A stretch of 58,400 nucleotides of DNA from Gemmatimonadota bacterium (GTDB lineage Bacteria > Gemmatimonadota > Gemmatimonadetes > Gemmatimonadales > Gemmatimonadaceae): assembly GCA_027622655.1 (NCBI GenBank), contig JAQBYI010000019.1, positions 1 to 58,400 of the forward strand. The letters run 5' to 3'. Position 1 is the first letter of the stretch. Every line of letters begins with the position of its first letter. Both the position numbers and the translations under genes were made by a program. Under the pieces are notes generated by a model that saw only the letters and a list, made by a program, of their open reading frames with translations, ran no database searches and was not told the origin of the DNA. Shown here one piece after another: positions 1 through 58,400 of the stretch.

Positions 1-869
1 GGCGGGATTCACGCTCTAGTATCGAGACACCACCTGATGTTTTTCAACTAGATCTGGGACTTACCCGAGTGCTCGCCATAACGTCTGATGCCGTTGCCGA
101 GCACCAAGCTGAGCGTCTCGGTGCTGGGGCGGCCCGTAACTCGGTGAAGTACGAAACCGGAATCCTAAACGCAGCCTGCACCGCCGCGTTTGAACGGAAG
201 ATTCTCGCTATGCGATTCGCGTTTTCGAACCTTCCCGACGACGTTGATGCTGTGCGCGAGGGCTTCTTTCGGAACAGCGACTTCGCGGCACTCGTGGTGG
301 AGCTGCCGCGTGAGATCGCTGAACTCGTGCGCTTTCTTCGGATGACCGGTTGGCGGCGTGGCGAAGCAACCGGACTTATGTGGGAGCAGATTGATTGGGA
401 CGATAGCGAACACCCCGGCTTGCACGACGAGCCGGTTCCCGGCCCGAACGCGGGTGTGCGGCTGAGCAGGGCGCAAACCAAGGGGAAGGATGCGCGATGA
501 TTCCCCCTTGCCCACGCGCCCGAGTTACGCGACTTGCTGCTGACGCGGTGGCGGGAGCGTGACGGGCTTTACGTATTTCACAGGCGCGGCACGCCGATCG
601 GCAACTTCCAGCGCGCCTGGAAGCGCGCCTGCCGCACGGCGGGTGTTCCCGACCGGCTGGTTCACGACCTTCGCCGCACAGCCGCACGTGAGTTTGTCGA
701 AGCTGGCGTGAGTGAGGGCCGGATTATGAGGCTGTGCGGATGGAAAACACGCGCTATGTTTGACCGTTACAACATCACGAATCAAGAAGACCTGAACGAA
801 GCAGTCGCTCAGCGATTCAATGGCAAACAAGCGGCAAACATTTCGCTTGAGGCAGCACAAGCGCGATAG
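1..869 (+). pseudogene. Tyrosine recombinase/integrase, interrupted by an in-frame TGA and cut by the window edge
   Basis: One reading frame runs from the left edge to the TAG before 869 with a single TGA at 498-500. Downstream of the TGA the same frame continues at once with FPLAHAPELRDLL, the stretch that normally follows the first catalytic block of phage-type integrases. The catalytic signature is visible: Arg in TGWRRGEATGL, the H-x-x-R box in VHDLRRTAAR, and the nucleophile Tyr in MFDRYNI near the end. Residues before position 69 resemble the SAM-like N-terminal domain, so the true start lies outside the window. The likeliest reading is an integrase inactivated by one substitution, for example CGA to TGA. 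It ends 22 bp before tRNA-Ser, as expected of an integrated-element relic. No attachment repeats can be seen because the element lies to the left. Confidence 0.8.
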
Positions 870-891
870 CTAAGTTGTTGCAGCACATCAA

Positions 892-982
892 GGAGACGTG
901 GCCGAGAGGCTGAAGGCGGCGGTTTGCTAAACCGTTATACGGGCTTATACCTGTATCGGGGGTTCGAATCCCCCCGTCTCCG
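892..982 (+). tRNA. tRNA-Ser (anticodon GCU)
   Basis: The acceptor stem GGAGACG (892-898) pairs with CGTCTCC (975-981), with discriminator G at 982. The anticodon stem-loop contains TTTGCTAAA, giving anticodon GCT for AGC/AGU serine codons. A long variable arm follows, typical of class II tRNAs such as serine, and the T-loop has the GGTTCGAATCC motif. CCA is not encoded. The integrase remnant lies directly upstream and gltX downstream. Confidence 0.95.
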
Positions 983-993
983 TTTGTACCGTT

Positions 994-1028
994 GAAGACA
1001 GAAGGCAGGAGAGTGAAGACGGAAAGCC
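994..1028. repeat. Degenerate 7-bp repeat array (left arm, gltX leader)
   Basis: Five consecutive heptamers can be laid out in phase: GAAGACA, GAAGGCA, GGAGAGT, GAAGACG, GAAAGCC. A pyrimidine-rich array of the opposite orientation follows at 1081-1115, and the two share AGAAGGCAG in inverted orientation. A small hairpin (GACGG/CCGTC) lies at the right end. This is the same kind of array as those around 23.5 kb and 25 kb, although the heptamer consensus differs. Confidence 0.6.
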
Positions 1029-1056
1029 GTCGCTTTTCTGGCTTCTCCGCTTGTCG

Positions 1057-2568
1057 GTGACCGCGATTCGCGTCACCCTACCCCCTTCCGTCGCCCGTCT
1101 TCTGCCTTCTCCTCCGCGCGTCCGTTTCGCCCCGTCACCCACGGGCTACCTCCACGTCGGCGGCGCGCGCACCGCGTTGTTCAACTGGCTCTTCGCCCAC
1201 AAGCACGGCGGCCAGTTCCTGCTGCGCATCGAGGACACCGACCGCGCGCGGAGCACCGACGAGTCCACACGCGCGATCTTCGACGGACTGAACTGGCTCG
1301 GCTTGAACTGGGACGAAGAGGTCGTCTTTCAAGGCGCCAACCTTGAACGTCACCGCGCCGACGCCCTTTCGCTCCTTGAGAGCGGGGCAGCGTACCGATG
1401 CTTCTGCACGGCCGTCGAGTTGGACGCGCGCCGGGCCGAAGCAGAATCGCGAAAGGAAGTCTTTCGCTACGACCGCCGCTGCGACCAGCTCGACCCTGCC
1501 GAAGTCGAGCGACGAGTAACGTCCGGCACGCCGCATACGATTCGATTTCGCGTGCCCGATGGGTCCACGGGCTGGACCGACCTCGTGCGTGGCGAAATCT
1601 CGTTTCCGAATCGCGACCTTGATGACTTGGTGATCCTCCGGTCCAACGGAACACCGATCTACAACCTCGCCGTCGTGTCGGACGACATCGCAACGCGCAT
1701 CACTCACGTCATGCGCGGCGACGATCACATTTCGAACACGCCGAAGCAGATCCTGCTCTACCGGGCTCTCGGTGCCAAACTCCCCGTATTCGCCCACTTT
1801 CCGAACATTCTCGGCACCGACGGAAAAAAGCTGTCCAAGCGACATGGCGCTACGGCCGTGGGCGACTATGAGCATCTCGGAATTCTTCCCGAAGCGATGT
1901 GCAACTTCCTCGCCCTCCTTGGCTGGAGCCCGGGAGGTGACCGCGAGATCATGACGCGCGCAGAGATGACTGAGCTGTTCGATGATTCGGGTTTGCTCGC
2001 CGCTGCTTCGGTGTTCGACATGAAGAAACTCGAGTGGATGAACGGACAGTACCTGGCAAGCATGCCGCTCGGGCAAATCGTTGCCGTTGCCAGTCGTTCG
2101 ATCGCCGCTGCCGGACTCGCAACTGAAAGCGAACTCTCGGCACGCGGCGAATGGCTCGCTCGTCTCATCGACCTGCTGCGTGTCCGCGCCCGTACCGTGA
2201 ACGACATCGTCCTTCAGTCGGCACCCTACCTAACTGAGGCCGTCTCGTACGATCCTGACGCGATCGCCAAACAGTGGAAGGACGCCACACTCACGCGGCG
2301 GCTTCTGCAAGCGGCGCGATCGACAATCGAGACGCTCGAGCCGTGGGACACAGCCACCATGGAAGCGTCGCTGCGCGCGCTGGCCGAAACGGAGGGCGTC
2401 GGTCCCGGAAAGCTCATGCAACCCCTCCGCGTAGCCTTGACGGGCGTCGCGGCGAGCCCGGGCATGTTCGACGTGCTCGCCCTGCTCGGTCGCGAACGGT
2501 CACTGGCCCGGATCAGTGCAGCGCTCGATCACCCGGCGCTCACGCATGAGGCACCGGGTACCCTGTGA
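1057..2568 (+). CDS. gltX: Glutamate--tRNA ligase
   Basis: Class I aminoacyl-tRNA synthetase that charges tRNA-Glu (and, where GatCAB is used, tRNA-Gln). The N-terminal block RVRFAPSPTGYLHVGGART carries the HIGH-type signature, and KKLSKRHG is the KMSKS-type loop. FNWLFA, RIEDTDRAR and MRGDDHISNTPKQ are typical of the family, and the length of about 503 residues is normal. The start is uncertain: the family normally begins just before RVRFAPSPTG, but no ATG or GTG exists there. The first in-frame starts are TTG 1051 and GTG 1057, which add about 20 residues encoded by a 7-bp repeat array. No clear ribosome binding site precedes either. Its TGA overlaps the GTG of the next gene (GTGA). Confidence 0.95.
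   Translation: MTAIRVTLPPSVARLLPSPPRVRFAPSPTGYLHVGGARTALFNWLFAHKHGGQFLLRIEDTDRARSTDESTRAIFDGLNWLGLNWDEEVVFQGANLERHRADALSLLESGAAYRCFCTAVELDARRAEAESRKEVFRYDRRCDQLDPAEVERRVTSGTPHTIRFRVPDGSTGWTDLVRGEISFPNRDLDDLVILRSNGTPIYNLAVVSDDIATRITHVMRGDDHISNTPKQILLYRALGAKLPVFAHFPNILGTDGKKLSKRHGATAVGDYEHLGILPEAMCNFLALLGWSPGGDREIMTRAEMTELFDDSGLLAAASVFDMKKLEWMNGQYLASMPLGQIVAVASRSIAAAGLATESELSARGEWLARLIDLLRVRARTVNDIVLQSAPYLTEAVSYDPDAIAKQWKDATLTRRLLQAARSTIETLEPWDTATMEASLRALAETEGVGPGKLMQPLRVALTGVAASPGMFDVLALLGRERSLARISAALDHPALTHEAPGTL
1081..1115. repeat. Degenerate 7-bp repeat array (right arm, inside the gltX 5' end)
   Basis: Heptamers CCCCCTT, CCGTCGC, CCGTCTT, CTGCCTT and CTCCTCC run in phase. They are the inverted counterpart of the array at 994-1028. 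The segment is translated as the non-conserved N-terminal extension of GltX, right up to the first conserved residues. Confidence 0.55.
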
Positions 2569-3188
2569 CCACGCCCCGTCAGTCGCTCTCTCCCATCGAA
2601 GCGGAACTCTACGAGTTCCTTCTCGACTTTCTCGCGGAGCACACGTATCAGCCGAGCGTGAGGGAAATCGGCAAAGCGCTGAAGATTCCGAGTACCAAGT
2701 CGGTCGCCGATCTGCTCACGTCACTCGCTACGAAGGGGTATGTCCACAAGGAACCCGGTCGGTCGCGCGGCCTCGCGCTTGTCGGCTTCGCGGGCGCGCT
2801 GGGAGCGATCCCGGTTCCCCTGCTCGCGCTGCGCCCGGATACGGGAGAGTTGGAGACAGAAGATCACGTCACGCTCGATCGCCGCCTGGTGAACGCACCT
2901 GACGCATTTCTGGTGCGCGCACTGCCGCAGGGCGCCCCCGCGCACGGCATTTTTGACGGCGATCTTGTGATCGTGCATCCATCGGCACGGGCGCACGACG
3001 GCGATCTGATCGTCGCACGCGTTGGCGGCGCAATCGTGGTTCGTGCCATGACCCGCCGCGGAGCGACGCTGGTACTCGATGGAAGCGGTGCGGGCGACGA
3101 AGTGGAGCTTTCCGCGGGCGACGACTTCGTCGTGCTCGGGGTGGTGGCCGGCGTGATTCGCCCGCCGCGGCGCGCAGCTACGGAATAA
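2565..3188 (+). CDS. LexA-like repressor without a Ser-Lys protease dyad
   Basis: Residues 6-70 match the LexA winged-helix DNA-binding domain (SPIEAELYEFLLDFL, then PSVREIGKAL and STKSVADLL). Residues 110-200 follow the S24/LexA C-terminal fold (FLVRA, IFDGDLVIVHP, DGDLIVARV, LGVVAGVIR). Aligned by eye with E. coli LexA, the catalytic serine position is Gly123 within PQGAPAHGIFDGD, and the catalytic lysine position is Arg160 within IVVRAM. The protein should therefore bind DNA and dimerise but not self-cleave. It may be a LexA-derived regulator outside classical SOS control. The GTG start overlaps the gltX stop, so it is translationally coupled to gltX. Its 3' end overlaps the convergent next gene by 11 bp. 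Confidence 0.85.
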   Translation: MTTPRQSLSPIEAELYEFLLDFLAEHTYQPSVREIGKALKIPSTKSVADLLTSLATKGYVHKEPGRSRGLALVGFAGALGAIPVPLLALRPDTGELETEDHVTLDRRLVNAPDAFLVRALPQGAPAHGIFDGDLVIVHPSARAHDGDLIVARVGGAIVVRAMTRRGATLVLDGSGAGDEVELSAGDDFVVLGVVAGVIRPPRRAATE

Positions 3189-4062
3189 TCGTTCCGGGCG
3201 GCCGGTCAGCCTTCTTTTTTTCTTCCCGCTCCTTCTCCTTCCGTTCGCGGAGCGCCTTCACGGCATTCCGAAAATCCTCGTCGCGTGCGGCGCGCATGGC
3301 CTGTTGCATGATTTCGCCGCGTATCTGCGACAGCCTGCGGTCACGATCCGCGGATGTCGGATTCCCCTGTGGGAGGTTCAGCGGAAGAAACGCGAGCGCC
3401 GCCGTAGGAATCGATACCGGACCGAGCCGGATGAACTTCTGGTCGACGCCGAACTTCTGACCGCCTACGCGGAACGTCCAATCGTTCGGGTCGCGGCCCG
3501 ACGCGGCGGCGGCGCGGATCGAATCCGACAGCTCGCGAAAGATCGGAGCAAACGCACTGTCGAGTTTCTCAGTCCCCTGCAGCGGCGCGGTCACGGTCGG
3601 TGCGTCGCGCACCCACAGGCGCGGGTCGGCATACGACGGACGAATGCCGCGGGTGTCTCCGCCGCCACCAACCAGCGGCCCGGTACCGATTTCTTCGGCG
3701 GTTCGCGGTGGCCTCGAGGGAATCGCGGGCAATCCGCTCGGGACTGCAACCGGCGCGATTGGGCGAATGGCGGGCGGACGCGGGAGTGCCGGCGCGGGCC
3801 GGTCGTCCCCGCCCCGACGCGGAGCCTCGAGTGGCGGTTCACCCGCTGGGAGCTGCAGGAACCCCACGCGCTCAACGGGCGGAAGTGAACCGGCTCGGTT
3901 CAGCACGTCGAACCATTCGCTCGGCATTATCGTGACCTGGATCAGCACCAGCACCAGCACGACGTGCACCGCCAGCGACACGCCGACCGTCCACGGCCCG
4001 CGTCCGTCGGCGATGCGTCGCTCGCCCGGCGTCGAGATGACACGTCGCCGCGGGCTCGTCAC
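3178..4062 (-). CDS. Membrane-anchored proline-rich protein, TonB-like layout, unknown function
   Basis: A short basic N-terminus is followed by one hydrophobic segment (GVSLAVHVVLVLVLIQVTI, residues about 27-46). A long Pro/Arg/Ala-rich linker with many PRPP-type runs follows (about 70-130), then a periplasmic region and a highly charged Lys/Glu helix near the end (ALRERKEKEREEKKKADRP). That layout resembles TonB/TolA-type anchored proteins, but I see no convincing TonB C-terminal domain, so this is only an architectural similarity. It is the last gene of the reverse-strand run, 12 bp downstream of the FAH-family gene, and converges on the LexA-like gene. Confidence 0.7.
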   Translation of the reverse strand: MTSPRRRVISTPGERRIADGRGPWTVGVSLAVHVVLVLVLIQVTIMPSEWFDVLNRAGSLPPVERVGFLQLPAGEPPLEAPRRGGDDRPAPALPRPPAIRPIAPVAVPSGLPAIPSRPPRTAEEIGTGPLVGGGGDTRGIRPSYADPRLWVRDAPTVTAPLQGTEKLDSAFAPIFRELSDSIRAAAASGRDPNDWTFRVGGQKFGVDQKFIRLGPVSIPTAALAFLPLNLPQGNPTSADRDRRLSQIRGEIMQQAMRAARDEDFRNAVKALRERKEKEREEKKKADRPPGTIIP

Positions 4063-4074
4063 GCTTCCGAAATC

Positions 4075-4689
4075 CTAGCGCCCAGCCGCAACCGAGTTCC
4101 GCACTGACGACACACCGACGATTTCGACCTCAACCGTATCTCCCGGAGCCAGCTGCCCCACGCCCGCCGGCGTTCCGGTCAGCAGAAGGTCGCCGGGTTC
4201 GAGCGTCATGTAGCGCGAGATGTACGAGAGCAGAAACGGAATCTTGAACACCATGTCCGCGCCCGTGGCTCGCTGTTTCTCCTCACCGTTGTGCCGTGTG
4301 ATCACGGTGAGCTGCTCCAGATCGGCTGGCGGAGGCGCTTCGGAACCGAGCGGAAGGAAAGTGTCGCACCCCTTGGCCCGAGCCCATTGGCCGTCGTTCT
4401 TCTGCCATTCGCGTGCCGAAACGTCGTTCGCCGCAATGATTCCGCGAATCGACCGCGTGCACGTGGCCTCGTCTGCATGCCGCAGGCGCGCACCGACGAC
4501 CACACCGATTTCGCCCTCGAAATCGATTCTGCCGGCGCCCGGCGGAAGCTCAATGGCGTCATCGGGGCCGATCACGCACGATGGCGGCTTGAGGAACAGG
4601 AGCGGCTCGGCCGGGACGTCGTTCCCCATCTCTTTGGCGTGGTCGCGGTAGTTCCGCCCCACGCAGATGATCTTTCCAGGTGTTGGCAT
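4075..4689 (-). CDS. Fumarylacetoacetate hydrolase family protein (acylpyruvase-like)
   Basis: Small single-domain FAH-fold protein. It starts KIICVGRNYRDHAKEMG, the usual opening of FAHD1/YcgM-type acylpyruvases and oxaloacetate decarboxylases. Metal-ligand motifs are visible: IDFEGEIGVVVG (acidic ligands) and AANDVSARE. The substrate-pocket stretch GCDTFLPLG and the terminal GDLLLTGTPAGVG motif are also present. The length of 204 residues is normal. The exact substrate cannot be told from sequence. It begins 9 bp after the stop of the JAB-DinG gene and is probably cotranscribed with it. Confidence 0.88.
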   Translation of the reverse strand: MPTPGKIICVGRNYRDHAKEMGNDVPAEPLLFLKPPSCVIGPDDAIELPPGAGRIDFEGEIGVVVGARLRHADEATCTRSIRGIIAANDVSAREWQKNDGQWARAKGCDTFLPLGSEAPPPADLEQLTVITRHNGEEKQRATGADMVFKIPFLLSYISRYMTLEPGDLLLTGTPAGVGQLAPGDTVEVEIVGVSSVRNSVAAGR

Positions 4690-4698
4690 CTGCTCAAT

Positions 4699-7239
4699 CT
4701 ACCCGCGAAGCGCCGATTCGGTCGCGTGGTAGAACGCGTCGAGATCAGGGCGCAGCACGGCCCACGGGCCGTCAATTCGACGGGCCGGCGGGAGCGCCGC
4801 AAGCAGGGCGGCGCCGTAGCCCTTCCGAATCACCCGCGGATCGCAAATCACCACCGCACCACGATCGGCCGTTGACCGGATCAGGCGTCCGAAGCCCTGC
4901 TTCAGCCGCAGCGCGGCGTGCGGAACCATGTAGTCGGTAAACGCGTCTCCCCCTGCCGCCTCGATCGCCTCGCACTGGGCCGCCGTTATCGGCTCGCTCG
5001 GAACACGGAATGGAATCCGCGCCAGCACGAGTCCGCGGAGCGCACGGCCCGGAACGTCAACGCCTTCCCAGAATGACGCCGTCCCGACGAGCACGGCGTC
5101 GCCGTGCGCGCGAAATCGGCGGAGTATCGAGTCACGTGAATCCTCGCCGTGCACCAGCAGCGGTCCGTGACGCTCAACTCCCTTTTCCCGGAGCAGACGC
5201 GCCGCTTCTTTTACGTCGCGGTGACTGGTGAACAGGACGAATACTCCGCCGCCCGCCGACTCGATAAGGTCCGCCGCGATGTCTACCGTTCGGTTGAGAT
5301 GCGCGCGGTCGCCGGCGACAGGTAGCGGCACGTCCGATGGAATCGCGAGAATGGCCTGCGTGGCAAAATCGAACGGCGAACCAAGCGCCGCAGTGACCGG
5401 TTCAACGTCGTCTTCGTCGAGCCCGAGTCGCCGTGAGATGAAATCGAATCCGTCGCCCACGGCGAGCGTTGCGCTGGTCACGACGCATGTCTCAATGCGG
5501 CGAAAGAGATCTTCACGGAGGATCGGCGCGAGGTTGAGCGGCACACTGGCAACGCCGACGTGCTGTTGGCGTTCACGGCTGCCGGCATACGCATCGTCCG
5601 TAGAGCCGCCACGCACTTCGATCCACCGGACACGCTCGTCGGCATCCATTCCCGGCCGGAGCGCGCCTCGCAGCGCATCACCGGCGTTCTCCAGCCGGCG
5701 AATCACGCCGCGAAGTTCTGCGAGTAGAGCCGCAAGTTCTTCGGCACGCCGCTCGTCCGTCTCGATTCGGTCGCGCACGAGAATGAGTCCGTCGCTCAGG
5801 GAGTCAAGTTCGCGCAGCATTTCGTCGAGGGCACCACTCAAGCCCTCGCGCCAGATGATGTCGTCATCGAATCGGTCTGTCAGACGAATCTGCGCATCAC
5901 TCTGCCGCGACATCCAATCGCCGAGGAGGTCGAAGAGGCGTTCGGCACTGTGGCGTGCGGCCGTCGTCGTTCCGTAAAGCCGGACACGCACGAGATCGAG
6001 GCTCGCCGTCGAAAGCAGATCGTTCGACTGCGCGAGCCGCATTTCCAGCGCAGGCAGGAGCCCGCGTCCCTTGCGCTCAAGCCGGGAGAGCAGCCGGAGA
6101 ATTCCACGTCTCGACGCCGTGGCCGCAAGATGCGATGAAGCGGCGTCTTCGAGATGATGCCCCTCGTCGATGATCAGTCGCGTGTACGACGGGAGCACCG
6201 CGGCGTCTGTCCAGTTCTGTGACGCGCGGCGTACGGCAAGATCGGCCATCAGCAGGTGATGGTTGACGACCACGATATCGGCCTGCGCCGCGTGTCGCCG
6301 TGCCTTGAACACGAAGCAGCGGTCGAAGTGCGGGCACTTGAGCCGCGTACACAGATCGGCTTCGGCGGAAACCTCGTCCCAGACGTCCGGGCGCGGTGGT
6401 TGCGGAAGGTCGGCCAGCGAACCATCTGACGTGCGCTCCGCCCAGGCCCCGATCATGTCGAGTTCGTCCGATCCGCCGCCGTCGAACAGCGACCCCGACG
6501 ACGCGCGTGCGTGCTCGAGCCGTTGCATGCAGAGGTAGTTCCGCCAGCCTTTGAGCAGCGCAAACCGGACCGGCTGGTCGTCGAGCGCATCGGCGAGGAA
6601 CGGGAGATCCTTCCCAACGAGCTGTTCCTGAAGCGTGATGGTGTTCGTACTCACAACGGTGCGCTCGCCGTTCGCCGCGGCCCATCGGAGCGCCGGCACC
6701 AGATAGCCCAGCGACTTGCCAACACCAGTTCCGGCTTCGATCAGACCGATGCCGCCAAGCGAATACAGCCGCGCAACGGCTGCGGCCATCTCACGCTGGG
6801 CTGGTCTGTCTTCGTAACGCCCGAGCAGCTTGGCAATAGGTCCGTCCGGGCCGAGAAGGGCCGCGGTGGCGGCAGGATCGATCGCGTGCGACTCGGTCGC
6901 TCGCGGCACCTCCACCACGACGTATAGCCGCTCAGCCGTGTTGTCGACGATCGCAAAGCCGACGCCTTCGTCGTGCATGCGGGCCGCGATATCGAGATCC
7001 GGACCAGACGGTTGCAGAACGCCCGACGGGTGGTTGTGCACGAGCATCTCGCCGCGCCGCGCGAAACCCGGAAGCGCCAAAACACTATCGGAGTCGCCTC
7101 GTGCGACCGCGCGGGCCCCAATCACGACGCCGTCCGCGTCCACCTGGCACGTGAAGCAAACCTCTCGCCCGCCGGCGAGCGCAATCGCGGTTCGAATCGC
7201 TCGGGCCGCCGCCGCCGCGAGGCGCTCCCCGCCGCTCAC
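4699..7239 (-). CDS. JAB/RadC-like domain fused to a DinG-family (XPD-like) helicase
   Basis: Residues about 1-110 form a RadC-like JAB domain with a complete JAMM pattern, H68-x-H70-x7-S78-x2-D81 (HNHPSGVLQPSGPD); Glu26 is a candidate catalytic Glu. From about residue 140 the protein is a superfamily 2 DinG/XPD-type helicase: a Q-like motif near RPAQREMAAAVARLY, Walker A AGTGVGKS (169-176), a DEGH box in LIIDEGHHLEDAASSH, and C-terminal motifs FVLFTSHRDV, VGTASFWEGVDVPG and QGFGRLIRS. Four cysteines (NYLCMQRL, DLCTRLKC, DRCFVF) fit the [4Fe-4S] cluster of this family. Expected role is ATP-dependent unwinding of damaged, R-loop or forked DNA; the JAB part might be a metalloprotease or structural module. 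It starts with GTG overlapping the upstream stop by 4 bp. Confidence 0.92.
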   Translation of the reverse strand: MSGGERLAAAAARAIRTAIALAGGREVCFTCQVDADGVVIGARAVARGDSDSVLALPGFARRGEMLVHNHPSGVLQPSGPDLDIAARMHDEGVGFAIVDNTAERLYVVVEVPRATESHAIDPAATAALLGPDGPIAKLLGRYEDRPAQREMAAAVARLYSLGGIGLIEAGTGVGKSLGYLVPALRWAAANGERTVVSTNTITLQEQLVGKDLPFLADALDDQPVRFALLKGWRNYLCMQRLEHARASSGSLFDGGGSDELDMIGAWAERTSDGSLADLPQPPRPDVWDEVSAEADLCTRLKCPHFDRCFVFKARRHAAQADIVVVNHHLLMADLAVRRASQNWTDAAVLPSYTRLIIDEGHHLEDAASSHLAATASRRGILRLLSRLERKGRGLLPALEMRLAQSNDLLSTASLDLVRVRLYGTTTAARHSAERLFDLLGDWMSRQSDAQIRLTDRFDDDIIWREGLSGALDEMLRELDSLSDGLILVRDRIETDERRAEELAALLAELRGVIRRLENAGDALRGALRPGMDADERVRWIEVRGGSTDDAYAGSRERQQHVGVASVPLNLAPILREDLFRRIETCVVTSATLAVGDGFDFISRRLGLDEDDVEPVTAALGSPFDFATQAILAIPSDVPLPVAGDRAHLNRTVDIAADLIESAGGGVFVLFTSHRDVKEAARLLREKGVERHGPLLVHGEDSRDSILRRFRAHGDAVLVGTASFWEGVDVPGRALRGLVLARIPFRVPSEPITAAQCEAIEAAGGDAFTDYMVPHAALRLKQGFGRLIRSTADRGAVVICDPRVIRKGYGAALLAALPPARRIDGPWAVLRPDLDAFYHATESALRG

Positions 7240-8543
7240 GTCTTCAGCGGCTTCTTCTTAGCAGCCGGGAACAGCACGTTGTTGAGGATGAGCCGGTACC
7301 CGGGTGAGTTTGGACGCTGGGAGAGATCGGTGGGTGGCGCGCCAATGTTATGCTGCGGGTCCTCCGGATCGTGGCCGCCGAGGTAGGTCCATGAGCCCTT
7401 TCCGAAGTCGCCGTGAATGTACTTCACCCACGGCGTTCCCTCTTCGTTCGCCAGCACAGTGACGCCAGGCTTGAGTCGCGCCCTCACGAATGAAGTCGTG
7501 ACACCGTAATAGTCCGGCAAGACGCTGCGATGATTCTGCACGAGCATGGCGGCGACGGGGTCGAACTTCGCCGAGAAGTTGAACAGCGTAAACGTGCTGA
7601 GATTCTGGCGTCGCGAGGCGACGTTCACCTGATGGCCGTCGATGTCGCTCATGGCGTTCACACCGGGGTTCATCTCCAGCCGCGCTCCCTGAAAGGCGAA
7701 CGTCCGAGACCAGTCCATTTTGGCATCGGCATCGGGATCCATCGGCGTTCCGTCAGTGAACGCGGCGGCGATGTCCACATCGTGGGCGGCGAGCGCCAGC
7801 TCAATGGTCTCTGTGGCGCCACACATCGCAAAAATGAAACCGCCCCGCTCAATGAAATCGCGCAACCTGCTCGCAACGGCCTTCTTCAGAGTGGGCACGT
7901 TGGCGAACCCTTGCCTCCGGGCCGTGGCGATGTCGCGATCGCGTTGCTCAATGAACCACGGCTGGTCGCGAAAGCCGAGGTACAGCTTGTTGTACTGTCC
8001 CGTGAAGTCTTCGTGAAACAGATGAACCCAGTCGTACTTCGCGAGATCTTCTCCGAGCACGTCGTCATCCCAGATCTGCGTGTACTCGATTCCGGCGTAA
8101 CGCAGTGCCAGCGTCACCGCGTCGTCCCACGGCGGCGACTTGGGAGGCGAATAGATCGCCACGCGCGGCGCCTTTTCCAGCGGAATGGCGTCCATGTTGC
8201 TCTGCGCGATTTCGCGGCGGGCTTCCACAATCGCCGCTGCGTCAATCGGTGCAATGGTCACCCCGTCGAGCGCGGCCTTCCGTCGCAATGCCGGCGTGTC
8301 CGGCAGCAGGAAGCTCCCGCCGCGATAGTTGACCCACCATTCGGCACGGTCACCATTCTTCAGCGCGAAAAACGTGAGCCCGTACGCGCGAAGATGGTTT
8401 TGCTGCGCCTCGTCCATGGGCACGAGGACGTGCTGGGCGCCCGCCGTGCGCAACGGCGCAAAGCCGACCGCAAACGCGGCTGCAACGAGTGCAGCCAGAA
8501 AGAGAGAACGTCGGACGATGGTCGGATACGAACGCAGGGCCAT
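7236..8543 (-). CDS. Secreted protein of the family often labelled 'asparagine synthetase B'; function unknown
   Basis: A classical signal peptide (hydrophobic FLAALVAAAFAVGFA, cleavage near AGAQ) leads to a mature domain opening VLVPMDEAQQNHLRAYGLTFFAL. To my knowledge this opening, with YRGGSFLLPD, the APRVAIYSPP strand, KYDWVHLFHEDFTGQYNK and GFIFAMCGATETIE, marks a conserved periplasmic family in Bacteroidetes and Gemmatimonadetes. Database entries call it asparagine synthetase B, but no ATP-pyrophosphatase motif (SGGLDS) is visible, so that name is probably wrong. The FIFAMCGATET stretch resembles class I glutamine-amidotransferase-like folds with a Cys nucleophile elbow; this is inference. 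The ATG at 8543 is preferred over the GTG at 8546. The 3' end overlaps the helicase start by 4 bp. Confidence 0.75.
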   Translation of the reverse strand: MALRSYPTIVRRSLFLAALVAAAFAVGFAPLRTAGAQHVLVPMDEAQQNHLRAYGLTFFALKNGDRAEWWVNYRGGSFLLPDTPALRRKAALDGVTIAPIDAAAIVEARREIAQSNMDAIPLEKAPRVAIYSPPKSPPWDDAVTLALRYAGIEYTQIWDDDVLGEDLAKYDWVHLFHEDFTGQYNKLYLGFRDQPWFIEQRDRDIATARRQGFANVPTLKKAVASRLRDFIERGGFIFAMCGATETIELALAAHDVDIAAAFTDGTPMDPDADAKMDWSRTFAFQGARLEMNPGVNAMSDIDGHQVNVASRRQNLSTFTLFNFSAKFDPVAAMLVQNHRSVLPDYYGVTTSFVRARLKPGVTVLANEEGTPWVKYIHGDFGKGSWTYLGGHDPEDPQHNIGAPPTDLSQRPNSPGYRLILNNVLFPAAKKKPLKT

Positions 8544-10267
8544 CACGCGATACCGCTCCTGATGATTTCGAGTTCACGTCGCGCCTGAGGCACGAGCGCG
8601 CTTTGTGGATACGAAAGAATGAGATGTTCGAGCCGGGTCGTGGCGCCGGTCACGTCGCCCTTTCGTCGCAGTGTACGGGCCCATTCGAGATCCGACTCTG
8701 CGGCTTCGGGCGACAGAGGATAGTACTGCACGACACGCTCCCACAGTCCTATGGCCGCCGCGTCGGCCTTGCGCTGACTCCAGATTCGCGCGGCGAAAGC
8801 CAGCAGAAGCGGTGTGGCGTCGGTGAGTTCGTCGGCCGCGAGCTCGAACTGCTTGGCCGCGGCCGCCGAGTCACCGCGCGCGAGGGCCAGGAAGGCTTCG
8901 CCCGCGGCGCGGCCGGAATCGGCCTTGGTCCGCCCGAGCATGGCCATCGCCGTCACGACGTCAGGCGTGGCGTCAGCCGGGCGCCGAAGGCCAGCCCGGG
9001 CACGCACAAAATCACCCTCGAACAGCGCGATCCAACCCGACACTTCCTCGTCGTCGTCTGCACTGGCTCCCGCCAACGCGCGACGCGCCTTTTCGACTTC
9101 ACCGGCCCTGACCCATCCCCATGCGATCTGTTTTGCAAATCCCCGACGTGTGGCCTCATCGGCCCTGCCCGCCTCACGCGCAACCAGTGCCTCGGCATCG
9201 GCCGCCTTCCCCAACAGCGTCAGCGCCCGAACCTCGAGCGGAAGAATCTGTCGCGCTATCATCGCGGTAGTCGCGTACGCGCGCGCATTCGCGAGAATCG
9301 ACAGCGCAGACTGCGGTTCGCCTCCTGTTGATGCGGCCTCCGCGGCGCGCAGCAGAATGGAGACCTGCGGCGCCGCTTCTGCAATCCTGAGCAACGCGTC
9401 GCGGGCAGGAATCCAGGCGCCCTGCCGCTCGGCCTCGCCTGCAAACTCGCTCCACGCGTCGAGCGCGGAATCACCGACGGTCAGCGTCGAAAGGACGCGC
9501 CACCCTTCGCGTGGGTTGCCCCAGTCGAGCTCGAGGCGGCCGTGCACCTTGCGCGCGCCGGCCGTAGCGGGCTCCTGCGCGAGCGCTGTGCGAATAGAAT
9601 CCCGACTGCTCGCCGGAGCATTCCCGAGTGAGTAGAACGCGGCCTGATGAAGGTACTGTTCACTTCGGATCAACTCGCGCCACGTCGCCGCCCCGGCTCC
9701 CCATTGCCCGCGCGCGATTTGGATTTGCGCCAACTCGAGCTTGAAGCCGTTGCCGCCGAGTGCATTGATCCCCATCCGTAGCACCGAATCGGCAAGCGAA
9801 GTGCGCAAATCGGAGAGGAGCTGTCCGGCATATTCCTTGTACGGCGCCACATCGTTTGGCGCCGCCGCAACCCAGGCCTCGAAGGCGGCCATTTCTTCGC
9901 GGTCGCTGCCAAGGGAGCGGAGCGTGCGGAGCTGAATCGCGCGAAGCACCCGGCTCGCGGGGTGAGCGACAAGCAGGCTGTCGACCACGACGCGGAGCGA
10001 ATCCTCCTGGCCAAGCTGGGCGAACACGCGTTCGAGTCCGAGCGGGCCCTGAACCAAGTCGCCGGCCTCGATCACGGAGCGCCACGCTGCAAGCGCATCT
10101 CGCCATCGCCCCGCCTGCTCAACCTCCAGCGCCCGATTGATCACGTTCGGCTGCGCCTGTGCGCGGGCGGACATCGGCCCGAACGCGAGCGCCGCCGCCG
10201 CGAGGGCAAACAACACTGCTATCGCGAGCGAGCGCCGTGCCGCTTTTCGGGCGCTACGGCTTCTCAC
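8543..10267 (-). CDS. Exported tetratricopeptide-repeat protein
   Basis: The N-terminus is a signal sequence (basic RSRSARKAARR, then AIAVLFALAAAALAFG, then SARAQAQ). The rest consists of helical repeats with TPR spacing and small-residue patterns, for example EQAGRWRDALAAWRSVIEAG at the start and the terminal block AAIGLWERVVQYYPLSPEAA with GATTRLEHLILSYPQS. The final block resembles the YbgF/BamD-type TPR segment. It probably acts as a periplasmic protein-interaction scaffold, and no enzymatic motif is visible. Its start overlaps the DUF4175 stop by 14 bp and its stop overlaps the next gene, so it belongs to the same translational chain. Confidence 0.8.
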   Translation of the reverse strand: MRSRSARKAARRSLAIAVLFALAAAALAFGPMSARAQAQPNVINRALEVEQAGRWRDALAAWRSVIEAGDLVQGPLGLERVFAQLGQEDSLRVVVDSLLVAHPASRVLRAIQLRTLRSLGSDREEMAAFEAWVAAAPNDVAPYKEYAGQLLSDLRTSLADSVLRMGINALGGNGFKLELAQIQIARGQWGAGAATWRELIRSEQYLHQAAFYSLGNAPASSRDSIRTALAQEPATAGARKVHGRLELDWGNPREGWRVLSTLTVGDSALDAWSEFAGEAERQGAWIPARDALLRIAEAAPQVSILLRAAEAASTGGEPQSALSILANARAYATTAMIARQILPLEVRALTLLGKAADAEALVAREAGRADEATRRGFAKQIAWGWVRAGEVEKARRALAGASADDDEEVSGWIALFEGDFVRARAGLRRPADATPDVVTAMAMLGRTKADSGRAAGEAFLALARGDSAAAAKQFELAADELTDATPLLLAFAARIWSQRKADAAAIGLWERVVQYYPLSPEAAESDLEWARTLRRKGDVTGATTRLEHLILSYPQSALVPQARRELEIIRSGIA

Positions 10268-13200
10268 CGTTCAGGCGCCTGAAGTAGTCGATCACCAGGC
10301 GGCGTTCCTCGGGACTCAAGTCCCGCAACTCGCTCCACTCGGGCACGCGATACTTGAGCGCCGAACGGCCGGCGGCAGAGCCGTTGGGCGGCACGAACGG
10401 ATTGGACTGATCACCGGGCGTTGACTCGCGCTTTGCCGACTCGTCCGACTTGTCGTTCTCCAGCGTCCGGCCGGCATCGAGCATGCGCCTGAAGAGTCGC
10501 TGCTGCCGCTCCAGCACGGCAGGATCCATGGCCCCCTGCTCCAAGGCCTGCGCGAGTTGCTTGGCTTCGCGCGCAAGTTCCGAGGCGCGACCGGACTGAT
10601 CCGCATCGCCAACCTCGGCCAGCTGCTGTGCGACCTCGCGTTGCGTTCTGCTCAGTTCGCGGGCTTGCTCTCTGGCGGCTGGTGTTCCCTGACCCGCCTG
10701 GTTCCGCTGCGCGAGCTGCAGCAGACTCTGCATCTGCCCGTTCAGTGAGCCCTGCTGCTGTGCGAGCTGCTGGAGCTGCGCGAGCAATTCGGGCAGGCCC
10801 GACGCGGACTGCGAATTGTTGGCCCGCTCGCGATCGCGAGCGAGAGCCGACGCGACCTGTCGCAACGCGGCCGCAGCGTCGGTCATACTGTTCGCCGCCT
10901 GCGACATCGTCCCTGGGTCACGCGCTTCGCGCGAGGCCTGCGATACCCGTTCCTGTGCTTCGGTCATCGCCCGCTGACTTCCCTGCGACACGAGCGCTGA
11001 ACGCTTGGCTTCGTCGGAAAGGCGCTCTGCTGCCTTCTGCACGCCCTGCTCGAGTGCGCCCTGCTCAGAACGGAGCGATGGACTCGACGGGTCTCGTCGT
11101 GCACGGCCAGCGAGTTCATCCTGCTGACGTGCGAGTTGCAGCATCTCCTGAAGCGAGCGGTCGATTTCGCCGGTCACCTCGTTCTTCCACTCTTCGACCT
11201 GGGCCTTTCGGCCCTCGGAGAGCGCCTGTGCAGCGCGCTGCAGCGCGTCGGCCGCCTGCTCGGCGCTGGCTTCGCCACTCTGCTGACCGCCCTGCTGCTG
11301 CGCGCCTTGTTGTTGACCCTGCTGCTGACCCTGTTGCTGTTGGCCCTGCTGCTGTTGACCCTGTTGCTGTTGACCCTGTTGCTGTTGGCCCTGTTGCTGC
11401 TGGCCCTGTTGCTGCTGGCCCTGCTGCTGCTGACCCTGTTGCTGCTGACCCTGTTGCTGCTGGCCCTGTTGTTGTTCCTGGGCCGCCTGCTTGTCGCGCT
11501 CTTGCAGAGCCTTGTCGAGCGCGTTCAGCGCCTTTTGGGCTTCGTCGAGCGCGGCGTCGGCCTGCTTCGCAGCGGTGTCCGCGTTCGCCTTTTCGAGCCG
11601 GTCGCGCAGTGCCTGAAGGTCCTTGGTCAACTGCTGGGTGCGCTCCTCGAGCTTTCGCATCTCGTCCTGACCGCCACGAGCGCTCCCCGTGTCACTGCGT
11701 TCACGCTGCGCCTTTGCCAGTTCAGACGCCTCATCCTTGAGTGTCTCCATGGCACCCTCGAGCGCCGCACGCTTCAGTATCTCGGCACTCTTCTCGAGTG
11801 CTTCGCGCATTTTCTGCTGCTGCTCGGCCAGGTCGGCCAGCGACTGCTTGGCACGCTCACCTGACAACTCCTGTGATGAGTTCTCAAGCTGTTTTAGCGC
11901 TTCCATCATCTCCGGCGTCAACGCCTGGCGCATGAGGTCCTGAGCCTGCTGGAGCTGACGGGCGAGCGCCGTGTCGAGCGCGCCGGCCGATCTGAGCCGT
12001 TGCTCGAGATCTTTGCTCGCCTGCTGCATTTCCTGCACGCGCTGCGCCATCTCGCGCTGCTGCTGTGCGAGTTCCTGCGACTGTTGCGCCTTCTCGAAAT
12101 CCATCGGCCGCTGCTCGCCCGGACGTGTATCGCCACGCTGGTTCGCGGCCTGCTGTGTTCGCTGCTGAAGCTGTGCGACTGCCCTCGAAAGCGCGGCAAC
12201 GCGGGCCGCAGCAGAGTCGGCGGCCGCGCGAGCAGCGCTCCGTTGCTCATTCGTAGCCGGCACCTTGAGGGCGATTTCCCTGCTGAGCCCCTGCTGACGC
12301 TGAGGCGAAGCATCTGAGGCAGTGAGGCGAATGTGCACGGCATCGCCCGCGCCGAGCTTGAACGGTGCAAGGTCGAGCGAGAACGAACCGGCCCAGTCGG
12401 CCAAGCCTTCGCCACCGAAGGCCTGCCCCGCCGGAAGCTCAGCTTTCCCATCGGCAGACACGCGCCAGATCATCAGCGACACCGATGCGAGTGCGTAGTC
12501 GTCGCTCGCGAGCAACTCGACCCCGACCCTTCCGTCCGGCTCGACGAGAGAGTCGGCATACGGTGCGAGGATCTCAACAACAGGCGCCGCATCGGGAACA
12601 ACCTCAATCGTCAGCGGCGGCGGCACATCGGCGATTTGCGTTGTCAGTCCGCGCGCGGACCATTCCCAGCTCCCGCTTTCCGTTGGCCGGAACTGGCCAG
12701 CAAAACGGCGGCCGTCTGGCGCAAGTCGCAGCGAATCGTTTCCGCGCGCGAGAACGACCGACGCGAGCGGCTCAGAGGCGAGGCCTTCGATTTCAACAGA
12801 CGTCCCCGCCGGAAGCCGAAGCGGAGCATCGCCCGGCATGATCTCGGGCGCCCGGCGCAAATAGGCCGGAAACGTTGCACGCACCGAGACGTCGCCCAGA
12901 AACGGGCGATCAACGATGCGAATGATCGCGGTATCACTCGTCGATCGGCCGTCGCTCACCACGAGCGTGAGGTCGGCATCGAGTGGCCCGATCTCCGCCG
13001 TGACTGTACCTGCGGTCAGCGTGAGCGGCGTCACAGTCCAGGCTGTTCCAGTACTGCGGCGCATCAGCGCAACCGACGGGCGGCCGCCGGCGTTGACCGT
13101 CAGGCGCAACGACGAGCCACGGAGCAGTCGCGTGGGCACGTCCACGAGCTCGATCGGCGGCAATAACGCCCCACGCCACGCATCAACTGGGTGCGCGATC

Positions 13201-13712
13201 GCCCGCCACCCATCGCCCGATCGTGACGCAACGAGCGATCCGATGATCACGGCAGGAACGATGACAGCAGCGGCGCGCAGGGCGCCGCGAACGAGTCCCC
13301 GTTCCATCGCCGGTGCCAGTGGGGATGGCAGGGGCGACAGCACGTCAGCGAGGCGCTCAGACGCGCGGCGCACGAACGCGGTCCGGTTCGTCGCCAATTC
13401 CACGAGCCCGCGTACGGATCCGTCACGCAGTTTCTGTTCGCGCTCCACGGCCGCAGCGATCGCCAACGACGAAGCGTCGTGGTTGACCGCGCGAATGCCA
13501 CGCCGGATCACCCACACGGCAAGCGCCACGGCAACGACCCACACGGCGAACGGCACCAACCGGGGCAGTGCAATCCACCGCGCGCCACCCAAGGCGAGCG
13601 CGCCGAGCGATAACACGGCCACGGCGGCCGCGAGCGCGCGCGCCGAGATCGCAGCGCGCAGCAGCCGGAGCGCGCGCGTCCGTTCGCGCTCGACGATAGT
13701 CAGTAGCGTCAT
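10254..13712 (-). CDS. DUF4175-type membrane protein with a long Gln/Gly repeat coiled-coil region
   Basis: Residues about 25-70 and 145-165 contain hydrophobic membrane segments (ALAAAVAVLSLGALALGG, VWVVAVALAVWVI, AAVIVPAVIIGSLVA). A beta-rich extracytoplasmic part follows (about 190-430), with VDVPTRLLRGSSLRLTV and FPAYLRRAPE. From about 480 to the end it is almost entirely charged or Gln-rich helix, with a central QQQQG tract of at least nine 15-bp units at 11331-11465. A conserved-looking end reads LKYRVPEWSELRDLSPEERRLVIDYFRRLN. This matches the DUF4175/TIGR02302-like layout, whose function is unknown. It overlaps DUF4159 by 4 bp (ATGA). DUF4159 and DUF4175 genes are often adjacent in Gemmatimonadetes and Bacteroidetes gliding or envelope loci (from memory). 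Confidence 0.8.
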   Translation of the reverse strand: MTLLTIVERERTRALRLLRAAISARALAAAVAVLSLGALALGGARWIALPRLVPFAVWVVAVALAVWVIRRGIRAVNHDASSLAIAAAVEREQKLRDGSVRGLVELATNRTAFVRRASERLADVLSPLPSPLAPAMERGLVRGALRAAAVIVPAVIIGSLVASRSGDGWRAIAHPVDAWRGALLPPIELVDVPTRLLRGSSLRLTVNAGGRPSVALMRRSTGTAWTVTPLTLTAGTVTAEIGPLDADLTLVVSDGRSTSDTAIIRIVDRPFLGDVSVRATFPAYLRRAPEIMPGDAPLRLPAGTSVEIEGLASEPLASVVLARGNDSLRLAPDGRRFAGQFRPTESGSWEWSARGLTTQIADVPPPLTIEVVPDAAPVVEILAPYADSLVEPDGRVGVELLASDDYALASVSLMIWRVSADGKAELPAGQAFGGEGLADWAGSFSLDLAPFKLGAGDAVHIRLTASDASPQRQQGLSREIALKVPATNEQRSAARAAADSAAARVAALSRAVAQLQQRTQQAANQRGDTRPGEQRPMDFEKAQQSQELAQQQREMAQRVQEMQQASKDLEQRLRSAGALDTALARQLQQAQDLMRQALTPEMMEALKQLENSSQELSGERAKQSLADLAEQQQKMREALEKSAEILKRAALEGAMETLKDEASELAKAQRERSDTGSARGGQDEMRKLEERTQQLTKDLQALRDRLEKANADTAAKQADAALDEAQKALNALDKALQERDKQAAQEQQQGQQQQGQQQQGQQQQGQQQQGQQQQGQQQQGQQQQGQQQQGQQQQGQQQGQQQGAQQQGGQQSGEASAEQAADALQRAAQALSEGRKAQVEEWKNEVTGEIDRSLQEMLQLARQQDELAGRARRDPSSPSLRSEQGALEQGVQKAAERLSDEAKRSALVSQGSQRAMTEAQERVSQASREARDPGTMSQAANSMTDAAAALRQVASALARDRERANNSQSASGLPELLAQLQQLAQQQGSLNGQMQSLLQLAQRNQAGQGTPAAREQARELSRTQREVAQQLAEVGDADQSGRASELAREAKQLAQALEQGAMDPAVLERQQRLFRRMLDAGRTLENDKSDESAKRESTPGDQSNPFVPPNGSAAGRSALKYRVPEWSELRDLSPEERRLVIDYFRRLNGEKP
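11331..11465. repeat. 15-bp tandem repeat encoding GQQQQ
   Basis: Nine contiguous 15-bp units, top-strand form CTGTTGCTGTTGGCC with silent CTG/TTG and GCC/ACC variation, encode the QQQQG tract of the DUF4175 protein on the reverse strand. All units are multiples of three, so copy-number change keeps the frame. Confidence 0.9.
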
Positions 13713-14401
13713 GACATGGGCCGGCTGGTCACCGCGTACGCGAACATGTTCACTCCCATGCGCAGGGCCTGTTCTTGCAGTTCGGGCGGATCAGAGTACG
13801 TGCCGGCATCTTCCCATCCGTTTCCGAGGTCACTCGACCACGTGTAATACACGGCGAGGCGATTTCCCAGAAATATTCCGTAACCGCGCGCTGCCTTGCC
13901 GTCGTGCTCATGCACCTTCGGCACCCCGTTCGGGAAGTCATACACCACATGGTAGATGGGGTGCGACAACGGCACGTCGACGAACTCGCGATCCGGGAAC
14001 ACTTTCTTCATCTCACGTCTGACGTGCTCGTCGAGCCCGTAGTTGTCGTCGACGTGCAGAAATCCGCCCCGCGCGAGGTACTCGCGAAGTCGCACCACCT
14101 CGGTTTCCGACAATGAGATGTTTCCGTGCCCGGTCAAATGCAGAAACGGGTACTCCCAAAGACGCTCGTCGCCCAGCGTCACGCGCCCTTCGTTCGGGTC
14201 AATCGCAAGCGACGTGCGCGTGCGAATCGCATTGATCAGGTTTGGAATGCTGGAAGGATTGGCATACCAGTCGCCACCGCCGTCGTACTGCAGCCGGGCA
14301 ATCGCCAGACGCGGCGCCCCCGCCGTGGGCGCGCCGGTTGGAGGCGTCCACGCGAACAAAGGCACGACCATCAAAATCGTTGCTAGCGGGCGTCGAATCA
14401 T
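13709..14401 (-). CDS. DUF4159 domain protein, exported
   Basis: The chosen ATG (14401) overlaps the rsmI stop as ATGA and opens with a signal peptide (MIRRPLATILMVVPLFAWTPP). The mature part carries the DUF4159 hallmarks: an opening RLQYDGGGDWYANPSSIPNL, then EYPFLHLTGHGNISLSE, LREYLARGGFLHVDDNYG, FVDVPLSHPIYH and the closing QEQALRMGVNMFAYAV. The fold resembles class I glutamine-amidotransferase-like flavodoxin folds, but catalytic residues cannot be assigned. Function is unknown; the proteins are periplasmic and commonly sit beside DUF4175/MoxR-type genes. Length of 230 residues is normal. A longer version starting at 14443 would run inside rsmI and is less likely. Confidence 0.88.
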   Translation of the reverse strand: MIRRPLATILMVVPLFAWTPPTGAPTAGAPRLAIARLQYDGGGDWYANPSSIPNLINAIRTRTSLAIDPNEGRVTLGDERLWEYPFLHLTGHGNISLSETEVVRLREYLARGGFLHVDDNYGLDEHVRREMKKVFPDREFVDVPLSHPIYHVVYDFPNGVPKVHEHDGKAARGYGIFLGNRLAVYYTWSSDLGNGWEDAGTYSDPPELQEQALRMGVNMFAYAVTSRPMS

Positions 14402-15228
14402 TCGTGGGCCAGTCGGTATGCGACGTTTCGGGATGCTCCGCACTCTATTGAAAGTACGCGGGCCACCTCTCTGGCGCTCAACCCGTCCGCCCGCAAGGCG
14501 TTGGCACGCTCGCGGAGCACCTCCTCGGTCACGGCGGCCACTTCCGCCCCAGCCATCAGCACCACCACTTCTCCGCGCGGCGGCGATTCACCAAACCGGG
14601 CCGCCAGTTCCGACGCAGTTCCGCGGACAAACTCCTCGTATTGCTTGGTCAGCTCGCGCGCCACTACCGTTGCGCGTCCCCCGGCGCCAGCCTCGGACAG
14701 TTCGGCGAGCAACGAGGCCACCCGTCCGGGCGCCTCGTACAGAACGGCGGTGTGCTCGAGCGCAACGATTTCGGCGAGCGCGGATTTGCGGTCCGTCCCC
14801 TTCCGGTCGAGGAATCCAAAAAACGTGAACCGATCGGCGGACAAACCGCTCCCAACCAGCGCTGACAGCATCGCGGACGCACCCGGAATGGGCACCACCG
14901 CGATTCCGGCATCGATAGCAGCGCGGACCAACCGCGCCCCCGGGTCCGAAAGCAGTGGAGTGCCGGCGTCCGAAATGATGGCGACGTTAAGACCGGCATC
15001 CAACCGGGCGATCACCTTGGGCGTCGAGCGCGCCTCGTTGTGCTCGTGATACGACTCGACACTGGTCTTGATCCCGAAATGGGTCAACAAGGCGCGCGAG
15101 TGCCGAGTGTCTTCGGCGAGGACGAGGCCTGCCGTTTCCAACGTGTCGCGGGCCCGCTGGCTCAGGTCGCCGAGGTTGCCGATGGGCGTACTGACGACGT
15201 ACAACGTTCCGCGAGTGGCCTCGGTCAC
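14398..15228 (-). CDS. rsmI: 16S rRNA (cytidine-1402 2'-O) methyltransferase
   Basis: Tetrapyrrole-methylase-fold enzyme that 2'-O-methylates C1402 in the ribosomal P site using SAM. The opening GTLYVVSTPIGNLGDLSQRA, then LAEDTRHSRALLTHFGI, ISDAGTPLLSDPGARLV, VPIPGASAMLSAL and GFLDRKG are diagnostic for RsmI. A C-terminal helical extension (ALRADGLSAREVARVLSIE) fits the RsmI HTH-like tail. The start is the GTG at 15228, which overlaps the TGA of the upstream gene by 4 bp and places the conserved block at residue 7. The longer open frame to 15369 lies inside the neighbour. Confidence 0.95.
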   Translation of the reverse strand: MTEATRGTLYVVSTPIGNLGDLSQRARDTLETAGLVLAEDTRHSRALLTHFGIKTSVESYHEHNEARSTPKVIARLDAGLNVAIISDAGTPLLSDPGARLVRAAIDAGIAVVPIPGASAMLSALVGSGLSADRFTFFGFLDRKGTDRKSALAEIVALEHTAVLYEAPGRVASLLAELSEAGAGGRATVVARELTKQYEEFVRGTASELAARFGESPPRGEVVVLMAGAEVAAVTEEVLRERANALRADGLSAREVARVLSIECGASRNVAYRLAHE

Positions 15229-16262
15229 ACGAACAGCTTCCACGGAAGCGCGTCGAACAGTCCAGCCATCTGGAACAAGTGCCGGCGCTCGCGAAGCAGA
15301 TCTTCGAGGAATCGTTCCGGAGCGGTTCCGTCTGCAGGCGGCGCGGTCCAAAGCAGTTCGCCAAGCCACGCGCCCACCGCTGCGCTGAGCGCCGGCGCAC
15401 TCGCGATGGGATCCTTCGTGTGCGAACCCGCCGACCGGCCGAACGAAAGCGTGCTCACTGCGCTCGCGCCGGGCGGCAGCACGTCGAGGTTCACTGCGAG
15501 TCGCTCAAGCGCGGGATGCTCGCCGGCAAGGTGACGCCGCGCATGTTCCGCGACTGCAGATGCCGTTTCAACCCCACCCTTCTCGAGCCGACGCACGGCG
15601 TTGGCCATGAGTTCACGGTAGGCCTGAACGAGCGCCGGCGCGGCCTGCGCGGGGAGCGCTGGCGGCACCGGCCACAACCGTACCCGCACCCAGGTATCAG
15701 CGGGCGCGAGAAGCTCCCGCACTTGTTGCTCGGGAGGTCCAAACGCGTCGTCGGCGAAGTACCCTCGAACCAGCTGCCCATCCCGGACGACGACGTAGCT
15801 GCGACCGCCTTCGTGCATGAGCTTCAGCACGCCGTTGAACATTGTTCCGTGGAGGTACGCAAGGACTGAGTCTGCGCTGTCCTGGATCACGTCCGCCGGC
15901 CATGTCGTCGGCTCGGTCACCTGAGTCCAATACATCATCGCCAACTGCTCATCGTCTGCCTCGTGAAAGCAGACTTCGCCGTACTCCGCTTCGCGCGGAA
16001 CCTTGGCAACAGCGTCAGCGATTGCGATGGGGTGAAATCGCTGCCCGTCGGGACTCGACGTGGCATTCACCACTTCGCCTTCCTGCATGAAGAGGAGCAG
16101 GAACTGGTCGGGAAGCCAGACGCACGCGTAGCCAAATACTCGCGCGGCCCTGTCGCGTTTTGCATCGGTCAGCAGGTTGCGAAGATGCACGTACGCCAGC
16201 CGCGTGCGCGGCAACAGCACCCGGAACCGAGGAAATCGAAGCTCGCCGCCCGGAAGACTCAT
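15225..16262 (-). CDS. Conserved-looking protein of unknown function
   Basis: I do not recognise the family. The protein (345 residues) has no signal peptide or membrane segment. It contains beta-rich stretches (YACVWLPDQFLLLFMQEGEVVNA, GRSYVVVRDGQLVRGYF) and Trp/Pro-rich patches (YWTQVTEPTTWPADVIQDS). A long mid-protein helix (LVQAYRELMANAVRRLEKGG) and a C-terminal LPWKLFV tail complete it. It is the first gene of the overlapping reverse-strand chain leading to rsmI, so its promoter probably lies in the 16263-16370 spacer, which is occupied by a 12-bp tandem repeat. A cytosolic or regulatory role is possible but unsupported. Confidence 0.65.
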   Translation of the reverse strand: MSLPGGELRFPRFRVLLPRTRLAYVHLRNLLTDAKRDRAARVFGYACVWLPDQFLLLFMQEGEVVNATSSPDGQRFHPIAIADAVAKVPREAEYGEVCFHEADDEQLAMMYWTQVTEPTTWPADVIQDSADSVLAYLHGTMFNGVLKLMHEGGRSYVVVRDGQLVRGYFADDAFGPPEQQVRELLAPADTWVRVRLWPVPPALPAQAAPALVQAYRELMANAVRRLEKGGVETASAVAEHARRHLAGEHPALERLAVNLDVLPPGASAVSTLSFGRSAGSHTKDPIASAPALSAAVGAWLGELLWTAPPADGTAPERFLEDLLRERRHLFQMAGLFDALPWKLFV

Positions 16263-16290
16263 CGCCGCTGCGTCAGCGCTGCTGCGCGCC

Positions 16291-16350
16291 GGCGTGCTCG
16301 CGGGCGTGCTCGCGGGCGTGCTCGCGGGCGTGCTCGCGGGCGTGCTCGCG
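16291..16350. repeat. 12-bp tandem repeat, five perfect units
   Basis: GGCGTGCTCGCG is repeated five times without mismatch. It lies between the trxA stop (16371) and the start of the next reverse-strand gene (16262), so it is intergenic, possibly in that gene's leader. The frame upstream of 16262 is open through the repeat but contains no start codon. Confidence 0.9.
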
Positions 16351-16370
16351 GGAAGCGCCGACGCCCGAGG

Positions 16371-16697
16371 TCACGCCGCGTGCTGGGCGAATTTCGCCGC
16401 TAGGGCCGTCTTCGGCACCGCGCCGATGACCTGATCCACGAGCTTGCCATCCTTGAAGAACAGCAGCGCCGGAATCGACCGAACATTGAATCGCATCGTT
16501 GTCTTCTGATTCGAATCGACGTCGAGCTTGGCGACGCGCACCTTCCCTTCGTACTCCCCCGCGAGCTGATCGAGAATCGGGGCGATCATCCGGCACGGTC
16601 CACACCACGTGGCCCAGAAGTCCACCACCGTCAACCCGGGATTCTGCTCGACCTGAGCTTCGAAATCCGCATCCGTTACCTGAACCGCGTTCGACAT
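16371..16697 (-). CDS. trxA: Thioredoxin
   Basis: A 108-residue thioredoxin with the redox site WCGPC in VVDFWATWCGPCRMIAPILDQLA, the conserved Asp/Lys core (KLDVDSNQ) and the cis-proline loop VRSIPALLFFKDG. It is a cytosolic general disulfide reductase, reduced by thioredoxin reductase (not in this window). The ATG at 16697 is preceded by GGGAGA; the longer open frame upstream has no family support. It is divergent from the epimerase gene across 131 bp. Confidence 0.97.
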   Translation of the reverse strand: MSNAVQVTDADFEAQVEQNPGLTVVDFWATWCGPCRMIAPILDQLAGEYEGKVRVAKLDVDSNQKTTMRFNVRSIPALLFFKDGKLVDQVIGAVPKTALAAKFAQHAA

Positions 16698-16828
16698 CGT
16701 TTGTTCATCTCCCCGCGTGCCCAGTCGGCCGCACGGCTGTCGCCGCAGAGCGTCCAACTGCCACATTGCATAGTGTTCGTGCCACGACGCCCAGCGCGTC
16801 GGGCCATCCATCCGTCTCCATTTCCAGC

Positions 16829-17239
16829 ATGCCAGCTGAACTCCGCCGCGGCACCCGCATCGCCCACGTCGGCTTCGCCGTTCAATCGAACGACGCCCTG
16901 CGACCACTTCTGCGCGACGTACTCGGCCTCACCGACGCGCCGCTCACCGACTCCGACGGAGCCCGCATTGCCGGCTACGTCGCTGGCGATGCTCTGGTCG
17001 AGTTACTCGAACCAGCCGTCCCCGGAACTCCAATCGCAAAGTTCATCGACAAGCGCGGCCCCGGCATTCACCACATTTGCCTCGCCGTCGATGACCTCGA
17101 CGCTACCCTTGAGCGCTGTCGCGCGACGGGCATCGTCCTCGTAGACCAGACCCCCAGGGTTGGAGCCGAAGGAAAGCGAGTCGCCTTCCTGCACCCCAAG
17201 AGCACCGGCGGGATACTGATCGAACTCTCTGAATACTAA
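16829..17239 (+). CDS. mce: Methylmalonyl-CoA epimerase
   Basis: VOC-fold metalloenzyme (136 residues) that interconverts the (R)- and (S)-methylmalonyl-CoA epimers in propionyl-CoA metabolism. Family signatures in order: IAHVGFAVQS (first metal His), ALVELLEPAVPGTPIAKF, GPGIHHICLAVDDLDATLE (second His), GAEGKRVAFLHPKSTGGILIELSEY (metal Glu near the end). The ATG at 16829 places the first His at the usual distance. The upstream extension of the frame overlaps trxA and its leader and is not credible. The mutase and carboxylase partners are not in this window. Confidence 0.92.
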   Translation: MPAELRRGTRIAHVGFAVQSNDALRPLLRDVLGLTDAPLTDSDGARIAGYVAGDALVELLEPAVPGTPIAKFIDKRGPGIHHICLAVDDLDATLERCRATGIVLVDQTPRVGAEGKRVAFLHPKSTGGILIELSEY

Positions 17240-17291
17240 CGCTCCGCGCAACCCGTCCGAATCCGCCGGCCGAGCGGACAAAACCGTCGGG

Positions 17292-17726
17292 TCAGCGACC
17301 GGGACGCGCGCAGAAGCCCTTGTTCTGAAGTGCCTGAATATCAACGTTCGTCACGAGCCAGCGGCCGTCCTTCGTGGGCGCCAACTCGAAGCGCGTCGTT
17401 GCCGAATTCGATCCCTGGGTAAGATCAGCCATCACGATCATGCGTCCGGTTCCGAGCGGCTGCGCGTCCGACAGTTTTTGCGAGTCGCTCTTGAGTACGC
17501 ACGCAAGAATAAAAGCTCGGCTTTCAACGACGTCCCGCGACTCTCGGTCGCGCACGAGCCCGGTCTCGTCGCCGAACACCGACAGAATCGTCTGAAGATC
17601 CTGGATCTTTGCGCCCGCGAGCATCAGTTCAGCCGCAGCGCGCGGCGAGGCCGAACCCGTCGCCATCGCCCCCGGTACAGTCCTGCACCCGATGACAACA
17701 CAGACCAATGCGATGATGCGCTTCAC
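17292..17726 (-). CDS. Small lipoprotein or exported protein of unknown function
   Basis: The GTG at 17726, preceded by GGGAGTGCC, begins MKRIIALVCVVIGC, a lipoprotein-type signal with a plausible lipobox (VVIGC, Cys at about 13). The mature part has a short helical region (SPRAAAELMLAGAKIQDLQTILSVFG), then alternating strands ending WLVTNVDIQALQNKGFC. That layout resembles small NTF2-like or DUF-type periplasmic proteins, but I cannot assign a family. It faces mce convergently and is divergent from pdxJ. Confidence 0.6.
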   Translation of the reverse strand: MKRIIALVCVVIGCRTVPGAMATGSASPRAAAELMLAGAKIQDLQTILSVFGDETGLVRDRESRDVVESRAFILACVLKSDSQKLSDAQPLGTGRMIVMADLTQGSNSATTRFELAPTKDGRWLVTNVDIQALQNKGFCARPGR

Positions 17727-17791
17727 GTGGCACTCCCGCGGCGACGAATGGTGGCGAACCTGACTGACAAGGATCATGTGCGCCATCAAGT

Positions 17792-17797
17792 TATACA
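17792..17797 (+). promoter_or_regulatory. Possible -10 element of a near-leaderless pdxJ transcript
   Basis: TATACA sits only 12 bp before the pdxJ ATG, and no Shine-Dalgarno-like purine run precedes that ATG (TTTATCAAACCA). If this is the -10 box, transcription would begin about 5 nt before the start codon. No good -35 box is at standard spacing, so confidence is low. Confidence 0.3.
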
Positions 17798-17809
17798 TTT
17801 ATCAAACCA

Positions 17810-18532
17810 ATGCACCTCCGCCTTTTCATCAACATCGATCACGTCGCCACGATCCGGCAGGCGCGGCGTGCGCTTGAGCCCGACCCGGTTCAGGCAGCCG
17901 CGCTGTGCGAAGACGCCGGCGCAGACGGGATTACCGCACATCTCCGGGAAGACCGACGCCACATACAGGACCTCGACGTGGACCGGCTCAAGGCTACGCT
18001 GAGAACGCCGTTCAACCTCGAACTGGCCTGCACAGACGAGATGGTTGCGATCGCCGAGCGACTTGCACCGCACCATGTGACGTTCGTACCTGAGCGCCGC
18101 GAAGAGATCACAACAGAAGGTGGGCTGGACGTGACGCGCGAACCGGAGCGACTGGAGGCGGCGGTGCGGCGCCTCAAAGCCGCCGGAATCGCGACGAGCT
18201 TCTTCATTGATCCGGTTCCGATGATGGTCGAACGGTCGCACTGGATGGGCGCCGACGCCGTGGAGCTCCACACCGGACGGTATGCCGAACGACCGGACGA
18301 CGACCGTTCGCTCCGGGCGCTGCACGACGCGGCACGTCAGGCCGCGGCGCTCGGGCTTGCTGTGCACGCGGGCCACGGGCTGACCACAGCCAACGTCGGA
18401 GCCGTGGCCGCGATTCCGGAAATCGAAGAGCTTAATATCGGCCACACAATCGTCAGTAACGCCATATACGTCGGCATTGCTGCGGCCGTGCGCACCATGC
18501 GGGCCGCCATGGACGCCGGCCGGCCGACCTGA
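17810..18532 (+). CDS. pdxJ: Pyridoxine 5'-phosphate synthase
   Basis: TIM-barrel enzyme that condenses 3-amino-2-oxopropyl phosphate with 1-deoxyxylulose 5-phosphate in the DXP-dependent vitamin B6 pathway. The opening RLFINIDHVATIRQARR, then GADGITAHLREDRRHI, FNLELACTDEMV, VTFVPERREEITTEGGLDV, ADAVELHTGRYA, VHAGHGLTTANV and ELNIGHTIVSNAIYVG are textbook PdxJ blocks, including the catalytic Glu and His residues. The length of 240 residues is normal. It is the first gene of a forward run leading through ispE to ychF. Confidence 0.97.
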   Translation: MHLRLFINIDHVATIRQARRALEPDPVQAAALCEDAGADGITAHLREDRRHIQDLDVDRLKATLRTPFNLELACTDEMVAIAERLAPHHVTFVPERREEITTEGGLDVTREPERLEAAVRRLKAAGIATSFFIDPVPMMVERSHWMGADAVELHTGRYAERPDDDRSLRALHDAARQAAALGLAVHAGHGLTTANVGAVAAIPEIEELNIGHTIVSNAIYVGIAAAVRTMRAAMDAGRPT

Positions 18533-18568
18533 CTACGCGGCGCACGCTGCGCTAACTTCTCACCCGTT

Positions 18569-20245
18569 ATGGGCACCGGACTCCTCGACTTTTTCGTGCT
18601 CGAAGCTGGCGAGTACACCGAACAGCTCGACGGTGCGCTCGCACGTGCGTCCGGCAAGATGCCGGACCTCGACGCGTTCACGCGCAATGCGCGCGCGTTG
18701 CGCGGCAGCGCGACGATGGCCCGCATTCAGGGCATCGCCGGTGTTGCCACAGGCCTTGAACGACTTGGGCGCGGCCTGCGCGACGGCAGCTTGCAGTGGA
18801 CTCCGCAGCTGCGGTCGGCGATTGTCGCGGCTATCGACGATGTAAAGATCCTCGTGCGAAACTCGCGCACCTGGGGCACGGACGACGATGCCCGCGCCGC
18901 GGCGCGGTTGAGCGAACTCGATACCCTCGCGCCCGCGTTTCAGCGCCGATCCGTGGTCACTCCAATGCTCGCAATCGGAAGCGGACTCTGGATGGCGTCC
19001 GAGACCGGCGACATCGCAGTCGGGCTGCAGCGATGGTCCGAGCAGAATGTGGGCGTCGACGCGATGGCGGAGACGATTCGCCGCGTGCGGGCAATGCGTG
19101 GTATCGCCGCGCTCGCCGACCTTCCGCCGATCAAGGATGTCATCGACGCGGTCGACGACGCCGCAAAGACACTCGAACTCGGCACCGTGCCGGGCGACAC
19201 GCACCGCAACCTGTTCAAGGCTGCTGCGGCGCTTCTGCGCGAAGCGTCAGAAGCTGTTCAGGGAGGGCGCAAACCGAGCACCTCATCGGCGGCGGTGAGC
19301 GCGTTTACGGCCGCTGCCGCGCTGATGGTCGTGGGGACGGACGACAAGGACTATGTCGTGCCGATCGCCACGCTCTTTCCCGATGGGGGCGGCGACCACC
19401 TGGTACACGCGGCGCCGAATCCTCCGACGACTCCCGAACAGCGCTTCCGAATGGAAGTGGTGAGCCAAGCCGAGCACCTGCGGCGCCTGATCGCGGATGC
19501 GCGTACGGCCGCCGAAGGACCGAACCGCCAGCGCGCGGCAAATGAGTTGCGCGCGTCGACGCGCGCCCTGCAACGCGCCGCCGAGAGCTTCGGTGAATCA
19601 GCAACGGCTCTTGCCGTTCAAGCGCTGGTCGAGCCGGCTGCCGCGCTCGAAACGCGTGCGCTGGACGAACTGGACCGCGTCGCGATGTTGCTCGCCAATC
19701 CCGCCGCAGCACCGACCGCCGCCGCAACGACCGCAGCAGTACCGACCGCAGCAGTACCGACCGCAGCAGCAACGCCCACTCCGGCTGTCACACATGTCGC
19801 GGTACCGGTCGCACCGCCGGCGGCGCTACCCCTGACGCCCGCGACGCCGCCGTTGGCCCAGCCGGCCGCTCCGCCGCTGCCGACTCCGGCCAGGCCAATG
19901 CGCCCGGCGCCGTCGCTCGCACCGACACCGTACATGGGAACGGCTGCGATTTCGCGGGCAACCGGTGCGTTCGTAATGCCGGCTCCGTCGGGCACGTCGC
20001 TCGAGCACGCGCTCGAATCCGGGCTTACAGGACTCGCTCGGCTCAACGACGAGCCGATGGCCGAGCCCGCTAACATTGATGAGGACGACGGCGTCGTTCC
20101 CATTCAAGAACTCGTGTACCGCGGCCGCGCAGCGCTCGCGCGGGCAATCGAGGTCGGTGAGTCCATTAAGTCGGGCGGCGCGACGCCTGATCAGAAGACC
20201 CTCGCGGAACTGTTCGACCTGCTCGAACTAGCGACGACGGAGTAG
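18569..20245 (+). CDS. HPt-like protein lacking the phospho-accepting histidine
   Basis: Residues 1-100 resemble a histidine-phosphotransfer (HPt) helical domain: LLDFFVLEAGEYTEQLDGAL, then NARALRGSATMARIQGIAGVA in place of the canonical A-H-x-L-K-G-S-A. The phospho-accepting His position is Arg42, so phosphotransfer should not occur. A second, weaker HPt-like helix pair is near 325-380 (ELRASTRALQRAAESFGESA). A Pro/Ala/Thr-rich linker with 15-bp TAAVP repeats follows (about 380-450). A C-terminal helix rich in Glu/Ala closes it (VPIQELVYRGRAALARAIEVG). It may be a scaffold derived from chemosensory or FimL-like proteins; this is inference. The next gene begins 3 bp after its stop. Confidence 0.7.
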   Translation: MGTGLLDFFVLEAGEYTEQLDGALARASGKMPDLDAFTRNARALRGSATMARIQGIAGVATGLERLGRGLRDGSLQWTPQLRSAIVAAIDDVKILVRNSRTWGTDDDARAAARLSELDTLAPAFQRRSVVTPMLAIGSGLWMASETGDIAVGLQRWSEQNVGVDAMAETIRRVRAMRGIAALADLPPIKDVIDAVDDAAKTLELGTVPGDTHRNLFKAAAALLREASEAVQGGRKPSTSSAAVSAFTAAAALMVVGTDDKDYVVPIATLFPDGGGDHLVHAAPNPPTTPEQRFRMEVVSQAEHLRRLIADARTAAEGPNRQRAANELRASTRALQRAAESFGESATALAVQALVEPAAALETRALDELDRVAMLLANPAAAPTAAATTAAVPTAAVPTAAATPTPAVTHVAVPVAPPAALPLTPATPPLAQPAAPPLPTPARPMRPAPSLAPTPYMGTAAISRATGAFVMPAPSGTSLEHALESGLTGLARLNDEPMAEPANIDEDDGVVPIQELVYRGRAALARAIEVGESIKSGGATPDQKTLAELFDLLELATTE

Positions 20246-20248
20246 ACG

Positions 20249-21373
20249 GTGCGCCTCGGGTGGCGCAGCGCGCTCGGCATCCTCCTGAGCGCGGTCTTCC
20301 TCTGGCTCGTGCTGCGAGGCCAGGATCTCGCGAAGGTCTGGCAGATCTTTTCCGAATCCGACTTCGCGTTGTGGACCGCGTGTGCGCTTTTCGCGACAGT
20401 GATCTTTCCGCTGCGTGCGCGGCGTTGGCAGGCACTTCTTGCCCCGTCGTACGGACGACTTCCCCTCGGCCCGCTCTGGCGATCCACGGCGATAGGGATG
20501 ATGGTGAACAACGTGATCCCGCTGCGCGCCGGCGAGGTCGCGCGCGCGTTCGCGCTCGGCCGCGCCGAGCCCCGGGTGCGATTCACCGTGGCCTTCGGCT
20601 CACTCGCCGTGGACCGGCTCTTTGACGGAACTGTCGTGTTGCTCATGATGCTCGCAGCGACGTTTGCGCCGGAGTTTCCGTCGGAGCACACGATCAACGG
20701 GATTCCACTGTCGTCATACATGCGTCCCGTGGCAGGGTTTCTCGCGGTGATACTGGGCGGGGCGCTGATGCTATTGTTCGCGCCCGCCATCACTGCGCGA
20801 ATGATCGATGCCGTTGTCGGTCGCGTGGCACCAAAATTCGCGCCGCGCGTACACGCGCTCATTGCCGGATTCGTTGACGGCTTGCGCGTGCTTCAGCGGC
20901 CCGCGCTCATTGCCGAGGTCCTGTTCTGGACCGTGCTTCATTGGCTCTGTAACGCATTCGCGTTCTGGCTCGGGTTCCGGGCGTTGGGACTCGTCGTGCC
21001 GTTCAGCGCCGCGCTCTTCCTGCAGGGGTTTATCGTAATCCTCGTCGCCGCGCCGGCGGCACCGGGATTCTTTGGACAGTTCGAGTTGGGCGGCACCGTC
21101 GGACTCGGTCTCTACGGCGTACAGCCCGAAAGCGCGCTGGCGTGGGCGCTCGGTTTCCACATTCTGTCGTACATACCGATCACGGTCATTGGCGCGTGGT
21201 ATCTCACGCAGATCCGCATTCGCTTTGCCGATTTTCGGGTGCCGGACGCGTCCCGCGCGGCGGAGACCAGGGCTGAAAGCTCCGCTGAAGGCACAGCTGA
21301 AGGCACAGCTGAAGGCACAGCTGAAGGCACAGCTGAAGGCACAGCTGAAGGCACAGCTGAGGCTTCGGACTGA
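20249..21373 (+). CDS. Lysylphosphatidylglycerol synthase TM-region family membrane protein (UPF0104/YbhN-like)
   Basis: Multi-pass inner-membrane protein with about seven hydrophobic segments (for example ALGILLSAVFLWLVLR, LWTACALFATVIFPL, FDGTVVLLMMLAATF, AVILGGALMLLFAPAI). Family motifs include LRARRWQALL, GMMVNNVIPLRAGEVARAFALGR and FGSLAVDRLFDG, plus AAPAAPGFFGQFELGG near the end. Such proteins are flippase-like or of unknown transport function; only some act with an LPG synthase domain, which is absent here. The last 28 residues are six AEGT repeats from a 12-bp minisatellite (21284-21355). It is followed 2 bp later by ispE. Confidence 0.85.
   Translation: MRLGWRSALGILLSAVFLWLVLRGQDLAKVWQIFSESDFALWTACALFATVIFPLRARRWQALLAPSYGRLPLGPLWRSTAIGMMVNNVIPLRAGEVARAFALGRAEPRVRFTVAFGSLAVDRLFDGTVVLLMMLAATFAPEFPSEHTINGIPLSSYMRPVAGFLAVILGGALMLLFAPAITARMIDAVVGRVAPKFAPRVHALIAGFVDGLRVLQRPALIAEVLFWTVLHWLCNAFAFWLGFRALGLVVPFSAALFLQGFIVILVAAPAAPGFFGQFELGGTVGLGLYGVQPESALAWALGFHILSYIPITVIGAWYLTQIRIRFADFRVPDASRAAETRAESSAEGTAEGTAEGTAEGTAEGTAEGTAEASD
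21284..21355. repeat. 12-bp tandem repeat, six perfect units (AEGT)
   Basis: GCTGAAGGCACA is repeated six times exactly, encoding a cytosol-facing or tail segment AEGTAEGT... at the C-terminus of the preceding membrane protein. Units are perfect at nucleotide level, so the expansion is recent. Confidence 0.95.
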
Positions 21374-21375
21374 CC

Positions 21376-22329
21376 GTGGCGATCGCGCGCATCGAAGCGC
21401 AGGCCAAGCTCAACCTGTTTCTCCGAATTCTCGGCCGCGAAGCCGACGGCTTTCACCAACTCGAGACGCTCCTCCAGCGCGTGTCGCTGGCTGACTCGAT
21501 TGTCGTGCGTACTGACGTGAGCGGCCGCTCGCTCGAATGCTCCGAAACCAACGTGGGTCCGGTCGAGGGGAACCTCGCGTGGCGCGCCGCGCTCGCATAC
21601 GCGGAAGCTGCCAGATGGCCTGACACGTTCGCGATCGAGATTACGAAACGCATTCCTGTCGGCGGCGGACTTGGCGGCGGCAGCGCCGATGCCGGAGCGA
21701 CTCTGCGCGTGCTCAACGCGCTGGCACCGTCCCCGCTGCCGCTCGAAACGCTGTTCGGCGTTGCGCGGTCGCTTGGCTCCGACGTGCCGTTTCTGACCGG
21801 AGATTCGCCGACCGCACTCGGCTTGGTGCGCGGTGATGTGATCGTTGCGTGCCCGCCCCCGTCGCCGCGCGACGTCATCCTACTCGTCCCGCCATTCGGT
21901 GTGTCGAGCGCGGAGGCGTTTGCTTGGTACGCCGCGGCTCACGTCGGGGATGAGCGAAAGGTGAGCAGGTTGGCAACGCCGGCAAGCGGCATCGCTCTCG
22001 CCACGGTCGAAGCGGCATTGGCTGCGCAGGCCACTCCCGGGGTGACACCCGCGCGCACCGAGCACGGTCTTTCGTGGCGCGAGATCGGCGCACTCTCTGG
22101 CAACGACCTGCAGGCCGTCGTCGTCGAGCGGCATCCGGCCATCGGCACCGCTGTGGCGTTGCTCCGCGCCGCCGGTGCGCCTGTCGTGCAAATGACCGGC
22201 TCAGGTTCCACTGTGTTCGGCATTTTCTTCTCACGGCCGACAGGCGGCATGGTGGCGATCCAGCCAGGGTTCACCGTCCTTCATGCCCAGACCGTCACCC
22301 GGGTGGCGGAAGTGGAGATGGTGAGCTAG
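21376..22329 (+). CDS. ispE: 4-diphosphocytidyl-2-C-methyl-D-erythritol kinase
   Basis: GHMP-family kinase of the MEP isoprenoid pathway, phosphorylating CDP-ME at the 2-hydroxyl. Signatures: QAKLNLFLRILGREADGFHQLETLLQRV at the N-terminus, the glycine-rich ATP loop PVGGGLGGGSADAGATL, LGSDVPF with the catalytic Asp, and the third motif VQMTGSGSTVFGIF. The length of 317 residues is slightly long for the family. The GTG start lies 2 bp after the upstream TGA, so translation is likely coupled. tRNA-Gln follows 66 bp downstream. Confidence 0.96.
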   Translation: MAIARIEAQAKLNLFLRILGREADGFHQLETLLQRVSLADSIVVRTDVSGRSLECSETNVGPVEGNLAWRAALAYAEAARWPDTFAIEITKRIPVGGGLGGGSADAGATLRVLNALAPSPLPLETLFGVARSLGSDVPFLTGDSPTALGLVRGDVIVACPPPSPRDVILLVPPFGVSSAEAFAWYAAAHVGDERKVSRLATPASGIALATVEAALAAQATPGVTPARTEHGLSWREIGALSGNDLQAVVVERHPAIGTAVALLRAAGAPVVQMTGSGSTVFGIFFSRPTGGMVAIQPGFTVLHAQTVTRVAEVEMVS

Positions 22330-22395
22330 GCGAGCGAGCGCCCAACCCGTGCGTCATTTGGCCCACGCCGCCTGCTCCGCTACCTTTCGCCCGAT

Positions 22396-22466
22396 TGCCC
22401 CCTCGTCCAATGGCAGGACATGCGGCTTTGGACCGCAGAATGGTGGTTCGAATCCACCGGGGGCAA
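22396..22466 (+). tRNA. tRNA-Gln (anticodon UUG)
   Basis: The acceptor stem TGCCCCC (22396-22402) pairs with GGGGGCA (22459-22465), with discriminator A at 22466. The anticodon stem TGCGG/CCGCA closes the loop CTTTGGA, giving TTG. The T-arm has GGTTCGAATCC. The class I size of 71 nt fits, and CCA is not encoded. It sits between ispE and prs in the same orientation. Confidence 0.96.
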
Positions 22467-22518
22467 CTCTTCGCGCGTTGACTAACACCCTGCAGCAGCG
22501 TAGGTTAGAAGGCTCTCC

Positions 22519-23472
22519 ATGGATGGCTTGTCGGTACCAGTTCACACGTTCCGCGTGCTCTCCGGAACGGGCAACAGTGGGCTCGCGCGAGAAATCGCGG
22601 AGCACCTTGGTATAGAACTGTGCAGGTGCACGACGAGTCGATTCGCCGACGGCGAAGTCTTCGTGCGAATCGACGAAAACGTGCGGGGCGCGGACGTGTT
22701 CATCGTTCAGTCGACGAACCCGCCCGCGGAGAACATGTTGGAGTTGCTTCTGATGATCGATGCCGCCCGTCGGGCATCAGCGGCACGAGTAACGGTGGTA
22801 GTGCCCTACTTCGGATACGCCCGACAGGACCGCAAGGACCAGCCCCGCGTAGCGATCGGGGCGAAGTTGATGGCAAACCTGATCGAAGCCGCGGGGGCGA
22901 ATCGTGTCCTCGGACTCGACTTCCATGCTCATCAGTTGCAGGGAATGTTTGATCTTCCGGTGGATCACTTGTACGCGGCGCCGGTGTTTACGGCGCACTA
23001 TCGTAAAATGGGGCTGAAGGATCTGGTCGTGGTCGCGCCGGATGTCGGGAGCGCGAAGATGGCGCGTGGATTTGCGAAGCGGTTGAACGGCACGCTCGCG
23101 ATCATCGACAAACGACGACCTGCGGCGAATGTGGCAGAGGTAGTGAACGTCGTCGGCGAAGTTGAGGGAATGGACTGCCTCATCGCTGACGACATGATTG
23201 ATACGGCAGGTTCGGTGTCAGAGGCCGCTCGCGCGCTGAAGCGGCTTGGCGCCAAGGACATCTACGCGTGCGCAACGCACGCGCTGCTGTCGGGGCCTGC
23301 GGTCGAACGACTCTCGAGCGCGCCGATCAAGGAGGTCACGGTAACCAACTCGATCGCCATTCCAGAGTCGCGGCTGTTCCCGCAGTTGAACGTTCTGTCG
23401 GTGGGCGAGTTGTTCGCCAAGGCGATTCGATTCACCCACGCCGACCAGAGTGTGAGCAGTCTGTTCGATTAG
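22519..23472 (+). CDS. prs: Ribose-phosphate pyrophosphokinase
   Basis: Makes PRPP from ribose 5-phosphate and ATP for purine, pyrimidine, histidine and NAD synthesis. Signatures: FRVLSGTGNSGLAREIAEHLG, RFADGEVFVRIDENVRG, the flexible region YFGYARQDRKDQPR, the catalytic-His segment GLDFHAHQLQGMFD, the KRR motif in IIDKRRP and the PRPP loop IADDMIDTAGS. The length of 317 residues is typical. The ATG at 22519 is consistent with the family N-terminus. It is followed by a 7-bp repeat array and then rplY. Confidence 0.97.
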   Translation: MDGLSVPVHTFRVLSGTGNSGLAREIAEHLGIELCRCTTSRFADGEVFVRIDENVRGADVFIVQSTNPPAENMLELLLMIDAARRASAARVTVVVPYFGYARQDRKDQPRVAIGAKLMANLIEAAGANRVLGLDFHAHQLQGMFDLPVDHLYAAPVFTAHYRKMGLKDLVVVAPDVGSAKMARGFAKRLNGTLAIIDKRRPAANVAEVVNVVGEVEGMDCLIADDMIDTAGSVSEAARALKRLGAKDIYACATHALLSGPAVERLSSAPIKEVTVTNSIAIPESRLFPQLNVLSVGELFAKAIRFTHADQSVSSLFD

Positions 23473-23482
23473 CACGCACCGC

Positions 23483-23524
23483 AACCGTTGACTGTTCACC
23501 GTCAACCGTACTCCGTTGACTCGC
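23483..23524. repeat. Degenerate 7-bp repeat array between prs and rplY
   Basis: Six in-phase heptamers: AACCGTT, GACTGTT, CACCGTC, AACCGTA, CTCCGTT, GACTCGC. Within it GTTGAC (23487-23492) can pair with GTCAAC (23501-23506). The 11-mer CCGTCAACCGT (23499-23509) is identical to one in the array before ychF (25525-25535) and, inverted, to the array after pth. The rest of the 144-bp spacer holds nothing else I can identify. Confidence 0.7.
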
Positions 23525-23616
23525 AGTTGCAGTATTAGTTCACAAATGGTGCGCCGCCGGGCCGGCGAATGACCGGGAACCCGCGTAGCGCGCCGATTAT
23601 CTGAGGCACCAATCCC

Positions 23617-24297
23617 ATGGCAACCGCCACGTTTTCCGCGACCGTGCGCACCGAGTCCGGCAAGGGTACCGCGCGCAAGCTGCGCGCCGCCGGCCAGATT
23701 CCGGGCATCATCTACGGCCACGGCCGCGACGCACAATCGCTGTCCCTCGACTCCCACACATTGCATCTGTTGCTTTCGAAGATCAGCTACACCACCACGG
23801 TCATCGAGCTCGATGTGGGCGGAACGGTGGCGCGAACGCTGATCCGCGAACTGCAGCGCCACCCGGTGAAGAGAAATATCCTGCACGTGGATTTTCAGGA
23901 ACTCGTCGCAGGCGAGTTGATCACCGTCCGTATTCCCCTCAAGTTCGTTGGAATACCTGAAGGCGTGCGCAACGGCGGCGGTGTTCTCGACGAAACCGTG
24001 CGCGAGCTGCACATCAGCGTCGATCCCGCGAACATCCCGAACCACATCGACATTGATGTCACGAGTCTGCAGGTCGGCAAGTCTCTGCACGTCCGCGACG
24101 TCGTGGTGCCAGAGGGCGTCGAGCTGCTCGACGATCCGGCAGGCACGATTTGCGTCTGCATGATCCCCAAGGAAGTCGTGGAACCGACGGTCGCCGATGA
24201 AGCTGCCGATGGCGCCGCACCTGCAGAGCCGGAGCTCATCCGCAAGGCGAAGGCCGACGACGAGGACGAGGAAGAGGGCACAGAAGAGAAGAAGTAG
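23617..24297 (+). CDS. rplY: 50S ribosomal protein bL25 (general stress protein CTC type)
   Basis: 5S rRNA-binding protein of the long CTC form. The N-terminal L25 domain reads ATVRTESGKGTARKLRAAGQIPGIIYGHG and LIRELQRHPVKRNILHVDFQEL. The C-terminal TL5 beta domain carries VRIPLKFVGIPEGVRNGGGVLDETVRELHI and PNHIDIDVTSLQVGKSLHV. The tail after about 190 is acidic and disordered (DDEDEEEGTEEKK). The length of 226 residues is normal for the CTC form. It precedes pth, a common order across bacteria (prs-rplY-pth-ychF). Confidence 0.96.
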   Translation: MATATFSATVRTESGKGTARKLRAAGQIPGIIYGHGRDAQSLSLDSHTLHLLLSKISYTTTVIELDVGGTVARTLIRELQRHPVKRNILHVDFQELVAGELITVRIPLKFVGIPEGVRNGGGVLDETVRELHISVDPANIPNHIDIDVTSLQVGKSLHVRDVVVPEGVELLDDPAGTICVCMIPKEVVEPTVADEAADGAAPAEPELIRKAKADDEDEEEGTEEKK

Positions 24298-24383
24298 TCG
24301 CGACTTGTCCGCGCGACGCAGATCCGGGTGGCAACGCCCTGCTCTGCGCGCGCCGGGCAGCGTGACGGGAATCTTCAATCGCC

Positions 24384-24992
24384 ATGAAAGTCATCGTCGG
24401 ACTCGGCAACCCCGGACGGGAATACGAGAAGACGCGTCACAACGTCGGCTGGTGGGTCGTAGACCATCTGGCCGACGTTTGGCGTTTCGACGGCTGGAAA
24501 AAGGACGGCGCCGCGCGAGTGGCGGCGGGCATCGTGCGCGGCACGCGCGTACGACTGGTGAAGCCTCAGGCATTCATGAATATTTCGGGCGAAGTACTGC
24601 GCCCGTACACGCGCCGGCCCTTCTTCTCGATCGCGAACGACATGCTCGTCGTCGTTGACGAAGTGGCCTTCCCTGTTGGCCGGTACCGCTTTCGTGAAAA
24701 GGGATCTGCCGGTGGCCACAACGGGCTCAAGAGTGTGCAACAACACCTGGCGACATCGGAGTACGGCCGCCTCCGCATTGGCGTCGGCCCGCCGGAGGAT
24801 CGGGAGCGTGGCGTGAACCTCAGCGACTACGTGCTGAGCGCGATGGGCAAGGCCGATACGGCCGCGGTGCACGACCTTCTGCCAGAGCTGACGGATGGGG
24901 TCGAGACGTGGATCAAGTCGGGGATGAAGGAAACGATGAACAAGTACACGGGGAAGCCACCCCAATCCGACGACGACAACAACAGCGAGTAG
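24384..24992 (+). CDS. pth: Peptidyl-tRNA hydrolase
   Basis: Releases tRNA from prematurely dropped peptidyl-tRNA. Signatures: VIVGLGNPGREYEKTRHNVGWWVVD with the catalytic His20, KPQAFMNISGE, VVVDEVAFPVGRYRFREKGSAGGHNGLKSV with the conserved Asp and Asn, and YGRLRIGVGPP. The length of 202 residues is normal. Its TAG stop lies inside the first heptamer of the repeat array at 24989-25023, so the array begins exactly at the gene end. Confidence 0.97.
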   Translation: MKVIVGLGNPGREYEKTRHNVGWWVVDHLADVWRFDGWKKDGAARVAAGIVRGTRVRLVKPQAFMNISGEVLRPYTRRPFFSIANDMLVVVDEVAFPVGRYRFREKGSAGGHNGLKSVQQHLATSEYGRLRIGVGPPEDRERGVNLSDYVLSAMGKADTAAVHDLLPELTDGVETWIKSGMKETMNKYTGKPPQSDDDNNSE

Positions 24993-25023
24993 ACGGTTTA
25001 CGGTTGACGGCTGACGGCCGCCG
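24989..25023. repeat. 7-bp repeat array, left inverted arm around the four-helix-bundle gene
   Basis: Heptamers GTAGACG, GTTTACG, GTTGACG, GCTGACG and GCCGCCG run in phase. ACGGTTGACGGC at 25000-25011 is the perfect 12-bp reverse complement of 25524-25535 on the other side of the gene. The array supplies both the pth stop codon and, on the reverse strand, the stop codon and last residues (AVSRQP) of the four-helix-bundle protein. Confidence 0.75.
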
Positions 25024-25420
25024 GTGGTGCGGAAGGCCGGGAACGGCGCGGCACAGTGCGCTCGAGGGGAGCGCGGACACGCGCGACTAGCGACGACAAC
25101 ATCTTCTTCACCTGCTCCGTGCGTGCTTCGAGTTTTGCGAACGCAGCGATGGGCAGCATGTCCAGATCGCGCGCGAGCAGGAGGTGGTAGTGCAGCTCAT
25201 GCGCCGATGCCAGCGCCATCTGCAGGAAGCGCGCGAACTCGCGCTGCGATCCGTGTCCGCATCCCTCGGCGATGTTCGCCGGGATTGAGCTCGCCGACCG
25301 CCTCATCTGCGACGCTAACCCGGGATACCGTCGCTCAGATGCCGTCGTCGTCGCCCCATACAGTATCACAACCAGATCGTGCGCCTTCACCCAGACATCG
25401 AGCCTCCTGAAATCCTGCAT
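24998..25420 (-). CDS. Four-helix-bundle protein (23S rRNA intervening-sequence / S23 family)
   Basis: The ATG at 25420 is preceded by CGGGAGGTGGTG, a strong ribosome binding site. The protein begins MQDFRRLDVWVKAHDLVV and continues with YPGLASQMRRSASSIPANIAEGCG, SQREFARFLQMALASAHELHYHLLLARDL and a last helix KLEARTEQVKKMLSSLVARV. These are the standard four helices of the TIGR02436/IVS family, first seen in 23S rRNA intervening sequences and related to Avd of retroelements. The molecular role is unknown, possibly nucleic-acid binding. The C-terminal 20 or so residues are basic/Pro-rich and run into the heptamer array. It is transcribed against pth and ychF, as expected of an inserted unit. 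Confidence 0.9.
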   Translation of the reverse strand: MQDFRRLDVWVKAHDLVVILYGATTTASERRYPGLASQMRRSASSIPANIAEGCGHGSQREFARFLQMALASAHELHYHLLLARDLDMLPIAAFAKLEARTEQVKKMLSSLVARVRAPLERTVPRRSRPSAPPAAVSRQP

Positions 25421-25507
25421 CACCACCTCCCGTTGCCTCAGCATGGCACCGGAACGCGAACTCGCCCCCATCAATCCAACGCAGCCGGGTAGATTCCACC
25501 GCCCACG

Positions 25508-25549
25508 CGACCGACAACTGTCGGCCGTCAACCGTCTGCCGTACACTCG
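25508..25549. repeat. 7-bp repeat array, right inverted arm upstream of ychF
   Basis: Heptamers CGACCGA, CAACTGT, CGGCCGT, CAACCGT, CTGCCGT and ACACTCG run in phase. The block GCCGTCAACCGT (25524-25535) is the inverted copy of the left arm. The array ends 12 bp before the ychF ATG, so it lies where the ychF promoter or leader would be expected. Confidence 0.75.
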
Positions 25550-25561
25550 CCCTTGCAGGTA

Positions 25562-26662
25562 ATGCTCTCTCTCGGAATCGTCGGCCTCCCCAACGTCGGC
25601 AAATCTTCGCTCTTCAACGCCCTCACCGCAGCCAAAGCCGAAGCTGCGAACTACCCCTTCTGCACAGTCGATCCCAACGTCGGCATGGTCGAAGTACCCG
25701 ATCCGAGACTCGACACGCTTGCGGTGATCGTGAAGCCGGAACGCACGGTTCCAGCCGTCGTGCAGTTCGTGGATATCGCCGGACTGGTGAAGGGTGCATC
25801 GCAGGGCGAGGGACTCGGCAACAAGTTCCTGTCGAACATCCGCGAAACCGATGCGATCGTGCACGTCGTGCGCTGCTTCGAGGACCCCGACGTCACGCAC
25901 GTCATGGGCGAAGTGGATCCCGCGCGTGACCGTGATATCATCGAGTTCGAGCTGGCGCTAGCCGACTTGGGCGTCGTTGAGAAGCGCCTGGACAAGTCGA
26001 AGCGCGCGGCACGTACCGGCGAAAAGGAAGCGCAAGCGGAGTTGCCGGCCCTCGAAAAAGCCTTCCGTTCGCTCACGGAGGGCAAGGCACTCTGGCACGT
26101 GGCGCTCTCCGACACCGAACGCGCGCTACTGGCGACACTACAGCTCCTCACGCTGAAACCGGTCCTCTACGCAGCGAACGTGACCGACAGCGAACTGCAA
26201 GGCGAAGAAGGTCCGCACGTGAAGGCGCTTCGCGCTGCAATCGAGAAGGATCACGAACCCGCCGAGGTCGTCACGTTCTCAGCGAAGATCGAAGGCGAGC
26301 TCGCAGAACTCGAACCCGCGGAGCGCGCAGAGTTCCTCGCTTCACTCGGCATTGAGTCGGCTGGCCTCGACCGCCTCATTCGCGGCGGCTACCACCTGCT
26401 GGGCCTTCAGACCTACTTCACCGCCGGTGAAAAAGAAGTCCGCGCCTGGACAATTCACCGCGGTGACACCGGGCCCAAAGCTGCAGGTGTAATCCACACG
26501 GACTTCGAGCGCGGATTCATTCGCGCCGAGACCGTGAGCTATGCGGACTTTGTCGCGAACGACGGCTGGAAGGGCGCGAGAGAGAAGGGCGTCGTGCGAT
26601 CGGAAGGAAAGGAGTACGTCGTTGCCGACGGGGATGTGCTGCTGTTCCGATTCAACGTCTAA
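25562..26662 (+). CDS. ychF: Redox-regulated ATPase YchF/OLA1 (Obg family)
   Basis: Universally conserved P-loop ATPase/GTPase associated with ribosomes. Walker A GLPNVGKSS is at residues 7-15. The YchF-specific N-terminus continues FNALTAAKAEAANYPFCTVDPNVGMVEVPDPRL. Switch/G3 is VDIAGLVKGASQGEGLGNKFLSNIRE, and the NxxE-type G4 variant lies in YAANVTDSE. The C-terminal TGS domain shows LQTYFTAGEKEVRAWTI and ends VADGDVLLFRFNV. The ATG 25562 follows GCAGGT; a TTG at 25553 is less likely. Confidence 0.97.
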   Translation: MLSLGIVGLPNVGKSSLFNALTAAKAEAANYPFCTVDPNVGMVEVPDPRLDTLAVIVKPERTVPAVVQFVDIAGLVKGASQGEGLGNKFLSNIRETDAIVHVVRCFEDPDVTHVMGEVDPARDRDIIEFELALADLGVVEKRLDKSKRAARTGEKEAQAELPALEKAFRSLTEGKALWHVALSDTERALLATLQLLTLKPVLYAANVTDSELQGEEGPHVKALRAAIEKDHEPAEVVTFSAKIEGELAELEPAERAEFLASLGIESAGLDRLIRGGYHLLGLQTYFTAGEKEVRAWTIHRGDTGPKAAGVIHTDFERGFIRAETVSYADFVANDGWKGAREKGVVRSEGKEYVVADGDVLLFRFNV

Positions 26663-26709
26663 GACACCGCCGAGCGAGCCGTTGACAGCGCGGCGCTACG
26701 GATCAGCGG

Positions 26710-27882
26710 TCAGGATTTCGTCGCGGAATCGGGTCGGTGAACCAGAGCACGCCAAGCCAGGCGCAGGAGCCGTATTGGCGAATAAATCGGCCACAGATAG
26801 GCGGGCAATCGTATGGCCTGTGCATCGCGCGCTGTCGGCAGCGCCGCCGCAAGGATGAAATAGCGTATGCGCGCCAGCGGTCCGTCCAGCAGCGCCAAGT
26901 GCAACGCGGCATCGCGAGCTGGGCCCCTGTCGCCTGCCCTGAGCCGCGTCAGCACGTCGCCGGCGATACGCTGAGCCCGACGGTCGCGCCCGATGGCGGC
27001 GACAACTTCCGTCGGCAACGCAATGTCGAACAGTCGCCGCACGGCCTCGAGCCCAGCGAGCGTCGCTCGCACCCCCCGCGCGCGCCGGGCGGCCGCTATC
27101 AGTTCCGCGCCATCAACGCCACGCGCGACCAATGCGCCGGCGCACACCAGACTCTCCAGCCGGTCCCATCCGTGACGCGCGGCGTGCAGAGTCACCAGCA
27201 CAATCTGATCGGCGGCTGCGGGGACGTGCGTTTCCACGTCGCCAAGACGCACGGACGTCGCGCGCTCGATCACGCCGCCGACATCGGGACTCCACGGGAG
27301 CTTGCGGTCGCAGAACCGCCAGTGGAGCTCAACGGGGAGCGGCTCACCCGCGCGCGCAAGCGCGACGTGGCCCTGCCAGTCGTGCGCAACGCGTGATTCC
27401 GTCCACGAGCGTCGGTCGACTGGCACGTAACCTCCGTCGGCGAGCGCATCCGCGGCGCGCCGCAGGTCGTCCGGGGCGACGACGATGTCGAGGTCATCGC
27501 TCGTGCGCAGTCCTACGTTGCCGTATGCAGCGAGCGATAGTGCCGGACCCTTGTACGCCAATGCGGGCACACCCGCGCGCTCGAGCACGCGCATCGTGTC
27601 GGCCAGCTGTCGCGTTGCCGCAAGCGCGCTGACCGCGGCGCCACGGCCCGCCGCAGACAAGCGCGCCCGCTCCTGTGCCGGAACGCCAGTGACATTCACG
27701 TCGCCAAGCACGTCCGCCACCAGCGGCAGCATCGCGTGCGACTTGGCGATGTCCATCAACGCGTCCCAATCGCCATCGCCCCGACCGTACGCGAGCAAGT
27801 CGGGGGTGTCTCGCGGGCCGCCGACGACGCGGGCGACGACTGCCTTACCGCACGCGACTACAGCCCCGAAAGTGTCAGGCAC
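26710..27882 (-). CDS. Nucleotidyltransferase family protein of the lasso-peptide cluster (PF14907-like)
   Basis: The fold signature is ALAYKGPALSLAAYGNVGLRTSDDLDIVV, with the Asp pair expected for metal binding. It is followed by HVALARAGEPLPVELHWRF and DQIVLVTLHAARHGWDRLE, standard for uncharacterised nucleotidyltransferases of the NTP_transf_5 type. Such genes recur in phosphorylating lasso-peptide clusters. In the pseudomycoidin system the NTase is reported, as I recall, to add sugar to the phosphate group. The GTG start at 27882 overlaps the end of the kinase gene by 8 bp, so the two are coupled. The C-terminus is hydrophobic and aromatic (LPAYLWPIYSPIRLLRLAWRAL), possibly membrane-associating. 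Exact substrate is unknown. Confidence 0.85.
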   Translation of the reverse strand: MPDTFGAVVACGKAVVARVVGGPRDTPDLLAYGRGDGDWDALMDIAKSHAMLPLVADVLGDVNVTGVPAQERARLSAAGRGAAVSALAATRQLADTMRVLERAGVPALAYKGPALSLAAYGNVGLRTSDDLDIVVAPDDLRRAADALADGGYVPVDRRSWTESRVAHDWQGHVALARAGEPLPVELHWRFCDRKLPWSPDVGGVIERATSVRLGDVETHVPAAADQIVLVTLHAARHGWDRLESLVCAGALVARGVDGAELIAAARRARGVRATLAGLEAVRRLFDIALPTEVVAAIGRDRRAQRIAGDVLTRLRAGDRGPARDAALHLALLDGPLARIRYFILAAALPTARDAQAIRLPAYLWPIYSPIRLLRLAWRALVHRPDSATKS

Positions 27883-28987
27883 CGCGCGGCTCGCGCTCCG
27901 CGGCTGCCGCGGCCGCAATCGCCGTCGAAATCGCCGCCGGCATCGAGCCCAGCTTTCCCAGGCCGCGTGGCGCTGTGAATCGCACGACCGGCACGACCTC
28001 AAGCACCTGCGCCAGCTGCTGGAGCTCTTCCGAGCGGCGTTTGTCGTCGTGCAGGAAACTGGCCACCGTGTTCGTCACCAGCGCGCGGAACGCGGCGCTG
28101 CCGCGCAGGGGCTCGAAACGTGGCGCATCGACTAGTGGCGATCCCGCAGCCTGCGAAGCGCCAAGCACGCAGATGAGGGCAAGCGGAGCCTCGGCGGGAG
28201 CCGCTGGTCCACCAAGCAACACCGGATCCAGCACCCGTTTGCTCCACGTTTCCGAGAACGGCGGCACCAAATCCGGATCGCCAAGAAGCGTGCGCACGCC
28301 GTCATCCCACAAGCGGATCGCGCCAATCCCACGATGGGCGTGCCATTGACCGGAGCTATCACCGCCCTCCAACCTGATCGCGAGGACGTCGTCGGACAGC
28401 AACGCAGCACCTGCAGCCACGCACGCGGCCGCGATCGTCGACTTTCCGGCACCCACGGGTCCAACGAACGCGACTGCCCTGCCGTCCATCTCGACAGCAC
28501 TTGCGTGCAGCACGAGCGTCCTGCGGCATCGCAGCAGGAACGCCAGCACCGGCTCGAGAAGAAAGTGGGCCGCGTCGACGACGGTCAGCGGCGCGTCATA
28601 TTCGAGCCAGACTTCGTCGAACACGCTCGAAATCCAGAACGTCGCTCCCTCTGCGAACCGAATACGCAGGCCGAAACCGCTCGAAACCCATCCCGCGTCG
28701 CGGACGTTTACGTTCGCGTCTGCAGGGTCTGATTCTCGAAGGATGCGGTCCGGGTCGAGCGGCTCGGCATGCCAAGCCGGTCGGGCGCGCACGCGTGCAG
28801 TCACGTCGGGTTGGCCGCCAGAAGCGGCGGCCAGCTTCACTGGAAGGTCGCCGACGACCTGAAGCTTCAGTCCGTGAACGAGGTACGTTCGAATGGCACC
28901 GATCAGCCGCGCTCTCGGATCAGAACGCCGAGCGACGGGTGGACGGGGCTCCCTTCCCACCGTCAGCTTTGGCGTCGTTGGCCCCAT
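27875..28987 (-). CDS. HPr-kinase-like peptide kinase of the lasso cluster
   Basis: The N-terminal part (residues about 30-60, TYLVHGLKLQVVGDLPVKLA) matches the opening of HPr-kinase homologues in lasso clusters. The C-terminal half carries HASAVEMDGRAVAFVGPVGAGKSTIAAACVAAGA (Walker A at about 176-184) and LLSDDVLAI, the acidic block of HprK. Family members phosphorylate a Ser of the lasso precursor (paeninodin PadeC). The start is uncertain: ATG 28987 gives a 68-bp overlap with the precursor gene and GTG 28960 a 41-bp overlap. No start codon in the precursor-free segment keeps the conserved N-terminus. A chromosomal HprK role is unlikely because no PTS genes are present nearby. Confidence 0.87.
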   Translation of the reverse strand: MGPTTPKLTVGREPRPPVARRSDPRARLIGAIRTYLVHGLKLQVVGDLPVKLAAASGGQPDVTARVRARPAWHAEPLDPDRILRESDPADANVNVRDAGWVSSGFGLRIRFAEGATFWISSVFDEVWLEYDAPLTVVDAAHFLLEPVLAFLLRCRRTLVLHASAVEMDGRAVAFVGPVGAGKSTIAAACVAAGAALLSDDVLAIRLEGGDSSGQWHAHRGIGAIRLWDDGVRTLLGDPDLVPPFSETWSKRVLDPVLLGGPAAPAEAPLALICVLGASQAAGSPLVDAPRFEPLRGSAAFRALVTNTVASFLHDDKRRSEELQQLAQVLEVVPVVRFTAPRGLGKLGSMPAAISTAIAAAAAAEREPRGA

Positions 28988-29090
28988 TTGCGGTCACGGC
29001 AGCGAGCGAACCAAACACCAGCAACTGCGGCTCGACATAGGGCGCGCGTGCCGGCGGAATCACGGAATCAGGTGAGGACGGATCAGTCAT
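28920..29090 (-). CDS. Lasso-peptide precursor (56 residues)
   Basis: The ATG at 29090 follows a perfect GGAGGT. The leader contains the B1-recognition motif YxxP: YVEPQLLVFGSLAAVT at residues 18-33, with Thr33 as the usual leader-end threonine. If Thr33 is at position -2, the core is residues 35-56, beginning NGANDAKAD, and Asp43 is ring position 9. If the core starts at Gly36, Asp43 is position 8. Asp43 is the only acidic residue at an allowed distance. The tail after the ring ends STRRSAF, offering Ser/Thr for the neighbouring kinase and two Arg for a PRMT-like enzyme. Not recognisable as any known lasso peptide. It overlaps the kinase gene in another frame. Confidence 0.82.
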   Translation of the reverse strand: MTDPSSPDSVIPPARAPYVEPQLLVFGSLAAVTANGANDAKADGGKGAPSTRRSAF

Positions 29091-29197
29091 GATTGACAAG
29101 TACCTCCGGCTGCATCGGCGTGCCGTCACCGCTGCGAGAAATGGCGCCGCGAGCGACCTCGAGCGGCCCCGGCGCCTGAGTGAAACCAATCGCCCCG

Positions 29198-29213
29198 GTT
29201 GCATTTCTGCAAC
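29198..29213 (-). other. Small perfect hairpin upstream of the lasso precursor
   Basis: On the reverse strand GTTGCA and TGCAAC form a 6-bp stem around a GAAA tetraloop, about 110 nt before the precursor start in the 161-bp gap after the methyltransferase. It has no U-tract, so it may be an mRNA processing or attenuation element, or chance. The rest of the gap shows no further gene. Confidence 0.35.
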
Positions 29214-29251
29214 TGTCCGGCAAGAAACAGCCTCGGTCGACGTGACCCGAA

Positions 29252-30369
29252 TCACACATCAGCCGCGTCGGAAATTTCCGCGAAGCGCCTCGTCACCCAA
29301 GCCAGCGCTGCGGCGTCGTTTGCAAACAACCCGGGATGCAATCCGGCCATCTCCCGGGCGATATCGGCGAGCGAGCGAGCGCCATCGGCGAGGTTAACGA
29401 TCTCCCGAATGATGGCGAGCCGCTCAGGATCGGGGCGGTATCCCGCCTGCCGGTGCGCCAGATCACGGGGCGTCAACAGCAGCCCGCCGAGCGTTGACTG
29501 GCGCATCGTGATCGCCGCACGGCCCGGTGTTGCCGGGTGGATCACCGTGCCCCACGATATCACATATGAGCCCTCCACGAGACGCATGCGGAGCGTGCAT
29601 TCGATCGTGTCGCCCGGTGCTGATTGCTCGGTGACGTCGAGAATCCGACACTGTCGGCCAGGTCGGCGTCGAACCAGAGCGCGATCCCCTCGAGCGGTGC
29701 GGCGCGGTCGACCGCCCACGACACCGTCGCGTCAACGTCCGGCGACGTAATGGTGGCATAGTCGAGGATTGCGACCTGCGCTGGAGCAGCGCAGATAGCC
29801 GCCGAGTCGACACGATCGCCGTGGAGTCGCGACCGCGCCCGAGCGGCAAGCACCTGGCGGGAGACACCGTGTGGCGCCAACCCAAGAGCGAGTTCATCCT
29901 GCGCCCATTTTCGGGGTGCCGTGCACGGCGCCGCGTGGACGACGTCACGACGCGGAATCAGGCGTGCATCCGGCGCGAGCATCCGCTCGCGCACATTGAT
30001 CAGCGTCGGGATCGCGTCACCGAATAGCGGCAGGAGCCCCCGAACATCGCTCAGCAGGACCGTTCCCCGTTCCGGCAGGACGATCTGGTTGGCGTCGCCC
30101 CTAACGCAGCGCACGCGGTCGCCGCAGCCGTTCTCGCGAATCAGCTGCTCGGCGAGAACGATGGACGGATCAGATTCGATCGCGTACACCATCCGAGCCC
30201 CGGCGCGGGCGGCCGCGACGGCGAAGTATCCCACGCCAGTGCCGATCTCGACAACCACGTCCCCGGGTCGCACCACGCTCGCGATGGCGCTCAGGTATGC
30301 CGTCGTGCGAACCCGGTCGGCGAACATCCAGTCGTAGTCGGACGGAACGAATTCCGATGGCCGGCTCAT
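29252..30369 (-). pseudogene. PRMT-like SAM methyltransferase of the lasso cluster, frameshifted
   Basis: The ATG at 30369 overlaps the cyclase stop (ATGA). The N-terminal Rossmann domain has the SAM-binding motif VVVEIGTGVGYFAVAAARAGA, then VYAIESDPS and the PRMT/L11-methyltransferase-like block VLLSDVRGLLPLF. After about residue 240 (ALWFDADLADSVGF) the frame meets TGA at 29560. A second frame continues the same domain with APGDTIECTLRMRLVEGSYVISWGTV and runs to 29252. The switch lies within 29611-29640 and equals loss of one base. Restored length would be about 372 residues. The C-terminal part ends in a helical module (LADIAREMAGLHPGLFANDAAA). Restored, it could methylate the peptide, for example at the RR pair. 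As written it is probably inactive, or the base is a consensus error. Confidence 0.8.
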
Positions 30370-32123
30370 GCCGCCTCCAGGTCGCGAAGCCACCGATCGA
30401 GCGTCAGCGCCCGCCAGCCGGCCAGGACGGCCTCAGAATCGCCGGTGGCAAGCGTCTCGATGAGCCGCGCCGAATCGACAAACTCCTTCGTGTGTTCGGA
30501 CAGCGGCGGCACCGCGCCCGCGGTGCGCCGCCGCCACTTGGACGTGGCCAGCTCGAAATATCCGGGGACCGTCGTTTTCGGCCGCCGGATGACGTCGGCC
30601 GGCAGCTCGCTGGCAAACGCGCGGCGCATCAGGTGCTTGCGCTGGCACCACGGTACCGGCGGAATGGCAAACACGAACTCAAGCAGTCGCGAGTCGAGAA
30701 ACGGCCAGCGTATCTCGACGGGAGCGCCAGTAAACGCGCGGTCCCATCCCTGGTGCATCATCTGCCAGAGCGAGGAGGTGAGGCGTTGGTACGCCTCCGG
30801 TCGCGCCCGGTGCGTCACGGGCGGCTCGCCGATCTGGCATCCAGGGTGTCTCATCCATGTCGGCCGCGGCGCGCGACGCGGACGCCAGAAGCGCAGCCGA
30901 CGGGCCAGCCAGAACCCCAGGTACGGGTGGTGCCCACGCCGGATCGTGTCCGTGATCATCCACCACAGGACGGTGACGGGCGGGTACCGCCGCAGCATCG
31001 TGGCCATGCCCGGCGGGCTGAAGAGCGCGTCACCGTCCTCTCCAACCAGGACGACCGGCGCGCGTTTCCCGAGCAACGAGACGAACTCCGAGTTGGCCGC
31101 GTCTTCAAAGTCAAAACAGGGTTCTGGCGTGCGTCCACCCTCGCCCGGCAGAGGCACAACATCGAATTCACGCACTTCGTGCGCAATGCCGAGTCGTTGT
31201 GCCACGGCGGTCGCGAGGCGTGCTTCTTCCGGCGACTCCACTTCAGGCATTCGGGTCGTCTGGGCGTACACGAGGTGCTCAGGCGCCACCCGCCGCGCCG
31301 TCGCGGCCATGCTTGGCGAATCGAGTCCGCCGCTGAGCAGGATCGCCGTTGGGCCGGTCATGCGATCGCGCACGGCCTCGTCGAGCAAGGCGCGGTAGTG
31401 CTCGACGTAATCTGCCTCGCGTCGGTACTCGAGTGGCGAGGGGTCCGGCATCGTCCAATGGACATCCACCGATGCGGCATGCTGCCCGGGAAGCCGTCGC
31501 AGCATGGTCCCGGGCGGGAGGCGCGCAATCGCGGAAAACGTCGTCGTCGCCAGGTCGCGATTCCAGGTGATCTCAAGGAACGAGACCACGGCGCCCACGT
31601 TGAGGCCACCGGTCACGGCGGGGTGTGCGCGCACGGCGTCCAGTGTGTTGCTGACGCAGATTCCGCCCGGAATGGACGCGTAATAGAGCGGACGCACGCC
31701 GAGCCCGTCACGCGCGGCAACGAACGTACCGGTAGCGCCATCCCATAGTGCGAATGAGAAATCGCCGCGCAGCCGTTCCACCGCGGCGACACCCCACGCG
31801 GCGTAGGCGGCATGAACCAGCGCAAGATCGCCCGACTCCCCCGGCGCCGCCCGCTTCGCCAGAAGGGCTCCCGGTGTCTCGCGTATCGCTCGTCGCAGGT
31901 CGGCGCGGGCGTCGAGGCGCACGTCGCCCGTGACGATGACCTCCCCGAGCACGTGGATTGCCGGCGCGCGCCAGCCGGTGGACGCGCCGGCGCACGCGTA
32001 GCCGCTGGCCCGCTCGCTCACGGCCGAGGATGCGCCCGGAAGCCGGAGCGCTGCCACGCACGAAGTGGGAAGCGAAATCGTCGTATCGCCGCGGAACGAT
32101 GCCACGGCGGCGAACACACTCAT
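30366..32123 (-). CDS. Lasso-peptide isopeptide-forming cyclase (asparagine-synthase-like, C protein)
   Basis: A 585-residue AsnB homologue. The N-terminal glutaminase-like domain lacks the catalytic Cys2 (it begins MSVFAAVASFRG), as in lasso cyclases that do not use glutamine. GDFSFALWDGATGTFVAARDGLGVRPLYY follows. The C-terminal ATP-pyrophosphatase domain has the PP-loop AILLSGGLDSPSMAATA and VVLVGEDGDALFSPPG. The family reaction adenylates the ring Asp/Glu and joins it to the core N-terminus. Ends overlap both neighbours by 4 bp (restored B2 TGA/ATG and methyltransferase ATGA), supporting one operon. Confidence 0.93.
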   Translation of the reverse strand: MSVFAAVASFRGDTTISLPTSCVAALRLPGASSAVSERASGYACAGASTGWRAPAIHVLGEVIVTGDVRLDARADLRRAIRETPGALLAKRAAPGESGDLALVHAAYAAWGVAAVERLRGDFSFALWDGATGTFVAARDGLGVRPLYYASIPGGICVSNTLDAVRAHPAVTGGLNVGAVVSFLEITWNRDLATTTFSAIARLPPGTMLRRLPGQHAASVDVHWTMPDPSPLEYRREADYVEHYRALLDEAVRDRMTGPTAILLSGGLDSPSMAATARRVAPEHLVYAQTTRMPEVESPEEARLATAVAQRLGIAHEVREFDVVPLPGEGGRTPEPCFDFEDAANSEFVSLLGKRAPVVLVGEDGDALFSPPGMATMLRRYPPVTVLWWMITDTIRRGHHPYLGFWLARRLRFWRPRRAPRPTWMRHPGCQIGEPPVTHRARPEAYQRLTSSLWQMMHQGWDRAFTGAPVEIRWPFLDSRLLEFVFAIPPVPWCQRKHLMRRAFASELPADVIRRPKTTVPGYFELATSKWRRRTAGAVPPLSEHTKEFVDSARLIETLATGDSEAVLAGWRALTLDRWLRDLEAA

Positions 32124-32564
32124 GTCGCTGCGCCAATGCGGGTCAGCACCACGAACTGCGACAGGTCAAAATCGCCGGAATCTCCGGTGACATACGGTCG
32201 TCCCCGAGGACACCCATGCGTGCGCGTCGAGTCCGTTCGGCACCGCTTGGTCCTTGCGCACACCGAGGGTCAGTTCAGCCGGGTGGCCGCCCGCTCGGAG
32301 AAGCCGATATGCGACCACGGCCTGCGGGAGGCACCGGCTCCCGGGAACGGTGCGCGCGGCGCGACTGATCGCCCGTCGTACGGCAGCCGGAAAGCCGTCG
32401 CCTCGGCGCCGGCCGGCTGGTGCCGCCTCCAGCGCGCGTCGCAGCGACGGGAATCCCGAGATCGCGATTCGAATGCGCGCCGCCACGAGCAGCCCGATGG
32501 CCCGCACCGAAAGCGCCAGTTCGTCGCGGTCCAGCGCGAGCGCGCTACGCAGCCGGGGAAGCAT
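32120..32564 (-). pseudogene. Lasso-peptide B2 leader peptidase (transglutaminase-like), frameshifted near the C-terminus
   Basis: Begins MLPRLRSALALDRDELALSVRAI. The catalytic Cys block is PGSRCLPQAVVAYRLLRAGGHPAELTLGV and the His is in DAHAWVSSGTTV. In the written frame the protein then ends with unrelated CHRRFRRF and a TGA at 32166. Removing one T on the reverse strand near 32192 (GTATGTC) joins SSGTTV to VTGDSGDFDLSQFVVLTRIGAAT. That is the normal B2 ending, containing the expected catalytic Asp, and it places the stop at 32120 as an ATGA overlap with the cyclase. Restored length is 147 residues, typical. The gene is therefore either inactivated or affected by a sequencing error. Confidence 0.85.
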
Positions 32565-32847
32565 CGACCACCTCAATAAGCCCGCGTGCGGCGAGATCGC
32601 CGGCCAGCTTGATGAGGTCAGCCAGCGCACGCTCGCGCGTCACGTCAAACTCCGCTTCGAGCACCGCGGCGACCTCGCCGAGTGATCGTGGCTCCGCGAT
32701 GAGCGTCCAGATGCGCGCGCCGACGGAATCGAGACCGTAGTACACCGCATCCTTCATGCCGAGAATGACGACGTCGGACGCCACCGGCGCCGAGACCTGA
32801 TCTGCAGACACGACGATTCGGGTATGCTCGCTGAACTGGGGTGGCAT
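32545..32847 (-). CDS. Lasso-peptide B1 protein (PqqD-like RiPP recognition element)
   Basis: A 100-residue winged-helix PqqD-fold protein. Features: RIVVSADQVSAPVASDVVILGMKDAVYYGLDSVGARIWTLI, the standard opening with the YYGLDxVGxxIW signature, then a helix pair ending LIKLAGDLAARGLIEVV. In split-B lasso systems B1 binds the YxxP leader and presents it to B2. It is the first gene of the cluster and overlaps the B2 start by 20 bp. The ATG at 32847 is chosen over the TTG at 32850. It is divergent from the rpsF operon with about 200 bp between starts. Confidence 0.93.
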   Translation of the reverse strand: MPPQFSEHTRIVVSADQVSAPVASDVVILGMKDAVYYGLDSVGARIWTLIAEPRSLGEVAAVLEAEFDVTRERALADLIKLAGDLAARGLIEVVDASPAA

Positions 32848-32909
32848 CAAGGTGGGAGTCTACGGGGTTTGCGGCTTGAGCGGCAACAGGCGGGTGGTGG
32901 TACCGCAGA

Positions 32910-32938
32910 TTGACCCCTCAGTTCCGAGGCGCTAGGTT
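32910..32938 (+). promoter_or_regulatory. Probable sigma-70-type promoter of the rpsF operon
   Basis: TTGACC (32910-32915) and TAGGTT (32933-32938) are separated by 17 bp. The predicted start would give a leader of about 100 nt before rpsF. The leader contains GC-rich inverted stretches (CGCCCGCCGG region and CCGCCGGGGG), which could hold the autoregulatory S6:S18-binding structure known upstream of rpsF in many bacteria. I cannot fold it reliably by eye. Confidence 0.5.
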
Positions 32939-33048
32939 TATGGCTCACTACGACATGGCCCGTTCCGGCGCCCGCCGGAAATCGGAGCCTGCCTCCCCTG
33001 GCGTCGGCAACCCGCCGGGGGCAAACAGACCAAAGGAGGATTGCCGAA

Positions 33049-33411
33049 TTGTCTCGTGAATACGAGGCGGTGTACATCTTCGACGCTGGACTCGAAGACG
33101 CCGCCATCAACGAAAAACTCGCCAGGCACCATGCACTGCTGAGCAGCGGGCAGGAAATCACGCTCGACCATTGGGGTCGCCGTCAGCTCGCGTACAAGAT
33201 TGGCGCCAAGGAGACGGGCTACTACGTGATCGCGCGCTTTCACGCCGAGCCGCCGACACTGCCCGAGTTCGAGCGCTCGCTCAAGCTCGACGAAAGCGTG
33301 GTGCGCTATCTGATTTCCGCACATCACAACGAGCTCGGCGCACCGCCGATGACCGAAGAACAACTCGCCGCCCGCGCCAAGACGGACGACGATGACGACG
33401 ACGAGGATTAA
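33049..33411 (+). CDS. rpsF: 30S ribosomal protein bS6
   Basis: Binds the central domain of 16S rRNA with bS18. It opens SREYEAVYIFDAGLEDAAINEKL and continues DHWGRRQLAYKIGAKETGYYVIARF, the S6 core. Residues SLKLDESVVRYLI form the last helix, followed by an acidic tail (DDDDDDED) that is variable in the family. The start is a TTG at 33049, chosen because AAAGGAGGA lies 8 bp upstream and no ATG/GTG is available. rpsR starts 3 bp after its stop, and ssb, often located between them, is missing. Confidence 0.95.
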   Translation: MSREYEAVYIFDAGLEDAAINEKLARHHALLSSGQEITLDHWGRRQLAYKIGAKETGYYVIARFHAEPPTLPEFERSLKLDESVVRYLISAHHNELGAPPMTEEQLAARAKTDDDDDDED

Positions 33412-33414
33412 CCC

Positions 33415-33636
33415 ATGCGCCGACAGAAGAAGACCTGCCCGATCACCGAAGCCGGCATTCGCTACGTGGATTACAAGGACGAACGATTCCTGGCCCGGTT
33501 CATCACCGACAACGGCAAAATCCTGCCAAGCCGGCTCTCGGGCGTTGACGCCCGGCACCAGCGTCAGCTGGCGTCAGCGATCAAGAAGGCGCGCTACCTG
33601 GCGCTGCTGCCGTACACCCGCGGCCACCAGCCGTAG
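33415..33636 (+). CDS. rpsR: 30S ribosomal protein bS18
   Basis: A 73-residue basic protein with the S18 core: [59 protein letters not shown]. The single N-terminal Cys (KKTCPI) is a remnant of the C+ form. It forms a heterodimer with bS6 in the 30S platform. It is translated directly after rpsF and followed 5 bp later by the DUF2232 gene. Confidence 0.97.
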
Positions 33637-33641
33637 GCCCG

Positions 33642-34679
33642 GTGTCGGCCACAACCGCTGAGCCGATCGAGATCACGGTCCTGCGCGAGCAGGGCTGGGG
33701 TCGCGTCGTGTTCGCGGCGATCTGCTTTCTCCTTGTCCCGCTCACCCCGCTCTTCCGCGTGCTGCTCCCGACGGAGCAGACAGCACTCCTCATGGCACCG
33801 GCTCTTGCAGGCCTCGCCGTAGCCGGATGGATTTCGGGTGGCCGCGCGGCTCTGGCCATCGTGTGGGTCGCTGTGGCCACGTGGTCGGTGGTGCAGCTGT
33901 CGGGCGGTGGCCTGTTCTCGCTGATGCAGGGCGGATGGGCGGTGCTCGTCACGGCGTCGTTTGGCGCGGTGGTCGTGGTTCGTCGCAATGCAGCGGCCCA
34001 CTTTCTGCCGCGCGCGCTGGCGGCGATCGCGCTTTCAATGGGGCTGGCGATAACGCTGACGGTTGTCGTACCAGGTGGTCCGACACGAGTCGCCGACGGG
34101 GTCGCCGCGGAAGCGGGTCGGCGCGCGGAGGAATCACGCGCGAGCTGGCGCTTGGTCACGGGATCTCCGGAGTGGAAGGAGTTCGTGGCAGAGAACGCAG
34201 CCGCCGGCGAAATGGCCGAAATGGTCGATGCTCAACTCGGCGCACTCCCAGTAACGAGCCGGGTGCTCTTTCCCTCGCTCGCTGCTCTCGAGGCGCTGGC
34301 GGCGCTGGCGCTTGCGTGGGCGCTGTATCACCGGCTTGGACGGGCACGGCTCGGACTGCCGCTCACGGCCATTCGTGATTTCCGGTTCAACGATCACATG
34401 GTTTGGGGCGTGATTGCCGGACTGGCGATGGTGTTGATTCCCGGCCTCACGCTGGTGCGCACTATCGGCGCGAACTTGCTGATGTTCTTCGGCGCGCTGT
34501 ACACCATTCGCGGCGTCGGAGTGTTTTTGTGGATGGCTTCGCCTGGTCGGTTGTCCACGGCGCTGCTGGTAGTCGTGTCACTGCTGTTTTGGAACGTGCT
34601 GGGCGTGTTGGCGCTGGGGCTGGGTATCGGTGATACCTGGCTTGACTGGCGTTCCCGCGCACGGCCAAAGAAATCCTGA
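33642..34679 (+). CDS. DUF2232 (YybS-like) membrane protein
   Basis: Multi-pass membrane protein (345 residues) with at least seven hydrophobic segments, for example VVFAAICFLLVPLTPLF, AALAIVWVAVATWSVV, ALAAIALSMGLAITLTVVV and LLVVVSLLFWNVLGVLALGLG. A central soluble loop (about 140-200) and the pattern LPLTAIRDFRFNDHMVWGVIAG followed by NLLMFFGALYTIRGVGVFLW match the YybS/DUF2232 family. That family typically lies between rpsR and rplI in this gene order. Function is unknown. The GTG start is 5 bp after the rpsR stop. Confidence 0.85.
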   Translation: MSATTAEPIEITVLREQGWGRVVFAAICFLLVPLTPLFRVLLPTEQTALLMAPALAGLAVAGWISGGRAALAIVWVAVATWSVVQLSGGGLFSLMQGGWAVLVTASFGAVVVVRRNAAAHFLPRALAAIALSMGLAITLTVVVPGGPTRVADGVAAEAGRRAEESRASWRLVTGSPEWKEFVAENAAAGEMAEMVDAQLGALPVTSRVLFPSLAALEALAALALAWALYHRLGRARLGLPLTAIRDFRFNDHMVWGVIAGLAMVLIPGLTLVRTIGANLLMFFGALYTIRGVGVFLWMASPGRLSTALLVVVSLLFWNVLGVLALGLGIGDTWLDWRSRARPKKS

Positions 34680-34696
34680 CTCAGAGGTCTTACCAA

Positions 34697-35140
34697 ATGG
34701 AAGTAATTCTTCGCGAAGCGGTCGAGAAGCTCGGACACCCGGGCGACGTGGTGAAGGTCTCGCCCGGATTTGCCCGTAACTATCTCCTCCCTCGCGGCAT
34801 CGCGTATGAGGCGACGCCCGGAAACCTGAAGCGCATTGCTCAGGAAAAGGGCCGGCTCGAGGCGGCGGAAAGCACCCGCCGCGCGGCCGCTCAGGTCATT
34901 GCCGATTCGCTCGAACCGATCTCGCTCACCTTTTCGGCCCGGGTCGGCGACGAAGGCAAGCTGTTCGGCTCGGTCACGTCTGCTGATATCGCCGAGCAGC
35001 TCGCGGCGCAGGGCGTGCACATCGAGAAGCGCATGATCGACCTGCACGATCCGATCCGCGCACTCGGCGTATACAAGGTCCCGGTCAAACTTCACGCCGA
35101 CGTCAAGGCGGAGATCAAGGTTTGGGTAATCAAGGCGTGA
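34697..35140 (+). CDS. rplI: 50S ribosomal protein bL9
   Basis: An elongated two-domain protein. The N-terminal domain MEVILREAVEKLGHPGDVVKVSPGFARNYLLPRGIA is diagnostic. The connecting helix (KRIAQEKGRLEAAESTRRAAA) and C-terminal domain with FSARVGDEGKLFGSVTSADIAEQLA follow. It binds domain V of 23S rRNA near the L1 stalk. AGAGGT lies 8 bp before the ATG. It is the last gene of the operon, with a terminator hairpin about 40 bp downstream. Confidence 0.97.
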   Translation: MEVILREAVEKLGHPGDVVKVSPGFARNYLLPRGIAYEATPGNLKRIAQEKGRLEAAESTRRAAAQVIADSLEPISLTFSARVGDEGKLFGSVTSADIAEQLAAQGVHIEKRMIDLHDPIRALGVYKVPVKLHADVKAEIKVWVIKA

Positions 35141-35175
35141 CCGATCGGTCACCGCACTGGGCCGGACCACGGACC

Positions 35176-35209
35176 AATCGCACGATGGCGCAAACGCCAT
35201 CGTGCGATT
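35176..35209 (+). terminator. Strong hairpin after the rpsF-rplI operon
   Basis: A perfect 15-bp stem (AATCGCACGATGGCG with CGCCATCGTGCGATT) around a CAAA loop. Only TT then CCGTCTT follows, so the U-tract is poor. Position directly after rplI supports a terminator or mRNA-stabilising role. Confidence 0.65.
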
Positions 35210-35285
35210 TCCGTCTTATGGGCGGAACTTGGCGCACGCGGTGGACTACTATGCATAGGCCGCGAAACACGGCGCGGACCGCCGG

Positions 35286-35657
35286 ATGAGCGCGCCGGCG
35301 CGACGTGCCGTTGCTCCGATCGCGGCCCACGCGCAACAGGCGGCCGCGGTGTGCGTGGACAACAAGGCTGCGGACGTCATGCTGCTCGATCTGCGCGGCG
35401 TCACGGACATGACGGATTATTTCATCATCGCGTCCGGTACATCGGACACGCATGTGCGAAGCGTGGCGGAGCATGTGATTTCGGAGTTAAGCGCGGCCGG
35501 CGTCCGCGTGCGCCATTCAGAGGGTTTGACGAACGGCCGTTGGGTCGTGCTGGACTTCGTAGATTTTGTGGTGCATGTGTTTCATCCATCGTTGAGGTCG
35601 TATTATCAGCTTGAGCGCCTGTGGGGCGACGCCCCTGTGCTCGCGCTGAACCGCTAG
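35286..35657 (+). CDS. rsfS: Ribosome silencing factor RsfS
   Basis: Binds uL14 on the 50S subunit and blocks subunit joining under nutrient limitation. Core motifs: NKAADVMLLDLRGVTDMTDYFIIASGTSDTHVRSVAEHV and the closing VRHSEGLTNGRWVVLDFVDFVVHVFHPSLRSYYQLERLWGDAP. The length of 123 residues includes a short basic N-terminal extension. It starts at the ATG 35286 after the terminator region and is followed 13 bp later by the large TolB-like gene. Confidence 0.96.
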   Translation: MSAPARRAVAPIAAHAQQAAAVCVDNKAADVMLLDLRGVTDMTDYFIIASGTSDTHVRSVAEHVISELSAAGVRVRHSEGLTNGRWVVLDFVDFVVHVFHPSLRSYYQLERLWGDAPVLALNR

Positions 35658-35670
35658 GGGGGTTCTGTCG

Positions 35671-38600
35671 ATGCGCCATCGCCTGCTCAGGCCCATGTTG
35701 ATCGCGTTCGCCGCTGCGTTGCTTGTGGCGCCGACGCCGAAGACTGCACACGCGCAGTCGTACTTCGGCCAGAATCAGGTGCAGTTCAAGCGCTTCATCT
35801 GGCGTGTCATCCGGACCGACCACTTCGAGGTTCACTACTACCCCGAGATCGAAGCGGCCGCTCAGATGACGGCGCGCATGGCCGAGCGGTCGTATGCGCG
35901 GCTCTCGCGGCTTCTGAACTACGAGTTCAAGGAGCGCAAACCGATCGTCCTCTTTGCATCGCGCGGCGATTTCGCGCAGAACAACGTCACCGGCGACCTC
36001 GGCGAAGGAACGGGCGGTGTCACCGATGCGATCCGGCAGCGCAACATGTTCTTCTTTGGCCAGGATATGGCCGAGACCGAACACGTGCTGACGCATGAGA
36101 TGGTGCACCAGTTCCAGTACGACGCCCAGTTCGGCGGGCGCACGGGCGCTGCAGTGGTGGCGTCCGAGTTCAACGGCCCGTCGCTCCCCCTCTGGTTCGC
36201 CGAGGGAATGGCCGAATACCTGTCGGTCGGCCCCGACCACCCTGCCACGGACGCCGTGATGCGCGACGCCGCGCTCAACGGCAACCTCCCCACGGTGCAG
36301 CAGATGTCGCAGGATCCGCAGCGGTGGTTTCCCTACCGCTATGGTGAGGCGTTTTGGCGCTTCATCGGGAAGCGCTGGGGCGACGAGATTATCGGAGAGA
36401 TTCTGGCCGGTGCGACGACGTCGGGCGTCGAGCAGGCTTTCAAGCGCTTCACCGGGTACGACCTCGACGATCTCGGTGAGGATTGGAAGGAAACGATGCA
36501 GACGGATTTCCTTCCGGGCGTCGCCGAACTGGAACGCCCCCGCAGGTTCGCGCAGCCGCTGCTCAACTCGCGGCGCACGTCGGCAATCATTCCCGTCTAT
36601 GTGGCACCGGCGCTCTCGAATGACGGGCGCCAGATCGCCTACATCTCGACCGGGAGCCTGTTCCGTGCGCAGGTGTTCCTCGACCTGTACCTCGCCGACG
36701 CCACGACGGGCAAACGGCTCAAGCAGCTCACCAACAGCACACTGAATCCGGAAACCGAGGAGCTGCGCTACGCCTATTCGCAGAGCGCCTTCTCGCCGGA
36801 TGGCCGACTGCTGGCGTACACCGCGCAACGTCAGGGCCGCGACGCGCTGTTCGTACTGGATGTGCGTTCGCGCCGGGTGGTCCAGCGGCTCGACACCGGC
36901 CTCGACCAGATGATCGCGCCGTCATGGTCGCCGGACGGCAGGCGCATCGTGTTTGCCGGGAGCTACGGCGGTTTCAGCAACATGTACATGATAGACGCCG
37001 ACGGTTCGGACCTGCGCCAGCTCACCAACGATTCGTACGGCGTCCTCATGCCATCGTGGTCGCCCGACGGCCGCCGCGTCGCGTTTGTCAGCGACCGTGG
37101 GCCCGCTACCGACCTCTCGCTTCTCAAGTTCTCCAAGTGGCAGATCAACATCCTCGACCTTGAGTCGAACGCGATCGAGACAATTCCGGGCCAGGCCGGC
37201 AAGAACCTGAATCCGCAGTGGGCCCCGGATGGCAACTCGGTCGCCTTCATCAGCGACCGCACGGGCATCGCTCAGATATTCCTGTACGACTTTGAAACGA
37301 AAGAGCACTACCAGCTCACGAAAGTCATCGGCGGGGTGGCGTCACTCACGGAGAACAGTCCCGCGATGACGTGGGCGCGTCAGGCCGACAAGCTCGCCTT
37401 CGTCTATATGGACAACGGCGACTACACCATTTGGTCGGTAAGCAATCCGCGTCAGCTCAAGAAGGACCCATTCGTCGAGAAGGTTGCTGTCGTTGCATCC
37501 GCGTCGGGCAGCGGGGGACGAGGCGCGTCGGTTGGAGTCGGTGCGACAACGGACACCGCAGCCGCACGCGCCGCCGCCGAACGCGGAGCAGCCGCACTGG
37601 ATCTGCAGGAGATTGCCCGCCGTCGTCTTGAGGCCGCGCAGGACTCGGTAGGCCGACGCCGCATCTCGGTGTATCGCAGCGCCACCGGAATTCGGGCCGC
37701 CGACGTACTCCCCGCCGCGGGAATGCCCGGCTCTACGCCTGCTGTCTCCGTGGCGGCACTGCTCGACAGCGTGGCAATGGCTCTCCCACCGGAAACGGCT
37801 ATCGCGAGCGAGCCGTACGAAGCGAAACTGCGGCCCGAGTACATCTCGCGACCGTCCGTCGGCTACGCGCAGGACAACTACGGAAGCGGCGTGTACGGCG
37901 GAACGACGCTGATTTTCGGCGATCTGCTCGGCAACCGTCAACTCGCCGTTTCGGGCGCGCTGAACGGGAGGCTCGAGGAAGCGCAGGCGTTTGTGGCCTA
38001 CCAGAACTCCGCGCGCCGAATGAACTGGGCGGTCGGCGCGATGCAGCAACCGTATTTCTTCCTTGGCGCCGCCTCACAGACTCCGTTCGGGTCGGATGGC
38101 CTGGGCCGGAATAATCAGGTGATCGAGCGCTACGTGATTCGTCAGGCCTTCGGGCAGACGTCGTACCCGCTCAATCGCTTTGAGCGTTTCGAGTTCGGCA
38201 CTCAGCTCAGTACGATCGACCGGGCGAGCATGTACATCTCGCAACGGTTCGACCAGTTCGGTTTTGGCGAGCCCGCGCGCGTCGATAGCGTACGCGGTGG
38301 TGGTTCGCTCAACTACATATCGCCGTTCGCCGCCTACGTGGCCGACAACGCGCTGAACGGGCTCACCGGGCCGATATATGGGCATCGATACCGGGCGGAG
38401 ATCAGGCCGAACATCGCGGGCGACAGCAGTTGGGTGAACTATTCCGCCGATTTCCGCAGATACGATGCCATCATCTTCAGTTTTCTCACGCTTGCCACCC
38501 GCGTGAACGCCGACGTGTCTGTCGGCAAGGGTGAGCTCCGGTATCCCAAGTACATCGGCAATCCGTATTACATCCGAGGCTACAATCGGGAGAACTACCT

Positions 38601-39003
38601 CACGGGAGACTGCGGAACGAACGGCGCCAACGGATCGAGCGCGGACGCGGACGTGTGCTCTGCCGTGCAACTCCTCGGCAGCCGATTCGTCATCGCGAAT
38701 GCGGAACTCCGCTTTCCACTGATTCGACGTTTTGATCTCGGCCTGCTACCGATCAGCTTGCCACCGGTTGACGGACTCGTCTTTTACGACGCGGGCATGG
38801 CATGGTCGGGCGGGCAGTCTATCAGCGTAACGCGGCCCGATGATTACGACTTCACGAGGCAGCGGTACATGCTGCGAAGCTTCGGTTACGGCCTGCGCGT
38901 CAACCTGTTCGGCATCGCCATTCTCAGGTGGGATTACTCGATTCCGCGCGACGGATTCCAGAACAAGGGATACTGGCTCTTCTCGATCGGGCCGAGTTAT
39001 TGA
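35671..39003 (+). CDS. Large secreted protein: zincin-like domain, TolB-type propeller and outer-membrane beta-barrel
   Basis: A signal peptide (IAFAAALLVAPTPKTAHAQS) leads to a peptidase-MA-like region (about 30-280) with the zincin motif LTHEMVHQF and a downstream Glu in WFAEGMAEYLSV. From about 310 to 600 lie TolB/WD40-type blades with repeated SPDGR boxes (AFSPDGRLLAYTAQ, SWSPDGRRIVFAGS, SWSPDGRRVAFVSD, QWAPDGNSVAFISD). After an Ala-rich linker, residues about 730-1110 show alternating beta strands and end GPSY with a terminal aromatic, as in BamA-type or Omp85-like barrels. It is predicted to sit at the outer membrane with the propeller in the periplasm. This layout recurs in Gemmatimonadetes (from memory); substrate unknown. 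Confidence 0.8.
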   Translation: MRHRLLRPMLIAFAAALLVAPTPKTAHAQSYFGQNQVQFKRFIWRVIRTDHFEVHYYPEIEAAAQMTARMAERSYARLSRLLNYEFKERKPIVLFASRGDFAQNNVTGDLGEGTGGVTDAIRQRNMFFFGQDMAETEHVLTHEMVHQFQYDAQFGGRTGAAVVASEFNGPSLPLWFAEGMAEYLSVGPDHPATDAVMRDAALNGNLPTVQQMSQDPQRWFPYRYGEAFWRFIGKRWGDEIIGEILAGATTSGVEQAFKRFTGYDLDDLGEDWKETMQTDFLPGVAELERPRRFAQPLLNSRRTSAIIPVYVAPALSNDGRQIAYISTGSLFRAQVFLDLYLADATTGKRLKQLTNSTLNPETEELRYAYSQSAFSPDGRLLAYTAQRQGRDALFVLDVRSRRVVQRLDTGLDQMIAPSWSPDGRRIVFAGSYGGFSNMYMIDADGSDLRQLTNDSYGVLMPSWSPDGRRVAFVSDRGPATDLSLLKFSKWQINILDLESNAIETIPGQAGKNLNPQWAPDGNSVAFISDRTGIAQIFLYDFETKEHYQLTKVIGGVASLTENSPAMTWARQADKLAFVYMDNGDYTIWSVSNPRQLKKDPFVEKVAVVASASGSGGRGASVGVGATTDTAAARAAAERGAAALDLQEIARRRLEAAQDSVGRRRISVYRSATGIRAADVLPAAGMPGSTPAVSVAALLDSVAMALPPETAIASEPYEAKLRPEYISRPSVGYAQDNYGSGVYGGTTLIFGDLLGNRQLAVSGALNGRLEEAQAFVAYQNSARRMNWAVGAMQQPYFFLGAASQTPFGSDGLGRNNQVIERYVIRQAFGQTSYPLNRFERFEFGTQLSTIDRASMYISQRFDQFGFGEPARVDSVRGGGSLNYISPFAAYVADNALNGLTGPIYGHRYRAEIRPNIAGDSSWVNYSADFRRYDAIIFSFLTLATRVNADVSVGKGELRYPKYIGNPYYIRGYNRENYLTGDCGTNGANGSSADADVCSAVQLLGSRFVIANAELRFPLIRRFDLGLLPISLPPVDGLVFYDAGMAWSGGQSISVTRPDDYDFTRQRYMLRSFGYGLRVNLFGIAILRWDYSIPRDGFQNKGYWLFSIGPSY

Positions 39004-39028
39004 AGACGCTTGACTGACGGCTACACTG

Positions 39029-39064
39029 AGCGGGTGGGGCACTTCGCCCCACCCGCTGCTTTTT
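39029..39064 (+). terminator. Rho-independent terminator
   Basis: A perfect 12-bp stem AGCGGGTGGGGC / GCCCCACCCGCT with an ACTTC loop is followed by GCTTTTT. It lies 25 bp after the large TolB-like gene and before the lipoprotein SPOR gene. Confidence 0.9.
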
Positions 39065-39094
39065 GTACGCCTGTTGCCTGCCTACCTTTCGTGT

Positions 39095-40576
39095 GTGCGA
39101 ACTCCGATCAAGTGTCTCCTGCTGTGCGCAGCCTGTTCCGGGGGATCGTCAAGCTCCCTCACGCCTCACGCCAACGCTGAGGCGTGGACCGGACCGGACG
39201 CCGTACTGGTGCGGCTTCCGACCGGTGGCGGCGCAGCCCGCGCGTACCGCTGGGGACGCGACTCGGTACTCTGGACGTCTGCACAACCTGTTCCCGAGCT
39301 CGCCGACTTGATTGCGTTCGACGCGGACCAGGGAACGCTGACGTACGCTGATACTCGCCGAGTGCCCGGCCGCGTCGAGTTGCGACTCGGTTCGATCGCG
39401 GCGGCGGCGACCACGCCACTTACTGCCGTAGCGAGCGCCGATGGGTGGGCGATATTCGGAATAAATGCGGCCCGCGAAGTCCACCGGATCACGCCGAGTG
39501 GCTCGTGGAGCTATCGCTCGGCGTTCACGCCCCGCGAGCTGCTTCCGCAACCCGACGGCTCGCTCGTGCTGCTGAACGACCTCGGCGACCGCTCCGTCCT
39601 CCGCCGACTGCATCCACCTGAAGCGCGCGTCACGGACACCGCGTCTGTTCCGAAGGCCGCCTTCGCGATTCCCACGGCGCTCGGCGACCGTATCTACTTC
39701 GCGACGGATTCCGGCCTGGCCGGCGTCCGGGTTCGCGACCTCGCGCGCACGCGAACGATCGCATTGCCCGGGCCCGCGATCAGCGCGGTGCCGACACCCA
39801 GTGGCGACCGGGTTTTTGTCGCCCTCGCTGGCGACTTGAAAATCGTCGTCATCAGCCGCTACGACGAGCGTATCAGCGGCTCGATTCTCCTTGGAGCGCA
39901 GCCGTCGGTGTTGCGAATGGATCCCGACGGCCGGTATCTGCTGGCGCGGTACGACGGGGTCGATTCAGCAGCGGTAATTTCGGTGGCCGAATCGCGCGTC
40001 GTTGCCGTGATTGGCACGCTTTGGCGGAAGGATCTGCCGCTCGTCGCCCCGGACGGTGCGATTCTCGCGCTCGATTCGACGGACGCGATTGATCTCGACC
40101 CGATTGCCGGCACCGTTCGTAGGCGATTCCGCGGAGGCGCAGACGACCTGTGGGCGCTCATTCGATGGAACGGCTTCCGGCCACGCGCCGTAGGACTCGA
40201 CCAGCCGGTGAGCTTTGACGCCGATTCTACCGACTCACCCGGCGTGCTGCTGGCTGACTCGACGGCTGACCCGTCATCGGTATTCGCGCCCGGATCTTCT
40301 TCGCCGCTTGGTGCCGTGTCTGGTGGTGACCCCGTAACCAGCACGGCGCCACAGCGCGAGTCCGCCGGATGGACGTTGTCGTTTGCCGCTCTCCTCGATG
40401 AACGCCGGGCGCGGACGCTCGCGGGCACCATTCGCGTCGAGGGCCGGCCGGTGAGTGTCGTCGCGGGCGAACGCGACGGCGCAACGATCTGGCGAATCGT
40501 GTACGGCCCGTTTGCTACGCGCGATGCCGCCGAGCGAGCCGGTCGTCGGACGGGACTCCCCTTTTGGGTGTACTAG
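39095..40576 (+). CDS. Lipoprotein with beta-propeller-like repeats and a C-terminal SPOR domain
   Basis: The GTG at 39095 gives MRTPIKCLLLCAACSGGSS, a clean lipoprotein signal with the lipobox Cys in CAAC; an upstream TTG at 39074 is the alternative. Repeated strand patterns such as TPSGDRVFVALAGDLKIVVIS and DPDGRYLLARYDGVDSAAVISV suggest a YVTN/TolB-like propeller (about 40-360). The final 75 residues (WTLSFAALLDERRARTLAGTI..., WRIVYGPFATRDAAERAGRRTGLPFWVY) fit a SPOR domain, which binds denuded septal peptidoglycan. Localisation would be at the division site in the outer or inner membrane. The next gene starts a few bases later. Confidence 0.75.
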   Translation: MRTPIKCLLLCAACSGGSSSSLTPHANAEAWTGPDAVLVRLPTGGGAARAYRWGRDSVLWTSAQPVPELADLIAFDADQGTLTYADTRRVPGRVELRLGSIAAAATTPLTAVASADGWAIFGINAAREVHRITPSGSWSYRSAFTPRELLPQPDGSLVLLNDLGDRSVLRRLHPPEARVTDTASVPKAAFAIPTALGDRIYFATDSGLAGVRVRDLARTRTIALPGPAISAVPTPSGDRVFVALAGDLKIVVISRYDERISGSILLGAQPSVLRMDPDGRYLLARYDGVDSAAVISVAESRVVAVIGTLWRKDLPLVAPDGAILALDSTDAIDLDPIAGTVRRRFRGGADDLWALIRWNGFRPRAVGLDQPVSFDADSTDSPGVLLADSTADPSSVFAPGSSSPLGAVSGGDPVTSTAPQRESAGWTLSFAALLDERRARTLAGTIRVEGRPVSVVAGERDGATIWRIVYGPFATRDAAERAGRRTGLPFWVY

Positions 40577-40584
40577 GCAACGCC

Positions 40585-41877
40585 GTGAAGCACGCGCCGC
40601 CCGGTGCGGCGCACTTCGATCGGCCGGCCGACGTCGCAGCTGAGTTTGCGGCCCTTCCGGCCGTCATAGTATCGGGACCCGACACCAACCACGCCGCCAC
40701 CCTCGCCGTCGCCGTAGCGCGCGCGGCCGCAGCAAATCGCCGCGTCGCGCTGGGCGATCTGGTCGGTGAACTCGGTGCCGTCTACGCCTTGGCCGGCGGC
40801 GAGGATGCGTATGGTCTGGCCGAGTGCTTTCGCGACGGCCTGACCATGAACGACATCGCGAGGCCAGTGCCCGACCAACCGGCTCTCTTTGTGTTGCCGT
40901 CTGGTGCGGGAGTCCGATCGGAACCGTCGCTGGCATCTGCCGAGCGGTGGACGCGCCTAATTCGAGGCTTTGGCGAAGCGGGCGGCCTGCTCGTCTTGGT
41001 TATCCCGCAGACTTCCCCACTCATCCGGGTACTCGGCGATGCCGGCGCTGTTCTGCTCTGGGCAGGACCGGCCGCCGAAGCGCCGCGCGACGTTGCGCTT
41101 GGGGCCACGATCGGCGCCACGATCGGCGCCACGATTCGCCCCCCGATTCGCCCGCGAGTGCCCGGCGCGGTCGCGCCATGGCAAGCGCTCGCCACCTTGA
41201 TCGTGGCGGCCGCGGCAGGGGGCTGGGTCGGCGTGGAAGCTGTCCGACTGGCGAACGCGTCGGACGGAAATGTCGTGATCGCTCCGACACGGCGGCTCGC
41301 ATCGGGCGTTGACAGCTCAGCTGCGTACACGGCCCCCGATACTGTAACGATCACCGAACGCGCAAGTGAGGCGGATCGTGAAATGATTTCACCATTCGCG
41401 ATCGAAGTCGTAGCGGCAAACACCGCCTCCAATGCAAATTCATTGCTGCGCGACGCCATCCGAGCGACGTCGCTGCCCGCACCGACTATTTCGGTCGTTG
41501 CGGTACCGAGCGGCCCGGCGCAATCGACGCGCTGGCACAAAGTGATGTTTGGAGCGTGGCGCGATGTGAAGGGAGCAGACTCGGCGCTGGCGCTATTGAG
41601 GCGGCGCGGTGTGATTACCGATGATGGCGGTGCAATCGTGAGCGCGCCGTATGCAGTATTGTTGGCCGACAGCGCGTCGATAGAGCGGGCGCGGGCAGTG
41701 ATGGACGTATGGCAGGCCAAGGGTGTGGCGCCATACGCGCTGGCTCAGGACAACGGCACGGTGCGTGTGTACGCAGGTGCGTTCGAAACGGTGGCTCAGG
41801 CGTTAACAATGGCAGTGATGGTTCGTGCGGCAGGCGGCGCGTCCATCGTCGCATTCAGAACAGGGAGACCATACTAG
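40585..41877 (+). CDS. ParA/MinD-like degenerate domain fused to a membrane segment and SPOR-like repeats
   Basis: The GTG at 40585 is chosen because it follows the upstream stop. Residues about 25-180 resemble a MinD/CpsD-type deviant P-loop fold: VIVSGPDTNHAATLAVAVARAAAANRRVALGDLVGELGAVY. The Walker A lysine and the KGGxGKT signature are absent, so it is probably not an ATPase. A short ATIG repeat (12-bp units) and one membrane helix (ALATLIVAAAAGGWVGVEAV) follow at about 190-230. The periplasmic end has two SPOR-like units (WHKVMFGAWRDVKGADSALALLRRRG and VRVYAGAFETVAQALTMAVMVRAAG). It ends directly before smc. Confidence 0.65.
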   Translation: MKHAPPGAAHFDRPADVAAEFAALPAVIVSGPDTNHAATLAVAVARAAAANRRVALGDLVGELGAVYALAGGEDAYGLAECFRDGLTMNDIARPVPDQPALFVLPSGAGVRSEPSLASAERWTRLIRGFGEAGGLLVLVIPQTSPLIRVLGDAGAVLLWAGPAAEAPRDVALGATIGATIGATIRPPIRPRVPGAVAPWQALATLIVAAAAGGWVGVEAVRLANASDGNVVIAPTRRLASGVDSSAAYTAPDTVTITERASEADREMISPFAIEVVAANTASNANSLLRDAIRATSLPAPTISVVAVPSGPAQSTRWHKVMFGAWRDVKGADSALALLRRRGVITDDGGAIVSAPYAVLLADSASIERARAVMDVWQAKGVAPYALAQDNGTVRVYAGAFETVAQALTMAVMVRAAGGASIVAFRTGRPY

Positions 41878-44800
41878 GTGCGGCTGACCAAGCTCGAATT
41901 GCACGGCTTCAAGTCGTTCGCGGATCCCACCGAACTCCATTTCGACCACGGTGTGACGGCAATCGTCGGCCCCAACGGGTGTGGAAAGTCGAATGTCTCG
42001 GACGCAGTGCGATGGGTGCTCGGTGAGCAACGCGCGCGGCTTCTTCGCGGCGCCAAGATGGAAGAAGTCATTTTCCAGGGATCTTCGGCGCGCCGCGCGG
42101 TAAACATCGCGGAGGTGTCGCTGCATTTCGAAAACGACGACGGCCAGCTGCCCGTGCCGTTCCGTGAAGTCGTGATCACACGCCGCCTCTCCCGCTCGGG
42201 AGAGAGCGAGTACCTGCTGAACGGCTCGGCCTGCCGGCTTCGCGATATTCACGATCTTGTGCGCGGCACGGGACTCGGCGCTGACAGTGGCGTGGTAATC
42301 GAAAGCCGAATGATCGACGCCCTGCTCTCCGACCGTCCGGACGACCGTCGCGAGTTGTTTGAGGAAGCCGCTGGCGTCGGGCTCTACCGCGACCGACGCC
42401 GGAGCACTGAGCGCAGCCTTGAGCAGACCGGCACCGACTTGGCGCGACTCGATGACCTGATTTCCGAGGTGACTACGCAAGTGCGGTCACTCGCGCGCCA
42501 GCGAAAGCGGGCCGAGCGACACACGGAGATTACCGATCGACGGTTCGCCGTGGAATTGACGCTCGCATCCCGCGAAATGGCGGCGTGGCGCGATGAACTC
42601 GTACAACTCGATGAACGCGTCGCGGCGTTACGTGAGCGCCTGCCGCAGGCGCGTGAGACTGAAAGTGAAACTGAGAGGCGCCGCGAGGCTGCACACGCGG
42701 CACGCACGGCGGCAGAGCAGGCCCGCGCTGAGCGCGCACGCACGGCCGCGGAGTTGCGCGAAGCAGCGATGACGCTGCAGGGGCGCATTGCGGTCGCCGA
42801 AGAGCGCCACCGGAACGCCGTTGAACGTCTCCGCCGCGCGGAACAGGAGCGCACAGACGGACGCACGGCGGGCGAACGGGTGGTCGCTGAACTCTCGGCC
42901 GCCGAGACGGAACAGGCTTCGGTGGACGCAGCACTCGCCGAGGCGGCCACAGGGCTCGAGTTGGCCGTAGTCGAAGAGGAAGCGGCACGTGGTGGCGTGG
43001 CCGAGGCGCGCGAAGCGTTGGCGCGCACAGAGGGGCGCGTGCGGGAACAACAGGATACGCTGCGCCGCTTGGAACTCGAGCTTGAAGCGGCGGACCGCGA
43101 ACTAGCTGAGGTTGCGCAGCGCTCCAGCACGCTGACGGCCGAGCACGAGGCGCTCGCCGCCGTTCAACGCGATGCGGCAGCGGCACTGTCGGCAGTTGAC
43201 GCCGCTCTGGCAGATGCAGACCGACAGTCGGCCATCGCTGACGGCGCGCTCGCGCAGGCCCAGCGCTCAGAGCACGATGCACATGAAGCCGAAGCGACCG
43301 CCCGCTCCGATGCACGACGCCTCGAGGAGGAGCACACGGCCCTCGCAGGGCGCGTAGACGGCCTCGAGGGGCTCGAGCGTGAGCGGGTTGGCCTGGCACC
43401 GGCAGCGGCGCGGCTCCTTCGCGATCGAGACCAGTTCGGCCCGGGTGGAATTGTGGGGCCGCTTACCGACTTCATTGGCGCAGACCCGGGGACGGCCGCT
43501 CAGGTCGAACGGTTCCTCGGAGCGACTGCTCACGCTGTGGTCGTGCGCGACGGCGAGACGGCCGAACGCGTACGACGCTGGCACGCCAACACGAATCCAG
43601 GGGCGCTGTTGCTGCTCCCCCTCGACGCGCCAGCCGCGCGTGGGACGGATGCCGCCGAGGCATTGGCCGCGATCGTACAGAGCGAAGGCGCAGGCGCCGC
43701 GTGGGTTCGCGCATTGCTCGGCAAGGTGCGCCCGCTGGACGATGGCGCCGCTTTCGTCGACGCGCGTGGCGCCGTGTGGCTTCCCGGCACCGGCGCGTCG
43801 GCAGGTCCGTTGCGCCGACGAGCGGAGCTTTTTGCGCTTCGGGCTGAACTGAGCGCCGGCGGTGTGCGCCGTGCCGAAGCCGCTCGTGCGATTGTGGCGG
43901 CGCAGGACGCGCTCGCCGTGACCGCTCACGCCGTCGTCGCGGCGCGCGAAGAGACAGTGCGAGCCCACGGGGCCCGAGAACTCGCGGCGCGCCGCCGGGG
44001 CGAATCCGAGCGCGCGCATCAGCAAGCCACCCGGACCCTCGCCGACGCGGTGGCCCTGGCAGCTCAACTGAGCGGGCGAAAGGATGCTTTGACGTCGCAG
44101 GTGGGCGAGGGTGCGGATACGATCGAGTTGGCCCGTACGGCGATCGCCGACGCTTCGCAAGAGGCCGAAGAATCGCGCGCGGCGCTTGTTGCCGCCGAGC
44201 ACCGGCAGGAAGCGGCGCGCGACGCGCGGTCCGCAGCTCAGGTTGCCCACGCGCAGGTCGAAGCTCGCCGCGTGGTAGCAAGCGAGCGTCGCGAACGGCT
44301 CGCGCGCGAGCGTGAGTCAGCGAACTCACGGCTCGAATCGCTGCAGCTCGAGCTCGAAACACTTACGATGGACGATGCAACGCTAGCCAGCGAGATGACG
44401 GCGTGGCAGAGCGAACTCAGCGCCCGAAGCACAGCGCTGGTTGACGTCGACGCTGCGGTGTCGGCGACCGAAGCAGCCGTCTTCGCCGCGGATACGGCAC
44501 TCGCCGAAGCCGAATGTGCGCTCGATACCGCACGCCGGGCAGCGTCGCAGGTCGCAGACGATCTGCACCACGCTGAGCTCCGGCACACAGATCTCTCCGG
44601 CCGACGGACGGCGATTCGTGGGAGGCTCGAAACGGAGTGGCGCCGCCCGCTCGACGACCTGTTCGCGACGTACACGCCTGTCGAGGCCGACGACGACGCG
44701 CTACGTGCTGAGGCCGACGCGCTCCGCGCGCAGGTCGAGGCGATGGGACCGGTAAACCCGCTGGCGATTGAAGAGCACGCCGAAGAGCAAAAGCGCCTCG

Positions 44801-45378
44801 AGCTCATCGAGACGCAGCGCAACGACATCATGCAGGCGCGAGAATCGCTCCGTCAGGCGATCAGGGAAATCGACACTACTGCGCGCGAGATGTTTCTCAA
44901 GACGTTCGAGGAGGTTCGCGCACACTTCCGGCACATTTTTCAAACGCTGTTCGGCGGCGGCGAATGCGACCTCCGCCTCGAGAATGCGGAAACACCGCTC
45001 GACTGCGATATCGAGATTCACGCTTCGCCGCGCGGCAAGAAAACCCAACGCATTCACCTGCTCTCGAGTGGCGAACGTGCGCTCGTTGCTCTGTCGCTGC
45101 TGTTCGGGATCTTTCTCACGAAGCCGAGTCCGTTCTGCCTCCTCGACGAAGTGGACGCACCGCTCGATGACCAGAACATCGGACGCTTCGTGCGCATGCT
45201 GAACGAGTTCAAAAAGAACACTCAATTCATCGTGATTACGCACAACCCGCGCACGACGACCGAGGCCTCGGACGCCGTCTACGGAGTCACGATGCAGGAA
45301 CCCGGCGTGTCGTCGTTGGTGAGTGTGCGGATGCGTGGAGCCGCCGTCGACACGACGGAGCCGGGCGCCGCCGCCTGA
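41878..45378 (+). CDS. smc: Chromosome segregation protein SMC
   Basis: A 1166-residue SMC ATPase for chromosome condensation with ScpAB. The N-terminal head has KLELHGFKSFADPTELHF and Walker A GPNGCGKSN. Long Ala/Glu/Arg-rich coiled coils flank the hinge (about 520-640: GPGGIVGPLTDFIGADPGTAAQVERFLG...). The C-terminal head has AMGPVNPLAIEEHAE, Walker B in CLLDEVDAPLDDQNIGRF and the D-loop. The signature motif reads LLSSGERALVALSLLFG, with Ser where LSGGE is usual. GTG at 41878 directly abuts the previous TAG. The final TGA overlaps the next ATG (TGATG). Confidence 0.96.
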   Translation: MRLTKLELHGFKSFADPTELHFDHGVTAIVGPNGCGKSNVSDAVRWVLGEQRARLLRGAKMEEVIFQGSSARRAVNIAEVSLHFENDDGQLPVPFREVVITRRLSRSGESEYLLNGSACRLRDIHDLVRGTGLGADSGVVIESRMIDALLSDRPDDRRELFEEAAGVGLYRDRRRSTERSLEQTGTDLARLDDLISEVTTQVRSLARQRKRAERHTEITDRRFAVELTLASREMAAWRDELVQLDERVAALRERLPQARETESETERRREAAHAARTAAEQARAERARTAAELREAAMTLQGRIAVAEERHRNAVERLRRAEQERTDGRTAGERVVAELSAAETEQASVDAALAEAATGLELAVVEEEAARGGVAEAREALARTEGRVREQQDTLRRLELELEAADRELAEVAQRSSTLTAEHEALAAVQRDAAAALSAVDAALADADRQSAIADGALAQAQRSEHDAHEAEATARSDARRLEEEHTALAGRVDGLEGLERERVGLAPAAARLLRDRDQFGPGGIVGPLTDFIGADPGTAAQVERFLGATAHAVVVRDGETAERVRRWHANTNPGALLLLPLDAPAARGTDAAEALAAIVQSEGAGAAWVRALLGKVRPLDDGAAFVDARGAVWLPGTGASAGPLRRRAELFALRAELSAGGVRRAEAARAIVAAQDALAVTAHAVVAAREETVRAHGARELAARRRGESERAHQQATRTLADAVALAAQLSGRKDALTSQVGEGADTIELARTAIADASQEAEESRAALVAAEHRQEAARDARSAAQVAHAQVEARRVVASERRERLARERESANSRLESLQLELETLTMDDATLASEMTAWQSELSARSTALVDVDAAVSATEAAVFAADTALAEAECALDTARRAASQVADDLHHAELRHTDLSGRRTAIRGRLETEWRRPLDDLFATYTPVEADDDALRAEADALRAQVEAMGPVNPLAIEEHAEEQKRLELIETQRNDIMQARESLRQAIREIDTTAREMFLKTFEEVRAHFRHIFQTLFGGGECDLRLENAETPLDCDIEIHASPRGKKTQRIHLLSSGERALVALSLLFGIFLTKPSPFCLLDEVDAPLDDQNIGRFVRMLNEFKKNTQFIVITHNPRTTTEASDAVYGVTMQEPGVSSLVSVRMRGAAVDTTEPGAAA

Positions 45379-46529
45379 TGCGCCGCGGCGCGCCCATGGG
45401 AGGCGCAGCGAAACCGGCCTCACAAGAGGCAGCGCTTCGCCGACTTATCGCAGTGCCGCGAGCAACCTTGGCGCTCGCCCGCATTGCCGGCACACTGGCG
45501 CTGGCGCTCACACTGGCGCTCACACTGGCGCTCACACTGGCGCTCACACTGGCGCTCACACTGGCGCTCACACTGGCTCTCGCACTGGCTCTCGCACTGG
45601 CTCTCGCACTGGCTCTCGCGTCCGCACCGGCGGTGGCACAGACCCGAGTCGTCTCAGTGACCGGTCCGAGCGGAAACCCGTTGCGCGACGGGACGCCGCG
45701 GTTCACGCTCTCCGCCAGCGGATTTCCTCCCGAGGAGCTTCCGGTTGAGCTACGGCTAGAAGTCGCGCTCTCGGGGAACTTCACGTCACCGCTCTGGGCC
45801 GACACCACCGTTACCGGAACGTCAGCAACGATTGTCATTCCGCGCCTTCTTCCTCCGCAGGCGTCGGTATGGTGGCGTGTCGTTGCCCGTAACGCGCTTG
45901 GCACACTCTTCGTGTCGAACGCAGAGGGACCCCGACGCACGCTCCCGTGGGTCTCGCTGATCTTTCCGAACAACCTCAACGGCACGACGGTCACCACGAC
46001 GCGACCGTCGTTCATCTGGAGCGCGGTGGCAGTTCACCCGCCGGTCGAACCGTGGCGGTACACAATTGTCATTTCCCGCTCGTCCGATGGCCTTCCTGTC
46101 GTCACCGGAACGCTCACCGACACGGTCTACACGCCGTTCTCGGACCTCGAATCGAATACTTCGTACCGGTGGGCGATATCGGCCGTTGCGGGCACAGGCG
46201 ACAGTATCAGGGTCGTGAACTCATCCAGTTTCGTCATTGCGAGCGCAAACGCACCTATAGCCACCGTGATGTTCCAGAGCTTTCCAACCCCGTTCCCCAC
46301 CGACCGGCTCGATGCGACGTGCATCTGGTTCGATCTCAGGCGCCAATCGGTCGTATCGCTCGAAGTGCTCGACCTCAGGGGAAACCACGTCAAGCGGATT
46401 CTCCCCGGCCGAGGACTTGGCGGGACACTGCCACCAGGACGGTATGGCCGCGTTGCGCTCGGAAGTGACACTGGCTGTGATGACCGGCTCACATGGGACG
46501 GCACGGACGATTCCGGACGTTTCGTATAG
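45378..46529 (+). CDS. Secreted Ig-like/FlgD-like protein with a repeat-expanded signal peptide, cut by an in-frame TAG
   Basis: The start overlaps the smc stop by one base. Residues 35-85 form an unusually long hydrophobic stretch, LALT x6 then LALA x4, produced by a 12-bp minisatellite and ending in a signal-peptidase-like site (SAPAVAQT). The mature part has fibronectin/Ig-like strands (PRFTLSASGFPPEELPVELRLEV, TRPSFIWSAVAVHPP, YRWAISAVAGTGD). Its C-terminus resembles the FlgD-like domain (VSLEVLDLRGNHVKRIL, RLTWDGTDDSGRFV). The frame continues past the TAG at 46527-46529 with PGVYLIQFSGDG and ends at TGA 46605-46607, exactly the missing last strands. The gene is thus probably shortened by about 25 residues. 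Confidence 0.75.
   Translation: MRRGAPMGGAAKPASQEAALRRLIAVPRATLALARIAGTLALALTLALTLALTLALTLALTLALTLALALALALALALALASAPAVAQTRVVSVTGPSGNPLRDGTPRFTLSASGFPPEELPVELRLEVALSGNFTSPLWADTTVTGTSATIVIPRLLPPQASVWWRVVARNALGTLFVSNAEGPRRTLPWVSLIFPNNLNGTTVTTTRPSFIWSAVAVHPPVEPWRYTIVISRSSDGLPVVTGTLTDTVYTPFSDLESNTSYRWAISAVAGTGDSIRVVNSSSFVIASANAPIATVMFQSFPTPFPTDRLDATCIWFDLRRQSVVSLEVLDLRGNHVKRILPGRGLGGTLPPGRYGRVALGSDTGCDDRLTWDGTDDSGRFV
45501..45620. repeat. 12-bp minisatellite encoding the signal-peptide hydrophobic core
   Basis: Six perfect units of CTGGCGCTCACA (45501-45572) are followed by four units of CTGGCTCTCGCA/G (45573-45620). All are in frame and encode LALT and LALA. The two unit types suggest two successive expansions. 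Confidence 0.95.
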
Positions 46530-46613
46530 CCTGGCGTCTACCTCATTCAGTTCTCGGGCGACGGATTGAAATCCATCCGAAAGGTGCTGTTCCGCGGCCG
46601 ACAGTGAACGCAC

Positions 46614-46647
46614 GACGGGCGCGGCGAACCCTTTCGCCGCGCCCGTC
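46614..46647. terminator. Hairpin between convergent genes
   Basis: A perfect 15-bp stem GACGGGCGCGGCGAA / TTCGCCGCGCCCGTC with a CCCT loop lies between the FlgD-like gene and the convergent BNR gene. No T-tract is present on either side, so termination may be factor-assisted. Confidence 0.55.
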
Positions 46648-46673
46648 AACACGCACCGATCCAGCGGCTCCAG

Positions 46674-49600
46674 CTACATCGCAGGCCCAAGCAGTTTTGT
46701 GAGCATAGCTTGAATCTCGTCGAGCTGCTTGCGTAGCGTGCCGTACCGGTCGACTGCGTCTTTCGGCACCCGCTGATCGGCCCTGCTCGTCATCGAGTAG
46801 AGGTAGGTGATGTGCGTCTGCAACTCCGGTTTGCTGTACCGCTCCGACGGCGTAATCAGTTGCGCCGCAAGAGTGTTCAGCTGACGCAGGGTATCGGCAG
46901 GCGCCCCGCTCGCGCCGCGAAGCCTGGTTTGAGCAGCCCGCAAACGCGCGACCGTGCGGTTCGCGTCGCTCACCATGTCGCGCACCCGCATGTTGTGGGC
47001 GAACAGCGTGCGAAGCTCGGCCGTCGTGATCCCGTCCTTTACGACGCGTGGGTCGGACACCACTCGCAGCGGATGCGTCTGAACTGCTGAACCGACCGTC
47101 ATCCGCACCTGGTATTGCCCTGGCGGCGCGAGCGGCCCGTTCCCACCCTGCGGCGTTGCGGCGCTTTGCCACGCTCCCGGATATCGCAGATCCCACATGA
47201 AACGGTTGAGCCCGGCCGATCTCGGCGCCAGCTCGCCGCCGCCCCCGCCCCTTCCGCCCCTTCCGCCCCTTCCGCCGCGGCCTGCCGCCGCGCCCGCGCC
47301 TGGGCCAGGAGCAGCACCCGAGATCGACCGGACCACTCGGCCGTCAGAGTCGAGTATGTCGAGGCGCATTTCACCCGCCGGTGGACTCGCGAGGTAGTAG
47401 TCGATCATCGCGCCGGTCTCGAGGTACTGCACGCCGGAGCCGCCTCTGCCTCCGCCGCCGCCCGGACCACGCACCGCATCGCGCGGCTTGAACAGGGTCA
47501 CCTGCGACGCCGCGACGGTTTCGGAGAGCTGGTGAAGCGGTGTCAGATTGTCGAGCACCCAGAATGACCGACCCATCGTCGAGAGTACGAGATCGTTGTT
47601 GACGATCTTCATGTCCGTGACCGCCGTATTCGGCAGGTTCTGCTGGAAGCTCTGCCAGTGCGCTCCATCGTCGAACGAGATGTAGATGCCGAACTCGGTC
47701 CCGGCGTACAGCAGCTTCGGCCGCTTCGGATCCTCGCGAACCACACGCGTCGGCTCGTCATCGGCAATGCCGTTCGTTCCGTCGGTGAGCCGCGTCCACG
47801 TCTTTCCAAAGTCGTCCGTGCGATAGATGTACGGCGTAAAGTCACCAAGCAGGTATCGGTAGACGGCGTAGTACGCCGTGCCTGCGCGATGCGGGCTCGG
47901 CTCGATGTTCTGCACGCGCCCACCCGGTGGCAGGTCCTTCGGAGTCACGTCCGTCCACGTCTTTCCGTCGTCAACCGACACGTGGAACGGTCCGTCGTTA
48001 GCGCCGGTCCAGATCACGCCCTTCTGCACCGGCGACTCGCGGATGGAGTAGAGCGTGCTGTAAACCTCCTCGCCCGTGGCGTCGATCGTGATCGGCCGGC
48101 CGCTCGATTCCTGCGGTTCGCCTGGCGGAAACGCCGTGAGATCCGGGCTAAGTTTCTGCCACGTGATTCCCTCGTCGACCGAACGGTGCACGTGCTGCGA
48201 GCCGTAGTAGATCACCCGCGAATTGAACGGCGATATCTCCATCGGCGAGACACGCTGGAAGCGGTAAATCAGCGTTGCGCCACCGTTGCCGTAGAGCGAT
48301 TCGCCGCCAACCCACGACTGCCACTCCTGACCGGACCGCAAGGACTGGCGGCTGAACTGCCCCTTGCACGAGCCGTAGACGGTATCCGGATTCGTAGGAT
48401 GCGGCATGATTGGACCCGTCTCGCAACCCGGACCGGTACGCCACTCAGTCCCATATCCGGCGCCCGTCGGCCCGGCAGGCACGATGAGCGTCGAGTTGTC
48501 CTGCTGCGCGCCGTAGATGCGGTACGGAGTCTGATTGTCCACGTACAGTTGGTACAGCTCTGCGGTGGGCTGATTCGCCTGCGTGCTCCAGGTACGTCCG
48601 CCGTCGAGCGACACGTTCGCTCCGCCGTCGTTGGCCTGGACCATGATGTCCGTGTTGTTCGGGTTGATCCAGACGTCGTGGTTGTCGCCATGCGGCACCG
48701 GTGAGCTGCTGAACGTCTTACCGCCATCGGTACTCTTGTACCACCCTTCGTTGCCCACCCAGACGATATCGGGATTCACCGGGTCAACGCCCAGCGTGGT
48801 GTAGTAGAACGGGCGCGTCCAGAGATTCTGTGCACCATTCACCAACGCCCACGTGGCGCCGGCATCGTCGGAGCGATAGAGGCCGCCGCCAGGCATGGCT
48901 TCTATGAGCGCGTAGATCCGGTTCGGAGCGGCCCGTGAAATCGCGACGTTGCTCCGGCCGAAGAGGCCGGGCGGGAGCCCGCCGCCAAGCTTGACCCACG
49001 TGTCGCCGCCGTTGGTGCTCTTGTAGATACCACCTTCCATCGCACCGCTGACGATGGTCCACGGCTTGCGCTGCCCTCGCCACATCGACGCAAAGAGCAC
49101 GTTTGGGTTGCCGGGCTGCATCTCAAGGTCGGCCGCGCCAGTGCTGTCGCTGACGTACAGAATCTTCGACCAGTTGCGACCTCCATCCGTGCTGCGGAAC
49201 ACGCCACGATCCACGTTCGCCGCGAACGGATTGCCGAGCGCCGCGGCATAGACGCGATCTGCGTTCGTCGGGTGCACACGTACGGTCGCGATCTGGCCAA
49301 CGTCCTTGAGTCCGCTGAACGTCCATCGCCGCCCGCCGTCCGTGGACTTGTACATCCCCCGGCCGATCGAAACGTTGCTGCGAATCTTCGACGAACCGGT
49401 ACCGACGTAGATCACGTCAGGATTCGACAGCGCGACTTCTACGGCCCCCATTGAGCCAAGTGGAATCTGGCCGTCTGAGATGTTCGCCCATGAGGCGCCG
49501 GCGTCGGTCGTCTTCCAGACGCCGCCGCCCACCGATCCCATGAGGAAGGTCCGCGGCTGAGACGGTATTCCCGTCACTGTCGTGACCCGCCCGCCGCGCA

Positions 49601-49748
49601 TCGGCCCGACCATCCGGTATTGCATTCCGGACCAGAGCTTGGCGTCGTAGGTGGCGCGCTGTTGCAGGCGCGCCGCGATTGGCGTCGCCGCGATTGCGAC
49701 GAAGCCGAGCGCGCCGACCGCCGCGAGAATACGTGATGTACGTGTCAT
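46674..49748 (-). CDS. Secreted VPS10/sortilin-like BNR-repeat protein
   Basis: The ATG at 49748 is preceded by GGCAGGAGAAACC. The signal region is ILAAVGALGFVAIAATPIAA. The body is a 10-bladed-type propeller with repeated Asp-box/BNR motifs: KTTDAGASW, KSTDGGRRW, RSTDGGRNW, KSTNGGDTW, RSDDAGATW, KSTDGGKTF, SLDGGRTW, SVDEGITW, SVDDGKTW. The C-terminal part adds an Ig-like region with DILDSDGRVVRSISG, a Gly/Arg repeat (GRGGRGGRGG) and RFMWDLRYPG, and ends with helices. Homologues are often labelled glycosyl hydrolase, but no catalytic assignment can be made. It is predicted to be periplasmic or secreted. It is divergent from aroF by 56 bp. Confidence 0.87.
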   Translation of the reverse strand: MTRTSRILAAVGALGFVAIAATPIAARLQQRATYDAKLWSGMQYRMVGPMRGGRVTTVTGIPSQPRTFLMGSVGGGVWKTTDAGASWANISDGQIPLGSMGAVEVALSNPDVIYVGTGSSKIRSNVSIGRGMYKSTDGGRRWTFSGLKDVGQIATVRVHPTNADRVYAAALGNPFAANVDRGVFRSTDGGRNWSKILYVSDSTGAADLEMQPGNPNVLFASMWRGQRKPWTIVSGAMEGGIYKSTNGGDTWVKLGGGLPPGLFGRSNVAISRAAPNRIYALIEAMPGGGLYRSDDAGATWALVNGAQNLWTRPFYYTTLGVDPVNPDIVWVGNEGWYKSTDGGKTFSSSPVPHGDNHDVWINPNNTDIMVQANDGGANVSLDGGRTWSTQANQPTAELYQLYVDNQTPYRIYGAQQDNSTLIVPAGPTGAGYGTEWRTGPGCETGPIMPHPTNPDTVYGSCKGQFSRQSLRSGQEWQSWVGGESLYGNGGATLIYRFQRVSPMEISPFNSRVIYYGSQHVHRSVDEGITWQKLSPDLTAFPPGEPQESSGRPITIDATGEEVYSTLYSIRESPVQKGVIWTGANDGPFHVSVDDGKTWTDVTPKDLPPGGRVQNIEPSPHRAGTAYYAVYRYLLGDFTPYIYRTDDFGKTWTRLTDGTNGIADDEPTRVVREDPKRPKLLYAGTEFGIYISFDDGAHWQSFQQNLPNTAVTDMKIVNNDLVLSTMGRSFWVLDNLTPLHQLSETVAASQVTLFKPRDAVRGPGGGGGRGGSGVQYLETGAMIDYYLASPPAGEMRLDILDSDGRVVRSISGAAPGPGAGAAAGRGGRGGRGGRGGGGGELAPRSAGLNRFMWDLRYPGAWQSAATPQGGNGPLAPPGQYQVRMTVGSAVQTHPLRVVSDPRVVKDGITTAELRTLFAHNMRVRDMVSDANRTVARLRAAQTRLRGASGAPADTLRQLNTLAAQLITPSERYSKPELQTHITYLYSMTSRADQRVPKDAVDRYGTLRKQLDEIQAMLTKLLGPAM

Positions 49749-49769
49749 AGTGGGTTTCTCCTGCCGATA

Positions 49770-49777
49770 AGTATATT
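49770..49777. promoter_or_regulatory. Possible shared -10 core of the divergent BNR and aroF genes
   Basis: The 56-bp divergent gap contains AGTATATT. Read forward it gives TATATT, and read in reverse it gives TATACT, both good -10 matches. No convincing -35 element was found at standard spacing for either, so this is tentative. Confidence 0.3.
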
Positions 49778-49804
49778 TCGTGTTCAATCGGAGGGACGCG
49801 CTGC

Positions 49805-50845
49805 ATGCTGGTCGTGATGTCGAACGGGGCTACAAAACAGGAAGTCGAGCGGGTCTGTGAAACCATACGCGCGATGGGGTACTCGCCGCTGCCGATGCCG
49901 GGGGCGCAGCGCACGACGGTTGGGCTGGTCGGCAACGACCGGCGTGTGGATGACTCACTGGTCGCCGAACTCCCCGGCGTCGCGCAGATCATTCATGTCT
50001 CGAATCAATACAAGCAGGTCTCCCGCGAATGGAAGGCCGATGCGACTATCGTGACGATCGCTCCTGGAGTGAGCTTCGGAGGCGCGGATGTGCCGCTGAT
50101 CGCCGGCCCGTGCTCGGTGGAGTCCGAAGAACAGATCCTCGAGTCTGCCCATGCAGTCAAGGCGGCCGGCGCCGTGGCACTGCGCGGCGGGGCGTTCAAG
50201 CCACGGAGTTCGCCGTACTCGTTTCAGGGGCTCGGTAAGCAAGGACTGAAACTTCTCGCACTTGCAAAGCGCGAGACCGGGCTCGCGGTCGTCACGGAAG
50301 CGATGGACGATGAAGGCGCCAATCTCGTAGCCGAAGTGGCCGATCTCATCCAGATCGGCGCGCGCAACATGCAGAACTACTCGCTTCTGAAGACGGTCGG
50401 ACGCATTGGAAAGCCGGTACTCCTGAAGCGCGGAATGGCGGCGACCATCGAGGACCTCCTTCTTTCAGCCGAGTACGTGTTGAGCGAGGGGAACCCGCAC
50501 GTCATTCTGTGCGAGCGCGGCTTGCGCAGCTTTGACTCGACGTCGCGCAACCTTTTCGACCTTACGGCGATCCCTGTTGTGCACGGCCTGTCGCACCTGC
50601 CCATCGTGGCCGACCCGAGCCATGGCACCGGGCGGCGTGACAACGTGCTGCCCATGGCGCGGGCCGCGCTGGCGGCGGGAGCCGATGGCCTTATCATCGA
50701 AGTTCATCCCCATCCCGAACGCGCGCTCAGCGACGGGGCGCAGTCGCTCACACCGGATCAGTTCACCCACCTAGTCGTGCAGCTCCGGCGCGTGGCCGAA
50801 GCCGTCAACCGCCAGATCGCCGAAACACCGGTCGGCGTCGCATGA
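49805..50845 (+). CDS. aroF: 3-deoxy-7-phosphoheptulonate synthase (type I beta, with N-terminal ferredoxin-like domain)
   Basis: First enzyme of the shikimate pathway, joining PEP and erythrose 4-phosphate. Residues 1-75 form the small regulatory FXD domain ([25 protein letters not shown]). The KDSA/DAHPS barrel follows: [98 protein letters not shown], and the metal-binding [11 protein letters not shown]. The length of 346 residues fits. GGAGGGA lies before the ATG. The gene overlaps lolA by 4 bp. Confidence 0.96.
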
Positions 50846-51570
50846 CACCACACGCCGCGCACGGACGAGCTCCCACAGTGGCGCGCGTGGTCGTTGCGGC
50901 GGTACTGGTGTGCACGGCGTCGACTCCCGCGTTGGCGCAGACCTCCACGGACTCGCTGCTCGACCGGGCGGCGCGATCGATCGCCGCAGCGAGGCCTATC
51001 AGTGCGTCGTTCGAGCAGACGCTCACCAATCCGGACATTCGCGAGACAAAGACGTCGCGCGGGAACTTTGCGCAGCAGGGCCCTGCCCGCTTCGCGTTCA
51101 GGTTTACCAGTCCGGACGGCGACGCAATCATCGCGGACGGTACGTCGCTCTGGGTGTATCTGCCGAGCAGCGCGCGCGGACAGGCCCTCAAGCTCCCCAT
51201 CGCGCAGGGCGCTCAGCTCGACCTGCTCACCCAGCTACTCACCGCGCCACGCGCGAGCTACACGATCACCCCGCTGCCGGCCGCGGAAATCGACGGCCGG
51301 CCCACCACCGTCGTGCGCCTCACGCCACGGCTACTCGACACGCCGTTCACGCGGGCCACGCTCTGGATTGACCCAGTCGAGGCACTCGTACGGCAGATTG
51401 AAGCGGTAGAGCCGAGCGGCCTGATTCGCCGCATCAGGTTCCGTGATATCCGAACCGATGTCGAGCTGCCAAGGGGCGCGCTCAACTTCGTCGTCCCACC
51501 GAACGTAAAGGTGATAGATGCCTCCGGGCTTCTCGGCAGGACGCCACCACTGGAGAGAGTCAGAAAATGA
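50842..51570 (+). CDS. lolA: Outer-membrane lipoprotein carrier LolA
   Basis: Periplasmic chaperone that carries lipoproteins from LolCDE to the outer membrane. The signal peptide ([19 protein letters not shown]) is followed by [56 protein letters not shown], the standard LolA strand pattern. The closing [33 protein letters not shown] is typical. The length of 242 residues is normal. ATGA overlaps with aroF upstream and the M28 gene downstream suggest one transcript. Confidence 0.88.
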
Positions 51571-53183
51571 GTCCATCCACGCAACTCCGTTTCCGCAGCG
51601 TCGCGACGACGGCTGCATTGGTAGCCGCGATGACTGCTTTGGTCGGCGGCCCCGCGCGCGCGCAGGAGCGCGGCGATGCGGCCACGGCCAGCAAGATCAT
51701 GCAGGAGGCCACCGACCGTTCGCAGGTCATGGATCTGATGAGTTGGCTAACGGACGTTCATGGCCCGCGGCTGACCGGTTCGCCAATGGCCAAGGCAGCC
51801 GGCGACTGGGCCGTCAGCAAGATGAATGGCTGGGGCCTGTCGAACGTTGCGTATGAAACGTGGGGCCCCTTCGGACGAGGCTGGGAAGTCGAACGCTTCT
51901 CAGCTCAGGTCGTAGCGCCGACGGTCTTTCCCGTCATTGCCTATGCCAACGCGTGGAGTACCGGGACTGAGGGAGTCGCGACAGGTGAGGTCGTCCGCCT
52001 GACACTCGATTCGATGCCGGACCTCGCGGCGAATCGCGGCAAGTTGCGCGGCAAGTGGGTGATGTTGCAGGCCCCGCCCACCGTGACGGCACACTTTGAG
52101 CCCCAGGCGACTCGCCGCACGGATGCTGAGCTCGAAGCGATGGCCCGTGCCACGCCACCTGATCCGGCTGGCCGTGGCGGCCGTGGCGGCCGTGGTGGCC
52201 GTGGTGCACAAGGCGGGCGCGGAGGGCGCGGAGGCGGCGTCAATTTCGCCGCAGCACGCGCACAGTTCCTTGTCGATGAAGGAGCCCTCGGCCTGCTGAG
52301 TGGCGGCCGCGGCGACGGAGGAACGGTTTTTCTCGGGAACGGCGGGTCGCGCGCACCGAACGCCCCGAAGACGGTTCCGTCGATCACCGTATCGGCCGAA
52401 CATTATGGCCGCATCTGGCGCATGCTCGATCGAAATCAGAGCGTGCAGTTGCAGATTGAGGCGAAAGTCCGGTTTTACGATGGTGACGGCAACTCGTTCA
52501 ACATCATTGGCGAAATTCCCGGCACCGATCCCCGACTCAGGGACGAAGTCGTCATGATCGGCGCGCATTTCGATTCGTGGCACAGTGGAACTGGTGCGAC
52601 GGACAATGCAGCCGGCTCGGCGATCATGATGGAAGCGATGCGGGTGATCAAGACCCTTAACCTCAAGCCGCGTCGCACGATTCGCATCGGCCTGTGGACA
52701 GGTGAAGAGCAGGGATTGCTCGGTTCCCGTGCGTATGTTCGGCAGCACTTCGGGATGGCAGATTCTACCGGCCTGCACCCGACGCCCGACCATGACAAGT
52801 TCGACGTGTACTTCAACGTCGACAACGGGACCGGGAAGATTCGAGGCGTGTATCTCCAGGGCAACAGCGAGATCGCTCCAGTGTTCAATGCGTGGATGGC
52901 GCCGTTCAATGCCGGCGGAATGAAGACGCTGACGATCAACAACACAGGCGGCACCGATCACCTGTCGTTCGACGCGGTTGGCCTTCCGGGCTTCCAGTTC
53001 ATTCAGGACGGGGTCGAGTACAACTCGCGGACGCACCATTCAAATCAGGACGTCTACGAGCGCGTGCAGGAAGACGACATGAAGTGGAACGCAGGCGTTG
53101 TTGCCGCATTCGCGTGGCAGGCCGCCCAGCGAGACGGGAAAGTCCCGCGCAAGGCACCGCCTGGACCGCGCGTCGTTCCCTGA
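51567..53183 (+). CDS. Secreted M28-family metallopeptidase with a PA-type insert
   Basis: A signal peptide (ATTAALVAAMTALVGGPARAQ) precedes a PA-like insert containing a Gly/Arg tract (AGRGGRGGRGGRGAQGGRGG, about 205-225). The catalytic domain has the full M28 zinc set: His in MIGAHFDSW, bridging Asp in GATDNAAGSAIM, the Glu pair in WTGEEQGLLGS, Asp in YFNVDNGTG, and the last His in THHSNQDVYE. It is a co-catalytic di-zinc aminopeptidase or carboxypeptidase, acting outside the cytoplasm. The length of 538 residues is typical for PA-containing members. It overlaps lolA by 4 bp and is followed by a hairpin. Confidence 0.93.
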   Translation: MSPSTQLRFRSVATTAALVAAMTALVGGPARAQERGDAATASKIMQEATDRSQVMDLMSWLTDVHGPRLTGSPMAKAAGDWAVSKMNGWGLSNVAYETWGPFGRGWEVERFSAQVVAPTVFPVIAYANAWSTGTEGVATGEVVRLTLDSMPDLAANRGKLRGKWVMLQAPPTVTAHFEPQATRRTDAELEAMARATPPDPAGRGGRGGRGGRGAQGGRGGRGGGVNFAAARAQFLVDEGALGLLSGGRGDGGTVFLGNGGSRAPNAPKTVPSITVSAEHYGRIWRMLDRNQSVQLQIEAKVRFYDGDGNSFNIIGEIPGTDPRLRDEVVMIGAHFDSWHSGTGATDNAAGSAIMMEAMRVIKTLNLKPRRTIRIGLWTGEEQGLLGSRAYVRQHFGMADSTGLHPTPDHDKFDVYFNVDNGTGKIRGVYLQGNSEIAPVFNAWMAPFNAGGMKTLTINNTGGTDHLSFDAVGLPGFQFIQDGVEYNSRTHHSNQDVYERVQEDDMKWNAGVVAAFAWQAAQRDGKVPRKAPPGPRVVP

Positions 53184-53200
53184 GTAAACGCAGTGGGCTG

Positions 53201-53234
53201 GCCCGGGCGAGGCGTCACTGCGCCCTGCCCGGGC
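53201..53234. terminator. Hairpin between convergent genes
   Basis: GCCCGGGC (53201-53208) pairs with GCCCGGGC (53227-53234), enclosing GGCG/CGCC around a short loop. It sits between the M28 and S41 genes, without a T-tract. Confidence 0.5.
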
Positions 53235-53242
53235 TCCTGTTA

Positions 53243-54844
53243 TCAGGTCCCGTCGTCTGCCGCCTGCATGCGTGAGACGCGCTTAATAAGCGCCTCTGCG
53301 GTTTCGACACCTTCGAGCAACGACAGCGCCCGTGCTACAAGGAGATCTGTGCGCACGGCGCGCTGCTGTGCGCCTGGAATCCCGAACGCGATGCGCGCGG
53401 CCTCTTGCCCCAGAACACGGTCAACAAGGTCGCGCACGTCATCGAACACCGCCCGCGGCACATCAACGCCGCGTGCCCGCAGTGTGCCGTACAACCCGTC
53501 GCGCATGGCCCTGTCGACCTCGAACAAGGGATCAGTGACGCGACCTGCCCGAATCAGCTGTCCGGCGTATTCGGTAAGTGCCTGGCGAAACGGTGTCACC
53601 CTCGTACCTATCGCGCGCACCCACGCGCGCTCGGCTATTATTGAAAGAACGCTGTCACCTGAGACAATGTCCGGGCGGATGCCTCCGCCGCCAGTCATCA
53701 CGCGGCCGCCGGCTGTGTGAAACACCGGGCGCGTGGTATCTGCGCCCGCGTCGGCCGTAACAACGGTATGCGGCCGCTCGATGCTGCGCCCCAGCGGCGT
53801 GTACCATCTCGCCGACGTCAGCTTCAGCCCGCCGCCATCGTCCAGCTGAAGCACGGCTTGTGCGCTTCCCTTCCCATATGTCTGGCGGCCCATGAGCAGC
53901 GCGCGATCGTGATCCTGCAGCGCACCAACCACAACCTCGGCGGCGCTCGCGGTATTGCCATTGACCAGCATCACCAGCGGACGACCGCCCCACGTCTGCG
54001 GCTCCTTGTCCACATACTCGACGTTCGAGGCCGCCAGCCAGCCGCGCGTGGATGCGATGCGTTGCCCCTTGTCGAGGAATAGCTCGGCGACGGCCACTCC
54101 CTGCGACAATAGTCCTCCGGGGTTGCCGCGGAGGTCGACCACGAACGCGCGCGCGCCAGCGGTCGTCAGCGAGTCCATGGTTCGCTGCACGTCGGCTGCA
54201 GTGGAATCGTTGAACATCGTGATGCCGAAATAGCCGACCCTGGCATTCAGAAGGGTGGCACGCGACACCGCGCTGACATGGATCTCGTCGCGCTCGACGC
54301 TCACTGGAATCCGCGCCTGCGCGCTCCCACGCTCGATTATGATCGAAAGCCTTGTCCCGGCCGCGCTACGTAGCGCCGCGCGCGCCTCGTCCGGCGTCAT
54401 GTCTCTCAGAGACTTGCCGTCGACATCAACAAGGCGGTCTCCGATCGTAATGCCGGCACGCTCGGCTGGCGTTCCGACGCGCACGAACGTGACCACGAGC
54501 CAGCCGTCACGTCGGTCGAGCGACATCCCCACGCCAGAATATGTTCCGGCGGTGGCTTCGCGCAGGCGTTCTAGACGCCGCGCGTCAAGGTACTCCGAGC
54601 TGGGGTCGCCCAGCTGCGCGACGAGCCCCATCGCCGCCCGGCGAAACAGCTCATCGGTCTCAATCGAATCCACCCACGATCGCTCGACACGGTTCAGTAC
54701 GGTCTCAAACAACCGACGCCCGTCGGTCGCGCTGAGTGCAGGCGGTTCATCGCCGCGCCGAATGCCGCGCCACATGAGCAACGCGCCAGCCGCGATTCCG
54801 GCGCCGAGCGCAATCCCCGCGAGGACGTAGCGCCATCCCTTCAC
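53243..54844 (-). CDS. S41-family carboxyl-terminal processing protease with PDZ domain
   Basis: The GTG at 54844 overlaps the tmk stop (GTGA); the longer frame lies inside tmk. A membrane anchor or signal (YVLAGIALGAGIAAGALLMW) comes first. The N-terminal cap is FETVLNRVERSWVDSI and the PDZ domain is GTYSGVGMSLDRRDGWLVVTFV...GDRLVDVDGKSL. The S41 core is GYFGITMFNDSTAADVQ, VVDLRGNPGGLLSQGVAVAELFL. The catalytic Ser is in VNGNTASAAEVVVGAL and the Lys in GRQTYGKGSAQAVLQL. It is a periplasmic protease that trims or degrades envelope proteins. The length of 533 residues is normal. Confidence 0.94.
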   Translation of the reverse strand: MKGWRYVLAGIALGAGIAAGALLMWRGIRRGDEPPALSATDGRRLFETVLNRVERSWVDSIETDELFRRAAMGLVAQLGDPSSEYLDARRLERLREATAGTYSGVGMSLDRRDGWLVVTFVRVGTPAERAGITIGDRLVDVDGKSLRDMTPDEARAALRSAAGTRLSIIIERGSAQARIPVSVERDEIHVSAVSRATLLNARVGYFGITMFNDSTAADVQRTMDSLTTAGARAFVVDLRGNPGGLLSQGVAVAELFLDKGQRIASTRGWLAASNVEYVDKEPQTWGGRPLVMLVNGNTASAAEVVVGALQDHDRALLMGRQTYGKGSAQAVLQLDDGGGLKLTSARWYTPLGRSIERPHTVVTADAGADTTRPVFHTAGGRVMTGGGGIRPDIVSGDSVLSIIAERAWVRAIGTRVTPFRQALTEYAGQLIRAGRVTDPLFEVDRAMRDGLYGTLRARGVDVPRAVFDDVRDLVDRVLGQEAARIAFGIPGAQQRAVRTDLLVARALSLLEGVETAEALIKRVSRMQAADDGT

Positions 54845-55518
54845 GCGATCAGCTCCAGCCGTGCACCGTGCTCGGGAAGCTGCTCGGCCACGACCGCCGC
54901 AATGCGTTGCTCGACGTCGTCCGCGGTGCCCGCGGCATCGACCACTACGACCGGACCCGCCTCGGGATGGGTTGCTTGCCACTCGGATGTCGCGAACATC
55001 GCAAACGCCGATTCAACCCGGGCGTGAAACGCGTTGCCCGACTGCTCCATGCGGTCGAACGGGCCGCGATTCGTGGCTCGCGCCATTCCGTCGGCGAACG
55101 GCAGTGTCAACAGAACCGTGAGATCGGGAACAACTCCACCCGTCGCCGCGCGATTTGCCGCAATGACGTCAACTTCCGGCAGGCCCCGACCGGACACCTG
55201 ATAGGCGTACGTAGACAAGAAGAACCGATCGAGAAGCACGACCGATCCGGCATCGAGCTCGGGGCGAACGGCGGTCGCGACGAGTTCGGCCCGCGACGCC
55301 ATGAACAAGAGTGCCTCGGTGCGTGAGTCGAGCGACATTGCGGGATCGAGCAGCACCTCGCGAATGCGGTCGCCGGCGGCGGTTCCGCCCGGCTCTCTGA
55401 ACGAACGACACGTCACACCAGCACGGGTAAGGCGTGCCTCAAGCCGACGGAGTTGGGTGGACTTCCCCGCTCCCTCAACGCCCTCGAATACGACGAGCCG
55501 ACCCACGGCACTTGTCAC
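54841..55518 (-). CDS. tmk: Thymidylate kinase
   Basis: Phosphorylates dTMP to dTDP. The P-loop is LVVFEGVEGAGKSTQLRRLEARL. SFREPGGTAAGDRIREVLLD is the dTMP-binding DRX-type segment, and VVLLDRFFLSTYAYQVSGRGL is the next conserved block. The LID region carries TNRGPFDRME. The length of 225 residues is normal. It lies between ylbF-like and the S41 gene and shares a 4-bp overlap with the latter. Confidence 0.96.
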   Translation of the reverse strand: MTSAVGRLVVFEGVEGAGKSTQLRRLEARLTRAGVTCRSFREPGGTAAGDRIREVLLDPAMSLDSRTEALLFMASRAELVATAVRPELDAGSVVLLDRFFLSTYAYQVSGRGLPEVDVIAANRAATGGVVPDLTVLLTLPFADGMARATNRGPFDRMEQSGNAFHARVESAFAMFATSEWQATHPEAGPVVVVDAAGTADDVEQRIAAVVAEQLPEHGARLELIA

Positions 55519-55525
55519 AGAAAGA

Positions 55526-55879
55526 TCACCCCAGCGTAATGATTGAGCTGGCAGCCCCCTTCTTTATACCCTCAAGAATCCACTGGTTCACCTGAACCAT
55601 GATTTTGTCAAAGTTCTCGTTGGCTACCATCACCCGCTGGTACGTGCCGTTGACCTGAACCTGGCTGAGCAGTCCGTCGAGCTCTTTCTCCATTTCGGCT
55701 GTCGGTTGCTCGCCGCGGGACAGCGATTGCTGAGCCGCGTGGCGGAGCTGCTCCATTTTTTCGAGCAGCGCCACAGCCTCCTTGTCGTCGTTCAGCGCGT
55801 CGCTGGCGCGCTTTACGGCTTGGTATTCCGGCGTCTGGCCGATGAGACGGCCGAGTTCGATTGCGCGTTCGTTCAGCAT
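55526..55879 (-). CDS. YlbF/YmcA-family protein
   Basis: A small all-helical protein (117 residues). MLNERAIELGRLIGQTPEYQAVKRASDALNDDKEAVALLEKMEQL has the LGxxIxxxxEYxxxxxAxxxxxxD pattern of YlbF/YmcA. A linker and two more helices follow, ending FDKIMVQVNQWILEGIKKGA. In Firmicutes the relatives form the Y-complex that guides RNase Y; RNase Y is not seen here, so that role is only suggested. It lies 7 bp upstream of tmk and 9 bp after prmC. Confidence 0.8.
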   Translation of the reverse strand: MLNERAIELGRLIGQTPEYQAVKRASDALNDDKEAVALLEKMEQLRHAAQQSLSRGEQPTAEMEKELDGLLSQVQVNGTYQRVMVANENFDKIMVQVNQWILEGIKKGAASSIITLG

Positions 55880-55888
55880 CAGTCGCAG

Positions 55889-56764
55889 TTACCGTGAAGA
55901 TCGACGGGCCACGAGAAAGCGGTCGCGTCCCGTCAGGTCTGGCCGGACATCGACATCGCTCCACCGGCCGTCGGTTTCCGCGCGGCTCCGCGCCTCAGCG
56001 GCGCGCCGCGCGTCGATCTCAATCAACAAAAACCCGCCGGGATCGACCACATCGGCCGCGCCGGCCACAAGGCGGTCGATCGCCTCCATTCCGTCGTCCC
56101 CGGAAAAAAGCGCCAAATGCGGCTCCCAGTCTCGGACGGCGGCGGGAAGTGCGGCTCCTTCGTGGTTCGCAATATAGGGCGGGTTGGACACTACCGCCGT
56201 CACGGTTTCGCCGCACAGCGCTTCGAGCAAATCACCGTGTCTGAACACCACGCGTGCCCGCCTGTCTTCCGGAATAGCCGCAAGGTTTGATCGCGCCACA
56301 TCAAGCGCGTCCGCCGATGAGTCGGTCGCGATAATCCGCTCAAAATCGCCCTCTCCAGCGAGAGCGAGCGCAATCGCTCCGGAGCCGGTGCCGATGTCGG
56401 CGATCAGGCCGCGGCCGCCGGTCACGCCGAGAGCGAGGTCGACGAGCAGCTCGGTTTCCGGACGCGGAATGAGCACCCGTTTGTCCACGCGTAGCGTCAG
56501 GTGGCGGAACGCGGCGTTGCCGACAGCATACGCGAACGGCATTCCAAGGGCGATCTTCGCCGCCGCGGCATGAAGCATGTCAACCGTGCTCGCATCGATC
56601 GCGTCGTCACGATGGGCCGTGGGCCAGAAGCGCTGTCGATCGAGCACCGCCGCGATCAGATCGCGCGCGCCACCACGGTCAGGCGGAACGCCGGCACCGC
56701 CGAGGCGCTGCGCGAGGTCATCCATCACTGCGCCGATTGTGTTTTCGGACAACGGCTGGCTCAC
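55889..56764 (-). CDS. prmC: Peptide chain release factor N5-glutamine methyltransferase
   Basis: Methylates the GGQ glutamine of release factors, and prfA lies directly upstream. The N-terminal helical domain is followed by FAYAVGNAAFRHLTLRVDKRVLIPRPETELLVDLAL (the PrmC signature), ADIGTGSGAIALALA (SAM site) and the catalytic VVSNPPYIANHE. The GTG at 56764 yields the usual N-terminal length (291 residues); a TTG at 56833 would add 23 residues without family support. There are 90 bp to the prfA stop. Confidence 0.94.
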   Translation of the reverse strand: MSQPLSENTIGAVMDDLAQRLGGAGVPPDRGGARDLIAAVLDRQRFWPTAHRDDAIDASTVDMLHAAAAKIALGMPFAYAVGNAAFRHLTLRVDKRVLIPRPETELLVDLALGVTGGRGLIADIGTGSGAIALALAGEGDFERIIATDSSADALDVARSNLAAIPEDRRARVVFRHGDLLEALCGETVTAVVSNPPYIANHEGAALPAAVRDWEPHLALFSGDDGMEAIDRLVAGAADVVDPGGFLLIEIDARRAAEARSRAETDGRWSDVDVRPDLTGRDRFLVARRSSR

Positions 56765-56854
56765 GGTGCGCGGCGGAACGCCGACCGCGCTGCGATGTGG
56801 GCGCGACTGTCGGCCTTGAGCAGCAAACCACAAACCGTATGCGATGCCCAGACG

Positions 56855-57925
56855 TTACTCGCTACCACCGAGCTTCTCCTCAACGTCGGCCAGCTTGAGC
56901 GCGTCGATGATCGCACCGATCTCGCCGTTCATCACGCCGGGGAGGTTGTGGGTGGTGTAGTTGATCCGATGGTCCGTGACGCGACTCTGCGGATAGTTGT
57001 AGGTCCGGATCTTTGCCGAACGATCCCCAGTGCTCACTTGCGATCGTCGCAGCCGCGATCGCTCGGCCTCCTGCTCAGCGATTCTGGCGTCGAGAAGGCG
57101 CGCGCGCAGCACTTCCATGGCCTTGAGTTTGTTTTGTAGTTGGCTCTTCTGGTCCTGCTGCGACACCACGAGCCCAGTTGGGAGGTGAGTGATTCGCACG
57201 GCACTGTCGGTGGTATTCACGCTCTGACCGCCGGGTCCGCTCGCGCGAAAGACGTCGATTCGCAGATCTTTGTCTTCGATCCTGACGTCGATTTCCTCTG
57301 CCTCCGGAAGCACGGCTACTGTTGCCGCCGACGTGTGTATTCGGCCCTGAGCCTCGGTTTCCGGCACGCGCTGCACGCGATGCACTCCGCTCTCCCATCG
57401 CATGCCACCGAACGCGCTCGCCCCCAAGACTTTGAAGATCACTTCCTTCACGCCGCCAAGCGTTCCGTCGGACATCGAGATCAGCTCGATTTTCCAGCCC
57501 AAACGCTCGATGTACCGGCTGTACATACGCCACAGGTCTGCGGCAAACAACGCGGCTTCGTCGCCGCCGGTGCCCGCCCGGAGCTCCACGATGCAGTTGC
57601 GGTCGTCGAGCGGGTCTCTCGGAATCAGTAGCGGTTTGAGCGCCTCTTCCTGGGCCAGAATCGCCGGTTCAAGGCGTTCGATCTCGGCCGCCGCTTCCGC
57701 AGCCATCTCGGCGTCGTCGGAGTCCGCCAGTTCGCGTGTCGATTCGAGTTCGGAGTCGAGCTTCGCCAGGATTGCGGCGCGTTCGACGACGTCCGCGAGG
57801 CGCCGGTGCTCGCGCCCCAGTGAAGCCATCAGCTTCGCGTCGCGGACCGTCTTGGGTTCGAGAAGCTCTCGTTCGACGGCCGCCGCGCGACTGATTGAGT
57901 CGGCGAGAAGGTCGCGGAGCGCCAA
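56855..57925 (-). CDS. prfA: Peptide chain release factor 1
   Basis: Recognises UAA and UAG. The GGQ motif is in DVFRASGPGGQSVNTTDSAVRITHLPTGLVV. The tripeptide anticodon position reads PET within HRVQRVPETEAQGRIHTS, the RF1 (P-x-T) rather than RF2 (SPF) form. VELRAGTGGDEAALFAADLWRMYSRY and RSAKIRTYNYPQSRVTDHRIN are also standard. The length of 356 residues is normal. The start is a TTG at 57925, 3 bp after the rpmE stop, with only a weak ribosome binding site. Confidence 0.97.
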   Translation of the reverse strand: MALRDLLADSISRAAAVERELLEPKTVRDAKLMASLGREHRRLADVVERAAILAKLDSELESTRELADSDDAEMAAEAAAEIERLEPAILAQEEALKPLLIPRDPLDDRNCIVELRAGTGGDEAALFAADLWRMYSRYIERLGWKIELISMSDGTLGGVKEVIFKVLGASAFGGMRWESGVHRVQRVPETEAQGRIHTSAATVAVLPEAEEIDVRIEDKDLRIDVFRASGPGGQSVNTTDSAVRITHLPTGLVVSQQDQKSQLQNKLKAMEVLRARLLDARIAEQEAERSRLRRSQVSTGDRSAKIRTYNYPQSRVTDHRINYTTHNLPGVMNGEIGAIIDALKLADVEEKLGGSE

Positions 57926-57928
57926 GTG

Positions 57929-58144
57929 CTACGCGGTGGTCTTCTGCGGCTTCGCGTACTTCTGACGGAAACGCTCAACTCGCCCGGCGGTATCAACCAG
58001 GCGGAGCTTGCCAGTGTAGAACGGATGGCACGCGGCGCAAATGTCCGTGTGAATCGCGGCCTGAGTTGAACGCGTCTGGAAGTTGTTCCCGCAGGCGCAC
58101 TGCACGGTGGCCGTAGCGTAAACGGGATGGATGTCGGCTTTCAT
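57929..58144 (-). CDS. rpmE: 50S ribosomal protein bL31 (zinc-binding form)
   Basis: A 71-residue C+ type bL31: [27 protein letters not shown], with CAC and later [28 protein letters not shown] providing the four-Cys zinc site. It bridges the two ribosomal subunits. It is the first gene of the rpmE-prfA-prmC-ylbF-tmk-S41 run, with a promoter-like sequence 40 bp upstream. Confidence 0.97.
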
Positions 58145-58183
58145 CGAATGCCTCGAAAATGACAGATCTTGGGCGAGCCAATC

Positions 58184-58212
58184 AATATAGTGCGACGGAG
58201 CCCGCGCTTCAA
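58184..58212 (-). promoter_or_regulatory. Probable sigma-70-type promoter of rpmE
   Basis: On the reverse strand TTGAAG (58212-58207) and TATATT (58189-58184) are separated by exactly 17 bp. Transcription would start about 33 nt before the rpmE ATG. It matches the sigma-70 consensus better than any other site found here. Confidence 0.6.
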
Positions 58213-58250
58213 GTCTCCAACGGGTTGCGGCGCAACGGCTTACGCAGCCT

Positions 58251-58400
58251 CTATATCGGAAGCCAGTAGCTCAGCTTGATGGCAAAGAGGTTGTCGCCCC
58301 CTGCCCTGGTCGTTCGGAACAGATCGCCAGCGGTTGTTCTGCCTCAGTTGAAATGTGACTCCTACGCGCTCCATTCTTTGGAGCAAGGAGGAGTACATGA
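58251..58400 (-). pseudogene. C-terminal end of an outer-membrane protein, frameshifted; rest outside the window
   Basis: Reverse-strand frame from the edge reads YSSLLQRMERVGVTFQLRQNNR. After removing one T near 58329 it continues [25 protein letters not shown] and a TAG at 58253-58251. Alternating hydrophobic strands and an aromatic-rich last strand fit an outer-membrane beta-barrel C-terminus. As written, neither frame gives a complete product. The fragment is too short for a family name. Confidence 0.5.

Follow-up and report, generated by a model that had tools for sequence, protein, structure and literature searches.

At positions 26710-32847 of the window (the whole 58,400-nucleotide stretch of Gemmatimonadota DNA analysed here), the minus strand carries a lasso-type cluster flanked by ychF and rpsF. 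The seven genes listed in the initial annotation, as well as their order and common strand, were confirmed, and so were the family assignments, with Pfam and NCBIfam profiles. In this order, they encode B1, a PqqD-like leader-binding protein (RRE; 32545-32847, ATG at 32847, PF05402 E 5.1e-15), the leader peptidase B2, from a frame-shifted gene (32120-32564; PF13471 E 3.3e-20, NF033537), the AsnB-like macrolactam cyclase C of 585 aa (30366-32123; PF00733 E 2.6e-28, with a GATase domain), a PRMT-fold methyltransferase, from a broken gene (29252-30369, the two ORFs P0006 and P0007, aligned with 11 intact relatives), a precursor with a YxxP leader that translates as MTDPSSPDSVIPPARAPYVEPQLLVFGSLAAVT-A-NGANDAKADGGKGAPSTRRSAF (28920-29090) and matches in leader and core 41 other precursors of the clade described below, an HPr-kinase-like kinase (27875-28987, with an uncertain start, probably within 28987-28897; TIGR04352 E 1.4e-11, PF07475 E 0.0018, alignment) and an NTP_transf_5 nucleotidyltransferase with a putative PsmN-like role (26710-28002; PF14907 E 3.6e-41, 141.8 bits vs a cut-off of 31.2). 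Overlapping ends had been described throughout; this holds for B1/B2 and for C/methyltransferase, but the ATG of C overlaps only the stop of the B2 frame as it would be without the shift.

B1, B2 (frame-shifted) and C are encoded together in the window, and the genome has one good B2, located here only. The expected placement of these proteins in lasso families was fully borne out for B2, which scores above the NF033537 cut-off (66.9 bits, cut-off 33); B1 and C match the lasso PqqD (NF033536, E 1.3e-12) and lasso cyclase (NF033535, E 2e-49) profiles below their cut-offs, far below in the case of C. The GATase domain of C lacks Cys2, and the SGGLDS and GEDGD motifs are intact. The TIGR04352 (HprK-related) match of the kinase is also below cut-off, yet its alignment evidences a His-Lys-Asp-Asp motif kept in the window and in the relatives (HASAV, GAGKST, SDD), the residues reported for paeninodin-type kinases (PMC9266682). 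The cluster shares with the paeninodin/pseudomycoidin type both this kinase and a nucleotidyltransferase, the latter assigned by its PF14907 match. Altogether, profile matches and fold support each part of the proposed set, that is, a lasso-type RiPP cluster (with B1, C and the kinase under the curated lasso cut-offs), the kinase and nucleotidyltransferase pair and a PRMT-like methyltransferase.

All genes had been taken as open; however, neither B2 nor the methyltransferase is a single open frame in the window. The first B2 frame runs from the ATG at 32564 to a stop at 32166 and keeps the Cys and the His (HAWV), and the second, ending at 32120, carries the VTGD block and the conserved C-terminus. 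The lesion, at about 32211-32191 and past the catalytic HAWV, is a net gain of 1 nt (the distance from the His to the Asp of VTGD is 40 nt in the window vs 39 in the relatives), and due to this extra nucleotide the true frame stops early at 32166; the block VTGDSGDFDLSQFVVL sits in the other frame, the stop of which overlaps the C start codon. The window copy encodes no intact leader peptidase. In the methyltransferase, the N-terminal frame extends from the ATG at 30369 to about 29630, ending in WFDADLADSVGFSTSP, and the C-terminal frame resumes at APGDTIECTLRMR and runs on to 29252. Between these two segments the relatives have 20 residues (e.g., AAPRALYGQAFFPFANALAV) and the window 8 nt, placing near 29635-29615, in the beta-barrel, a lesion that combines a net loss of ~52 nt with a frame shift and takes out the THW-equivalent strand. 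The 11 methyltransferases first compared (11/11) are single frames, and both genes are open in every readable relative.

Over window positions 931-43311 (~42 kb, compared with congeners) no other broken gene was found; an apparent two-frame match at 33407-34670 was discarded, as it corresponds to rpsR and then the next gene, sharing one stop-free frame in L038. Since no other frame break occurs in this region, two independent sequencing errors within the 6-kb cluster seem unlikely: the cluster represents about 6.1 of the 42 kb, and by length both lesions would fall inside it by chance with a probability of ~0.02. Based on these lesions, the window copy is probably non-functional, either decaying here or assembled wrongly twice. 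An intact cluster, active in the organism, with both breaks being assembly or sequencing errors, is a possibility to be taken seriously, even if it falls short of an even chance: the genome is a draft of 115 contigs, B2 has a net excess of just one base, conserved sequence continues in frames downstream of both lesions with the former C/B2 ATGA overlap still in place, and the motifs of C, kinase and nucleotidyltransferase are preserved. On the other hand, the breaks are confined to the cluster, the methyltransferase lesion is a net deletion of 52 nt rather than a single-base error and the estimated genome completeness is 99.67%. With B2 and the methyltransferase broken, the claim that this copy makes a modified lasso peptide is left without support, and the window copy would be a poor choice for expression.

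The nature of the methyltransferase was established on intact relatives, with which the N-terminal half of the window protein aligns. With a profile of 11 relatives, the top PDB matches of METHYLTRANSFERASE were all PRMTs (PRMT6, E 2.7e-39), and the fold was also supported from a single sequence. The L062 protein, modelled with AlphaFold2 (mean pLDDT 84.8), matched PRMT6 in Foldseek (1.1e-26) and PRMT2 in a structure search (Z 33.9 over 311 residues), so that, on sequence and model, the enzyme has a PRMT scaffold, including the SAM domain and the beta-barrel. As in the type I PRMTs (PRMT1/2/6, CARM1), a Rossmann SAM domain is followed by this barrel, with about 310 residues superposed; unlike in these enzymes, the two glutamates of the double-E loop and the THW loop are not conserved. 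Asp takes the place of the first Glu in nearly all members, only L034 and L165 have the second, and THW is replaced by YG/HG/YD (the segment is deleted in the window). Many members also have an extra C-terminal three-helix segment (window 29252-29470; L062 residues 336-391), absent from several congeners; its interpretation as a B1-like leader-binding domain was not supported (hhalign probability 2.7%). LihM, a methyltransferase of other lasso clusters, is PIMT-related; the enzyme described here differs from it by the PRMT fold with a C-terminal beta-barrel, and its match to PF01135 (PCMT/PIMT, E 0.026) lies below cut-off, PRMT profiles being far stronger. A search of plasmids produced only matches of <45% identity and coverage <=74% in Streptomyces and proteobacteria, and a degenerate-pattern scan of public genomes a single, spurious one in Desulfosporosinus.

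B2 is present in 105 of the 298 genomes sampled in the phylum, and 100 B2 loci were fetched and their genes compared. In the synteny comparison, congeners as well as further genera of this family have the full set plus methyltransferase in intact form, in a gene order that changes. By profile search, 26/179 genomes of the family have a close homolog of the methyltransferase, and homologs are additionally found at loci of other families. In a tree of 73 cyclases, all loci that have the methyltransferase and a usable cyclase sequence (21/21) group in one clade of 25 members (SH-aLRT 100), and methyltransferase presence requires 5 label changes, shuffled labels giving 18.5. Four clade members have no methyltransferase at the locus: L036 is cut by a contig end, and the gene of that genome is at L173, on a different contig; in L071, L078 and L086 the gene has apparently been lost. 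The simplest history suggested by these sequences would be one gain followed by few losses. Several clusters occupy the same ychF-rpsF slot and, on this basis, inheritance of the cluster looks vertical. B2, with the Cys/His and a HAWVE block, is found in most of the clade, some members having no B2 in the cluster. In the clusters L160-L164 (genus g2) and L174-L176 (another family), kinase and methyltransferase are present and B2 was not detected; these carry the cyclase, except the truncated L175.

The leader of the window precursor (29090-28920) matches the family pattern YxxPxLxxxGSLxxxT, and the 42 clade precursors, the presence of which had been anticipated for homologous clusters, have a leader of the form [YW]xxPxLxxxG...T, and most of them have an Asp-Gly some 9-11 residues past the Thr-x. 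Asn1 is the predicted first residue of the window core, NGANDAKADGGKGAPSTRRSAF, and Asp9 the predicted ring acceptor (T-A-N1...D9), in line with the YxxPxLxxxG leader, the Thr at -2 and the Asp/Glu at core positions 7-9. Lasso peptide rings usually have 7-9 residues. The Asp is at position 9 in the window and in many relatives and at 10-11 in several congeners (L034, L035, L037, L038 and L173, counted after Thr-x), which would mean rings above the usual size or a different cleavage site. At the opposite end, 42/42 clade precursors terminate in [KR][ST]x0-2 vs 11/35 candidates outside the clade; the Fisher p of 8e-12 overstates the case, since roughly the first dozen precursors had suggested the motif that was then tested on the remainder, the sequences are related to one another and some candidates on the outside list are false. 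In the window, this end reads ...RRSAF, with Ser-Ala-Phe last rather than a C-terminal Ser as kinase acceptor. The motif is kept in L071, L078 and L086, where the methyltransferase is missing, and some kinase-bearing clusters outside the clade likewise end in [KR][ST]; for both reasons it fits the kinase better and is most likely the signature of its acceptor site.

The precursors also bear on the target of the methyltransferase. PRMT-like methylation of the conserved C-terminal Arg/Lys would be in keeping with the fold and with the basic residue that precedes the Ser/Thr in 42/42 clade precursors; nevertheless, it is rather unlikely, considering that nearly all members lack the second double-E Glu and have Asp for the first, that THW is replaced and that the same motif is kept in the three methyltransferase-less sister clusters and found outside the clade. 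Persistence of the motif without the enzyme is the reason why an arginine target was not adopted as the best reading, and arginine as methyl acceptor is unproven because the second catalytic Glu and THW are not conserved. Two further features were observed among the precursors. L062:11898-12185 and L169:1067-1522 have two Cys in the core (CAKGYNDGTATGC), suggesting a disulfide, and L082:7394-8205 encodes three precursors in tandem with near-identical cores and KRRT/RRRT ends. Apparent fusions of precursors to B1 or kinase (L160, L161, L162, L164) were dismissed as merely long stop-free frames in high-GC DNA.

The observed gene content, clade membership, methyltransferase fold, precursor motifs and lesions are best accommodated by a reading to which we assign a probability of about 0.72, namely, a vertically inherited, probably Gemmatimonadaceae, lasso-type clade in which the paeninodin/pseudomycoidin set was joined by a PRMT-fold methyltransferase, the window copy being probably decaying or misassembled. 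From what is known of these families we infer a pathway in which B1 would bind the YxxP leader, the kinase would phosphorylate the Ser/Thr beside the conserved C-terminal basic residue, the nucleotidyltransferase would attach a group, putatively a sugar, to this phosphate and the methyltransferase would methylate the core at an unspecified residue; B2 would then cleave after Thr-x and C would close the ring between residue 1 and the Asp of the Asp-Gly motif, yielding a presumably threaded product. The monoisotopic masses calculated for the window core, were it produced, are 2129.04 as a lasso, 2209.00 with a phosphate and 2223.02 with both phosphate and methyl.

Alternatively, the product could be another ATP-activated, phosphorylated and methylated peptide rather than a threaded lasso, the AsnB-like enzyme performing a different amide chemistry at least in the B2-less members. 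The five genus-g2 clusters and L174-L176, mostly with a cyclase and without B2 in the cluster, are consistent with such a product, as are genome G206, where B2 is found nowhere above cut-off, the variable ring-size spacing and the low NF033535 score of the cyclase. We consider it unlikely, however, in view of the B2 with Cys/His and HAWVE block in most of the clade and of precursors that keep the YxxP leader, the Thr at -2 and the downstream Asp; moreover, some genomes with B2-less clusters have a B2 in another lasso cluster, and these genomes are incomplete drafts. Still less probable is a reading in which peptides that are phosphorylated, methylated and made from lasso-like precursors form a class of their own, defined by the PRMT-fold enzyme; B2, absent from several clusters and broken in the window, would be dispensable in it, and the cyclase would accept a precursor that is uncut or cut in another way.

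Under the preferred lasso-type reading, the closest known systems are the psm and pade clusters, with which the cluster shares the split B1/B2, the AsnB-like C, the H-K-D-D HPr-kinase homolog, the nucleotidyltransferase and precursors with a hydroxyl residue at or near the C-terminus (PMC9266682, PMC8498205). It differs from them in the added PRMT-fold methyltransferase, the phylum and the Arg/Lys that precedes a Ser/Thr often not final; in addition, no transporter gene was found among the genes examined here. Tailoring reported for lasso peptides includes phosphorylation (PadeK), phosphoglycosylation (PsmK/PsmN), C-terminal methyl esterification (StspM) and aspartimide formation (LihM) (PMC9266682, PMC8498205, PMC13352647). 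As in the lassomycin/StspM clusters, the lasso cluster would include a SAM methyltransferase that modifies the peptide, but the description of StspM is that of an O-methyltransferase, with a model based on mitomycin-7-O-methyltransferase, instead of a PRMT fold, and a kinase/nucleotidyltransferase pair is not mentioned for it (PMC9266682). Lihuanodin and cellulonodin-2 (LihM) likewise combine a methyltransferase with a lasso containing a ring Asp (PMC13352647). An Asn at ring position 1 was first demonstrated in metanodin and, like its Thr at -2, has a predicted counterpart in the window (core NGANDAKAD); the metanodin cluster, in contrast, is gammaproteobacterial and a kinase is not mentioned for it (PMC12670498).

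Searches for lasso peptides together with PRMT, arginine methyltransferase or Gemmatimonas returned nothing relevant in the literature searched, where coverage of subscription papers and preprints is thin, and the set of methyltransferase, kinase and nucleotidyltransferase, already thought to be undescribed, was not found there; its novelty is provisional in this respect. Judging from the sequences, the paeninodin/pseudomycoidin-type set plus methyltransferase is a genuine new combination, well documented in the relatives, and to our knowledge and in this literature the PRMT fold is new among methyltransferases of lasso tailoring. With a defined clade, dozens of precursors become available for experiments, and one may ask which part of a phosphopeptide is methylated by a PRMT scaffold that lacks the arginine-binding Glu pair. 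Apart from these clusters, a PRMT-like methyltransferase adjoins an HprK-like kinase, without a cyclase, at L177:9031-11336 and L178:8173-10398, the latter with a PqqD-like ORF upstream of the pair, and both pairs possibly belong to a different peptide system.
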